The notes beneath the pieces are model-generated. The model saw only the letters and a list, made by a program, of their open reading frames with translations. It searched no databases and was not told where the DNA came from. The position numbers and the translations under genes are program-made. A stretch of 34,900 bases of DNA, taken from positions 1-34,900 of IMG/VR virus record IMGVR_UViG_3300042568_000974; one strand, 5' to 3'. The stretch comes from a virus. Positions 1 to 34,900 of this stretch are shown in pieces; position 1 is the first letter of the stretch, and every line of letters begins with the position of its first letter.

Positions 1-75
1 CCAACAGTTTTCGCCCCGTGATGCGTCCTTCCGCACCTTGAAGCGAACCGGGTTGATGTTGCGAGTCAGTGCCAT
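1..75 (-). other. Duplicated 5' end of the integrase gene (partial)
   Basis: The start codon is at 75-73 and the reading frame runs off the left edge of the window. It is identical to the beginning of the full integrase gene at 33826-34836. It is most likely the same gene seen again because the contig wraps round, not a second integrase. A GGGGAGG ribosome-binding site lies about 13 bases upstream. Confidence 0.9.
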
Positions 76-139
76 AAGTGCCAGTAACCTCCCCTATCTT
101 TGCAACTTTGGCAAACGAAAAGCCGCGACAAGCAAAGAC
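1..139. repeat. Terminal direct repeat, left copy
   Basis: Bases 1-139 match 34762-34900 at every position except 127 (G here, A at 34888). The repeat covers the first 25 codons of the integrase gene, its ribosome-binding site and the left arm of the hairpin that follows. The simplest reading is the overlap of a circular or circularly permuted genome; the mismatch would then be real variation between molecules or a sequencing error. Confidence 0.93.
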
Positions 140-177
140 ACTGGAGCGGCGTAAGTGTCTGATCTTGTGCGGCTTTT
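118..177. terminator. Long hairpin between attP and the integrase, probable bidirectional terminator
   Basis: Arms 118-142 and 154-177 pair over two blocks: AAAAGCCGC plus ACAAG with CTTGT plus GCGGCTTTT, then AGACACT with AGTGTCT around an 11-base loop. Both outer ends finish in a T run on their own strand, so it could stop transcription either way. Read leftward it sits between the CCA end of the tRNA fragment and the integrase. After integration it could act as the terminator of the rebuilt tRNA gene. Base 127, the one that differs between the terminal repeats, is an unpaired bulge here. Confidence 0.75.
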
Positions 178-188
178 ACAGAGAAAAA

Positions 189-246
189 TGGCGGAAGGGG
201 TGGGATTCGAACCCACGGTTGGTTTAACCCAACGCTCGATTTCGAG
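189..246 (-). other. attP core: 3' part of a tRNA-Ser(CGA) gene
   Basis: On the minus strand this reads as an anticodon loop CTCGAAA (anticodon CGA), anticodon 3' stem TCGAG, a long variable arm with stem GTTGG/CCAAC, a T arm GTGGG-TTCGAAT-CCCAC, acceptor strand CCCTTCC, discriminator G and CCA. The long variable arm and G discriminator fit serine. The sequence before the loop does not pair with the anticodon stem and no matching 5' acceptor strand follows, so this is not a whole tRNA. A tRNA 3' half next to an integrase gene is the usual form of a phage attP. The inferred bacterial target is a tRNA-Ser(CGA) gene with crossover in or near the anticodon loop. The rest of 1-394 shows no convincing gene. 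Confidence 0.85.
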
Positions 247-372
247 GTGAATGCCCGCCACTAATAATCAGGCACTTGCAAAGGCTGTGCCAACGATTGC
301 CAGCATAGCGTTAATTCGGGGTCAAATCCTGTCCAACTTTTGTCCCCTAACTCCCGCCGCCCTACGCAGACT

Positions 373-378
373 TTGACA
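373..378 (+). promoter_or_regulatory. TTGACA start-associated motif before the metallophosphoesterase gene
   Basis: The motif lies 16 bases before the GTG start at 395. It is the only TTGACA I see on the plus strand and supports the choice of GTG as start. Confidence 0.6.
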
Positions 379-394
379 TACCGCGCCGCCTTGC

Positions 395-1135
395 GTGGCG
401 ACGATCACCCGTAAATGGAAAAAGTGGGCGGCCGCGACTTGCTCCCACGGCTCCGACATTGACCCGAAGGCCCGCGAAGCGTTCCTGACTTTCCTCGACC
501 GCTACAACCCACACCAACGCATCCACCTCGGCGATGCCATTGACCTCGCCTGCCTGCGCGCTGGCGCTCGGCGTGACCCCGATGACCCCGACCGCGCCGA
601 GTCCCTCATGGACGATCTGCTCGCCGGGCTTTCGTTCCTGCACGAGATGCGGCCCACCATGTATTTCCACGGCAACCACGAGGCCCGCGCCGTTGCCCTG
701 ACCCATAGCGCCAATCAGGTCGTGGCCTATGCGGCGGGCGCGGTCATGGCGAAGATTCACGACAACCTCGCCAAATACAAAACCGAGATCATCCCCTATC
801 GCGGCATGGCCCGCGACTCGGTGCGGTATCTGGGCGGCACGGCCTTTCTGCATGGAGCCCTCTTCAACGTCAGCGCGGCCCGCGACACGGCAGAAACCAT
901 CGGCGCGCATTGTGTCTTCGGCCACACACACCGCGTGGCAATGGAGCCGGCGCGAGTCCATGCGGATGCCATTGGCTACAACATCGGTTGCCTGGCTCGC
1001 CTCGATATGGAGTATGCCGCAGGCCGGCGGCAAACCTTGGCATGGCGGCATGGCTTCGCCTACGGCGAATACTGCGACAACGCCTGCACGGTCAACCTCG
1101 TCACTCTTTCCCCCCATTACCGCCTACCCCTATGA
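395..1135 (+). CDS. Calcineurin-like metallophosphoesterase
   Basis: A 246-residue protein with most of the motifs of the two-metal phosphoesterase fold: GDAID at 46-50, GNHE at 93-96, HG at 153-154 and GHTH at 176-179. These residues bind the metal pair in the family and support hydrolysis of phosphomono- or phosphodiesters; the substrate cannot be told. The first motif, normally D-x-H, reads C-S-H at 16-18, so one metal ligand appears replaced. The GTG start is chosen because an in-frame stop lies at 374 and a TTGACA motif sits 16 bases upstream. It is the first of four + strand genes joined by 4-base ATGA or GTGA overlaps, opposite in direction to the lysis genes. Phage homologues of this fold are often annotated as DNA or RNA repair phosphoesterases; here the role is open. 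Confidence 0.85.
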   Translation: MATITRKWKKWAAATCSHGSDIDPKAREAFLTFLDRYNPHQRIHLGDAIDLACLRAGARRDPDDPDRAESLMDDLLAGLSFLHEMRPTMYFHGNHEARAVALTHSANQVVAYAAGAVMAKIHDNLAKYKTEIIPYRGMARDSVRYLGGTAFLHGALFNVSAARDTAETIGAHCVFGHTHRVAMEPARVHADAIGYNIGCLARLDMEYAAGRRQTLAWRHGFAYGEYCDNACTVNLVTLSPHYRLPL

Positions 1136-1416
1136 AGTCGAAGTCTTCGGCCACAAAGGGGGGCGGCAATTTGCCTCCCTCCTTCGATCCCGACCTCGGC
1201 GCGTGGTGCTCGGCCCTCGCCTCGCCCGCCGTCCAAGACGCAGTGCCGCCCGGATGGTTCACCACCAAGCAGCTCGCCACAAAGCTCAACAAGCCCCTCC
1301 CGACAATGGGCCGATTGCTCGCCGAGGCCGTAGCTGCTGACCGCTGTGAGGTTCAACGCTTTCGCATCACGACGGGATCGGTCACTCGCCCGGTGCCGCA
1401 CTACTGCCTCAAATGA
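1132..1416 (+). CDS. Small winged-helix-like DNA-binding protein
   Basis: A 94-residue protein whose ATG overlaps the stop of the phosphoesterase gene (ATGA), which suggests translational coupling. A longer frame extends upstream to 910 but lies inside the phosphoesterase gene and is not used. Residues about 40-80 (from GWFTTKQLATKL onward) read as a helix-turn-helix followed by a basic strand pair, as in small winged-helix proteins. The first 30 residues are polar and glycine-rich. I do not recognise the family. It could bind DNA as a regulator of the cassette, but no operator is obvious. Confidence 0.6.
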   Translation: MKSKSSATKGGGNLPPSFDPDLGAWCSALASPAVQDAVPPGWFTTKQLATKLNKPLPTMGRLLAEAVAADRCEVQRFRITTGSVTRPVPHYCLK

Positions 1417-1754
1417 AAAAGCCGCGCAAACGCCCATCTGTGCGCGGCAAGCGCGTTCCTACGATGCGCTTCAAGTTGGATGGCTCATGGTGGAAGGTCA
1501 AAATCATGCGCCCGCCGAGCCGTGAATTGTGCGAGGGCATGACGCACTTCGATGACCGCATCATTTATTTGCACCCGGAGGCGCTAAAAAAGAACGGCCT
1601 TGGCATCATCGTGCATGAGACGGCCCATGCCGCATTTCCCGTGGTGGACGAGGCACACGTTCTCGACCAAGAGCGCATTGCCAGCGTGATCGCTCGGTGG
1701 GCAAGCCGCTACACGGACAAGACAATCACCATCGGGCAGCATAAGGCTTCGTGA
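1413..1754 (+). CDS. Putative zincin-like metallopeptidase (HExxH)
   Basis: A 113-residue basic protein overlapping the previous gene by ATGA. The zinc-binding helix HETAH is at 68-72, inside the hydrophobic stretch GIIVHETAHAAF, and acidic residues at 79-80 and 87 could supply the third ligand. This resembles compact SprT-like or ImmA-like zincins, some of which act with a helix-turn-helix partner such as the gene just upstream. That pairing is an inference from position. An inactive structural use of the fold is possible. The N-terminal 20 residues are rich in Lys and Arg and may contact nucleic acid. Confidence 0.6.
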   Translation: MKKPRKRPSVRGKRVPTMRFKLDGSWWKVKIMRPPSRELCEGMTHFDDRIIYLHPEALKKNGLGIIVHETAHAAFPVVDEAHVLDQERIASVIARWASRYTDKTITIGQHKAS

Positions 1755-1897
1755 CTTTCTGGCCCTTGCTTATTTGCACCGGGCTCTACGTCCTCACGGC
1801 AGCAGGATTTCTCCGCGACGGCAACGGGCCGATGGCCGTGGCGTTCGGCGGGTATGCCCTGGCGAATGTCGGCTTCCTTTGGCTGACTTGGCGATGA
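1751..1897 (+). CDS. Small membrane protein, 48 residues
   Basis: The frame starts with GTG that overlaps the stop of the HExxH gene (GTGA). It encodes 48 residues with a hydrophobic segment at about 3-20 and a second at about 28-47, separated by the polar turn RDGNG. This predicts a two-pass membrane peptide with both ends on the same side. It closes the four-gene + strand cassette. No family is recognised. The hydrophobic pattern and the tight coupling make it more likely real than chance. Confidence 0.5.
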   Translation: MTFWPLLICTGLYVLTAAGFLRDGNGPMAVAFGGYALANVGFLWLTWR

Positions 1898-1910
1898 ATC
1901 GCTAAATCTT

Positions 1911-1933
1911 CGACACGTCCCGGCAACGTGTCG
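1911..1933. terminator. Hairpin between convergent genes
   Basis: CGACACGT at 1911-1918 pairs perfectly with ACGTGTCG at 1926-1933 around a 7-base loop. It lies between the stop of the + strand cassette (1897) and the stop of the minus gene at 1948. There is no clear T run, so it may act as a weak bidirectional terminator or a protein-binding site. Confidence 0.4.
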
Positions 1934-1947
1934 ACGGCATCGACATA

Positions 1948-2088
1948 TTAGGCAAGCAGCATAGCCAAACGTCTCACAAAACGCCGCAGGCTGAACCGCC
2001 GCGCACGGCGATTCGGACTGATGCGCTCGACGTAGCCAATGCCGCCATACGGGCCATAGACAAGGCTGCTGTCGGTTGATCGGTGCAT
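1948..2088 (-). CDS. Small basic protein, 46 residues
   Basis: A short frame with one of the best Shine-Dalgarno sequences in the window, AAAGGAGG, about 9 bases before the ATG at 2088. The first half is glycine/tyrosine-rich (VYGPYGGIGYVERI). The second half is strongly basic (NRRARRF, LRRFVRRL) and ends in a short hydrophobic tail. It lies just downstream of the endolysin gene in the same direction and is the last minus-strand gene before attP. No family is recognised; a nucleic-acid-binding or membrane-active peptide would fit the composition. Confidence 0.55.
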   Translation of the reverse strand: MHRSTDSSLVYGPYGGIGYVERISPNRRARRFSLRRFVRRLAMLLA

Positions 2089-2153
2089 TGTTGGAGTCCT
2101 CCTTTCATTTTTTGTGCAGTAGTTAAAAGCACGCTTGAACTATTGAGCAGAAG

Positions 2154-2795
2154 CTATGCCAACCGCGCTGCCAGATACTTTTTGAAGCGCGCAAACTCGA
2201 CGGGGTTAAGGTCATCCTTCCTGCCGGGGCTAACGGTGCGGTGGTCGGTAACGTCATCCAGCGTGAGCCGATACAACTTCATTAGCGGTTCAAGATATTC
2301 GGCCATGCTCGCCATCTCGTCCTCGCCAAGTGGCCGCTTGTAGGTGTCGCCCTCGAAAGCCGCGCCGATGCTCCACGAATTCAAGTCACGTTTCCCGCGC
2401 CAGGACGAAACGCCCGCGTGCCAGGCTCTCTCGTCTGGATCGGCCAAGGTGGAGCGCCTGCCGTCGCGGGCCACGATGCAGTGATAGCTGACCTTGCTCG
2501 CCGGGTTCATGCACCATGCGACTGAGCCAGCGTAAGAGCCCGACGTGTGGTGCAACACGATGGCCTTTGGCTTGATGCGCTTGCCCTTCGTGACGTTCGG
2601 AGAATTAAGCAGTTTTTCCGGGTAGCTCTTAGGGCTTTTCGCCTTTGTGGCGGGGGCGCTTTTTGGTGGCGCGCTCGGCTTCTTTGGCTCGCTTGGCAAG
2701 GATGGCTTGGATGGCGTGGATAAGTTCCGCGAGATCGACGGTGGGCCATTTCGCAAGGCCGCGAATAAGTGACTGAACCATTTGAGCGGGTTCAC
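2154..2795 (-). CDS. Endolysin: N-acetylmuramoyl-L-alanine amidase (amidase_2/PGRP fold)
   Basis: About 213 residues from a GTG at 2795; the open frame reaches back to 2891. The C-terminal 140 residues are a zinc amidase that cuts the bond between muramic acid and L-alanine in peptidoglycan. Visible signs are VLHHTSG (His 82-83), YHCIV (His 105), AWHAG (His 126) and DHRTVSPGRKDDLNP (His 185, Asp 194-195). Family zinc ligands are two His plus Cys or Asp. The N-terminal 65 residues are Ser/Pro/Lys-rich and have no start with a good ribosome-binding site. The GTG overlaps the stop of the lipoprotein gene, which is why it is chosen. A different frame inside this region (2629-2781) looks at least as gene-like, so the true N terminus is uncertain. 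No export signal is seen, so release would depend on the holin. Confidence 0.85.
   Translation of the reverse strand: MNPLKWFSHLFAALRNGPPSISRNLSTPSKPSLPSEPKKPSAPPKSAPATKAKSPKSYPEKLLNSPNVTKGKRIKPKAIVLHHTSGSYAGSVAWCMNPASKVSYHCIVARDGRRSTLADPDERAWHAGVSSWRGKRDLNSWSIGAAFEGDTYKRPLGEDEMASMAEYLEPLMKLYRLTLDDVTDHRTVSPGRKDDLNPVEFARFKKYLAARLA
2629..2781 (-). CDS. Small helical protein overlapping the endolysin N terminus
   Basis: A 50-residue frame in a different phase from the endolysin. It begins MVQSLIRGLAKW, continues with an amphipathic helix (DLAELIHAIQAILAKRAK) and ends in a basic tail. Its codons favour G or C in third position like the neighbouring genes, whereas the endolysin frame here encodes a low-complexity Ser/Pro stretch. 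The start lies 10 bases beyond the lipoprotein stop. No transmembrane segment is present, so it is not a standard inner-membrane spanin. The two frames may both be used. Confidence 0.5.
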   Translation of the reverse strand: MVQSLIRGLAKWPTVDLAELIHAIQAILAKRAKEAERATKKRPRHKGEKP

Positions 2796-2926
2796 TTTTT
2801 GTAGCCGTCTAACGGCTTTTCCAAATTCACGAAAAACTGTTTCGTTTCGAAATTGTAGCCGCCGCCGAGCTTCATCCCCGCGCAGCCGCAAAGCAGAAGC
2901 GCCACAGCAACCAATGCGAGGCGCAT
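2792..2926 (-). CDS. Small lipoprotein, candidate outer-membrane spanin
   Basis: A 44-residue frame whose ATG overlaps the stop of the holin gene by one base (TAATG). It starts with a charged residue and hydrophobic core, then a lipobox-like LCGC with the lipid-modified Cys at 15, leaving a mature part of about 30 residues. A tiny lipoprotein inside a lysis cassette resembles Rz1-type o-spanins, which help disrupt the outer membrane. The usual Pro-rich mature part is missing and no partner i-spanin is clear, so this role is tentative. It would imply a host with an outer membrane. Confidence 0.6.
   Translation of the reverse strand: MRLALVAVALLLCGCAGMKLGGGYNFETKQFFVNLEKPLDGYKK
2803..2817. repeat. 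15-bp palindrome, degenerate copy
   Basis: AGCCGTCTAACGGCT differs by one base from the palindrome found perfectly at 32879-32893 and 33050-33064. It lies in the 3' part of the lipoprotein gene. It may be a third operator for a ribbon-helix-helix protein or chance. Confidence 0.35.
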
Positions 2927-3084
2927 TACTTCTTGGCGTCGGCTGCGAAGATTAGGCCGATTCCGGTGATTATTCCGGTCACAAGCGCGGGGTCAAACGG
3001 CTGTCCCGCCAACACTGCCTTGGTGATCGTTAGGAGCGAAATGAGCGCACCAAGCACTCCCGTTGCGGATGTCTTCCAGTTCAT
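2926..3084 (-). CDS. Holin-like small membrane protein
   Basis: A 52-residue frame beginning MNWKTSATGVLGALI. It has two hydrophobic segments, about 7-26 and 34-48, joined by the short loop GQPFDP, and ends in Lys-Lys. This is the layout of small two-pass phage holins, which open the inner membrane for the endolysin. The start at 3084 is supported by a GAGGGG site and by a TTGACA motif 13 bases upstream. It leads a leftward lysis cassette: holin, lipoprotein, small helical protein, amidase. Confidence 0.75.
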   Translation of the reverse strand: MNWKTSATGVLGALISLLTITKAVLAGQPFDPALVTGIITGIGLIFAADAKK

Positions 3085-3097
3085 GCCCCTCGTCGGG

Positions 3098-3103
3098 TGT
3101 CAA
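3098..3103 (-). promoter_or_regulatory. TTGACA start-associated motif before the holin gene
   Basis: 13 bases before the ATG at 3084. This one also has a nearby G-rich Shine-Dalgarno-like site between motif and start. Confidence 0.55.
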
Positions 3104-3125
3104 AGCCTGACCGCGCAATGCGAAA

Positions 3126-3141
3126 GCCCGCCGAAGCGGGC
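3126..3141 (-). terminator. Hairpin terminator between tail and lysis genes
   Basis: GCCCGC and GCGGGC pair around a CGAA/TTCG tetraloop. Read leftward, a short T-containing stretch (CTTTCG) follows. It lies just after the stop of the gene at 3172 and ahead of the holin, so it may reduce late transcription into lysis. Confidence 0.6.
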
Positions 3142-3171
3142 CTTCATCTCCTCCCGGTCGTGCCGGGTGAG

Positions 3172-3687
3172 CTAAGATTGCAACGCGGCCACGGCCTCGG
3201 CGCTGGCCTGCTCGTAGCTGCACGGCGGCAGATCAAAGGTGCGCGGGGTCGGATCGACCGAGGCGAGCATCATGCCTTCAAGCCATCCTTTGAGCGCGGC
3301 CATATTGCTGCCGAGCGGTTTGGCTGCGGTGAGTAGTGCCATTTCCAAGCGTTGAAGGGAAAGGATTTGCAGGGATGTGAGGTGCTTCGTCACCCATGCT
3401 TCGGGCGTGAAAGTCTCCACAAACGGCACAGGCGGCGGCGGAATCACATAGCTCGTATCCACAGGCAGCGCGGCTTCGATGGCGGCTTTGACCGTGGCTT
3501 CGTCCAGCGCATCGAGTTCGGGGCCGTCCTGTTCGTAAATGGTGAGCCTCGTCGGCCAGCCATGCTCGCGCACTTCGACCTTGCCGCTTTCGTCGCGGGT
3601 TAGCTGATAAGACAGGCCGTGCCATGTCTTGCCGTCGATCTGGCGAGGCTGGTCAAGCAGGACGTTGTAGATGGTTTCGGTGTTCAT
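3172..3687 (-). CDS. Unknown protein downstream of the tail fibre, possible fibre chaperone
   Basis: A 171-residue soluble protein whose start lies one base beyond the fibre stop. The N-terminal half is beta-like and mentions no known motif; a proline run (IPPPPVPF) links to an alpha-helical C-terminal half. Tail fibre assembly chaperones are often this size and sit in this position, but I see no diagnostic family motif. A short virion protein is the alternative. No TTGACA or good Shine-Dalgarno site precedes the start, so it may depend on translation of the fibre gene. Confidence 0.6.
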   Translation of the reverse strand: MNTETIYNVLLDQPRQIDGKTWHGLSYQLTRDESGKVEVREHGWPTRLTIYEQDGPELDALDEATVKAAIEAALPVDTSYVIPPPPVPFVETFTPEAWVTKHLTSLQILSLQRLEMALLTAAKPLGSNMAALKGWLEGMMLASVDPTPRTFDLPPCSYEQASAEAVAALQS

Positions 3688-3688
3688 A

Positions 3689-6283
3689 TTACACTACACG
3701 ATAGAAGGCCGTGGCCCGCCATTGAACCGTTTCGGAGGCCGCACCCGTCACTTCCAGTTGCAAGGCTTCGTTGGTGTCATCGGCGGTTAGCGCAAAAGTC
3801 CACGTTGGCGAGCCTGCGCTCTGGTCAGTGCCGAGCGTCTGCACCGTGCCGATGAGCGAAGTGTTGTTGCTGCCATCGCGGCGGATGCCAAGGAAGCGGC
3901 GAGCGACGAGCCATTTGTCGGCTACGTCCGAGCGGCGGGCGACGAGCAGGATGTCCACGGCTAAAGCGGTGTTGGCCGCAATCGTCATGCGGTTCGTCGC
4001 AGTCGCGTCTAAGTTGAGGATGGTCGCGGTGGCGTTTGTCGTTTGGCCGCCCCAATACACCGAGTTGAACGCTCGCGTGGAAAACATAGCCCGCAAGTTC
4101 GCCGTTGTCTGCCGACCGATGGCGACTGCGTTGTTGGCGGTGGCCTGCGCCGAGAATCCGCCGATGGCGATTGAGTCTTCGCCCGACGCCGCGCACTCTT
4201 GGCCGAGGGCGGTGGCGTAAAAATTTGTCGCGTTGGGCCTGTAGCCAATGGCATTTGCCCCTTCCGCGCTTGCTCTTGCGCTTTCGCCGATTGCAATGGT
4301 GTTAACGGCAGAGGCAAGTCGTTCTGCCCCAAGCCCTCTTGCTGGTTGTATGCTAATAGCGTTCGTCCCCAGCGCCGTAGTGGTCGGCTGCAATCCGATG
4401 GCAAAAGCGCCACTACGAGTCATTGGGTTGGCATACACCAATTTGCCAGCGGCATCGTCCCACACCACGGCAGGATTAAATCCGTTTATGGTGCCGCCGT
4501 CATCGGCCACAAGGTTGCTGCCTGAAACGGAAAGCACATCTGCGGTGGTTGCATCTACTGCGGAAATGCCGCCGCTGGCCGTAGCCGTCATCGTCGTGCC
4601 GCTAATCGTTAGCCCTGATCCTGCTTCCAGATACCGCCACTTGCCCTCGCTATCGTCCCAGAAAACGATGCGGTCGGCGTTCGGGTCATCGGCAACCAGA
4701 TCAGACCCCGACACGCTCAACACATCGGCGGTGGATGCGCCGACTGCGGAGATGCCGCCCGATCCCGTTGCCGACAACTCCCCCGCCGACAGACTCAAGC
4801 CCGATCCGATTTGGATCTCCTCGACGGCTCCTGTGCTGGCGGTCGTGCGTCCTAAAATTCTTGCTGTCGATTGGGTGAGGCCCGATGTGGTGATGGAGCC
4901 AGAGGCGGCTGCGCCCATCGTCACTCTCTGGGCGGCGGCATCGGCGTCATCAAGGAGGTCGCGGCCAGCCGAGGTAACGCTTGCCTCTTGAGTCCTTCCG
5001 CTTATGCGAACTGGAAATGTATTGTCTGAACTAAACACCAAAGAACTTGTTGCGGGGTGGCGGTCAACAAGTGTTTCTGTCCACGATGTCGAAGATGTGG
5101 AAGCGGCAATAAATGTTACTTGCTGTCCTGTAAGAATATCGTTTGTAAAAAATCCAGACGTTGAGCCGCGCACAGGAGTAAGGCTTTGCCCCGTAACCGA
5201 AGTGAAGCGAATGGTCACCACATCGCCCGCCAAAACGTCTGTGGTCGGAAGCAAGATTCGCAGTCCTGAAGTTGTCGTGTTGACCGTATATATTTTTGCG
5301 CGGGCGGCGGTCAGTGTGACGTTGGCGGTAACTGTGCCGAGGTCTTCGGTGAGGAATATCGACTGCGCCCCAATATCACTCGGAGCCAGCGCATCGGTGC
5401 CGCCTGTGGCGTGAGAGGCTTTGTGTGCGAGGGTGCTGCTTGGCGTCCTCGCATCGCTCAACCGCGCATCGTCGCCAGCGCAAAAGCTCCCTGCCGCCGT
5501 GCCGAAGGCTCCCGCCTCGACTACGCCGTTGGTGCCTGTTTTGAGCGGGAGATTGGCGGTGGTGCCGATGGCTCCCGCGTTCGTGAGGTTGCCGTGGGTG
5601 TGGGAAGCGGCTGCAAATGCGGTGCTGTCGGAGGTGGCGGCGGTGCCGAGGCCGCTGACGCTGGTGCTTGGCACGCTGTCGCCAACGAAAAGGAATGTGC
5701 TGCGGGCGCGGCCCACAATGGTGGACAGCTTGGCTTTTTCTATTGATCCATCCCAAGCGGACAGCCAAGGCCACGCAGCGTTGTCATCGTCGCTTGAATC
5801 AATAATGTTTGCCGTGATGGGGGAGCCGTCCGTGATGTGCCAGCGAAGATTCTCAAAGAAAACGTGGTGGCCCGTAGTGTTGCGATAGACGCGCTTGTTG
5901 TTAAGCGTGCTGTCAGGCAGAGGGTAGTAAGTCCCGTTGCCGTCTGCAAATTCGTAGGTGACAAAAGCCGCCAAATCGTCGTTGCCGCTTGTGTCGAGGT
6001 CGGAGCCGTCGAGAATAACGGTGCCAGTCTCGCCATTGACGCTCGTGACCGCCCCCGACTCGTTGCCCCATGCGGGGATGCCGTTGGCGACCTTTAGAAC
6101 TTGGCCGCTTGTTCCGATGGCGAGGCGCTGGCCTGTGGACGCGCCGCGATAGAGCAGATCGCCTTGTGTGGTCAGCGTTTCCAGCCCGGTGCCTGCTGGG
6201 CCCGCTGGCCCTTGTGGGCCCGCCTCGATGACCTTGATCACTTCAGTCGCCGCGCCCGTGCGTATGGTGATTGTCTCGCCCAT
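3689..6283 (-). CDS. Tail fibre with collagen-like and YadA-head-like repeats
   Basis: An 864-residue protein, the largest in the window. A short collagen-like run (GPQGPAGPAG) at about 22-31 follows a 20-residue N-terminal segment that probably joins the tail. Ser/Thr/Gly-rich beta repeats follow, including two tandem units starting GGISAV.A.TADVLSVSGS. Residues about 620-730 carry repeated A-I-G phrases (NTIAIGES, DSIAIGGF, NAVAIGRQ) typical of the trimeric left-handed beta-roll of YadA-type adhesin heads. The last 120 residues look like a beta-rich tip domain. Such trimeric fibres bind the host surface. It is followed by a possible chaperone and preceded by small structural genes. Confidence 0.85.
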   Translation of the reverse strand: MGETITIRTGAATEVIKVIEAGPQGPAGPAGTGLETLTTQGDLLYRGASTGQRLAIGTSGQVLKVANGIPAWGNESGAVTSVNGETGTVILDGSDLDTSGNDDLAAFVTYEFADGNGTYYPLPDSTLNNKRVYRNTTGHHVFFENLRWHITDGSPITANIIDSSDDDNAAWPWLSAWDGSIEKAKLSTIVGRARSTFLFVGDSVPSTSVSGLGTAATSDSTAFAAASHTHGNLTNAGAIGTTANLPLKTGTNGVVEAGAFGTAAGSFCAGDDARLSDARTPSSTLAHKASHATGGTDALAPSDIGAQSIFLTEDLGTVTANVTLTAARAKIYTVNTTTSGLRILLPTTDVLAGDVVTIRFTSVTGQSLTPVRGSTSGFFTNDILTGQQVTFIAASTSSTSWTETLVDRHPATSSLVFSSDNTFPVRISGRTQEASVTSAGRDLLDDADAAAQRVTMGAAASGSITTSGLTQSTARILGRTTASTGAVEEIQIGSGLSLSAGELSATGSGGISAVGASTADVLSVSGSDLVADDPNADRIVFWDDSEGKWRYLEAGSGLTISGTTMTATASGGISAVDATTADVLSVSGSNLVADDGGTINGFNPAVVWDDAAGKLVYANPMTRSGAFAIGLQPTTTALGTNAISIQPARGLGAERLASAVNTIAIGESARASAEGANAIGYRPNATNFYATALGQECAASGEDSIAIGGFSAQATANNAVAIGRQTTANLRAMFSTRAFNSVYWGGQTTNATATILNLDATATNRMTIAANTALAVDILLVARRSDVADKWLVARRFLGIRRDGSNNTSLIGTVQTLGTDQSAGSPTWTFALTADDTNEALQLEVTGAASETVQWRATAFYRVV

Positions 6284-6287
6284 GTGA

Positions 6288-6650
6288 TTAGCGGGTGATT
6301 TCCCGACTTACAACGGCGCGGCCTTCGATGAGGCGGCGGACTGCGCCGGATGGGTTTACAACTTCCAGATCATAAAGGTAGGTCGCGGCGGTGATGGCCG
6401 CTGATGAGATGGCCGAATAGGACAGGCCGATGACGCCATTGCTCAATGCGGTCATTGTGCTGGTCGCCGTGGAAAGCGAAACGGTGGGCGATGCGGCCTC
6501 TGCCGTCGTGCGGAGCATCATGCGCGCCGTCCAGCCTGTGAGGTCAACGGGGTCGCCGTCTGCCTCCCAGAGCAGGGTTGTGTCCCATGTCTGGCCTTGG
6601 GGCAGACAGAGATCCACTTGCGCGGGGCATTTGCCGTAGAGGTCGCTCAC
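6288..6650 (-). CDS. Phage structural protein, baseplate/fibre-connector-like
   Basis: About 120 residues from a GTG at 6650 that overlaps the stop of the small membrane gene upstream (GTGA), with AGGA a few bases before; the frame opens at 6668. The pattern CLPQG-TW, then PVDLTGWTARMMLR, then a C-terminal YDLEVVNPSG stretch is common in small beta-sandwich proteins found before tail fibre genes. These are thought to link fibres to the tail tip. I cannot name the family with certainty. Confidence 0.65.
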   Translation of the reverse strand: MSDLYGKCPAQVDLCLPQGQTWDTTLLWEADGDPVDLTGWTARMMLRTTAEAASPTVSLSTATSTMTALSNGVIGLSYSAISSAAITAATYLYDLEVVNPSGAVRRLIEGRAVVSREITR

Positions 6651-6829
6651 TTGTTCCTGTCCCTCCACGCTTTACCCAGCGCCAGCACGGCGATGGCGAG
6701 GCCGCAAAAAAGCGTGCCCAGGCGCATCCCCGTTTCCAAATGCGGCAGCAGCGAGACGATCACGCTACCGAGCGAAGAGGCCACGGCCACGGTGGGTCGG
6801 GTAAAGAAATCTGAAAGCTCGTGGATCAT
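6647..6829 (-). CDS. Small two-pass membrane protein, second holin candidate
   Basis: A 60-residue frame starting in the stop of the gene upstream (ATGA). Hydrophobic segments at about 13-29 and 36-52 flank a short polar turn, and the C terminus is basic (KAWRDRNK). This is a typical holin or pinholin layout, but it lies inside the tail gene cluster, away from the lysis cassette. An antiholin paired with the protein at 2926-3084, or a membrane protein for DNA entry, are alternatives. Confidence 0.6.
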   Translation of the reverse strand: MIHELSDFFTRPTVAVASSLGSVIVSLLPHLETGMRLGTLFCGLAIAVLALGKAWRDRNK

Positions 6830-7683
6830 TGATACAGCGGGACGCGGTAAGAATTAGTGCCGATGCGAAACTCGACCCACGCGGCCACATTGGTCGTGTT
6901 GGCCGGGGCGTTCGTCGCGGGACGGGTCGAGGCGTTGGTCGAAAAGCGGATCGGGCGGGCAAACTCGGTGGCTCCGTCGCGGATAAGGGTCATCACTTCG
7001 TTGTTTGTGCCTCCGCCGCTATAGATCACGGCGTTGGTCGAGGCGTCCGCGCCGACCATCATAAGGGCGTTGTAACCAAAGACCGAGAACACAGCCACGC
7101 CGTTGCCGTTGGTGTTGGTCGATCGGAATCCGAATTGTGCCGAGCGGTTGGTGGCCTCTGCTGTGCCTACCCGGAAAAGCGTCTCGTTGCTAATCGTCGT
7201 GTTGTTTGACGCAATGAGGTTGGCGAGGCCGAGGAACGGCTCGTTGTTGGTGCGGTAGACGAAAAGAATCCCGTTGTTCGTGGCGGTCTGGTTGGTGATG
7301 ACGATGTTGCCGTCTGAAGTTATGTTGCGAAATTCCACGCTGTTCGTCGCACCGAGGTTGAGGTTGGTGCGGGTCGCGGCGGCCACGCTTGCCGGGTTTG
7401 TTCCTTGAAAAACAATCGGGAAATAAAACTCCATCGGCCCCTCAAAAGCAACGGCGGTTGCCTCCATGCGTATAACGTCCGAATCGAAATAAATAAAAGC
7501 GTCAGATCCCACCGTAGCAGACTCAATGCGGTCTGTGCGGATGGTGTTAGTAAAAGTTAGGACGTTGGTTCCCGAATACATTACCTGCCCGTTCGTCGTG
7601 TTATACATTAACGACTTCAGCGTCTGCCCGTGTCCGGTGGCCGCGCAAAGGGTGGCGAGAAGGATGGCGAGGAGGAGTTTCAT
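6826..7683 (-). CDS. Asn/Thr-rich fibre-like protein with an N-terminal signal peptide
   Basis: A 285-residue protein. The ATG at 7683 is chosen over the one at 7689 because a CTGACA motif sits 17 bases upstream; either gives nearly the same product. The first 20 residues (KLLLAILLATLCAATGHG) look like a Sec signal with cleavage near GHGQ. The remainder is rich in Asn and Thr (TNLNLG, NNTTISNETL, STNTNGNG) and reads as beta-helical fibre repeats ending in a compact tip (FRIGTNSYRVPLYQ). A secretion signal is unusual in a virion gene. It might place the protein in the host envelope, or be retained as a hydrophobic anchor. Confidence 0.65.
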   Translation of the reverse strand: MKLLLAILLATLCAATGHGQTLKSLMYNTTNGQVMYSGTNVLTFTNTIRTDRIESATVGSDAFIYFDSDVIRMEATAVAFEGPMEFYFPIVFQGTNPASVAAATRTNLNLGATNSVEFRNITSDGNIVITNQTATNNGILFVYRTNNEPFLGLANLIASNNTTISNETLFRVGTAEATNRSAQFGFRSTNTNGNGVAVFSVFGYNALMMVGADASTNAVIYSGGGTNNEVMTLIRDGATEFARPIRFSTNASTRPATNAPANTTNVAAWVEFRIGTNSYRVPLYQ

Positions 7684-7685
7684 AA

Positions 7686-8777
7686 TCATTGCTTGGCCGT
7701 TGTCAGGATGCCGCTCGAATCAACCGTGACCGTCCACACCCCGCCCGCGCCGTCCGAGAGGTTGAAGGAGTTGGCTGTGGTGGCCGGGAGCGGTGACGGG
7801 CTGGTGGAGGTAATGATGTCCGCCGAGATGTCGGCGGTGGTGGCGTAAGTCTGGCGCTTGCCGCTGCCGCTTACCTCAACCTCAAAGCGAAGGTTGTTGG
7901 TGTTGCCCGCACTGATGAGGCTGGCGACTTCCGAAGTGTTGAAGGAGACGTTGGCCGACAAGGACGGTGCCCCTGCAAGCGTGTTTCCAGACAGAGTTAG
8001 CGCGCCGAAATTGATGTTGGCTTGGCTGTTGGCGAACGCAAACGTGAAGCCGTTTGATCTGTCGCCCGTGACAACGATTTGCGGGGCCGAGCCGATCGTG
8101 ATTCCCGCATCGACGAAAGCCTGCTGAATATCCGAGGCCGTGGCGTTGTAAGCCAGCTGCGGTGTAGTAATGGCGTCCAGCGTGGCCGTTCCTCCCCCGC
8201 TTGTGACCGCTGCGGCAATGGCCGCGCCACCGACCGAAGCGGCGATGCGAAAGGTGTCTTTGGTGCGCGCCGAGACAAAATAGGCGGCATTGCTGAAAGT
8301 GCTGCCGCTAATAGTGAACGAGGAAAGCGTGACGGCTTGGCCGTCCAGCAGGCCGTGGTTTGCTGCGGTAAAGACTCCCGCCGAGACGCTGCTGACTGTG
8401 ACGTTGCGCGAGGGCATGGTCAGCGCATAGCTGCCCGTGGCTGGGACGCCGCTAAAGGTTAGCCGCTGCACCTCATTCGCCCCGCTGCCGCCATTGGTGA
8501 GCGTGGTAATGCTCGCGGTGATGGTTGTAGAAACCGCCGTCCAAGAGGTCTGCAATGCCGCCGGGGTTGTAAGGCCCACGGCCAGCTTTACCGTGTTGGC
8601 CGAGTAGTCGCGGTATTCGTAGGGCTGCGCCAAGTTGCCTGTGGGCTTGAGGAAATAAAGCTCCACGGCCTCCACGTCTTCCCGAAAAAAGAGGTTCGTC
8701 GGCGCGGGGACAGTCGTATCCGGCGAGGCGACAAACGAGCGGTTTGCGGTATCGAGATAAAAGCGGCGCGGCTCCAT
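7686..8777 (-). CDS. Tail tip or fibre-related virion protein
   Basis: A 363-residue, Ser/Thr/Ala-rich beta protein. The N-terminal 60 residues (ending YEYRDYSANTVKLAVG) resemble a small domain placed before fibre modules in siphophage tail tips. The middle contains repeated beta phrases, such as a segment around SYALTMPSRNVTV and another around ITTPQLAYNATASDIQQAF, the latter typical of many phage structural proteins. The TTGACA motif lies 16 bases upstream of the ATG. No enzyme motif is seen. Confidence 0.65.
   Translation of the reverse strand: MEPRRFYLDTANRSFVASPDTTVPAPTNLFFREDVEAVELYFLKPTGNLAQPYEYRDYSANTVKLAVGLTTPAALQTSWTAVSTTITASITTLTNGGSGANEVQRLTFSGVPATGSYALTMPSRNVTVSSVSAGVFTAANHGLLDGQAVTLSSFTISGSTFSNAAYFVSARTKDTFRIAASVGGAAIAAAVTSGGGTATLDAITTPQLAYNATASDIQQAFVDAGITIGSAPQIVVTGDRSNGFTFAFANSQANINFGALTLSGNTLAGAPSLSANVSFNTSEVASLISAGNTNNLRFEVEVSGSGKRQTYATTADISADIITSTSPSPLPATTANSFNLSDGAGGVWTVTVDSSGILTTAKQ
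7701..7706 (-). promoter_or_regulatory. CTGACA variant of the start-associated motif
   Basis: 17 bases before the ATG at 7683. One-base variant of TTGACA at the same distance range, used to select this start. Confidence 0.4.
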
Positions 8778-8793
8778 TCAAGGAAACCGCAGG

Positions 8794-8799
8794 TGTCAA
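8794..8799 (-). promoter_or_regulatory. TTGACA start-associated motif
   Basis: 16 bases before the ATG at 8777. No good Shine-Dalgarno site lies between. Confidence 0.6.
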
Positions 8800-8806
8800 A
8801 GCGCCG

Positions 8807-9034
8807 TCACTGTTGATCGGCCCGGTCGCAGCATCCGCTGATGCGCGGGCGGTGGCCGGGGTGTGCAGTCTCGGCCTTCGCATCGAAGGCGGCTTTGGCT
8901 TCGGGGGTGTTCTGCCCGCTCTTCATACATTGCAGACAGTTGCCGAGCCAAGGGCTTCCGCCATACCAGCCAAGGGCACAGTGGAATTGGCCGCGATCGC
9001 GGCCAGAGGGGCGGGATTGGTGGGGGCAGTTCAT
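8807..9034 (-). CDS. Cysteine-rich small protein, possible zinc-binding virion component
   Basis: A 75-residue frame; the ATG at 9034 overlaps the upstream stop (ATGA), and an ATG at 9046 in the same frame would lie inside the upstream gene. Cysteines at 3, 19, 33, 36, 68 and 69 include a CLQC knuckle, so a zinc-binding or disulfide-bonded fold is likely. The middle has an aromatic patch (CALGWYGGSPWLGNC). It sits in the tail tip cluster. No family is recognised. Confidence 0.6.
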   Translation of the reverse strand: MNCPHQSRPSGRDRGQFHCALGWYGGSPWLGNCLQCMKSGQNTPEAKAAFDAKAETAHPGHRPRISGCCDRADQQ

Positions 9035-9732
9035 GCAACAGAACAATCGCCGTATTCCCCTGCCGGGCTGTTGTAGGGGCCAGCATCCGTGCGGAAGCTG
9101 TTGTTAAAACGCCAAAGGATTCTCCCCATGCCGTTGTTGGCGGCGTCTTGAGCGGAGGCGCGGGTGCGGTAAAAAAGCTCGCCGTTCACGTCTCCGTTTC
9201 CGTTGCGACTGCGCCAAACGCAAAGCTCTTCACGCACAAGGGTAAAAGTCCCGTTGCTGCATTGCGCGGTGTAGGAGTCTTTGAAGTTGTCGTAAAACCA
9301 AATGTCGTTGTTGCCAAATCCTCCCGTTGGTTGATCTTCTGGATCGTTTGGATCTCCAAATAGGCACAATCCTAAACCGGGATCAATTTCTCCTGCGCGC
9401 CCGACATACTCGTCCGTTGTTTCTGGGTAATAATAGATCATGAAGGGGTTTGACCCATAAATTCTTATTGTCGAATCGCCGGGGAAACGGTTTGCTGGCC
9501 CAATATTTTTTTGAAGCAATCTTGGCCCATCTAACTCGTTTATGTAGTTGGAGAACATTATTCCCTCTTCAGGCCAATCTTCTTCCGTATAAAGAATGTT
9601 CAGTTTGTCGATGGGATACATACAGCAATCCGAAGGTGTTCCGGCGCAGCACTCGCAACTGATCCGTGTCACGCCGTTTACAACCTTGGTGATGACTCTG
9701 CCGCCCGCAGTGAGTTTAATCGGAAGCGGCAC
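9031..9732 (-). CDS. Cysteine-containing tail-module protein
   Basis: A 233-residue protein starting with GTG. It has one of the few clear Shine-Dalgarno sites in the late module (GGAGGAGGG, about 7 bases upstream). The N-terminal 40 residues contain the cluster CECC and DCC, and further Cys lie near the C terminus. The centre is acidic and aromatic (IYYYPETTDEY, NDIWFYDNF), consistent with a beta-rich surface protein. It lies between small tail genes downstream of the tape measure. Function is not recognised. Its A/T-richer codons around residues 50-130 differ from its neighbours and hint at recent acquisition of that part. Confidence 0.6.
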   Translation of the reverse strand: MPLPIKLTAGGRVITKVVNGVTRISCECCAGTPSDCCMYPIDKLNILYTEEDWPEEGIMFSNYINELDGPRLLQKNIGPANRFPGDSTIRIYGSNPFMIYYYPETTDEYVGRAGEIDPGLGLCLFGDPNDPEDQPTGGFGNNDIWFYDNFKDSYTAQCSNGTFTLVREELCVWRSRNGNGDVNGELFYRTRASAQDAANNGMGRILWRFNNSFRTDAGPYNSPAGEYGDCSVA

Positions 9733-9735
9733 GGC

Positions 9736-10002
9736 CTATCCCTCCTCCGCGCAGGCTTCCGTCGGCAACCATTGAATGATGCCGCCTACGGAACCGAGAA
9801 CCGCCGTCCCGCCGGGGGGCGTCGGGATATTGAAATACCAACCGTTCTCGTCGTAGGACAAATTCAGGCGCTCCATGATGCCGACTTTTTGCGGCATACA
9901 GGCGCGGAAGTTTTTATCGAGCTTGGACGCGCTGACGTTGCGGGGGGGATCTTTTTTGAGATCGTCCGAAAATCGTGCCAGTCCTGTGCTGTCGCTGCCC
10001 AT
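9736..10002 (-). CDS. Small tail-module protein of unknown function
   Basis: An 88-residue protein with a basic N-terminal half (DDLKKDPPRNVSASKLDKNFRA) and a C-terminal half with a tandem Gly pattern (TPPGGTAVLGSVGGIIQW). It starts 5 bases after the preceding stop. It has no membrane segment and no enzyme motif. The position after the tape measure and one other gene suggests a distal tail or tail tip part. Confidence 0.55.
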   Translation of the reverse strand: MGSDSTGLARFSDDLKKDPPRNVSASKLDKNFRACMPQKVGIMERLNLSYDENGWYFNIPTPPGGTAVLGSVGGIIQWLPTEACAEEG

Positions 10003-10007
10003 AATCG

Positions 10008-10688
10008 TTAGGCCATATTCACAAACTCAGGCGAGGCCGATTCCGTGATGATATAGACGCGGCCACGCTGCTCGATAGAGACCGAGACGATGTCTTGCTG
10101 CGGGGGGAAAAGACTGATGGCGCTGAATCCGCCCGTGCTAACCGAGGAGGTAAAGCCTGCGCTGTTTTTGTAGTTCCTGATATTTTCGGCGCGCGCGGTT
10201 GGTTCCTTGCGGTCGTTGATGTTGAAGCTGCAATGCTGGATCGAGACGGCAACGGCGGTGTAGTCGAAGGTGGCCACTGCCGTGTTGGCTGGCAACGCGG
10301 GGCCGATGGTGACGGTCGAATACGTCACGGTGTTGCTGGCGGTTTTGGTCGTTGAGCTTTCGCTGTATTGGCCCTTGGAAAGAGTGCTAATGCCCGCGTA
10401 GGTCGCTTCGATGAGGGCTATGCCCTTATCGACGGTGTTGGAGTAATCGACCAGAAAGACGTTGCCACTTTTGAGCGGCATCGCGGCCAAGTCGGCGGGC
10501 AAGGCCAGCGGGGGGATGGAGTCGGGTGCGAAATTTTGGAGATTGCGCGCCAGGACAAGCGGTGTGGCGAGGCAAGCAAACGACATCCGCGCCTCGACCA
10601 AGCCGTTTGTCTGCGTGTTGACCGAGTGGCCGAGCAGGACGAGCCCGCCTGCGGCAAATTCGGGGGTGGAGCGGATCGTGTAGCTCAT
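10008..10688 (-). CDS. Distal tail-like structural protein
   Basis: 226 residues from the ATG at 10688, which overlaps the tape measure stop (ATGA). The longer open frame to 11339 is rejected because it lies inside the tape measure gene and is low-complexity. The protein is beta-rich with many Thr/Ser and ends QRGRVYIITESASPEFV. Phage genes immediately after the tape measure usually encode distal tail or minor tail proteins. No specific family is recognised. Confidence 0.6.
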   Translation of the reverse strand: MSYTIRSTPEFAAGGLVLLGHSVNTQTNGLVEARMSFACLATPLVLARNLQNFAPDSIPPLALPADLAAMPLKSGNVFLVDYSNTVDKGIALIEATYAGISTLSKGQYSESSTTKTASNTVTYSTVTIGPALPANTAVATFDYTAVAVSIQHCSFNINDRKEPTARAENIRNYKNSAGFTSSVSTGGFSAISLFPPQQDIVSVSIEQRGRVYIITESASPEFVNMA

Positions 10689-12727
10689 GTTGTGAGGGCG
10701 TTTTGCGGCAGGCGGTCGCGGATTTCTTTGATGAGGGACTGCAAGCTGGCCTCGCTGGCGAGGGCGACTTGCGCCGCCTGCGATTTCCCGCCTTCGGCGT
10801 TGCGCGCTGATTCCTCTTCGCGCAGACGTTCTCCGGGTGTTTTTTGCTGGTCGCGGACGAAGCGGTCGAAGTCCTCGCGTTTGCCGAATGGGTTTTCTTG
10901 GCGGAAACGATTCTGAAGCTCGCCCATGTTTTTGAGCGGACTGTCCTTGCCAAAGAGCGAATCGGTGGCGGAGCGGCGGGACATTAAATCCTGCGCGCGC
11001 CTTTCGGCGTTGCGCTCGGCGCGCAGTTCCGTGTTGGCGGCGGTCGAAAAGAAGCCCTTGTCCATGAGTTCCGACACGCGCGAGGTGCGGCGGTTTTTGT
11101 CGGCCTCGATGCGGAAGAGGTTGGCGCGGGCGCTGGCGTCGGTTTCGGCGGCTTTGCGGAGGGTATCGAGGGCGGTGCCGGGTCTGGGGGCGGAGGTGCC
11201 GCCTCCACCACCGCCGCTGCTGCCGCCCCCGCCAGGCGAAGCGCCCCTTTCGGGCTCTGCCGTTTCCGCATTGGCCGCCCTGCGAGCCAAATCGTCTCGT
11301 CCCGTTTTTTCCAAAACAGAGTCGTAGGTCTTCATCCACTCGGCCTTCTTTTTGGCTTCGTCGGTTCCGAACGCCATTGTTTCGGCGAGTTCCACCTCTT
11401 TCTCGATTTGTGCAATAGACTTTTGCAAGGCTTGCTCTTGCAAGCGAAGGCGCTCCCTGTGCGCGGCGTTCACATCGCGAGCCGCCATTTCAAGATCGCC
11501 CTCGTATTTGATGCCAGCTTCTATAAGGTCTTTGAACTCCGTCAGGTCGGCGGCGAGCGCATCGTTTCCTGCGGATTGGGCCTCTTTAATTTGCAAATTG
11601 ATGCGGGCGATTTCCTGCGATAAAGCCTTCTTTTCTTCGGAGGCTTGTTTGTCCGCCTTAGTGGCTTTGGCCGTTTCTTCCGTCTCTGCGGTTAGCTGTT
11701 GCTGAGACTGTATAGTTTTTTGTTTCGCTTCGGCGCGCTCGCGCTCAATCTTTGCAACCTCACGAAGCACAACCAATTCCATTTCGGCCTCCTGCCGCAT
11801 GGTCATATTGCTCGGTGTTGTTTGTGGCAACTGGCCGCGATTACGAAGGTTGGTTAGTGCTTGCTCTTTATCGGCTTCGCTTTGGCGTTCCTCTGGGGTT
11901 TGCCCGCCAGCGCGAAGGCTTTCGCCAAAAGTAAATGGAGCGGCAAGTGCGCGCATTGCCATTTCGGCTGCACTTGCATTTTTTGCTACATCCAAAAATC
12001 TTTCTGCGAGCGATGTAAAAAAAACAATAACTGGCGCGGTGATACTTGCCTGTGCTTGTAGCGATACCTTTTCAAGTGCGTCGTTGGCATCCGCAATCTT
12101 TTTGACGGCCTCGTCGCTGACCACCGAGGCGCCAGCCATTGCGGACTTCAGCCCGTCCACATTGCTGATAAGCGGAATCAAATCCGCCGCACGCATACCA
12201 ATCAGTTTGAGGATTTCGTTTTGCTTGCTTGCGTTCCCATTTGCCGCCTTAAACGCCTCGGCCACGGTCAACAGCTTTTTGTCCAAGGATGCCCGCTCAA
12301 ACTCACGGGCATTGATTCCGGCGCGCTCAAAGGTTTCGGCGGCGGCGCCGCCTTCGTTGACGGCCTGCGTAGCGGCCACGCCGGCCTTGGTCATGGCGCG
12401 GGCGACCATATCTATGTCGCTGCCAGCCAATTTTGCGGCCTCTCCCACGCGCTGGATGGATTCGGCGCTGGTGCCAAAGCGAACCGCAAGGTCATTCACT
12501 CGGTCGAAATGCTCCATTACGCGGCGGATCTCCGCAATAATGATTGTCCCACTGAAAGCCACGCCGACCGAGGCCATGACGCTTTGCAGCTTTCCGAATC
12601 CAGCGGAAATGCTGTTTGTGTTGGCCTCGATCTGTTGCGCCGCCTGCTTAATTTTGCGCGGCATCGCCTCAACGGCCTTGTTGTATTCCGTTGTATCAGC
12701 GCCAAACTTGAAAACAGATCCGACCAT
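10685..12727 (-). CDS. Tail tape measure protein
   Basis: A 680-residue, mostly helical protein. The N-terminal 250 residues show the pattern of tape measure proteins: FGADTTEYNKAV, then a coiled coil, a hydrophobic hairpin (MASVGVAFSGTIIIAEI), and DLAVRFGTSAESIQRVGEAA with later helical repeats. A second hydrophobic segment is at about 225-245. Residues 290-450 are strongly charged coiled coil, then a Gly/Ser/Pro-rich linker (about 495-520). If it spans a siphovirus tail at about 0.15 nm per residue, the tail would be near 100 nm. It follows the chaperone gene pair as in lambda-like phages. A TTGACA motif lies 16 bases before the start, with a GAAAGGG site. Confidence 0.9.
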   Translation of the reverse strand: MVGSVFKFGADTTEYNKAVEAMPRKIKQAAQQIEANTNSISAGFGKLQSVMASVGVAFSGTIIIAEIRRVMEHFDRVNDLAVRFGTSAESIQRVGEAAKLAGSDIDMVARAMTKAGVAATQAVNEGGAAAETFERAGINAREFERASLDKKLLTVAEAFKAANGNASKQNEILKLIGMRAADLIPLISNVDGLKSAMAGASVVSDEAVKKIADANDALEKVSLQAQASITAPVIVFFTSLAERFLDVAKNASAAEMAMRALAAPFTFGESLRAGGQTPEERQSEADKEQALTNLRNRGQLPQTTPSNMTMRQEAEMELVVLREVAKIERERAEAKQKTIQSQQQLTAETEETAKATKADKQASEEKKALSQEIARINLQIKEAQSAGNDALAADLTEFKDLIEAGIKYEGDLEMAARDVNAAHRERLRLQEQALQKSIAQIEKEVELAETMAFGTDEAKKKAEWMKTYDSVLEKTGRDDLARRAANAETAEPERGASPGGGGSSGGGGGGTSAPRPGTALDTLRKAAETDASARANLFRIEADKNRRTSRVSELMDKGFFSTAANTELRAERNAERRAQDLMSRRSATDSLFGKDSPLKNMGELQNRFRQENPFGKREDFDRFVRDQQKTPGERLREEESARNAEGGKSQAAQVALASEASLQSLIKEIRDRLPQNALTT

Positions 12728-12743
12728 TTTGCCCTTTCTTTAG

Positions 12744-12749
12744 TGTCAA
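12744..12749 (-). promoter_or_regulatory. TTGACA start-associated motif before the tape measure gene
   Basis: 16 bases before the ATG at 12727. The TGA inside the hexamer is also the stop codon of the upstream gene. Confidence 0.6.
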
Positions 12750-13519
12750 GCCGCCTTCATCAAGTCGGGGTATCGGCGGGAAATGATGTTGACCTTGCTC
12801 TTGGCGTTTTTTTTCATCGCGCTATTGAAGAACGTGACCCGGCTGCGGATAGCAGATCGCAGCGCCTTGTCGCCCCCGGCTTCTACCACGGAGAGCCGCC
12901 CGAAGTTCTGGCCTTGAATTACGAAATTCATGCCGCGCAGCGTGCCGTTGGTTGATGCCTTGACGGCAAAGGGCTTTTTGTTTTGAGCGTTGCGAACTTG
13001 CGACGGCGCCCTGACCGGGATTCCGAGGATATTGGCGATTTGCAGCCAGTGTTTTGCCGAGACGCCCGCGCGCGAAATCTTGTCTTTGAGCGACTTGGCG
13101 CGGCGCTGGCGCAGTTCGTTCCATAGCCAGTTCGGGTGCTTGTGCCTGCCCGCCCCGCCCGCCTTGTGTTTGCCGCCGACAAATGGCGGGAGCGCGTATT
13201 TCAGCTTGCCGTTTGTGGACTGCCCACGGCGCTGACCCGCCTGCCGCGCCAGCCGCTCTCTGACATTTGGGTTGTTGCTGCGCGTCTCTGGGCCTCCGTA
13301 GGCAATGTCCTGGCTGGTCATCTTTTGGTTAAAAAAGTTCCGCATGACTTTTTGCGGCGTTGCTTTTTTCGTTCTGTCTATCGTGATTTCCAGCACCTTG
13401 CCCACTTCATGCCGCAGCACAGTTTCAAACTGCTGCCCGGTGATTTTCATAAGATCACGGCAAGCTGCGCTGAAAGCGTTGAATTGCTTTCCGCGCACCG
13501 CCTTGAGTCTTATCGCCAT
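12746..13519 (-). CDS. Basic protein between tail chaperone and tape measure genes
   Basis: 257 residues from the ATG at 13519; a GTG at 13531 would extend it by four residues but overlaps the chaperone frame. The protein is highly basic throughout (QRRGQSTNGKLKYAL, RRAKSLKDKISRAG, KKNAKSKVN), with conserved-looking aromatic clusters (HPNWLWNEL). It may be a minor tail or tail completion protein. I do not recognise the family. A CTGACA motif lies 14 bases before the start. Confidence 0.65.
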   Translation of the reverse strand: MAIRLKAVRGKQFNAFSAACRDLMKITGQQFETVLRHEVGKVLEITIDRTKKATPQKVMRNFFNQKMTSQDIAYGGPETRSNNPNVRERLARQAGQRRGQSTNGKLKYALPPFVGGKHKAGGAGRHKHPNWLWNELRQRRAKSLKDKISRAGVSAKHWLQIANILGIPVRAPSQVRNAQNKKPFAVKASTNGTLRGMNFVIQGQNFGRLSVVEAGGDKALRSAIRSRVTFFNSAMKKNAKSKVNIISRRYPDLMKAA

Positions 13520-13521
13520 AC

Positions 13522-14138
13522 CTATGCGCACCCTGTCAGCGCCTCGGCCAGCAGATCGTCGATAGATTGCCTCCCCTGCTCTTTGTCTATAGGCCAGCGC
13601 GGTTTGCGACCGCTTGCCAGTTCGTCGTAAATGATTAGCTGATTGACCACGGCCAACGGCGTGCGCCAGATGGTCTGGTCGATACTGAAGCCGTATTTGG
13701 TCAAGCGCGCGGCTATCGCCAACTGGAAGGCGGGCCGCGCTATGCTTTTGGGTCGGCTAAACCCGCGCCCCCGCCGTCACTGGCAATCAGGCTGGCGGTG
13801 AAGGCTTCCATCTGGTCTTTGACCCACGGCTGAAACTGCGGCACGTCGGACACCGGACGGCTGACCATGAAATCGTAGATGGACGGCAAAAGCGCCTGTG
13901 GCTTTCCGAAGGCCGCGCGCAGCGTTTCTTCGGGAACGTGGTGGATGTAAACGAAGCTCAGAAGGTCAAAGCTCCAATCGTCGCCGTAGGATTCGCCTGC
14001 GGCGGATTTTATGCGCCTGTGCAGGCTCCATGTTCCAAGCGTCATGGGGCGAAGCTCCAAGCCGCAGATGGTTTGTGTTCCGCCGAGAGCAGCCGTTTCC
14101 AGCGCCTCTGCCCTTTTCTCTGGGTCAATATCTTGCAT
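13522..14138 (-). CDS. Tail assembly chaperone, -1 frameshift product (G-T type)
   Basis: Predicted fusion of the 13740-14138 frame with the downstream frame ending at 13522, joined by a -1 slip at CCCAAAA (13746-13752). The product would be about 205 residues: 131 from the first frame and 74 from the second. The second frame has no convincing start; the first available codon is TTG at 13722 with no ribosome-binding site. It begins exactly in the -1 register after the slip. Its residues (LTKYGFSIDQTIWRTPLAVVNQLI) resemble the T part of siphophage chaperones. As in lambda gpG/gpGT, both forms would coat the tape measure during tail assembly, and the gene lies just upstream of it. Confidence 0.8.
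13534..13539 (-). promoter_or_regulatory. CTGACA variant of the start-associated motif
   Basis: 14 bases before the ATG at 13519. Confidence 0.4.
13740..14138 (-). CDS. Tail assembly chaperone, unshifted form (G type)
   Basis: A 132-residue acidic protein with a central segment CGLELRPMTLGTWSLHRRIK and a helical C-terminal half. The size, the position between tail tube and tape measure, and the slippery sequence four codons before the stop all fit a lambda gpG-like chaperone. TTGACA lies 16 bases upstream of the ATG, and a strong terminator hairpin lies just before that. This gene may therefore need read-through or its own promoter. Confidence 0.8.
   Translation of the reverse strand: MQDIDPEKRAEALETAALGGTQTICGLELRPMTLGTWSLHRRIKSAAGESYGDDWSFDLLSFVYIHHVPEETLRAAFGKPQALLPSIYDFMVSRPVSDVPQFQPWVKDQMEAFTASLIASDGGGAGLADPKA
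13746..13752 (-). promoter_or_regulatory. Slippery heptamer CCCAAAA for -1 frameshifting
   Basis: On the minus strand the codons are GAC CCA AAA GCA TAG, so the heptamer is in the C-CCA-AAA register needed for simultaneous -1 slippage. The shifted frame stays open for 74 codons. A GC-rich stretch follows (GCGCGGCCCGCC), which may slow the ribosome. Confidence 0.8.
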
Positions 14139-14154
14139 ATCGACCGCGCGCCGC

Positions 14155-14160
14155 TGTCAA
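14155..14160 (-). promoter_or_regulatory. TTGACA start-associated motif before the tail chaperone gene
   Basis: 16 bases before the ATG at 14138. It lies between the terminator hairpin and the start and has no Shine-Dalgarno site nearby. Confidence 0.6.
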
Positions 14161-14166
14161 AAGAAA

Positions 14167-14192
14167 CAGGGCGGAGCCGAAGCCCCGCCCTG
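14167..14192 (-). terminator. Strong hairpin terminator after gene 14217-14618
   Basis: CAGGGCGG pairs with CCGCCCTG, extended by GC pairs to a TTCG loop. Leftward it is followed by TTTCTTTT, so it is a good intrinsic terminator for the minus strand. Confidence 0.8.
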
Positions 14193-14216
14193 CACACACA
14201 CCATGCCAGAACAAAG

Positions 14217-14618
14217 TTACATGATAAGCTGGGCCAGATCGCGCTTGGTGGTGGCGTCGAGGTTCTTGTCGGCCAGCATGACGCCGCCTTGCGGGAGGTT
14301 TACCAAGACAAGCTGGCGGGTCTTCTTAAAGATCACGTCGAGCAAAAGCTCGCGGTTGTAGAGAGCGGCGCGGGCTCCCGGCAGATCGGGCAACTGGTCG
14401 CGCAGGGCTTCGCAGGCTTCTTGGCCTTCAATGATGGCCTGCACAATGGAGCCTGTAGCTACGCCGTTTGCGCCATCGCACCTATACCAGTAATGAACGG
14501 TCTCCTTGCCCTTGTGGATGACGCGGCTGATGGGGTCTTGCTGCCGCAGCGGGACGCCAACGGTGCAAAGGCACGAGGCGACCTTGGTGTCGGTGGTGGC
14601 GTAATACGGTTCCTGCAT
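14217..14618 (-). CDS. Tail-module protein of unknown function
   Basis: A 133-residue protein with a central YWYRCDGANGV segment and a helical C-terminal half (ACEALRDQLPDLPGARAALYNREL, written in part). It lies between the tail tube candidate and the chaperone gene and is followed by a strong terminator, which suggests abundant expression of the genes before it. No known fold is recognised, and it does not look like a beta-rich tube protein. A minor tail or assembly role is the likeliest. Confidence 0.6.
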   Translation of the reverse strand: MQEPYYATTDTKVASCLCTVGVPLRQQDPISRVIHKGKETVHYWYRCDGANGVATGSIVQAIIEGQEACEALRDQLPDLPGARAALYNRELLLDVIFKKTRQLVLVNLPQGGVMLADKNLDATTKRDLAQLIM

Positions 14619-14654
14619 AATCTCTAATCTCTAAGCGCCGTCAGGCGCGGGGGC

Positions 14655-15005
14655 TTACAAGCTGTCGTGCTGCGTAGCCTGAATCGTCACCTCTTGAAAA
14701 TTTGAAGGGGCTTTGTTCACGGTTACGCTGTCACAGTAAAAACTTCCCGTGATGCCACCGAGTTGGGTCAGGGCGTTGGCGAGAGTAACGGAAGCGCCGA
14801 TGGTGGGTAGGGTGCCTTTGATGAAGCCCGTCATCGAGGCCACGTTTTTCTTGTTCCAGAAAACTTTCGCAGCCATAGCGCCGTCTTCTTTGAGGACAGG
14901 AATGGTGTCCGAGTCGGCCACTTGGGAGAAACTCGTGAACACGGCAACGGTCTCTGCCGAGCCGCCGAAGGTCAAATTTGTGATTCCAACAATAGTCGCG
15001 GGCAT
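14655..15005 (-). CDS. Candidate major tail (tube) protein
   Basis: A 116-residue beta-rich protein. The C-terminal pattern, with SFYCDSVTVNKAPSNFQ followed by EVTIQATQ, resembles the strands that end phage tube subunits, and the N terminus is small and polar. It is shorter than lambda-type tube proteins, so a compact tube fold or an unrelated tail part is possible. It lies in the tail position ahead of the chaperone pair. A TTGACA motif lies 16 bases before the ATG and no other ribosome-binding site is visible. Confidence 0.5.
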   Translation of the reverse strand: MPATIVGITNLTFGGSAETVAVFTSFSQVADSDTIPVLKEDGAMAAKVFWNKKNVASMTGFIKGTLPTIGASVTLANALTQLGGITGSFYCDSVTVNKAPSNFQEVTIQATQHDSL

Positions 15006-15021
15006 AATACCTACCCCGCGT

Positions 15022-15027
15022 TGTCAA
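15022..15027 (-). promoter_or_regulatory. TTGACA start-associated motif
   Basis: 16 bases before the ATG at 15005. Confidence 0.6.
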
Positions 15028-15029
15028 CC

Positions 15030-15254
15030 TCACGCCGGGCGGTAGGTGGCAATCTTGCTGTCGCCAGCGATGTCGTAAGACTCGTAGACCATGCCCTTCA
15101 CTGCCTCGGCCACGGCGGGATCTTCCAGCGCGGCGGGCCAGTTCGGCACGCGGACGCGATCGCCTTGGCGGTCAATCTTAGGCTGCGGGATAGGCTTCGT
15201 TGACCCAGCATCGGAGGTTGATGCTGCGGCGGAAGCTGCGGGTTTCGTTTTCAT
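15030..15254 (-). CDS. Small protein overlapping the tail terminator-like gene
   Basis: 74 residues from the ATG at 15254, with an Ala/Ser/Pro-rich N-terminal 25 residues followed by a compact part (VPNWPAALEDPAVAEAVKG, YESYDIAGDSKIATY). It overlaps the gene upstream by about 75 bases in another frame, which is more than usual here. A shorter start at GTG 15149 would give only the 39-residue compact part. I do not recognise it. The compact C-terminal part is the better-supported portion. Confidence 0.5.
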   Translation of the reverse strand: MKTKPAASAAASTSDAGSTKPIPQPKIDRQGDRVRVPNWPAALEDPAVAEAVKGMVYESYDIAGDSKIATYRPA

Positions 15255-15666
15255 AAGAGACAGGGTCAAATTCGATGCCCCAGACTTTCACAAGGTCGGT
15301 GGCGTTGAGGTTGGTCAGAAAGTTTGGGCCGTCCACGGTGGCCCAGAGGTCGTGCCAAAGCTCTTTGAAGCCGGCCGCGCCTTCGTCATCGTCGGCCGGG
15401 TCGGGCAGACGGCGCTCGTTGCGCTCTTCGTCGGGCGTCTCGTCGGCCGCTGTGGTCAACGTGATGGAAATGCGGGTGTTCCACGTTTGCATCCCGAGGA
15501 CTACCTCGTCGAGCTTCTCGGCCCGGATGGCGATCATGGGCAGGCTGTCCTCGTCGGACTCGTCGGCGGAGGTGATGCGGCACCCGGCAAGGTTGGCGTC
15601 GGCGCTGAGAACCGTATCGACGGCGCGCTCTAAGGATTCCTCAAGGCTGTAAGCGGGGGCGCTCAT
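15178..15666 (-). CDS. Tail terminator-like or minor tail protein
   Basis: A 162-residue acidic protein. It starts in the stop of the gene upstream (ATGA). The order of an N-terminal helix (SLEESLERAVDTVL), beta strands (LPMIAIRAEKLDEV and TRISITLTTAA) and a C-terminal strand pair (RRSINLRCWVNEAYP) matches phage tail terminator or neck proteins of gpU or Gp17 type. These cap the tail tube before joining to the head. Sequence identity cannot be checked here. Confidence 0.55.
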   Translation of the reverse strand: MSAPAYSLEESLERAVDTVLSADANLAGCRITSADESDEDSLPMIAIRAEKLDEVVLGMQTWNTRISITLTTAADETPDEERNERRLPDPADDDEGAAGFKELWHDLWATVDGPNFLTNLNATDLVKVWGIEFDPVSYENETRSFRRSINLRCWVNEAYPAA

Positions 15667-15968
15667 TTGCTGTCGGGGCTTTGCAGGGTGAGGTCAATCG
15701 TTGCGGTGTCGGTGTCTATTCCGGTGATGCGGTAGCGGCGGTCTTGGAATTTCACGATGCCGCCGAGGCGGAAGGTTGGCGCGCCTGCTTTCAGAACGGT
15801 GGCCGTGAGTCCCCTCGCCGCTTCAAAGCCGCCTTCGCCAAGCTGGTTGCCGTAGGTTTCCTCGCCTACGACGGCCAAATAATGCCGCTCCCTATACTCG
15901 ATCTGGTCGCGGATCGTGCCGACTGCTTCGGTGCTGGCTGCGGTGTAAGCCTGTGCAAATTGGCTCAT
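15663..15968 (-). CDS. Head-tail connector (stopper-like) protein
   Basis: A 101-residue protein with a helical start (MSQFAQAYTAASTEAV) and a beta barrel-like C-terminal half (FRLGGIVKFQDRRYRITGID, then ATIDLTLQSPD). This is the usual architecture of small neck or head-completion proteins. It starts in the stop of the glycosyltransferase gene (ATGA) and is coupled to the next gene by another ATGA. A CTGACA motif lies 13 bases before the start. Confidence 0.6.
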   Translation of the reverse strand: MSQFAQAYTAASTEAVGTIRDQIEYRERHYLAVVGEETYGNQLGEGGFEAARGLTATVLKAGAPTFRLGGIVKFQDRRYRITGIDTDTATIDLTLQSPDSK

Positions 15969-17749
15969 GCGGTGGCCGTGGTGTCAGCCTTGGGCGCAAG
16001 GTCGGGGTTGCGGCGGCGGAAGATTTGCTCGCCGAGCTTGTAGGCTTCGTCGGAGTTCTCCATCTCGTAGGTATCGTCGGACGGCACGGCGGGATTCCAA
16101 AAGGGATGCTCGTGCTTGAAGACGATTTCGGACGGCACAAGCAGGCCGCTTTTGCCTGCGCGCAGGGAAAACTCGGTGTCGCTGAAGATGCCGGGATAGT
16201 CCGGGGCGAGGATGTTTTGCGCGCCGTAGCCGAGGCGCTTGAACGTGGGCCGCGTCACGCAGAACGTGACCATGAGATCGTCGTTGCGGTAGCCGTCTTT
16301 GATTTGCAGGATGGCGGGCTGGCGTGCGTCCACCTTGGCGCGCAAGGCTTCCTCAATCGCCAAATCCCAGTGGAGCATCGGGAAAACGTCATCCTGTGCA
16401 GTAATGATAATCTGCCCCGTGGCCGCGTTGGTCGCGGCGTTGTAGTTCTGGACGGCAGTTCCGCCCGGACGCTCAAGATTGCCAGCGGGTGAAAGCGCGT
16501 GGCGGAAGCGCGAGAGCAGGCCGACCGATTCCTCGTCATCGGCGCTGAAGCCGAAAATGTATTCGATGCGCTCCGGGTTGGCGGCGGCATCGAGCCAGCG
16601 TTTGCGCGTCATGGCCGCTTGATGGGCGCGGGCGCGGGTCGGGTGGCAAACGCTGATGCTGTATTTGTGGCCTTTGATGCGGGCGCGTTCGATCTCGTCG
16701 GCTTTGTCTTGCTGCCCAGCCATGCGGAGCCATTGCGTCCACAAGGCTTCCCCTGCCCATCCATACAAGCCGTCTCGGTGCGTCCAAGGCTTATCCACCG
16801 GGCGCGGAAGGGCCATCATGGCGCGGATATAGGCTTCGGCGGTCACCATGTCGCCAAGGTCGAGGTGCATGGCGCCGAGCAGGGCCAAGGCTTCGCGGCG
16901 GTTGGGCTGCGTTTTGTAGGCGCTATGGAGCGCCGTCATCATGGCTTTGTATTCGGGCGAGTCGGTTTGCAGGATTTCGGGGCGGGCGAGTTCGCAGATG
17001 TTGAGGCAAAGCTCGTAGCGTTCGGTGGCTTTGAGGTCGGGATGGGCCAGCGCCTTCTTGGCCAACTCCATCGCTTCTGGCTTGCGGCCCTGCCCCATGT
17101 ATTCGCCATGCAGATGGTAAATCTCGGAGACGGTGCGCTCGGCTTCGGGGATGCTTTCGAGGATGGTCAGATTGCGGTTGCTGCCCTGCTTGGGCTCATC
17201 GTCGGGCAAATGGATCACGGTCGGTTCGTCGCACTTGGCAATGCGCGCGTCGGCGACGAGTTGAAAATTCTCGTGGATGCGATTGACCCACTTGCCCTTG
17301 TCGCGGCGGACGAGGCGCTCGCGGATGTTGTGGGCGATGCCGCGCCCGGCGACATTGTGGAACAGGGCAAAGGCGTCGAAGTTGTCGCCGTGCTTTTCGA
17401 GGAGTTCGTGCAGGGCGGGCGCGAAGTTCGGCCCCGGCGTATCGTCCGCGTCCACCCACAGCGCCCACGGTTTTGTGGCGAGGTCGAAGGATTTCTGGCG
17501 GGCGGCGCCGAAGTCATCGACGTGAGGCCATTCGTTGCCCGGGGCGTTGGCATAGACATCATACTTGGCCCCGTGCTTCTGGCACACTTCGGCAATCTTG
17601 ATGCTCTTGGCTTCGGCTCCGGTGGCGTGGACTACCACCATCTCGCTGACGGCAGGGGCAAATTGAGTCAAGCAACGGTCAAGCCGTTTGGGTTCGTTGC
17701 CGACAATGACGCAAAGCGCGATCTGCTCGCGCGGGCTTTGTTTCTCCAT
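15965..17749 (-). CDS. Two-domain glycosyltransferase with a TPR-like middle
   Basis: A 594-residue protein. Residues 10-165 are a GT-A glycosyltransferase family 2 domain: LCVIVGNEPKRLDRCL at the start, and the metal/nucleotide motif WVDADD at 98-103. Residues about 205-355 are helical repeats resembling tetratricopeptides. Residues 362-550 look like a second GT-A domain: ISVCHPTRARAHQAA, FGFSADDE, GGTAVQNYNAATNAATGQII and a second acidic motif QDDVFP at 452-457. It lies between the capsid gene and the head-tail connector gene, and its stop overlaps the latter by 4 bases. This context suggests it modifies virion proteins. Alternatives are host surface modification. It has no membrane segment, so it would act in the cytoplasm. 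A TTGACA motif lies 17 bases upstream. Confidence 0.8.
   Translation of the reverse strand: MEKQSPREQIALCVIVGNEPKRLDRCLTQFAPAVSEMVVVHATGAEAKSIKIAEVCQKHGAKYDVYANAPGNEWPHVDDFGAARQKSFDLATKPWALWVDADDTPGPNFAPALHELLEKHGDNFDAFALFHNVAGRGIAHNIRERLVRRDKGKWVNRIHENFQLVADARIAKCDEPTVIHLPDDEPKQGSNRNLTILESIPEAERTVSEIYHLHGEYMGQGRKPEAMELAKKALAHPDLKATERYELCLNICELARPEILQTDSPEYKAMMTALHSAYKTQPNRREALALLGAMHLDLGDMVTAEAYIRAMMALPRPVDKPWTHRDGLYGWAGEALWTQWLRMAGQQDKADEIERARIKGHKYSISVCHPTRARAHQAAMTRKRWLDAAANPERIEYIFGFSADDEESVGLLSRFRHALSPAGNLERPGGTAVQNYNAATNAATGQIIITAQDDVFPMLHWDLAIEEALRAKVDARQPAILQIKDGYRNDDLMVTFCVTRPTFKRLGYGAQNILAPDYPGIFSDTEFSLRAGKSGLLVPSEIVFKHEHPFWNPAVPSDDTYEMENSDEAYKLGEQIFRRRNPDLAPKADTTATA
15982..15987 (-). 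promoter_or_regulatory. CTGACA variant of the start-associated motif
   Basis: 13 bases before the ATG at 15968, inside the end of the glycosyltransferase gene. Confidence 0.35.
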
Positions 17750-17766
17750 CTCGGCGGGTGCGCCGC

Positions 17767-17772
17767 TGTCAA
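17767..17772 (-). promoter_or_regulatory. TTGACA start-associated motif before the glycosyltransferase gene
   Basis: 17 bases before the ATG at 17749 and just downstream of the capsid terminator hairpin. Confidence 0.6.
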
Positions 17773-17787
17773 CCGGACAAACGAAAA

Positions 17788-17807
17788 CCCCCGGCGTTGG
17801 CCGGGGG
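17788..17807 (-). terminator. Hairpin terminator after the capsid gene
   Basis: CCCCCGGC pairs perfectly with GCCGGGGG around a 4-base loop. Leftward it is followed by TTTTCG. It would stop much of the transcription after the capsid gene and so set a high capsid to tail ratio. Confidence 0.8.
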
Positions 17808-17836
17808 CTCCGTGTTGCGTATGAGATGGAGACGAA

Positions 17837-18733
17837 CTACGCTCCGAGAGCCAATTTCGCGGCACCGGTGATCGCGCGGCTGCATCCGAAGACGCATTCG
17901 AACGAAACGTAGTGCTTGCCACTGGACGGATTGTAGTGGCGGCGATAGCCGAGCGTCAGGCCGCTCTGCGGATCGTTGACCACGGTCGCGGCGAGATACT
18001 CGCTCGGGGCCTGGGGCTCGAGGGCGCGGACGGCGATGGCGGCGGCGTTCGGGTGAACGGCCATGGCAGCCAGGCTGATGCTGTTGGTCGGCAAGATGAG
18101 CGACTCGTAGGCGTTCATGCCCAAGATGCGGGGCACGCGGCCTTCCGAGATCACGTCACGGGAACCGAAGGCGCTGGCATCCAACAGACCGCTCTGGGAC
18201 AGGAGGCTGTCGTAGAGGGTGGTGTTGAGGATGAGGGCGCGGTCGGTCAACGGGGCTTTCTCGTCGCTCAACGCTTTGCGGAGGGCGCGGGCGTTGGTGA
18301 TCGTGAAGGCCGAAAGGTTGGTGAGCGTGGCGCTATACTGCGCGGCGCTGCCGGCCGTGGTGACGAAGAGGTTGTAGAAGGAAGTCAGCACCGACTGCGC
18401 GAGGGCTTTGCCCTGCTGGGTGGCGAACTTCGTGATCTCCGCAGCCGAGGATTTGGAATACTCGGTGTCGGACAGCGAAACGGTGACGATGCGGTGGGTG
18501 TCCACGTTGATCGTGACCTTGTTCATCGTGCCGCCGTCTGCCTCGTAGGAGTCAGCGAAGGTGGTCGCGGTGAGGTTGGCGATGAGCGGAACCTCGACGG
18601 ACGCGCCGCGACGAACAACTTCGTTGGAATACGAAGTTGTAAAGATCGACAGCGGTTCGAGATCCGCAGTGAAGGACTCAAGCGCCGCTTGGGCGATGAG
18701 TTTATCATTCAGGGCTGAGTTCAGGTTTGCCAT
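17837..18733 (-). CDS. Major capsid protein
   Basis: A 298-residue protein. It lies directly after the protease/scaffold gene and before a strong terminator, the usual place of the major capsid gene. The N-terminal region (ALESFTADLEPLSIFTTSYSN, written in part) followed by GASVEVPLIANL and the middle stretch DTHRIVTVSLSDTEYSKSS resembles coat proteins of HK97 fold in P22-like or related groups. No transmembrane segment is present. It has no TTGACA motif or clear Shine-Dalgarno site, and the ATG is 4 bases beyond the upstream stop, so coupling is likely. Confidence 0.85.
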   Translation of the reverse strand: MANLNSALNDKLIAQAALESFTADLEPLSIFTTSYSNEVVRRGASVEVPLIANLTATTFADSYEADGGTMNKVTINVDTHRIVTVSLSDTEYSKSSAAEITKFATQQGKALAQSVLTSFYNLFVTTAGSAAQYSATLTNLSAFTITNARALRKALSDEKAPLTDRALILNTTLYDSLLSQSGLLDASAFGSRDVISEGRVPRILGMNAYESLILPTNSISLAAMAVHPNAAAIAVRALEPQAPSEYLAATVVNDPQSGLTLGYRRHYNPSSGKHYVSFECVFGCSRAITGAAKLALGA

Positions 18734-18737
18734 AAAA

Positions 18738-19109
18738 TTAGTAGATGGAGGCCATGATCTCGCGCTTGTGGTTGCGGTAGTATTCGACCGCTTCAGCGCC
18801 AGAGAGGCTGTTGAAGATTTGCGCGGGCGTCAGTTCGGGCTCGGCCTGCATGACAGCCACGGGCTCAAGGCCAACAGAAGCGACGATTGCAGCAGCCTGT
18901 TCGCCAGCACTTTTGGAGGCCGCGAGCAGCGCGGTGATCTCCTCGTCCTTGCTGGCCGACTCGGCGGTGAGGCGCTCGACTTCGGCTTTGAGGGTTTCAA
19001 GTTCCTTGGCGATGTCCTCGCTGGCTTGCGCCTGCGCGGCTTCGGCTTCGACTTTGGCGGCAAGGTCGGCCTGGAGGGCGTCGACTTTCGCTTGGAGCTC
19101 GGCGTTCAT
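18738..19109 (-). CDS. Predicted nested scaffold protein, short form
   Basis: A second internal ATG at 19109 begins MNAELQAKVDALQ and would give 123 residues starting at the first heptad of the coiled coil. It has both a TTGACA motif 17 bases upstream (19127-19132) and a GGAAGA site close to the ATG. It is the better-supported of the two nested starts. Confidence 0.55.
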   Translation of the reverse strand: MNAELQAKVDALQADLAAKVEAEAAQAQASEDIAKELETLKAEVERLTAESASKDEEITALLAASKSAGEQAAAIVASVGLEPVAVMQAEPELTPAQIFNSLSGAEAVEYYRNHKREIMASIY

Positions 19110-19232
19110 TGTATCTTCCGAGGAAGTGTCAACCGCCTCGTCTGCAACGGGGGCTTCGACAACGGGCTCCGCGACAACTTCGGCGGGAGCGGCTTCTTCG
19201 GCTTTGATGGTTTTGGTCGTTTTGCGGGCCAT
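18738..19232 (-). CDS. Predicted nested scaffold protein, long form
   Basis: An internal ATG at 19232 in the protease frame begins MARKTTKTIKAEE and would give a 164-residue protein made only of the coiled-coil scaffold. A TTGACA motif lies 14 bases before it (19247-19252), in the same geometry as the starts of whole genes. Lambda-type phages express their scaffold from such an internal start. No Shine-Dalgarno site is visible. Confidence 0.5.
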   Translation of the reverse strand: MARKTTKTIKAEEAAPAEVVAEPVVEAPVADEAVDTSSEDTMNAELQAKVDALQADLAAKVEAEAAQAQASEDIAKELETLKAEVERLTAESASKDEEITALLAASKSAGEQAAAIVASVGLEPVAVMQAEPELTPAQIFNSLSGAEAVEYYRNHKREIMASIY

Positions 19233-19826
19233 AGAGTTTTGGAAAGTGTCAAAGCGCGCGCGGGCGGCTTCGGGGGTGATGGAGGCGGCGGCTTCGATGC
19301 CGTCTTCGATGGCGTCGGCAAAGCCGAGGGCCACGGCTTCGGTGGCATCGAGCCACGTTTCGTCATCCATCATTTGCGCGACTTGCTCGGCTTCCATCCC
19401 GGTCTTGCGGACGTAAGCGTTGACCAGCGTGGCCTTGAGCTTGTCGAGGATGTCGGCTTCTTTGCGGAGTTCGTCGGCATCGCCCATCGTCATGCCCCAC
19501 GGGTTGTGGATCATGACAAGCGCGTTGTCGGCGATGAGAGTCTCGTCGCCAGCCATAGCGATGACCGAGGCCATCGACGCCGCAAGTGCATCAATGTGAA
19601 CAACTAAGCCGCCCTTGTGCCGACGTAGCGCGTTGTAGATTGCGGCTCCTTCGACAACTGATCCTCCGACAGAATTGATGCGGAGGTGAACACGCTGGCC
19701 GGAAAGTTTTTTGAGTTCGGCAAGAAAGGATTTTGCGGTGACGCCACCAAAACCGATCTCATCATAAATGGACACTTCGGCTTCGCCGTCTGCGGTCTGT
19801 TGAATTGCATACCAGTGGCGACTCAT
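18738..19826 (-). CDS. Prohead protease (ClpP/S14-type) fused to a scaffold-like C terminus
   Basis: 362 residues from the ATG at 19826, which overlaps the portal stop (ATGA) and has TTGACA 14 bases upstream; the longer open frame to 19982 is rejected because it lies in the portal gene. Residues 1-195 are a ClpP-fold serine peptidase: INSVGGSVVEG (oxyanion region, 50-60), Ser 84 in ALAASMASV, His 107 in VMIHNPWG. This enzyme processes capsid parts and the scaffold during head maturation. Residues about 200-320 are Ala/Glu/Lys-rich coiled coil like phage scaffolds. The final 40 residues (AQIFNSLSGAEAVEYYRNH) may bind the coat. The layout matches lambda C with nested Nu3. Confidence 0.9.
   Translation of the reverse strand: MSRHWYAIQQTADGEAEVSIYDEIGFGGVTAKSFLAELKKLSGQRVHLRINSVGGSVVEGAAIYNALRRHKGGLVVHIDALAASMASVIAMAGDETLIADNALVMIHNPWGMTMGDADELRKEADILDKLKATLVNAYVRKTGMEAEQVAQMMDDETWLDATEAVALGFADAIEDGIEAAASITPEAARARFDTFQNSMARKTTKTIKAEEAAPAEVVAEPVVEAPVADEAVDTSSEDTMNAELQAKVDALQADLAAKVEAEAAQAQASEDIAKELETLKAEVERLTAESASKDEEITALLAASKSAGEQAAAIVASVGLEPVAVMQAEPELTPAQIFNSLSGAEAVEYYRNHKREIMASIY
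19127..19132 (-). promoter_or_regulatory. TTGACA start-associated motif at the internal scaffold start
   Basis: 17 bases before the internal ATG at 19109. Confidence 0.55.
19247..19252 (-). promoter_or_regulatory. TTGACA start-associated motif at an internal scaffold start
   Basis: 14 bases before the internal ATG at 19232. Confidence 0.5.
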
Positions 19827-21316
19827 TGCGCTTGCTGCGGTGTCAATGCGCTGCCGTTGTTTGTCGGCGGTGCAGGGTTGGGATTGAAGGTGGCGATAGA
19901 GTCGGCGCTGATGCCAAACTCTGTGGACAAGTCGGCCAGATACTTGGCCTCGACGGCGCGCTGGCGGAGTTGGTCTTTCCACTCAAGGCCGCGCTCGCTG
20001 TAGTCCTCGGAGTAAGTGCGGAGGCCGGCGCGGACATCGTTGAGGTTTGCTTGTGCTTCGCGTCCGTAGTCCACAGACGCGGCTGCCGGGCGCTGCCATT
20101 CGACGCGCCACCAATTTTCATTCTGCGGAATTAGGCCGCGCTGCATTCCTAGCGTGATGACGTGCGCCCAAACGCGGGAGCAGAGGCGGTCGATAAGCAG
20201 GGCTTGGCGTTGCTCGAAAGTGCGTTGCGCTCGGACGAGCACGGCGCGCAGGGCGGCACCGCCGGCATCGGCGGGACGCGCGGCAAATTCCCACGGCACG
20301 CCGATGTTGAGGCAGACTTCGCGGAGGAGGAGGTCGCAGAACTCGCGGAAATTTTGCGTGGGGCGGTTGGATGTCCACGAGATCAAGTCCTCGCCCATGC
20401 CGAGACGAGGGATGGCGCCGCCCGCGTTGCCGAGGGATTCGACGGTGACTTCGCTGTTGTCTTGGCTGTTGACGGAGTGGGTCGCCTCGCCAAAGAAATC
20501 CGCGCCCTGCGGGTTGGAGGACTTGATGGCGAGGGCGATATAGGAGGAAATTTTGAGCGCCATCTTTTCAAACGAGATGGCATCGGACACATCGCGGAGG
20601 TGGTTGATGGACGGGGCGAGCGGCGTGACGTAGCGCAACTCGTCGCCCTGGCTGGCCTCGCCAACGTGGATGAGTTGCTGCGCCGGGATGTCCTCAAAAC
20701 GCTGCGCGGGGTCAACGCCGTCGCCGACCAGATGGCGGTAAAAGATGGGGCGTAGCTGCGGATTGACCACCACGCCGTCGATAATGTTCTGCGCGCCTTC
20801 GCGGGCGGTCGGGTTGCTGGGCTCGTAAATAGACGAGCGAGCGTCACCGATGCGGTGGGCCAAGATCAGTTGCAACGCGGGATAGCCGGTCGATTGCGCT
20901 GTGGCGCGGAAGAAAACCTCGCCGTCGCGGTCGATAGCGACCGAGGCGATGCGCTGCATCTCGCGCCAAGTGTAGCGGCCTTGGATGTCGGCCACGCGGC
21001 TCCATTGCTCAAAGAAAGTTTCGGCGGCGTTGTCCCATGCCTCGTCGCCGCTTCGGGCCTGCGGGCGGATGCCTGTGCCTGTGGCGTATCGGGCCTTTTC
21101 GCAAATCAGCCCACGGACAAAGGGCATATTGTTGTAAACCCAGCGCGAGAGTTTCATCAGCCGCTCGCGGTCGGCGCCGGATACGTCGATATGGCTGTCG
21201 GTCGCGGTCGCGTTGTAAGGGAATCGACGCTGAATCGAAGGCCGCGCGGCATCGTAGCTTTGCGCCTTCGGGCTGAAGGCTTTGGTCACAAGTTTCCAGC
21301 GGTCGGCGAGTTTCAT
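19823..21316 (-). CDS. Portal protein (lambda gpB family)
   Basis: A 497-residue protein. The pattern fits lambda-family portals: a helical start, RERLMKLSRWVYNNMPFVRGLI at about 50-71 (written here as a known block), a tight acidic turn (DRDGEVFF), GDARSSIYEP and the late segment EFCDLLLREVCLNIGVPWE near 340. The portal forms the twelve-fold ring through which DNA enters and leaves the head. Its stop overlaps the protease start by ATGA, and its start overlaps the stop of the gene upstream by one base. No TTGACA is present; a TTCAAC lies 14 bases upstream. Confidence 0.9.
   Translation of the reverse strand: MKLADRWKLVTKAFSPKAQSYDAARPSIQRRFPYNATATDSHIDVSGADRERLMKLSRWVYNNMPFVRGLICEKARYATGTGIRPQARSGDEAWDNAAETFFEQWSRVADIQGRYTWREMQRIASVAIDRDGEVFFRATAQSTGYPALQLILAHRIGDARSSIYEPSNPTAREGAQNIIDGVVVNPQLRPIFYRHLVGDGVDPAQRFEDIPAQQLIHVGEASQGDELRYVTPLAPSINHLRDVSDAISFEKMALKISSYIALAIKSSNPQGADFFGEATHSVNSQDNSEVTVESLGNAGGAIPRLGMGEDLISWTSNRPTQNFREFCDLLLREVCLNIGVPWEFAARPADAGGAALRAVLVRAQRTFEQRQALLIDRLCSRVWAHVITLGMQRGLIPQNENWWRVEWQRPAAASVDYGREAQANLNDVRAGLRTYSEDYSERGLEWKDQLRQRAVEAKYLADLSTEFGISADSIATFNPNPAPPTNNGSALTPQQAQ
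19841..19846 (-). promoter_or_regulatory. TTGACA start-associated motif before the protease gene
   Basis: 14 bases before the ATG at 19826, inside the 3' end of the portal gene. It supports that ATG over the longer frame. Confidence 0.6.
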
Positions 21317-21636
21317 CAGTGCAGCGGGTAGTTGAAGGCCATGATGGCGGTCTTGCTGGTCTTCCTTGTCAGCCAGAGTTCAAGGTCGGCGCTGGACAGA
21401 TTGCGGATCTGGTTCCAGGCGTAGAAGGCGAGCTCGGCGACGGTGCCGGCGGTCTGGTCGGGCGGGAGGCTGTAGCTGTAGGACTTGCCACCCATCGAGG
21501 CGCTGACGAGAACGCGCCCACCCTCTTTCGCCACGGTGAAATTATTGGCGGCGATCGTCTCAAGCGCCGCGACTGTTTTCAGCGCGTCTTTGTTGTTGGC
21601 GACCCAAACACTGAAAACAAAGGAGCGTGGCGACAT
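21316..21636 (-). CDS. Small protein in the gpW position
   Basis: A 106-residue protein between terminase large subunit and portal, where lambda keeps the head-tail joining protein gpW. It has a mixed alpha/beta pattern: helix (KDALKTVAALETIAANN), strands (RVLVSASMGGKSYSYSLP), then a helix with AFYAWNQIRNL. The length is greater than gpW (68 residues) and the fold is not clearly the same. A head completion or connector role is inferred from position. A TTGACA motif lies 16 bases upstream. Confidence 0.6.
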   Translation of the reverse strand: MSPRSFVFSVWVANNKDALKTVAALETIAANNFTVAKEGGRVLVSASMGGKSYSYSLPPDQTAGTVAELAFYAWNQIRNLSSADLELWLTRKTSKTAIMAFNYPLH

Positions 21637-21652
21637 TGCTCACGCGATCGGA

Positions 21653-21658
21653 TGTCAA
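21653..21658 (-). promoter_or_regulatory. TTGACA start-associated motif
   Basis: 16 bases before the ATG at 21636. The TGA inside it is the stop of the terminase gene. Confidence 0.55.
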
Positions 21659-23427
21659 TCGGCGGGCGCGGCCGCGGCGGGCTTGATGATGTTGCCGTAT
21701 TCGGCCAAGGCCAAAATCATGAGCTCGGCGTCGAGCATGTGGTTCGGGCGGCGCCCGATCTGCTTCCAGAGGTAGGTCTCGCGGCCGGTCAGGGGTGATC
21801 GGCGCATGATTTTGCGGTGGGCGTCGAGGTGCGCTTTGTATTCTTCGGAGGCATCAGCGGCTACGGTCCAGGCCGGGCCTTGGCCGCCGCGGAGCCACTC
21901 AAGAACGTCCTGCGCGGCGGGCGAACTGAAGAGCATGAGAAACCAGCCGCGGCGGTAGGGTTTGATGACGGAGATGGCTTTGCGGAGGGATTTGCCGAAT
22001 TTGACGCCGTAGCCTTCGAGTCGGTCTTCACCTTTGGCCGGGATGTATCGGTTGCGGATACAAACGTCCAAGACTTCGTCGGTGCGGAATCCGCTGTCGA
22101 CCACGACCAACTTGGCCATCATTCCGCCGATGTTGCGCTGGGTGTCGAGTCCGAGCTCGGTGACTTTGAACTCGAGGTCGGCCCAGGTGGTCAAGCGGCC
22201 TTCGTCGATGAGTTTGCTGCTGCCGTCTTTGGCGAACGAGCGGCAGACGAAATAAAAGCAATCTTGCTGAACGTCGACGGCCATGATGCGGGCCGTGCCT
22301 TCCTCAACTGGCGAGCGCAGGGCGTATTCGCCGACGGTGAGCGGCCGGCTCTCGGTGGTCATGGCCTCTTCCCACGGCTCGGCAAGGATGCTGTTGACGA
22401 AATCCTGCAAGCCCATAAGGGATTGTTTGTCTTGGAGGAATTTGACGGCCAGCGCGCCGAAGCTGCGGCGCACGGAGTAGAGCGCGGAAAGGTGGTAGCT
22501 GCGATGCCCAGGGAGAGCGCCGAGGTTTTCCGCACGCCATTCGCCTTCGCGGAGCATTTTGGTTTTGCTGGCGTCGGTGATGTGGCCGGCGCAATGGGGA
22601 CACTCGAGGCGGGCGGTCTCGCGGACGCGCTTCAGATCCCATTGGCTTTCGCTGATCTTGGCGTCGTCGTCCCATTTCATCATGGGCCAGTTGAGCAGGG
22701 TCATTGCCTGGCAATGTGGGCATGGCACCCAGAAGCGGCGCTGGTCGCCCTCGAGCCAGGCCTTCCAGATCGAGCCTTCCTGCGTGGTCGGCGTGCTGGT
22801 TTGCACGATCAGGGCCATGGGGAACGACGCGGTGCGTTGCACGGCGAGCTGGACGGCGGCGGCCTCTTGCTTGGTTTTTGTTTTGTATTTGTCGACCTCG
22901 TCGAGGCAGAGGAGCGAAATGGAACGGCCGGCCAAGTTGCCCGGGCTGTTGGACCCGACGAACCAGAGGTGCATTCGGCGGAAGGCTTGGTCGAGGTTTT
23001 TGAATTTGTCTTTGTTGCCGGGCATCTCGGCGCGGAGCACTTCGTTGTCGTCGATCATCACTTGCCAGCGCGACTCGGAAAAAGATTGGGCGTTGGTCTG
23101 CGTGTCCAGCACCCAGAGGGCCGGCGCTGGTGCGCGGCACAGGCGGTAAGCCATGCCGACTTGGATGGCGGTTGATTTCGCCACCTGGGCGCCGCAAAGC
23201 AGGGCCATGGAACGAACGCTGCTGGCGGGGTGGAACGCGTCGAGCCATTCGCGCATATAAGGGTAGGAGCGAACACGGAACGGCCCGGGGGATGACGTGA
23301 AGCGAGACGAAAAAGAGATGTTGGCCTCGGCCCACTCGGTAACAGACTGCCGCGGGTGCGGCACCCATTGGGCCTGCCACATGGCGCGGGCGCGGGCGCT
23401 TGAATCAGGAATCCAGGCGCAGGGCAT
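21655..23427 (-). CDS. Terminase large subunit (gpA family)
   Basis: A 590-residue packaging ATPase and nuclease. The ATPase part has a Walker A variant (GAQVAKST, 79-86) and Walker B LLCLDEVD (172-179). A zinc-ribbon-like pair CPHC/CPHC at about 236-239 and 276-279 is typical of lambda gpA relatives. The C-terminal nuclease part has IMAVDVQQD and VVVDSGFR, whose Asp residues hold the metal. Together with the small subunit it cuts concatemers and pumps DNA into the head through the portal. The gpA family points to a lambda-like packaging mechanism. The start overlaps the small subunit gene by 23 bases and no TTGACA precedes it. Confidence 0.93.
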   Translation of the reverse strand: MPCAWIPDSSARARAMWQAQWVPHPRQSVTEWAEANISFSSRFTSSPGPFRVRSYPYMREWLDAFHPASSVRSMALLCGAQVAKSTAIQVGMAYRLCRAPAPALWVLDTQTNAQSFSESRWQVMIDDNEVLRAEMPGNKDKFKNLDQAFRRMHLWFVGSNSPGNLAGRSISLLCLDEVDKYKTKTKQEAAAVQLAVQRTASFPMALIVQTSTPTTQEGSIWKAWLEGDQRRFWVPCPHCQAMTLLNWPMMKWDDDAKISESQWDLKRVRETARLECPHCAGHITDASKTKMLREGEWRAENLGALPGHRSYHLSALYSVRRSFGALAVKFLQDKQSLMGLQDFVNSILAEPWEEAMTTESRPLTVGEYALRSPVEEGTARIMAVDVQQDCFYFVCRSFAKDGSSKLIDEGRLTTWADLEFKVTELGLDTQRNIGGMMAKLVVVDSGFRTDEVLDVCIRNRYIPAKGEDRLEGYGVKFGKSLRKAISVIKPYRRGWFLMLFSSPAAQDVLEWLRGGQGPAWTVAADASEEYKAHLDAHRKIMRRSPLTGRETYLWKQIGRRPNHMLDAELMILALAEYGNIIKPAAAAPAD

Positions 23428-23989
23428 TGCCGGTGTTGCTGAGTGTGCTGAAGACTTGCTCGAGGTAGTCGGCCACGGTGTCGCGGGCTAACTCGGGGTC
23501 GGATGGGTTGGCTGCCTGGGCGATGGCGGCCGGCATGGCCTCGAGGAGCGAGCGCAGCTTGCCCGTCTCCTCGGCGATCACGGCCTGCACTTGATCTCGG
23601 TGCATAAGGGTCTGGGCCTCTTGCTCGCTTTTGACCATGTCGCGCTTCCGGGTCTCGTGCGCCTCTTCGGCGTCGCGGACGGTTCGGCTCGCGGCGGCGC
23701 GCTCTTGGATGCTGCCCGCAGCCTCGAAGTCGCGCACCGCGATCCGGCGCATGTGGTCGGTCACGGCCAGATCGTCGGGCAGATCGACGGGATCGGGCGC
23801 CGGTTCAGTCGGGCGCGGCGCCGATGGTTGTGATGCCTTGGTTCGCCTGGCGTTTTGGTTAGCGCGCCGCCACTCCGTTGCCGCCTCGAAAGAGTCGAGC
23901 GGCATCCCGCGCTTCACCGCTTTCGCCACGGCCGGCTGGCTGATGCCAAGTGCTTTGGCCATCTGGCCTTGCGATAACCTTTGAGACAT
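23405..23989 (-). CDS. Terminase small subunit-like protein (Nu1 type)
   Basis: 194 residues from the ATG at 23989; a GTG at 23992 adds one residue. An N-terminal helix-turn-helix (GQMAKALGISQPAVAKAVKRG at 8-28, known as a winged-helix start) is followed by a Pro-rich linker and a long charged helix region ending in VADYLEQVFSTL. This order matches lambda Nu1-like small terminases that bind the packaging site. A TTGACA motif lies 13 bases upstream. Repeats around its start may be the recognition sequence. Confidence 0.8.
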   Translation of the reverse strand: MSQRLSQGQMAKALGISQPAVAKAVKRGMPLDSFEAATEWRRANQNARRTKASQPSAPRPTEPAPDPVDLPDDLAVTDHMRRIAVRDFEAAGSIQERAAASRTVRDAEEAHETRKRDMVKSEQEAQTLMHRDQVQAVIAEETGKLRSLLEAMPAAIAQAANPSDPELARDTVADYLEQVFSTLSNTGNALRLDS

Positions 23990-24016
23990 CACCCATAACC
24001 GCTGTCAAAGGGTTAT
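23974..24016. repeat. ATAACC repeats at the terminase small subunit start
   Basis: ATAACC occurs at 23974-23979 and 23995-24000, 21 bases apart, and inverted as GGTTAT at 24011-24016. The two direct copies are on the same helix face. They could be binding sites for the small terminase or a regulator. Confidence 0.35.
24003..24008 (-). promoter_or_regulatory. TTGACA start-associated motif before the terminase small subunit gene
   Basis: 13 bases before the ATG at 23989. Confidence 0.55.
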
Positions 24017-24048
24017 AGCTCGCAGAAAAACATCGGTCTGGTTCGGGC

Positions 24049-24070
24049 ACTTGCGTCTTAGCTTGCAAGT
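24049..24070. promoter_or_regulatory. Inverted repeat between divergent genes
   Basis: ACTTGC (24049-24054) and GCAAGT (24065-24070) flank a 10-base centre in the 120-bp gap between the terminase gene (-) and the zinc-ribbon gene (+). This is the natural place for the late promoter and its operator. Confidence 0.35.
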
Positions 24071-24109
24071 AGACTTCCGAGCCGGGGGCGTCTGTGCTAC
24101 GCTTCGGGC

Positions 24110-24298
24110 ATGAACTTGTTCCCGTGTCCTTCGTGCAAGCGATCAGTGTCCAAGCAAGCAAAGGCGTGCCCGCAATGCGGACACGCTTTCAAGCCAGACA
24201 ATCAGATGTCTATGCGTGATCCCGTTCACGTCATTGGCTTTCTGCTTGCTGCTTTGTTCGTCGTTGCTTTGATCGCGGCAGCCGTGAAAAGCTTTTAG
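24110..24298 (+). CDS. Zinc-ribbon membrane protein
   Basis: A 62-residue protein on the opposite strand from all genes around it. The N-terminal half is a zinc ribbon with CPSC (6-9) and CPQC (20-23), then a polar linker and a transmembrane helix (IGFLLAALFVVALIAAA, 42-58). Small zinc-ribbon plus membrane-helix proteins are common in bacteria and are poorly understood. Its stop overlaps that of the convergent gene at 24295 by 3 bases. Isolation and orientation suggest a gene with its own promoter, possibly expressed in lysogeny. Confidence 0.7.
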   Translation: MNLFPCPSCKRSVSKQAKACPQCGHAFKPDNQMSMRDPVHVIGFLLAALFVVALIAAAVKSF

Positions 24299-24783
24299 CC
24301 TTCAAGCTCTTGCGTTGTCTGAATGACTGAACGCACAAGCGGATCACTGAGCCACTTGTCTCGAGGAAACGCCGGGTCCATCGGGTCGATGTTGTAGCGC
24401 ACCGAGATCGTGTAAGGCGCCGTGCTTGTGCTGCCTTCTGTCTCAGGCTTGGGCGGGACAGCCGGTGCAAAGTTCTGCAAGACCAACTGCTTGGCTGCGG
24501 ACGGATTGCCAAACAGCGAGCGCACGTCCTTGTGCTTCTTGGCGATCTTCATCGCATAGCGCGCCTGCATGGGGTCAACGCCATGATCGGCCAACCCATC
24601 GACCCATCCGTCGAATGCCGCGCCCAGCTCCATCTCTGCCTGCACTAACAGGCTACCCTGCTCGTGCATAGCCTCGATGGCCGACTTCATTTCCCTGACC
24701 GCGCCGGCCTTGGCCTCGCGGATCTTCTCTGCCAGCGCGCGCAGTTGCTCGACGCTGACGGCTGTTAGTTCACTGTTGCCCAT
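24295..24783 (-). CDS. Helical phage protein of unknown function
   Basis: A 162-residue protein, mainly helical for 110 residues (VEQLRALAEKIREAKAGAVREM and MEAELGAAFDGWVDGL-like segments), then a Pro-rich linker and a C-terminal strand region (YTISVRYNID). The layout is similar to short phage and plasmid proteins of the DUF3102 kind, but I cannot confirm it. It overlaps the start of the gene upstream by 19 bases and is the last gene of the early block before the late promoter region. Confidence 0.6.
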   Translation of the reverse strand: MGNSELTAVSVEQLRALAEKIREAKAGAVREMKSAIEAMHEQGSLLVQAEMELGAAFDGWVDGLADHGVDPMQARYAMKIAKKHKDVRSLFGNPSAAKQLVLQNFAPAVPPKPETEGSTSTAPYTISVRYNIDPMDPAFPRDKWLSDPLVRSVIQTTQELEG

Positions 24784-25346
24784 AGTTCGTTGATCTCCTT
24801 CTGTTGGTTGCTGATGTTTATCTTGGTGCGCGTTTGACCAACGATGAGTTGGCGCAACGCATAAGTCTTTCGTGCCGCGATGCTCTTCTGGCTTCGGGCA
24901 ATGGTCTGAGGGTTGGCGGCTTTGCGGATCTCCACTACCCGCTTACTCACGGCCGCCCTGGTCACGCCAAACTGTTTGGCAATGGCCGTCTGGCTTTCGT
25001 CCTGCTCGCTGTCCTCGAGCTCAAAGGCACATTGCCAACACGCCACAAAGTAAGGCAGTTCGGCATATTGCTTCATCTCCCGGCTTTGCTGGAGGAAGCG
25101 CACGATGGCCTCCCTCTGTGCCGCCCTGGTCAGATCGGTGTCTGTCTCTTTAAGCGTGGCGACAAACGCCGCCTTGCCGTGGGTCACAGCATCAGGGCAA
25201 ACCTTCACCTCCGAGGCCCGGCACATTTCGAGCCATTCGTCGGCCCAGATGTCTTCGGGCCTGTCCTCGTGCGTCGGCCAATAGCTGGCCTCTTTGCGGT
25301 CTGCGGGGTCGCCTCCGAGCATGGCTGCGCGTTTCATGTCAATCAT
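24765..25346 (-). CDS. Helix-turn-helix regulator, sigma-like
   Basis: A 193-residue protein. Residues about 85-170 resemble sigma-factor region 4 or a related regulator. They include QTAIAKQFGVTRAAVSKRVV, a classic helix-turn-helix, preceded by an acidic and aromatic region (ELPYFVACWQCAFELED). It starts in the stop of the basic protein gene (ATGA) with GGAGG before it. The position at the end of the early block, next to the late promoter region, suggests a late-gene activator, which is an inference. Confidence 0.65.
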   Translation of the reverse strand: MIDMKRAAMLGGDPADRKEASYWPTHEDRPEDIWADEWLEMCRASEVKVCPDAVTHGKAAFVATLKETDTDLTRAAQREAIVRFLQQSREMKQYAELPYFVACWQCAFELEDSEQDESQTAIAKQFGVTRAAVSKRVVEIRKAANPQTIARSQKSIAARKTYALRQLIVGQTRTKINISNQQKEINELWATVN

Positions 25347-25513
25347 AGTCGGTTCCTCCGTCTGCTTTGTTTTGCCATAAGTCTGCGCCGTTTGGCCTTG
25401 GCTCGGTCGTGCTTGGCCTTAGTCCGATTGCGCGGCCTCTCGTAGCGCGGCCCCGTTGGCCGAAGCCGTCCCATCGGCATGGCGTGGCCCGTCGTTCCTT
25501 GTTCGCCTTTCAT
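25343..25513 (-). CDS. Small Arg/Lys-rich protein
   Basis: A 56-residue frame whose ATG overlaps the upstream stop by one base (TAATG) and whose stop overlaps the next gene (ATGA). After a Gly-rich start it is almost entirely basic (PRNRTKAKHDRAKAKRRR). It probably binds nucleic acid or is an RNA-binding antiterminator-like peptide. No family is recognised. Its tight coupling to its neighbours on both sides supports it as real. Confidence 0.6.
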   Translation of the reverse strand: MKGEQGTTGHAMPMGRLRPTGPRYERPRNRTKAKHDRAKAKRRRLMAKQSRRRNRL

Positions 25514-25713
25514 TAAGCCGCCCTCCTTGCCCCTTCCGCCAACCGCAGCACCACCCCATCAGGCCAAGTCTCAACCGACTTGGCCTCAAAAAGAACAGCC
25601 GCATCAGCCGCCTCTTGGCCCACGGCCGCGATCAGCCATTCGGCCGGATGGCCGTAGCTCAATATCGGTTGGCCTGTTCGTAGTTCGGCTAGTCTCATTT
25701 TTCTTTTTTTCAT
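25513..25713 (-). CDS. Small protein of unknown function
   Basis: A 66-residue frame, or 61 from the second ATG. It begins with a Lys/Arg run and continues with a compact alpha/beta part (PILSYGHPAEWLIAAVG, SVETWPDGVVLRLAEG). It is the first gene of a three-gene coupled set that follows a noncoding region with two hairpins. No family is recognised. Confidence 0.55.
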   Translation of the reverse strand: MKKRKMRLAELRTGQPILSYGHPAEWLIAAVGQEAADAAVLFEAKSVETWPDGVVLRLAEGARRAA

Positions 25714-25756
25714 GGTCTATTGGTCGGTTGTGCGATGGCCCCTTCAGACCTTGGGC

Positions 25757-25782
25757 GGACGGGACGTAAGGCACGTCCGTCC
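25757..25782. promoter_or_regulatory. Hairpin in the early intergenic region
   Basis: GGACGG-ACGT pairs with ACGTCCGTCC with one bulge around AAGGC, and AGACC/GGTCT further out extend it. It lies in the 135-bp gap before the gene at 25713. A terminator, operator or RNA structure are all possible. Confidence 0.45.
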
Positions 25783-25799
25783 TTGGTCTTTCGGGCGCT

Positions 25800-25836
25800 C
25801 GCATACATACACACTCTCCTTAAGGGTGTGTATGCG
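25800..25836. promoter_or_regulatory. Second hairpin in the early intergenic region
   Basis: CGCATAC pairs with GTATGCG and inner ACACAC with GTGTGT, with a two-base bulge. It lies 13 bases beyond the stop of the ATPase gene. There is no T run, so a regulatory role is as likely as termination. Confidence 0.4.
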
Positions 25837-25848
25837 GGCAAAAGTGTC

Positions 25849-27078
25849 TCAAAACGGTTCATTTGATCCTTTGCTATCGGCCGTCTTCAGCCGCCAAATC
25901 GGGCTCTGATTCGGGCCAATTTCCACCGCCTCAACGCCCACCTCGGCCAATGCCTGCGGCTGCCGATCAATCGACGCCTGCCAAGCCCTGACCATGCCGT
26001 CGGTCGGGAACTTGCCACCGGCCTTGATCGCCGCCGTGATGGCCGACTTGCGCGGCAGACTGCCCCCATTGGCTACCAATGCCGCCCGCACCGCCTCGGC
26101 CCGCTCGGGCGCCTTGCTGATCGCCGCCTTGCCGGCCTGCCGCAGCTTGCCCGGATCGAGCTCATCGCGCGGGTTGAGCACCGGGGCGGCCCACTCAAAG
26201 ACCGTGGACGGGATCGGCGCGAACTCCCGCAAGCTCGCCTCCAACACAAAGCAATTCTCCTCCTCGTGCGGCGTGAAGGTCACGATGGCATCCGGGTCGC
26301 GCGCCATGACCCCACTGCCCGAGATGCGGTCCATTGCCTCCTTGCCCGCCTGGTTGCCCTTGCTGAAGTGCGCGGCAAAGGCAATCGCCGCCCCGCACTC
26401 GTCGGCAAACTGCTCGAGCTCGAGCATCAGCCCGGCCATGTCGCCGGCCGCGTTCTCGTCCCGCCCGCCGTAAGTCTTGTAGATCGGGTCGAGCACGATC
26501 AGCCGCAACCCGCCCGGCACTTCTGCCAGGCGTTTGCGCGCCGCCGACAGCATGATCGTCAGGTCGTAGCACTTGCCCCGCAGATTCCACGTCAGGAACC
26601 GCTCATGCACCTCGGCCGGCAGTCGGTCATCCTCCGCGATCCCGCGAAACGTGGCGATCCACTCGGCGCGGCGCGCGGCCGTCGAGCCATCGAGCTCGAG
26701 GTTCACATAGAGCACCGCCCCCTGCTCGCACTTGAACTTGCCCAGCCAATAGCCCCCCGAGGCCACGGCCAGCGCCAGATCGAGCAACGTCCACGTCTTA
26801 CCCATCTTGGACGAACCGCCGATCACCAGCTTGCGCCGTTGCCGCAGAATGGCCCCCTCCTCGCCGCCATCCGGCCCGCAGATGAGCAGCCCCGGGGTCT
26901 GTGCCTTCAGCGCAAAAAGCTCATTGCCCTTCAGCCAAGGCGGCAACGCATCCGAATCCGGCGCGTCATCGGCCACCTCGAGCTTGTGCACATTGGCCGG
27001 CTCGGCGGCCGCATCCATGTGTTCGGTTTCCTTGAAGGCTTGAAAGCCCGCCGGCTGTGCTTTGTGAACATTACGCAT
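25849..27078 (-). CDS. RecA-fold ATPase, probable replicative helicase or loader
   Basis: 409 residues from the ATG at 27078 (MRNVHKAQP); the frame extends to 27237 only inside the primase gene. Walker A is GGSSKMGKT (87-95), Walker B is LRLIVLD (Asp 197), and a sensor-like AAHFSKG (His 237) follows. This combination is typical of the RepA/AAA_25 family of hexameric ATPases, often beside a primase. The C-terminal 130 residues are a helical, winged-helix-like region (RAALVANGGSLPRKSAITAAI, in part). It likely unwinds DNA at the replication fork or loads a host helicase. It overlaps the primase gene by 8 bases. Confidence 0.85.
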   Translation of the reverse strand: MRNVHKAQPAGFQAFKETEHMDAAAEPANVHKLEVADDAPDSDALPPWLKGNELFALKAQTPGLLICGPDGGEEGAILRQRRKLVIGGSSKMGKTWTLLDLALAVASGGYWLGKFKCEQGAVLYVNLELDGSTAARRAEWIATFRGIAEDDRLPAEVHERFLTWNLRGKCYDLTIMLSAARKRLAEVPGGLRLIVLDPIYKTYGGRDENAAGDMAGLMLELEQFADECGAAIAFAAHFSKGNQAGKEAMDRISGSGVMARDPDAIVTFTPHEEENCFVLEASLREFAPIPSTVFEWAAPVLNPRDELDPGKLRQAGKAAISKAPERAEAVRAALVANGGSLPRKSAITAAIKAGGKFPTDGMVRAWQASIDRQPQALAEVGVEAVEIGPNQSPIWRLKTADSKGSNEPF

Positions 27079-27967
27079 CGAAAAACTCCACTCGTTGAAT
27101 TGTCCCGTTCTCCCGCTGCCCGTTCGGCATCCGCACGAACTGCGACTTGAGCCATGTCTTCGGGTCGCCGCCCAGGCGAACGGCCTCCTCCATAAATTTA
27201 CGGTCACTGGCCTCATCGGTTGCCCGATACCAGCCATGCAGCGACTTGCTGCCGCTGAAGACCACCATCCGCAGATCGCGGAACTCGCTTAACCATATGT
27301 GCCGCGCCGCCTGCTCGTCCAAGGTCGCCCCGTCATCAAACTCCACCACGATGTTCTGGCGCGGCCCCGTGTTGTCCAGGGTATGCGCGGAGAGCTCGCC
27401 GTCGCTCTTGCGCTTGCCCTCGAGGGCCGACATCGCGTTCGGCACGACGAACTCCCACATCCTCAACTGCCCGGCAAAAGCCGACATCGCCGCCGTCTCG
27501 AATTTCGCCACCCCGAGCCCCACGCAGGCAAGCGCCTCGCTGCTGCCCAACAATGCACCAAGGAACCACTCAGGCGCGGTCTTCTCCATCTCCGCAGCAT
27601 CCAGTGCCGACGCCTCCCGCAACTTCTCCAGCGACCACTCCCGCCGCTTCGACAGCCGGCGGCACTCCGCCTGCAACGTCTTATTCGGCACCGGCCACGG
27701 CCTCACCCGGGCCGTGCCCGTGCTCGGCGTCACCTCGTAGGCATATTGAATGGCCGACAGGATCTCGCGGTCGGGCGTGAACCGCCCGCCATTGTCCTCG
27801 CGCACCGCATCCACCATCCGCCGGATGATGTGATAAGCGCGGGCATGGCCGATCCCGTCATCGCGCAGCATACACGCCCAGGCATAAATCTGCCCGTGCA
27901 AGCTGGACGCCTGCCGCTTGCGCTTGTTCGGGTTGCGGCACCAGGCGAGGAATTTGCTGTCGGTCAT
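27071..27967 (-). CDS. AEP-type DNA primase
   Basis: 298 residues from the ATG at 27967; the longer frame lies in the gene upstream. The C-terminal 100 residues carry motifs of archaeo-eukaryotic primases: VVEFDDG (metal-binding Glu 209 and Asp 211), SGSKSLHGW (238-246, His 244) and RMPNGQRENG (279-288). It would make primers for phage DNA replication together with the ATPase downstream. The N-terminal 100 residues are helical and basic, perhaps a DNA-binding or PriCT-like domain. The start overlaps the upstream stop (ATGA). A polymerase activity cannot be judged. Confidence 0.8.
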   Translation of the reverse strand: MTDSKFLAWCRNPNKRKRQASSLHGQIYAWACMLRDDGIGHARAYHIIRRMVDAVREDNGGRFTPDREILSAIQYAYEVTPSTGTARVRPWPVPNKTLQAECRRLSKRREWSLEKLREASALDAAEMEKTAPEWFLGALLGSSEALACVGLGVAKFETAAMSAFAGQLRMWEFVVPNAMSALEGKRKSDGELSAHTLDNTGPRQNIVVEFDDGATLDEQAARHIWLSEFRDLRMVVFSGSKSLHGWYRATDEASDRKFMEEAVRLGGDPKTWLKSQFVRMPNGQRENGTIQRVEFFDA

Positions 27968-28215
27968 AGCGCGTCCCTTCTGATCACCGCCCGCTCCAAC
28001 CGCCACCAGCGCCGATACTCCGCTCGGCTCATCTGGCCGGCGCCAAACAACCACCGCGCAAAGCACATCCCTTGGCAGGCCATCGACCAGCCGGTCGTGT
28101 CGCGCATATTGCGATAGGTGAACACGGCGCACGGCCACGCGGCTAACTGCTTGCGCCAGTAAGGGAACAGATGCTCGTCGGGATGACTGGCAAATAGCTC
28201 AAGCTGTGCGCTCAC
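27964..28215 (-). CDS. Small aromatic/arginine-rich protein
   Basis: 83 residues from the GTG at 28215 that overlaps the upstream stop (GTGA). It is rich in Trp, Phe and Arg (FPYWRKQLAAWPCAVF, EYRRWWRLERAVIRR), with a Cys pair. The WRLER tail and short helix pattern are seen in small phage early proteins. No family is recognised. Confidence 0.6.
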   Translation of the reverse strand: MSAQLELFASHPDEHLFPYWRKQLAAWPCAVFTYRNMRDTTGWSMACQGMCFARWLFGAGQMSRAEYRRWWRLERAVIRRDAL

Positions 28216-28409
28216 GCCGCCTCCTTTCGGTTCCAACTCGCCACGATCTCATCCCTATTGCGGCGGGCTTGGTTTACGTCGCGGGTGTTAAGGTTAAACG
28301 CCAGTCGATCAGTTTTTATCGGGTCGTAAGGCGTCCAACGCATCCACCAACAGCCATTGTTGAGCCAAAGCAGGCGGTTTGGGTTAGGCGTCCATCGGTT
28401 GCGCTTCAT
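28212..28409 (-). CDS. Stand-alone integrase arm-binding-like domain
   Basis: 65 residues from the ATG at 28409, overlapping the upstream stop (ATGA). Beta-strand pattern WTPNPNRLLWLNNGCWWMRW is followed by RLAFNLNTRDVNQARRNRDEI. The last phrase matches the ending of the N-terminal arm-binding domain of many tyrosine recombinases (a strand, then 'NTRD..ARR.RDE'). No catalytic domain follows. It may bind att arm sites and act as an excision factor, or be a decayed recombinase part. This is an inference from a short pattern. Confidence 0.5.
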   Translation of the reverse strand: MKRNRWTPNPNRLLWLNNGCWWMRWTPYDPIKTDRLAFNLNTRDVNQARRNRDEIVASWNRKEAA

Positions 28410-28612
28410 TCCGGCACCTCCGGCAACTCCTGCCAATGCGTGATGACCGAGTCGATCTCCTCGGAGGTGTGCGCGTTAAACCAACCGCACCACCCGTCAG
28501 GATTCGGCGTGATCATCTCGTAGCACGCGATGAAGTGCGCCTCGCCATCCGTCGCCAACACGCAGCGCGGGTTGCCCGGCAACTCCTTGTCGGCGGGTAT
28601 CCACTCACTCAT
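28406..28612 (-). CDS. DUF551-like protein
   Basis: 68 residues from the ATG at 28612 (MSEWIPADKELPG). The pattern W-I-P...LP at the start, a central strand with a variable loop, and an ending VITHWQELPE is that of DUF551, a small family common in phages of unknown function. It overlaps its upstream neighbour by 8 bases and couples to the next gene by ATGA. Confidence 0.75.
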   Translation of the reverse strand: MSEWIPADKELPGNPRCVLATDGEAHFIACYEMITPNPDGWCGWFNAHTSEEIDSVITHWQELPEVPE

Positions 28613-28802
28613 GGCCGACTCCCTTCCACCGCCGCGAAGCCTCAAGGTATTGGTAGTAGGCCGCGTTGATTGCGTCCTCGTCCTTCTCCCCGCCCTGCGC
28701 GGGCAGGCAATAGAACAGCCGCTTGCACAACTCCCGCGCCTCGTTGCGCTCTTTGGCGAGACGCAGGATGGCGCTGTCTATAGTGGGTTGAGAGGCGATC
28801 AT
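28605..28802 (-). CDS. Small helical protein
   Basis: 65 residues, mainly charged helices (AILRLAKERNEARELCKRL), with an AYYQYLEASRRW end. The start overlaps the upstream stop (ATGA). No family is recognised. Such short helical proteins are common in early phage operons. Confidence 0.55.
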   Translation of the reverse strand: MIASQPTIDSAILRLAKERNEARELCKRLFYCLPAQGGEKDEDAINAAYYQYLEASRRWKGVGHE

Positions 28803-29083
28803 AGCAATTTATGCCTCCTTTGCCGCTCTTGTTCTTCGCGCTGATATGCGACTTTGATGATGTCGTCTAATAGCGACTCCGCATCATCAATGACCCTGCG
28901 CTGGAATCTCCTGTGGTATCCGTCTTCTTTCCAATTTTCGCCAGCGTCATACTCAATCAATTCTGGATCGGTGCTTCCCTCCACTCCCGTCCATTCCCCC
29001 CTGTGAGTGTAGTGGCCGCTGGCAAGCAAGCCGGCAACAAGCGCCACCATGTTTTCCACGGTAGAAGTTAGCGAGAAACTCAC
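28799..29083 (-). CDS. Small acidic/basic protein of unknown function
   Basis: 94 residues from a GTG that overlaps the upstream stop (GTGA). The N-terminal half has a hydrophobic helix (VENMVALVAGLLASGHY) and the C-terminal half is highly charged and helical (DDAESLLDDIIKVAYQREEQ). No known family is recognised. Confidence 0.55.
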   Translation of the reverse strand: MSFSLTSTVENMVALVAGLLASGHYTHRGEWTGVEGSTDPELIEYDAGENWKEDGYHRRFQRRVIDDAESLLDDIIKVAYQREEQERQRRHKLL

Positions 29084-29922
29084 GCCGCCCTCCTCTCCCT
29101 GTATTGCTCCGGTCGCGGGTCATACCCCTTGCGGAAGCGCCACACCGCGCACATCTGCGTGAAGGCGTGGTAAGCCTCCACCAGCCGCGCCTTGTCGTGC
29201 TTCACTACCTCGAGGCGCCCGGGCTCGGTGCTCGAGATGAAGAGATTCGCCGCCAGCACGCGATCGAGATACTCGGCCCCGAAATGCGTGGCCGCGTAGG
29301 CCGCGAGTTGCAGCGTGTGCTCGTCGTAGGCTTCGACCTTCTCGTCGGGCTTCGTTTTCTTGGTCTTAAAATCCAAGATCCCCATATTCGGCGCATCCAC
29401 CGGCCCCCAGGTGAAGAGACTGTCCACCCGCCCGGCAAAGCCGTGGATCGGATTGACCAGGACAATCTCCGAGTGCGTCACGCGGATGCCCTTCTCCCGC
29501 ATCCAAGTGATGACGGGTTTGACGTAAGGGATCAGCTCCGCCGGCGCCTCCTCCGCGCTGCCGCGCATCAGATTCTCGATCGCCGTGTGGATGCGGCTGC
29601 CCAGATCGGCCGCCTCGCCCACCTGGCTCATCGCGTGTTCAATGGCCCGATCCGCGAACCGATCCAGCGGCTCCTCGCCCTGCGGCGGCGGCACGTTGAG
29701 AGCCGCCTTGGCTGCCTCGCGCATTTTCCACTTCGTCAGTTGCGGCTTGTCCAGGATGCCAATGATCGTCGTGACCGACGGCAGCAGCCCCAGCTTGCGC
29801 GCATCACGAATCGTCGTGGCGCGTGTTCCATCTCCGTCCTTGGTCGGCACCGTGTGGCACGGTTTACCGTCCAGTGAATACCAATGACTCGACCCGAGGG
29901 TCGGCTTCGTTAGGATAGCCAT
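29080..29922 (-). CDS. PD-(D/E)XK nuclease of RecB/Cas4 type
   Basis: A 280-residue protein with the ordered motifs of this nuclease group: RIHTAIENL (His 112), SEIVL (Glu 152), GRVD (164-167), ILDFKTKK (Asp 184, Lys 186) and QLAAYA (205-210). Such phage enzymes are usually exonucleases for recombination and repair. A Cas4-like Fe-S cluster is not evident. It sits between SSB-like and primase genes, so it is likely part of replication and recombination. The start has no good ribosome-binding site. Confidence 0.85.
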   Translation of the reverse strand: MAILTKPTLGSSHWYSLDGKPCHTVPTKDGDGTRATTIRDARKLGLLPSVTTIIGILDKPQLTKWKMREAAKAALNVPPPQGEEPLDRFADRAIEHAMSQVGEAADLGSRIHTAIENLMRGSAEEAPAELIPYVKPVITWMREKGIRVTHSEIVLVNPIHGFAGRVDSLFTWGPVDAPNMGILDFKTKKTKPDEKVEAYDEHTLQLAAYAATHFGAEYLDRVLAANLFISSTEPGRLEVVKHDKARLVEAYHAFTQMCAVWRFRKGYDPRPEQYRERRAA

Positions 29923-30002
29923 CGCAATCGTATGGGTTGCGGGGCGGAGGGGCTGCGGCTTCCCGTCGAAAGTTGGCCGCGTTGCCTCCCCGCCCCTATT
30001 TT

Positions 30003-30533
30003 TTAGAACGGGTCGTTTCCGTCCTTAACCGCACCCAGCACCTCGAACTCGGAATCATCCGACTTCGCCGACGATCCGCCGACATTGGCAAATGCGTTCA
30101 CGGCCGGAACGTTGGCCTCGTAACCCTCCAACACCGGGGCGATGCCCGTGATGTTGTTGTAGGTCTTGCCGTTTCTGCTCTCCTCGGCCGTCACCGTGAT
30201 CTGAGCGCCCTTGCCCTTGAGCTCCTCGGTGTCCATGCCAGGCTTCGGGTTTTCGCCCGTCCAGGCTTTAAGGAACTTGGTCAGGTTGGCCTTCGGCCCG
30301 CCCGTGATCTTCATTTCGCGCGTGGCGATCTTGTGCAAATCGCCCTTCTTCGTCTTCACGCCGAAGACAAAGCGCGTCACGTCCACCTTTTCCATTTCCT
30401 CGCTTTGGTATTTCGGACGATCGACGCCGTAGCTGTCGATCACGTCCACGCAGACCGCGAGATATGTTCCTGCCGGTGGTGGTTCTCCCAGCGCGCCGAG
30501 GCCGCTGCCCGTTGATTGTGGTATCTTAGCCAT
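30003..30533 (-). CDS. SSB-like DNA-binding protein
   Basis: A 176-residue protein with a beta-rich N-terminal 130 residues (AGTYLAVCVDVIDSYG, VTRFVFGVKTKKG, GAQITVTAEESRNGKTYNNI) and a flexible acidic tail ending DGNDPF. Tails ending in acidic residues plus PF are typical of single-strand binding proteins that recruit partner proteins. The genes around it (nuclease, resolvase, primase) support that. AAGGAG lies about 13 bases upstream. Confidence 0.7.
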   Translation of the reverse strand: MAKIPQSTGSGLGALGEPPPAGTYLAVCVDVIDSYGVDRPKYQSEEMEKVDVTRFVFGVKTKKGDLHKIATREMKITGGPKANLTKFLKAWTGENPKPGMDTEELKGKGAQITVTAEESRNGKTYNNITGIAPVLEGYEANVPAVNAFANVGGSSAKSDDSEFEVLGAVKDGNDPF

Positions 30534-30566
30534 GTGTGTTCTTGTTCTCCTTCGGTGCTTAGTTGT

Positions 30567-30947
30567 TCAGCGATCCGGCGCACCAGGCGTTTCGCTGTTT
30601 TCGGTTGCCGCGAGCCGCTCGGCTTCGCGTAGCTTCCGCAAAAGTGCCAAAAAATCCTCACCGGCCATCGTCACCAGCCAAGGCTTGCTTGAGGTCTTGT
30701 GCGCCACGGCCGGCGGCACGCCGATCGGGCAAGCCGCCGCCGCCTGCTCGTAGGCCCGACGCACGTTGAGCACCTCGACAAACTTCACTTCCCACCACAG
30801 CCCGGAGTTGTCCTCCACATCCGCGCCCCCGCTGCCCAGGTGCGCCTGCTTGTAGCCAGCGCGCTCGGCCTCGAAGCCAAACATCCGCAGCACGTCACGC
30901 CAAAGACGCTCGCCTCTCTTGCCCTTCTCTCTTTGTGCGCGGCTCAT
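30567..30947 (-). CDS. Holliday junction resolvase-like nuclease
   Basis: 126 residues from the ATG at 30947, overlapping the upstream stop (ATGA); the longer frame to 31001 lies in the neighbour. Motifs of the PD-(D/E)XK resolvase fold are visible: KGKRGERLWRDVLR (Glu 13), GGADVED (Asp 43), and WWEVKFVE (Glu 53, Lys 55). It may resolve replication or recombination branches before packaging. Confidence 0.75.
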   Translation of the reverse strand: MSRAQREKGKRGERLWRDVLRMFGFEAERAGYKQAHLGSGGADVEDNSGLWWEVKFVEVLNVRRAYEQAAAACPIGVPPAVAHKTSSKPWLVTMAGEDFLALLRKLREAERLAATENSETPGAPDR

Positions 30948-31465
30948 ATGTTCGCCCACCCTCCATCTGCCGCTGCCTTGTCGCGGCACGATTCGCGGCA
31001 AGCCTCGTCGCGGTAGGTGTTGATCGTCGCCTTCATTTCGACGCGCTCGGCCTTTAATTCGCCGATGGTCTTAACCAGCGACTCGGCCAGCGCATGAGTT
31101 GAGCGATATTGCAAACACGCCTCGTCCCGCTCCTCTTCCGCCTCCCTCCAGCACTTCGACAAAACCTTCACACGCGCCTTGGCATCGTCCCGCTCCTGCG
31201 CGAGCAGCAGCATGGCCTGCTTCAGCATCGCAACCTCGGCCCGCAATTCGTCGGCCTCGCACTCGGCGCGGACAATCGACGCGCAGGCCGTGTCGTAAAG
31301 CTCGCGCAGGCTCGGCTCGTCGCTCCATGCCGGGCCAAAGCCGACGGCGCCCACGGTCAGGGAATTAGCGGGGGCGGCTTGAAGTGAACCCCCCAAGGCT
31401 CCACCGCCCCCGCTGGTTGTTATGTCTCCCCTAAGAGACGCCGCTTGCTGTGTCAGCAAATTCAT
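30944..31465 (-). CDS. Coiled-coil protein
   Basis: A 173-residue protein. The first 50 residues are Gly/Ala-rich and loose. Residues about 55-160 are an almost continuous coiled coil (ECEADELRAEVAMLKQAM; ERDDAKARVKVL; IGELKAERVEMKATI). It pairs with the shorter coiled-coil gene upstream through ATGA. Function is unknown; such pairs sometimes form hetero-coils in phage early operons. Confidence 0.6.
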   Translation of the reverse strand: MNLLTQQAASLRGDITTSGGGGALGGSLQAAPANSLTVGAVGFGPAWSDEPSLRELYDTACASIVRAECEADELRAEVAMLKQAMLLLAQERDDAKARVKVLSKCWREAEEERDEACLQYRSTHALAESLVKTIGELKAERVEMKATINTYRDEACRESCRDKAAADGGWANI

Positions 31466-31722
31466 AGCTCCATCGCCTCCAGTTCTTTCCTGCGAAGCGC
31501 GGCCAGTTGGATTTCCGCATCGGCCTCGTCGTAAAAAGCCTGTAGCCGCTGGCGCAAATCAAGGTTCTCGCGGGTTGCCGTCTGCGCTGCGCGGTAAAGC
31601 TGCGCCAATTCTGCCTCGATGCGCTCAATCGTGAGCCGGGCGCGTTGGAGTTCTTCGCGTAGCGCGCCGAGTTCGGCATCCTTCACGCGAATGAAGTCCT
31701 CCATTTCCATCTCATGCGACAT
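31462..31722 (-). CDS. Coiled-coil protein, short
   Basis: An 86-residue protein that is nearly all coiled coil (ELGALREELQRARLTIERIE; LRRKELEAME). GGAGG lies 8 bases before the ATG. It overlaps the upstream gene by 11 bases and couples to the longer coiled-coil gene by ATGA. No function can be assigned. Confidence 0.6.
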   Translation of the reverse strand: MSHEMEMEDFIRVKDAELGALREELQRARLTIERIEAELAQLYRAAQTATRENLDLRQRLQAFYDEADAEIQLAALRRKELEAMEL

Positions 31723-32146
31723 GGTTGAGTCCTCCGTGTGTCTTGAGTGTGTTGTGGAAAATCTCTTTGGCCGGCAAGCGGCACCCGATGAGATCGCAAA
31801 AGCTCTGCGCGTGATCGGAGAGGAACCAGGCTTTCAGTTCCCTGTGCTCGTTCGGCCCTTTGGCCGTTGCCAGATTGCGCGGGACGCGGTGCCAGTAGGT
31901 GCCGAGCTTCCCGCTGGGGCCATACTTGGTGATCCGCTTCATAGTGGTAGGCCACGGAAGGCACTTGCCCGAAGTGGTGATGATGCCGAACCGGGCGAAC
32001 AGCACGAGGTCGGCCACGGCCTGCTCCAAGATCGCCCACGCCAGAAGCTCCCAGCCGCTACGATCGAGCGAGGAGTTGCCGCCCACGGAGCGCGATGGCT
32101 TGCCGTTGTGCGAGGCCACGCAAATGTCGGAGATGTCGGAGATCAT
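31712..32146 (-). CDS. Early phage protein of unknown function
   Basis: 144 residues from the ATG at 32146 (MISDISDICVASHNGKP), overlapping the stop of the membrane peptide gene (ATGA). The central part SGWELLAWAILEQAVADLV is a conserved-looking helix and the C-terminal half is basic with GTYWHRVPRNLATA and CDLIGCRLPA. No enzyme motif is seen. The frame extends to 32374 in a low-complexity Arg-rich way and that extension is rejected. Confidence 0.6.
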   Translation of the reverse strand: MISDISDICVASHNGKPSRSVGGNSSLDRSGWELLAWAILEQAVADLVLFARFGIITTSGKCLPWPTTMKRITKYGPSGKLGTYWHRVPRNLATAKGPNEHRELKAWFLSDHAQSFCDLIGCRLPAKEIFHNTLKTHGGLNHVA

Positions 32147-32250
32147 CGGAGGAGGTTGGCGATCCAATCGGCAGCGAGAACCAGCGCGATGGCGATTGCT
32201 GTGAGCAAAGCCATTGCCGCGACGGCGTTGTCCGGGGGCGTCGGCGTCAT
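32143..32250 (-). CDS. Tiny membrane peptide, 35 residues
   Basis: A 35-residue frame, MTPTPPDNAVAAMALL then a hydrophobic helix to the end (TAIAIALVLAADWIANLL). It overlaps both neighbours by ATGA, as an intact member of a chain of coupled genes. A single-pass membrane peptide, possibly an inhibitor or exclusion factor, is predicted. Confidence 0.5.
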   Translation of the reverse strand: MTPTPPDNAVAAMALLTAIAIALVLAADWIANLLR

Positions 32251-32411
32251 TTGGCGAGACGTTTGCGAAGTTGGGCGAGCGCCTTGCTAATGCGAACGCG
32301 CAGCGATGGCACGCGGCCCTCGGCGGCAGCGCGCATAGCGCCAAGAAGCGCAAGCTGCGGGATGCACGGCGCACTTCCGTGGTTGTCGATGATGGTGGGC
32401 CGGATGCTCAC
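32247..32411 (-). CDS. Small basic protein, 54 residues
   Basis: 54 residues from the GTG at 32411, which overlaps the upstream stop (GTGA), and with its own stop overlapping the next ATG. The second half is a basic helix (RVRISKALAQLRKRLAK). No family is recognised. Confidence 0.5.
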   Translation of the reverse strand: MSIRPTIIDNHGSAPCIPQLALLGAMRAAAEGRVPSLRVRISKALAQLRKRLAK

Positions 32412-32647
32412 GCCCGCACCGCCTTCCGTGCTGCCTTGCGCTTGTTTTTCGCAGCCTTGGGCTTGCGGGTGTTCTCGTAGGCAATGACATCTTTCACCGA
32501 AGCCAAGACGCCATTGACGCGGCGGTTTGATGATTGGCGCTCGCGGTCAATGCCGCTTGCGCTGCCGAGTTCCCATCCGCTCATAAACGCGAGGCCCACG
32601 AGGGCGGCGATGGCGGCGGTTCCGAGGATTAGGGTTGTGTAGTCCAT
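32408..32647 (-). CDS. Small membrane protein with a basic tail
   Basis: 79 residues: an N-terminal transmembrane helix (LILGTAAIAALVGLAFM) followed by a polar region and a strongly basic end (RKPKAAKNKRKAARKA). The order suggests one pass with the basic part inside. Function is unknown. It is the first of a run of small coupled genes. Confidence 0.6.
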   Translation of the reverse strand: MDYTTLILGTAAIAALVGLAFMSGWELGSASGIDRERQSSNRRVNGVLASVKDVIAYENTRKPKAAKNKRKAARKAVRA

Positions 32648-32654
32648 GTGTGTT

Positions 32655-32858
32655 TTATTTTCTGTTGCTTGAGGAAGCGCGTTTGCTTTGCCACCACGCT
32701 TCGAAACTTGGTTTGAGGATTTCGTACCCGCCGCGCTTGCCGCGTGGCATACACGCCGAAAACTCGCCGCGATGGCAGAATCGGCGGATCATGTAGACCG
32801 AGTAGCCCGTCATGGCTGCGGCCTGCTCCGGGCGAATGATGAAGTCGGTTGTGCTCAT
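32655..32858 (-). CDS. AlpA/Xis-like helix-turn-helix protein
   Basis: 67 residues with the small winged-helix order of MerR/AlpA-type excisionase proteins: RPEQAAAMTGYSVYMIRRFCHRG, then a strand FSACMPRGKRGGYE and an aromatic SFEAWWQS. This fold is used by phage excisionases and small regulators. AAGGA lies 7 bases upstream and the start overlaps the ribbon-helix-helix stop (ATGA). Candidate directionality factor for the integrase. Confidence 0.75.
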   Translation of the reverse strand: MSTTDFIIRPEQAAAMTGYSVYMIRRFCHRGEFSACMPRGKRGGYEILKPSFEAWWQSKRASSSNRK

Positions 32859-33028
32859 TTTTTGTCCTTCTTGCTGCGAGCCGTCTGACGGCTTGGGTCA
32901 AAAAAAAGAGCCTCACAAATCGCAACGACTTGCTTGCTAAAATCGCGGTGCTCGTCTGCGGCCAATGACGCAATCTCCTTCGCAAGCTGCGAGGGAAACG
33001 AGATGGTTTTGCGGGTCACTCCTTGCAT
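32855..33028 (-). CDS. Ribbon-helix-helix protein
   Basis: 57 residues from the ATG at 33028; the longer frame is rejected. The strand RKTISFPSQLAKEI and the two following helices are the Arc/CopG ribbon-helix-helix fold, which binds palindromes as dimers. The C-terminal tail is basic. Two palindromes lie in its leader (33032-33064) and a second identical 15-bp site is inside its own 3' end. Autoregulation is likely, an inference. Confidence 0.7.
   Translation of the reverse strand: MQGVTRKTISFPSQLAKEIASLAADEHRDFSKQVVAICEALFFDPSRQTARSKKDKK
32879..32893. repeat. 15-bp palindrome, copy inside the ribbon-helix-helix gene
   Basis: AGCCGTCTGACGGCT has 7-base arms around one base. It is the reverse complement of the copy at 33050-33064, so both are the same site. 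It lies in the coding end of the gene at 32855. Confidence 0.55.
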
Positions 33029-33031
33029 CTG

Positions 33032-33049
33032 GGTGGTGTTTCTACCACC
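33032..33049. promoter_or_regulatory. Palindrome before the ribbon-helix-helix gene
   Basis: GGTGGT and ACCACC are separated by 6 bases, directly beside the 15-bp palindrome at 33050 and just before the start at 33028. It is a plausible second operator. Confidence 0.45.
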
Positions 33050-33064
33050 AGCCGTCAGACGGCT
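33050..33064. promoter_or_regulatory. 15-bp palindromic operator candidate
   Basis: AGCCGTCAGACGGCT has perfect 7-base arms. It sits 22 bases before the ATG of the ribbon-helix-helix gene at 33028 and repeats at 32879. A run of A and T follows at 33069-33090. Confidence 0.55.
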
Positions 33065-33080
33065 CAAGGAAAAAATAAAA

Positions 33081-33299
33081 TTATTTTTTGGTCGAGAATT
33101 TGGACGTGGTGTTCGTCCGCAAAAACTCTCGCGCCGTGGGGAACCGCCGCGCCATCTCTTCAAGCACGGCGCGTGTGAAGTCGCCCTTGTATTTCTCGTC
33201 CGCAATAGCCTGGATCTCGTCAGCCAACGCATCGGGAAACGGAATGGTCTTCCGTATCCGGTTGGCTGCTCTGTCTCGCGGTTTCTGCTGCTTCTTCAT
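33081..33299 (-). CDS. Ribbon-helix-helix protein
   Basis: 72 residues from the ATG at 33299. RIRKTIPFPDALADEIQAIA is the strand and first helix of a ribbon-helix-helix domain, and the second helix is KGDFTRAVLEEMARR. N- and C-terminal tails are basic. It is one of four related small regulators here. A likely role is control of lysogeny or of early genes. Confidence 0.7.
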   Translation of the reverse strand: MKKQQKPRDRAANRIRKTIPFPDALADEIQAIADEKYKGDFTRAVLEEMARRFPTAREFLRTNTTSKFSTKK

Positions 33300-33423
33300 G
33301 CCTGCAACTGTCACACACTATATGACGGCTTGCCATGGGGACAAGTGCCCATAGCACTTCCTCGGGCGTAATTCCTTCCTTTTCAGCAACGTAGAATATG
33401 CACGCAATAGCCAGATTTTCCAT
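33220..33423 (-). CDS. Possible small protein overlapping a ribbon-helix-helix gene
   Basis: A 67-residue frame whose first 38 residues (MENLAIACIFYVAEKEGITP, then EEVLWALVPMASRHIV) look gene-like, while the remainder lies in another frame over the neighbour. It has no good ribosome-binding site. It may be a short real gene or a chance frame. The gap from 33300 to 33461 otherwise holds the palindrome at 33445-33465. Confidence 0.35.
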   Translation of the reverse strand: MENLAIACIFYVAEKEGITPEEVLWALVPMASRHIVCDSCRHEEAAETARQSSQPDTEDHSVSRCVG

Positions 33424-33444
33424 GTGGGGAGTCTTTCATAGGGG

Positions 33445-33465
33445 ATAGGACATTGGCTGTCCTAT
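33445..33465. promoter_or_regulatory. Palindrome ATAGGACA-ttggc-TGTCCTAT
   Basis: Perfect 8-base arms around five bases, overlapping the stop of the gene at 33462. It could be an operator for the regulator genes or a hairpin; the T run lies on the plus-strand side. Confidence 0.5.
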
Positions 33466-33635
33466 GGTTTTGGTTTTTTCCGACTTTTTCGGCAGTCAGT
33501 GCCGTGCGTGTGAGGAAGTGTGACACCTTGAGACTTTTTTAATAGCGCGTCCAGATATTTACTGCGCGAAATGTTGCCGCGAGCGGCGTCGAGTTCAGCC
33601 ACGGCCTCCGGTGAGATTTCAACGGTCTTTTTCAT
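33462..33635 (-). CDS. Ribbon-helix-helix protein
   Basis: 57 residues from the ATG at 33635. MKKTVEISPEAVAELDAARG is the ribbon and first helix; SRSKYLDALLKKS is the second. The Cys/His-containing tail HTHGTDCRKS is unusual for the family and could bind a metal. The start lies within the 3' end of the gene upstream. Confidence 0.65.
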   Translation of the reverse strand: MKKTVEISPEAVAELDAARGNISRSKYLDALLKKSQGVTLPHTHGTDCRKSRKKPKP

Positions 33636-33792
33636 GACTTTTGTTTTTTCTTTCGGCGGCAATAAGCGTGCGGACGAAGGTGCTGAAATCGTTGATGCCC
33701 CGGCGCCTTGCTTCCTGAATTGCCCAGCGGTAGAGCTCCTCGTCCACCGTGATGGTGGTGCGCTTTAACGAGGGGTCGCGCTGGTTAGGCAT
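33619..33792 (-). CDS. Ribbon-helix-helix protein
   Basis: 57 residues from the ATG at 33792. SLKRTTITVDEELYRWAIQ is the ribbon and first helix; NDFSTFVRTLIAAER is the second. It follows the integrase gene by 33 bases and overlaps the next regulator gene by 17 bases. It is the closest regulator to the integrase in the direction of transcription, so it may be made with it. Confidence 0.7.
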   Translation of the reverse strand: MPNQRDPSLKRTTITVDEELYRWAIQEARRRGINDFSTFVRTLIAAERKNKSHEKDR

Positions 33793-33825
33793 CGCAATGC
33801 CAACACTTGCACACATTTGTCTGGG

Positions 33826-34836
33826 TCACAATGCCCACCACGCCTTCCAATCTGCCAGCGCCGCCGGCACGGCATAAACTTTTTGCACCATCTTGGCGTC
33901 GGTGTGGCCCATCTGGTAAGCCGTCAGGCCGGCGTTTTTTGCCCGGCCAAGATGGTAGGTGGCGAAGCTATGCCGAAGGCAATTATCAGGCCACTCCGTC
34001 AGGACGGGCGCACAGGCGCGGCGGCGGTGGGCGTGTAGGGTTTCCGAGGCCACAGGGATGATCTTGCCCTTTTGCTTCGCAAGCCACGCCCTGCGCCGTC
34101 GTAGCGGCTCGGTGAAGTCCACGATACGCTGGTCGAATCCGCCGCTGTCTTTCATTGCCCCCGGAGGGACGTGGATCTGGCCCGTTTTAGTATTTACGTT
34201 TGACCAATCCATTCGATGCACCTCATCCGTGCGAAGCCCGGCAAAGCCGCCCAAGAGCAGCAAGGCGCGCACATGGTCGGGAAGATCCAAGGCCAGCAAG
34301 GCTTTCATCTGAGCGGGTAAAAGGATGTTTCTCCCTGGCTTGGTCTTGGGCGCTGGCACCGCCGTGATCGGATCGTGCGGAATGAGTCGGTTGGCCGAAA
34401 GGTATTTGAAGAACATTCGGCAATAGGTGAAATACATGGCCTGAGTGTTGCCATTGGCTGACCGTTCTTTAACCCACCGCCGAAGATCGACGGCCTCGAT
34501 GTCGCCCACCGCCCCGCGAAAGGCTTTGCCGAAAGCGCGCTCAAAGATGCCGAGTTTCTGCTCGTGACTCTTGCTCTCCGGGGTTTGCTCGTTCACGAAC
34601 ATCCGCAGCGCCGACGCCACCGTCAGCCCGTCTGCGTTGTTGAGCGACTGCATCCCCTTCTCGGTCACACGGGCCGTCAGCTTGGCCCCCTCGGCCCAAG
34701 CTAATTCCTCGGCAGGGAAAAACTTTCTCAGTCTCTTGCCGTGCGCGTGAAAGTCGCACACCCAACAGTTTTCGCCCCGTGATGCGTCCTTCCGCACCTT
34801 GAAGCGAACCGGGTTGATGTTGCGAGTCAGTGCCAT
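33826..34836 (-). CDS. Tyrosine-type site-specific integrase
   Basis: A 336-residue phage integrase. The N-terminal 60 residues are an arm-binding region (CWVCDFHAHGKRLRKFF), then a helical core-binding domain and the catalytic domain: Arg 202 in FAGLRTDEV, Lys 229, Arg 288 and His 289 in NCLRHSFATYHL, His 311 in MGHTDAK and nucleophile Tyr 321 in QKVYAV. The first His of the HxxR motif is Asn here. It would insert the phage at a tRNA-Ser gene through attP, which adjoins the start of this gene when the genome is circular. GGGGAGG lies 13 bases upstream. The gene is transcribed first in the regulator array. Confidence 0.92.
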   Translation of the reverse strand: MALTRNINPVRFKVRKDASRGENCWVCDFHAHGKRLRKFFPAEELAWAEGAKLTARVTEKGMQSLNNADGLTVASALRMFVNEQTPESKSHEQKLGIFERAFGKAFRGAVGDIEAVDLRRWVKERSANGNTQAMYFTYCRMFFKYLSANRLIPHDPITAVPAPKTKPGRNILLPAQMKALLALDLPDHVRALLLLGGFAGLRTDEVHRMDWSNVNTKTGQIHVPPGAMKDSGGFDQRIVDFTEPLRRRRAWLAKQKGKIIPVASETLHAHRRRACAPVLTEWPDNCLRHSFATYHLGRAKNAGLTAYQMGHTDAKMVQKVYAVPAALADWKAWWAL

Positions 34837-34900
34837 AAGTGCCAGTAACCTCCCCTATCTTTGCAACTTTGGCAAACGAAAAGCCGCAACAAGCAAAGAC
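34762..34900. repeat. Terminal direct repeat, right copy
   Basis: Matches bases 1-139 except for A at 34888 in place of G at 127. It contains the integrase start codon and its upstream region. Confidence 0.93.

Follow-up and report, generated by a model that had tools for sequence, protein, structure and literature searches.

Ribbon-helix-helix (RHH) proteins contact DNA by a two-stranded sheet placed in the major groove, and their specificity is determined by a few residues of the strand (PMC3325190). In the immI region of phage P22, two RHH repressors, Mnt and Arc, act with operator sites in a secondary immunity that operates through antirepressor control (PMC8022706, PMC2629481). In Pf4 (Pf4r/XisF4) and P2 (C/Cox), the repressor adjoins a small excisionase that takes part in choosing between lysis and lysogeny (PMC7379572). 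An open literature search, of incomplete coverage, found no phage whose primary switch consists of two RHH proteins, and lysogeny control in phages of Verrucomicrobiota appears to be undescribed in the literature searched. The mnt and arc genes are divergently arranged. Autoregulation of arc was reportedly described by Youderian in 1982, and the 1989 work of Knight and Sauer on Arc and Mnt is said to bear on the specificity of the RHH strand.

A temperate virus and its attachment site

The window, that is, the whole stretch of 34,900 nt analysed here, is the entire IMG/VR record IMGVR_UViG_3300042568_000974. Its two ends share a 139-bp overlap in which 138 positions are identical, indicating a circular or terminally redundant genome of ~34.8 kb. 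The terminase, portal, protease, capsid, tape measure, primase/helicase, exonuclease and RusA-like genes are all carried on the minus strand. A DNA search against deposited phages returned no match. The exact attP 57-mer was contained in nine Verrucomicrobiota MAGs, including Chthoniobacter, Spartobacteria and Chthoniobacterales records, and integrases related to that of the window (~46-47% identity) adjoined complete tRNA-Ser(CGA) genes in Chthoniobacterales genomes. On these grounds, the host is most likely a member of Chthoniobacterales. A contig scan of host genomes with the window integrase found no relative, and the attP-core pattern did locate matches. In two relatives (L017 and L018), the attP core upstream of int has another variable arm of tRNA-Ser, CGGAGAGCAATCTCCC, suggesting that their hosts belong to another lineage.

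A six-frame HTH_3 search of the circular genome revealed no CI-type gene, the lone match being the small terminase at a sub-threshold score. The original remark that no CI-type repressor is seen elsewhere thus held within the limits of this search, although the opposite-strand operon at 395-1754 encodes a winged-helix-like protein and an HExxH protein. A recognisable CI/Cro pair, which would have spoken against the array as the switch, was not found by this search.

Small genes between int and AlpA

The coordinates, sizes and shared direction of the four small genes predicted between int and the AlpA-like gene were confirmed (Table 1). Their neighbours were also as predicted, with the integrase before them matching Phage_integrase and the excisionase-like protein after them matching HTH_17, both above the Pfam cut-offs. 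All four are conserved, and a fifth small gene sits among them. For the genes of the region, dN/dS among relatives was 0.05-0.49 where dN exceeded zero, and for the part of the fifth gene that does not overlap RHH3 it was 0.10-0.46. This purifying selection indicates that the genes are not chance ORFs. The fifth gene is conserved and restricted to the relatives with the tandem arrangement (type D, below). The AlpA-like gene was retained by all relatives having the region, and its product is probably an excisionase and/or an early regulator. An AlpA-like gene (60-63% identity) was located directly before int in L123 (826-1026) and L003 (3416-3616); in L123 it occurs in addition to the usual AlpA after RHH4.

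Table 1 Features of the window around the integrase and AlpA-like genes
Feature	Position	Strand	Remarks
attP core	189-245	-	Equals the 3' part of tRNA-Ser(CGA); in the circularised genome, lies upstream of int
Opposite-strand operon	395-1754	+	Beside attP
Metallophosphoesterase	395-1135	+	Opposite-strand operon
Winged-helix-like protein, 94 aa	1132-1416	+	Opposite-strand operon
HExxH protein	1413-1754	+	Opposite-strand operon; HExxH motif present
AlpA-like protein	32655-32858	-	Probable excisionase and/or early regulator
RHH4, 57 aa	32855-33028	-	Strand RKTISFP; stop overlaps AlpA start (ATGA)
Second palindrome copy	32879-32893		Inside RHH4 3' end, 21 bp before AlpA start
Palindrome AGCCGTCAGACGGCT	33050-33064		22 bp before RHH4 start
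Possible promoter TTGAGC-N17-TAGAAA	33067-33039		Spacer holds the 33050-33064 palindrome
RHH3, 72 aa	33081-33299	-	Strand RKTIPFP; RHH4 paralogue
Fifth small gene, 67 aa	33220-33423	-	Between RHH2 and RHH3; overlaps RHH3 start
Operator-like site before RHH3, CCGTCA...TGACAG / AGTGTGTGACAGT	33307-33328	-	Overlaps the promoter-like match below
Promoter-like match	33344-33317		-10 region covered by the operator-like site
Hairpin ATAGGACA-N5-TGTCCTAT	33445-33465	+	Terminator-like; position after RHH2 kept in most relatives
RHH2, 57 aa	33462-33635	-	RHH pattern; AlphaFold coil-helix-helix at low confidence
RHH1, 57 aa	33619-33792	-	CopG/NikR-like strand RTTITV; conserved in relatives; optional module with RHH2
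Tyrosine integrase (int)	33826-34836	-	PHROG 1, E=2.8e-32

The claim that the small proteins are ribbon-helix-helix regulators was upheld at the level of pattern, with a strand-helix-helix succession in 4/4 of them, but profile and structure searches gave sub-threshold results only. RHH1 matched RHH_1, CcdA, NikR and MazE below threshold and RHH2 had a single weak match to VapB, while no credible RHH match was returned for RHH3 or RHH4 in the profile searches. Profile-profile comparison did not demonstrate the RHH fold. The partner protein of one relative matched a FitA-like RHH family at E=0.00097, under Pfam's cut-off. In structure prediction, which had been proposed as a check, the AlphaFold models of RHH4 and RHH2 as monomers began with an unstructured or extended segment followed by two helices, the form expected of an isolated RHH subunit, but at low confidence (pLDDT ~70) and with no significant PDB match for either model in Foldseek. 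RHH2-4 may be assigned to the RHH proteins on pattern and paralogy; for the four taken together, the assignment is good by pattern and weak by statistics.

RHH3 and RHH4 are paralogues (45% identity over 31 residues). Furthermore, RHH partners within a lineage were more alike than RHH proteins from other lineages. The observed mean was reached in 5/40,320 permutations for the whole-protein alignment, 8/40,320 for the predicted strand and 24/40,320 for its outward residues, in a test with hand-aligned strands and lineages that are not fully independent. Type A partners differ in step by subgroup, with KSAGISLP in both or RAAGISLP/KAAGISLP. The partners in L137 and in type B are weakly alike over their length.

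Variable cassettes and operator-like sites

Relatives were gathered from IMG/VR by integrase, terminase, RHH3 and AlpA searches, and the stretch from int/attP to AlpA was found to vary among them. Type D, comprising the window, L007, L010, L012, L014, L017, L112/L122 and L123, carries RHH1, RHH2, the small gene, RHH3, RHH4 and AlpA in one direction. A divergent paralogous RHH pair followed by AlpA defines type A (L004, L015, L016, L020, L069 and L115); other divergent pairs, again followed by AlpA, define type B (L009, L011, L013, L124, L134 and L133, the last showing the plus partner only) and type C (L018). Setting aside the tandem layouts, 11 relatives have a different RHH gene in front of AlpA, opposed by a divergent RHH partner. 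In prophages of host genomes, an AlpA-like gene is preceded by either a divergent pair (L136 and L140) or a tandem pair (L137 in genome G094; L142 and L146 in genome G211). The two contig ends L142 and L146 have overlapping partial RHH3-like frames, which were read as one gene; RHH3 has a relative in G211. In nearly every relative, the final RHH gene runs up to or into the AlpA start.

RHH1 and RHH2 accompany types D and C and part of type A only and are missing in some relatives. They are gained or lost together and are not closely paralogous to RHH3 and RHH4, and the notion of a single array with four equal members was rejected. RHH1-RHH2 is a separate optional module, with RHH3-RHH4 and AlpA as the core. 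In six relatives (L007, L009, L010, L011, L012 and L112), the int+attP block has the opposite orientation with respect to the RHH and AlpA genes when compared with the window, which puts int co-directional with the opposite-strand metallophosphoesterase operon. That operon is mosaic in some relatives, with one gene highly diverged and the next near-identical.

In type D, the 15-bp palindrome AGCCGTCWGACGGCT occurs in exactly two copies, before RHH4 and before AlpA; the window has no further exact copy, and the palindrome was matched in none of 100 shuffles, even allowing one mismatch. Within the RHH4 3' end, third positions of the palindrome codons varied at 0/5 sites compared with 18-26/52 elsewhere in diverged pairs (six pairwise comparisons). 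In L123, the codon at the centre of the second site is CTG instead of CAG, replacing Q by L, and the surrounding residues are changed as well; the central change leaves the arms intact and the symmetry kept. The site before RHH3 is perfect, AGTGTCTGACACT, in L007, L010, L012 and L017 and reads CCGTCA-N9-TGACGG in L014 and L123. It may be a weaker relative of the AGCCGTCWGACGGCT palindrome and is a candidate operator. Promoter matches were no more frequent than in shuffles, and terminator matches were likewise not above shuffles.

Two further candidates were set aside. The TAGGACA-N5-TGTCCTA hairpin was rejected as an operator of RHH1 and RHH2, being present also in relatives without these genes and resembling a plus-strand terminator, and was assigned to no protein. 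The near copy of the palindrome, AGCCGTTAGACGGCT, at 2803-2817 encodes the conserved EKPLDGYKK of a small lysis-region protein; it was found in another cassette type too and was judged to be coding only.

The distant Chthoniobacterales prophages in G094 and G211 have the tandem layout of the window with other palindromes. The 2.6-Mb genome G094 has GGGTGTCWGACACC at two sites and no more, and the same holds for ACTGTAAGACAGT in the 1.9-Mb genome G211. In each case, one copy precedes the RHH unit and the other lies within the final RHH gene ahead of AlpA, matching the window. Such duplicated operator-like sites, changing jointly between lineages, have the look of binding sites of a co-evolving protein. 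In types A and C and in L140, 10-bp tandem repeats, unrelated in sequence, end 1-4 bp before the start codon of the plus-strand RHH gene (p=0.002-0.006 against dinucleotide shuffles). Repeats of 10 bp were not significant in type B and L136; L124, of type B, showed a 14-bp lag (p=0.03).

A candidate RHH switch and its alternatives

RHH3-RHH4-AlpA is proposed to be a compact CI/Cro-like switch built from two paralogous RHH proteins and carried in exchangeable cassettes, in tandem here, with a probability of roughly 0.6. Gene order, coding status, paralogy, pairwise matching, the co-changing duplicated operator-like sites and the tRNA-Ser attachment site are established; DNA binding, promoters, the choice of the CI-like partner and lysogeny control are inferred. 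RHH3 and RHH4 are both predicted to read AGCCGTCWGACGGCT, with one copy at the RHH4 promoter, the other just before AlpA, and the weaker related site before RHH3. RHH3, expressed from its own promoter, would most likely be the maintenance repressor that shuts off the RHH4-AlpA-early operon. RHH4, as the opening gene of this operon, would be the Cro-like partner that tunes or counters RHH3, and AlpA, as the excisionase, would promote excision and possibly early expression. In the divergent types, the plus partner would open the AlpA operon and the minus partner would be repressor-like, because its transcription is directed away from the lytic genes. The pair in the window is tandem rather than divergent, and the assignment of its repressor partner is hence a guess. 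In related phages, this position is occupied by RHH pairs that are non-homologous and operator-matched, which is what would be expected of exchangeable immunity cassettes. The original suggestion that the array itself may be the lysogeny switch receives partial support, in modified form, for RHH3 and RHH4, which with AlpA and the twin palindromes look switch-like, but not for RHH1 and RHH2, a separate module that some relatives lack.

The RHH pair might instead merely time AlpA, and with it excision, by autoregulation, while another repressor keeps lysogeny. The 94-aa winged-helix-like protein would be the most likely such repressor, and the HExxH protein would serve as inducer protease for it, following an ImmR/ImmA-like logic. 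The operon encoding both lends this reading some plausibility: it adjoins attP, has an orientation shared by no other gene, is present in nearly all of the relatives with sequence extending that far, is co-directional with int where int is inverted, and includes the HExxH motif. However, its proteins matched neither known repressors nor Peptidase_M78. The 94-aa protein is variable (37-81% identity), yet the operon accompanies every RHH type and does not change with the operators. This speaks against the operon as the determinant of type, and we regard this reading, although the main alternative, as unlikely.

Still less probable is a reading in which the RHH proteins play no part in phage development and act as orphan antitoxins or as copy regulators of the plasmid type. 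The weak CcdA, VapB and MazE matches of RHH1 and RHH2 would fit such a role, but no toxin-like partner lies beside any RHH gene, where the neighbours are RHH genes, AlpA, int and one small unknown, and PADLOC returned no match. The contact of the last RHH gene with AlpA in nearly every relative, and the repetition of the operator-like site at AlpA, also speak against it. The palindromes, for their part, might be accessory sites for Int/AlpA recombination or leader RNA hairpins, with the RHH proteins serving as nucleoprotein accessory factors. Palindrome transcripts do have hairpin potential, and int and AlpA are close by. Nevertheless, attP and the TTGGCA repeats are on the far side of int, the palindromes vary between lineages whereas AlpA is conserved, coding sequence contains one of the copies, and both lie ~20 bp before start codons, which leaves this account very improbable.

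Beyond the window, the CI/Cro-like reading can be extended, only tentatively and at slightly less than even odds, to a temperate phage family whose main immunity switch consists of two RHH proteins replacing CI and Cro. Matched repressor-operator cassettes would be swapped among its members in divergent and tandem layouts, the latter with an operator in the last codons of the Cro-like gene. If true, CI/Cro logic would have arisen independently in a DNA-binding fold that is among the smallest known. Several operator-matched pairs at one position in close relatives also provide a natural set on DNA reading by the short RHH strand and on immunity-type divergence.

Comparison with known switches

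With P22 immI, the locus shares two small proteins, here predicted to be RHH repressors, accompanied by operator-like sites, and the divergent-pair lineages resemble mnt/arc. However, immI lies in a late operon beside a normal CI-type switch, whereas the pair here lies at int/AlpA, CI was not found, and the set seems to operate by itself. In addition, immI controls the antirepressor ant, whereas the candidate target here is AlpA-like and the window pair is tandem. No Ant-like gene was detected among the proteins searched, and an AlpA-like gene follows the pair; as the antirepressor feature is absent, the region was not classed as a member of immI. With Pf4 and P2, the likeness is the predicted role of AlpA, which would be like that of XisF4 and Cox (PMC7379572). 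In contrast, Pf4r resembles the P2 repressor C and is not an RHH protein, and XisF4 is itself the counter-repressor, whereas here an RHH pair precedes AlpA. The likeness to lambda CI/Cro is one of logic, with two proteins predicted to act on one operator set, a position at the start of the early operon, and matched cassettes exchanged between relatives. Unlike CI and Cro, the proteins here would be of the RHH rather than the HTH type and are very small, they are encoded in tandem in the window, and the second operator-like copy lies in coding sequence just before AlpA.
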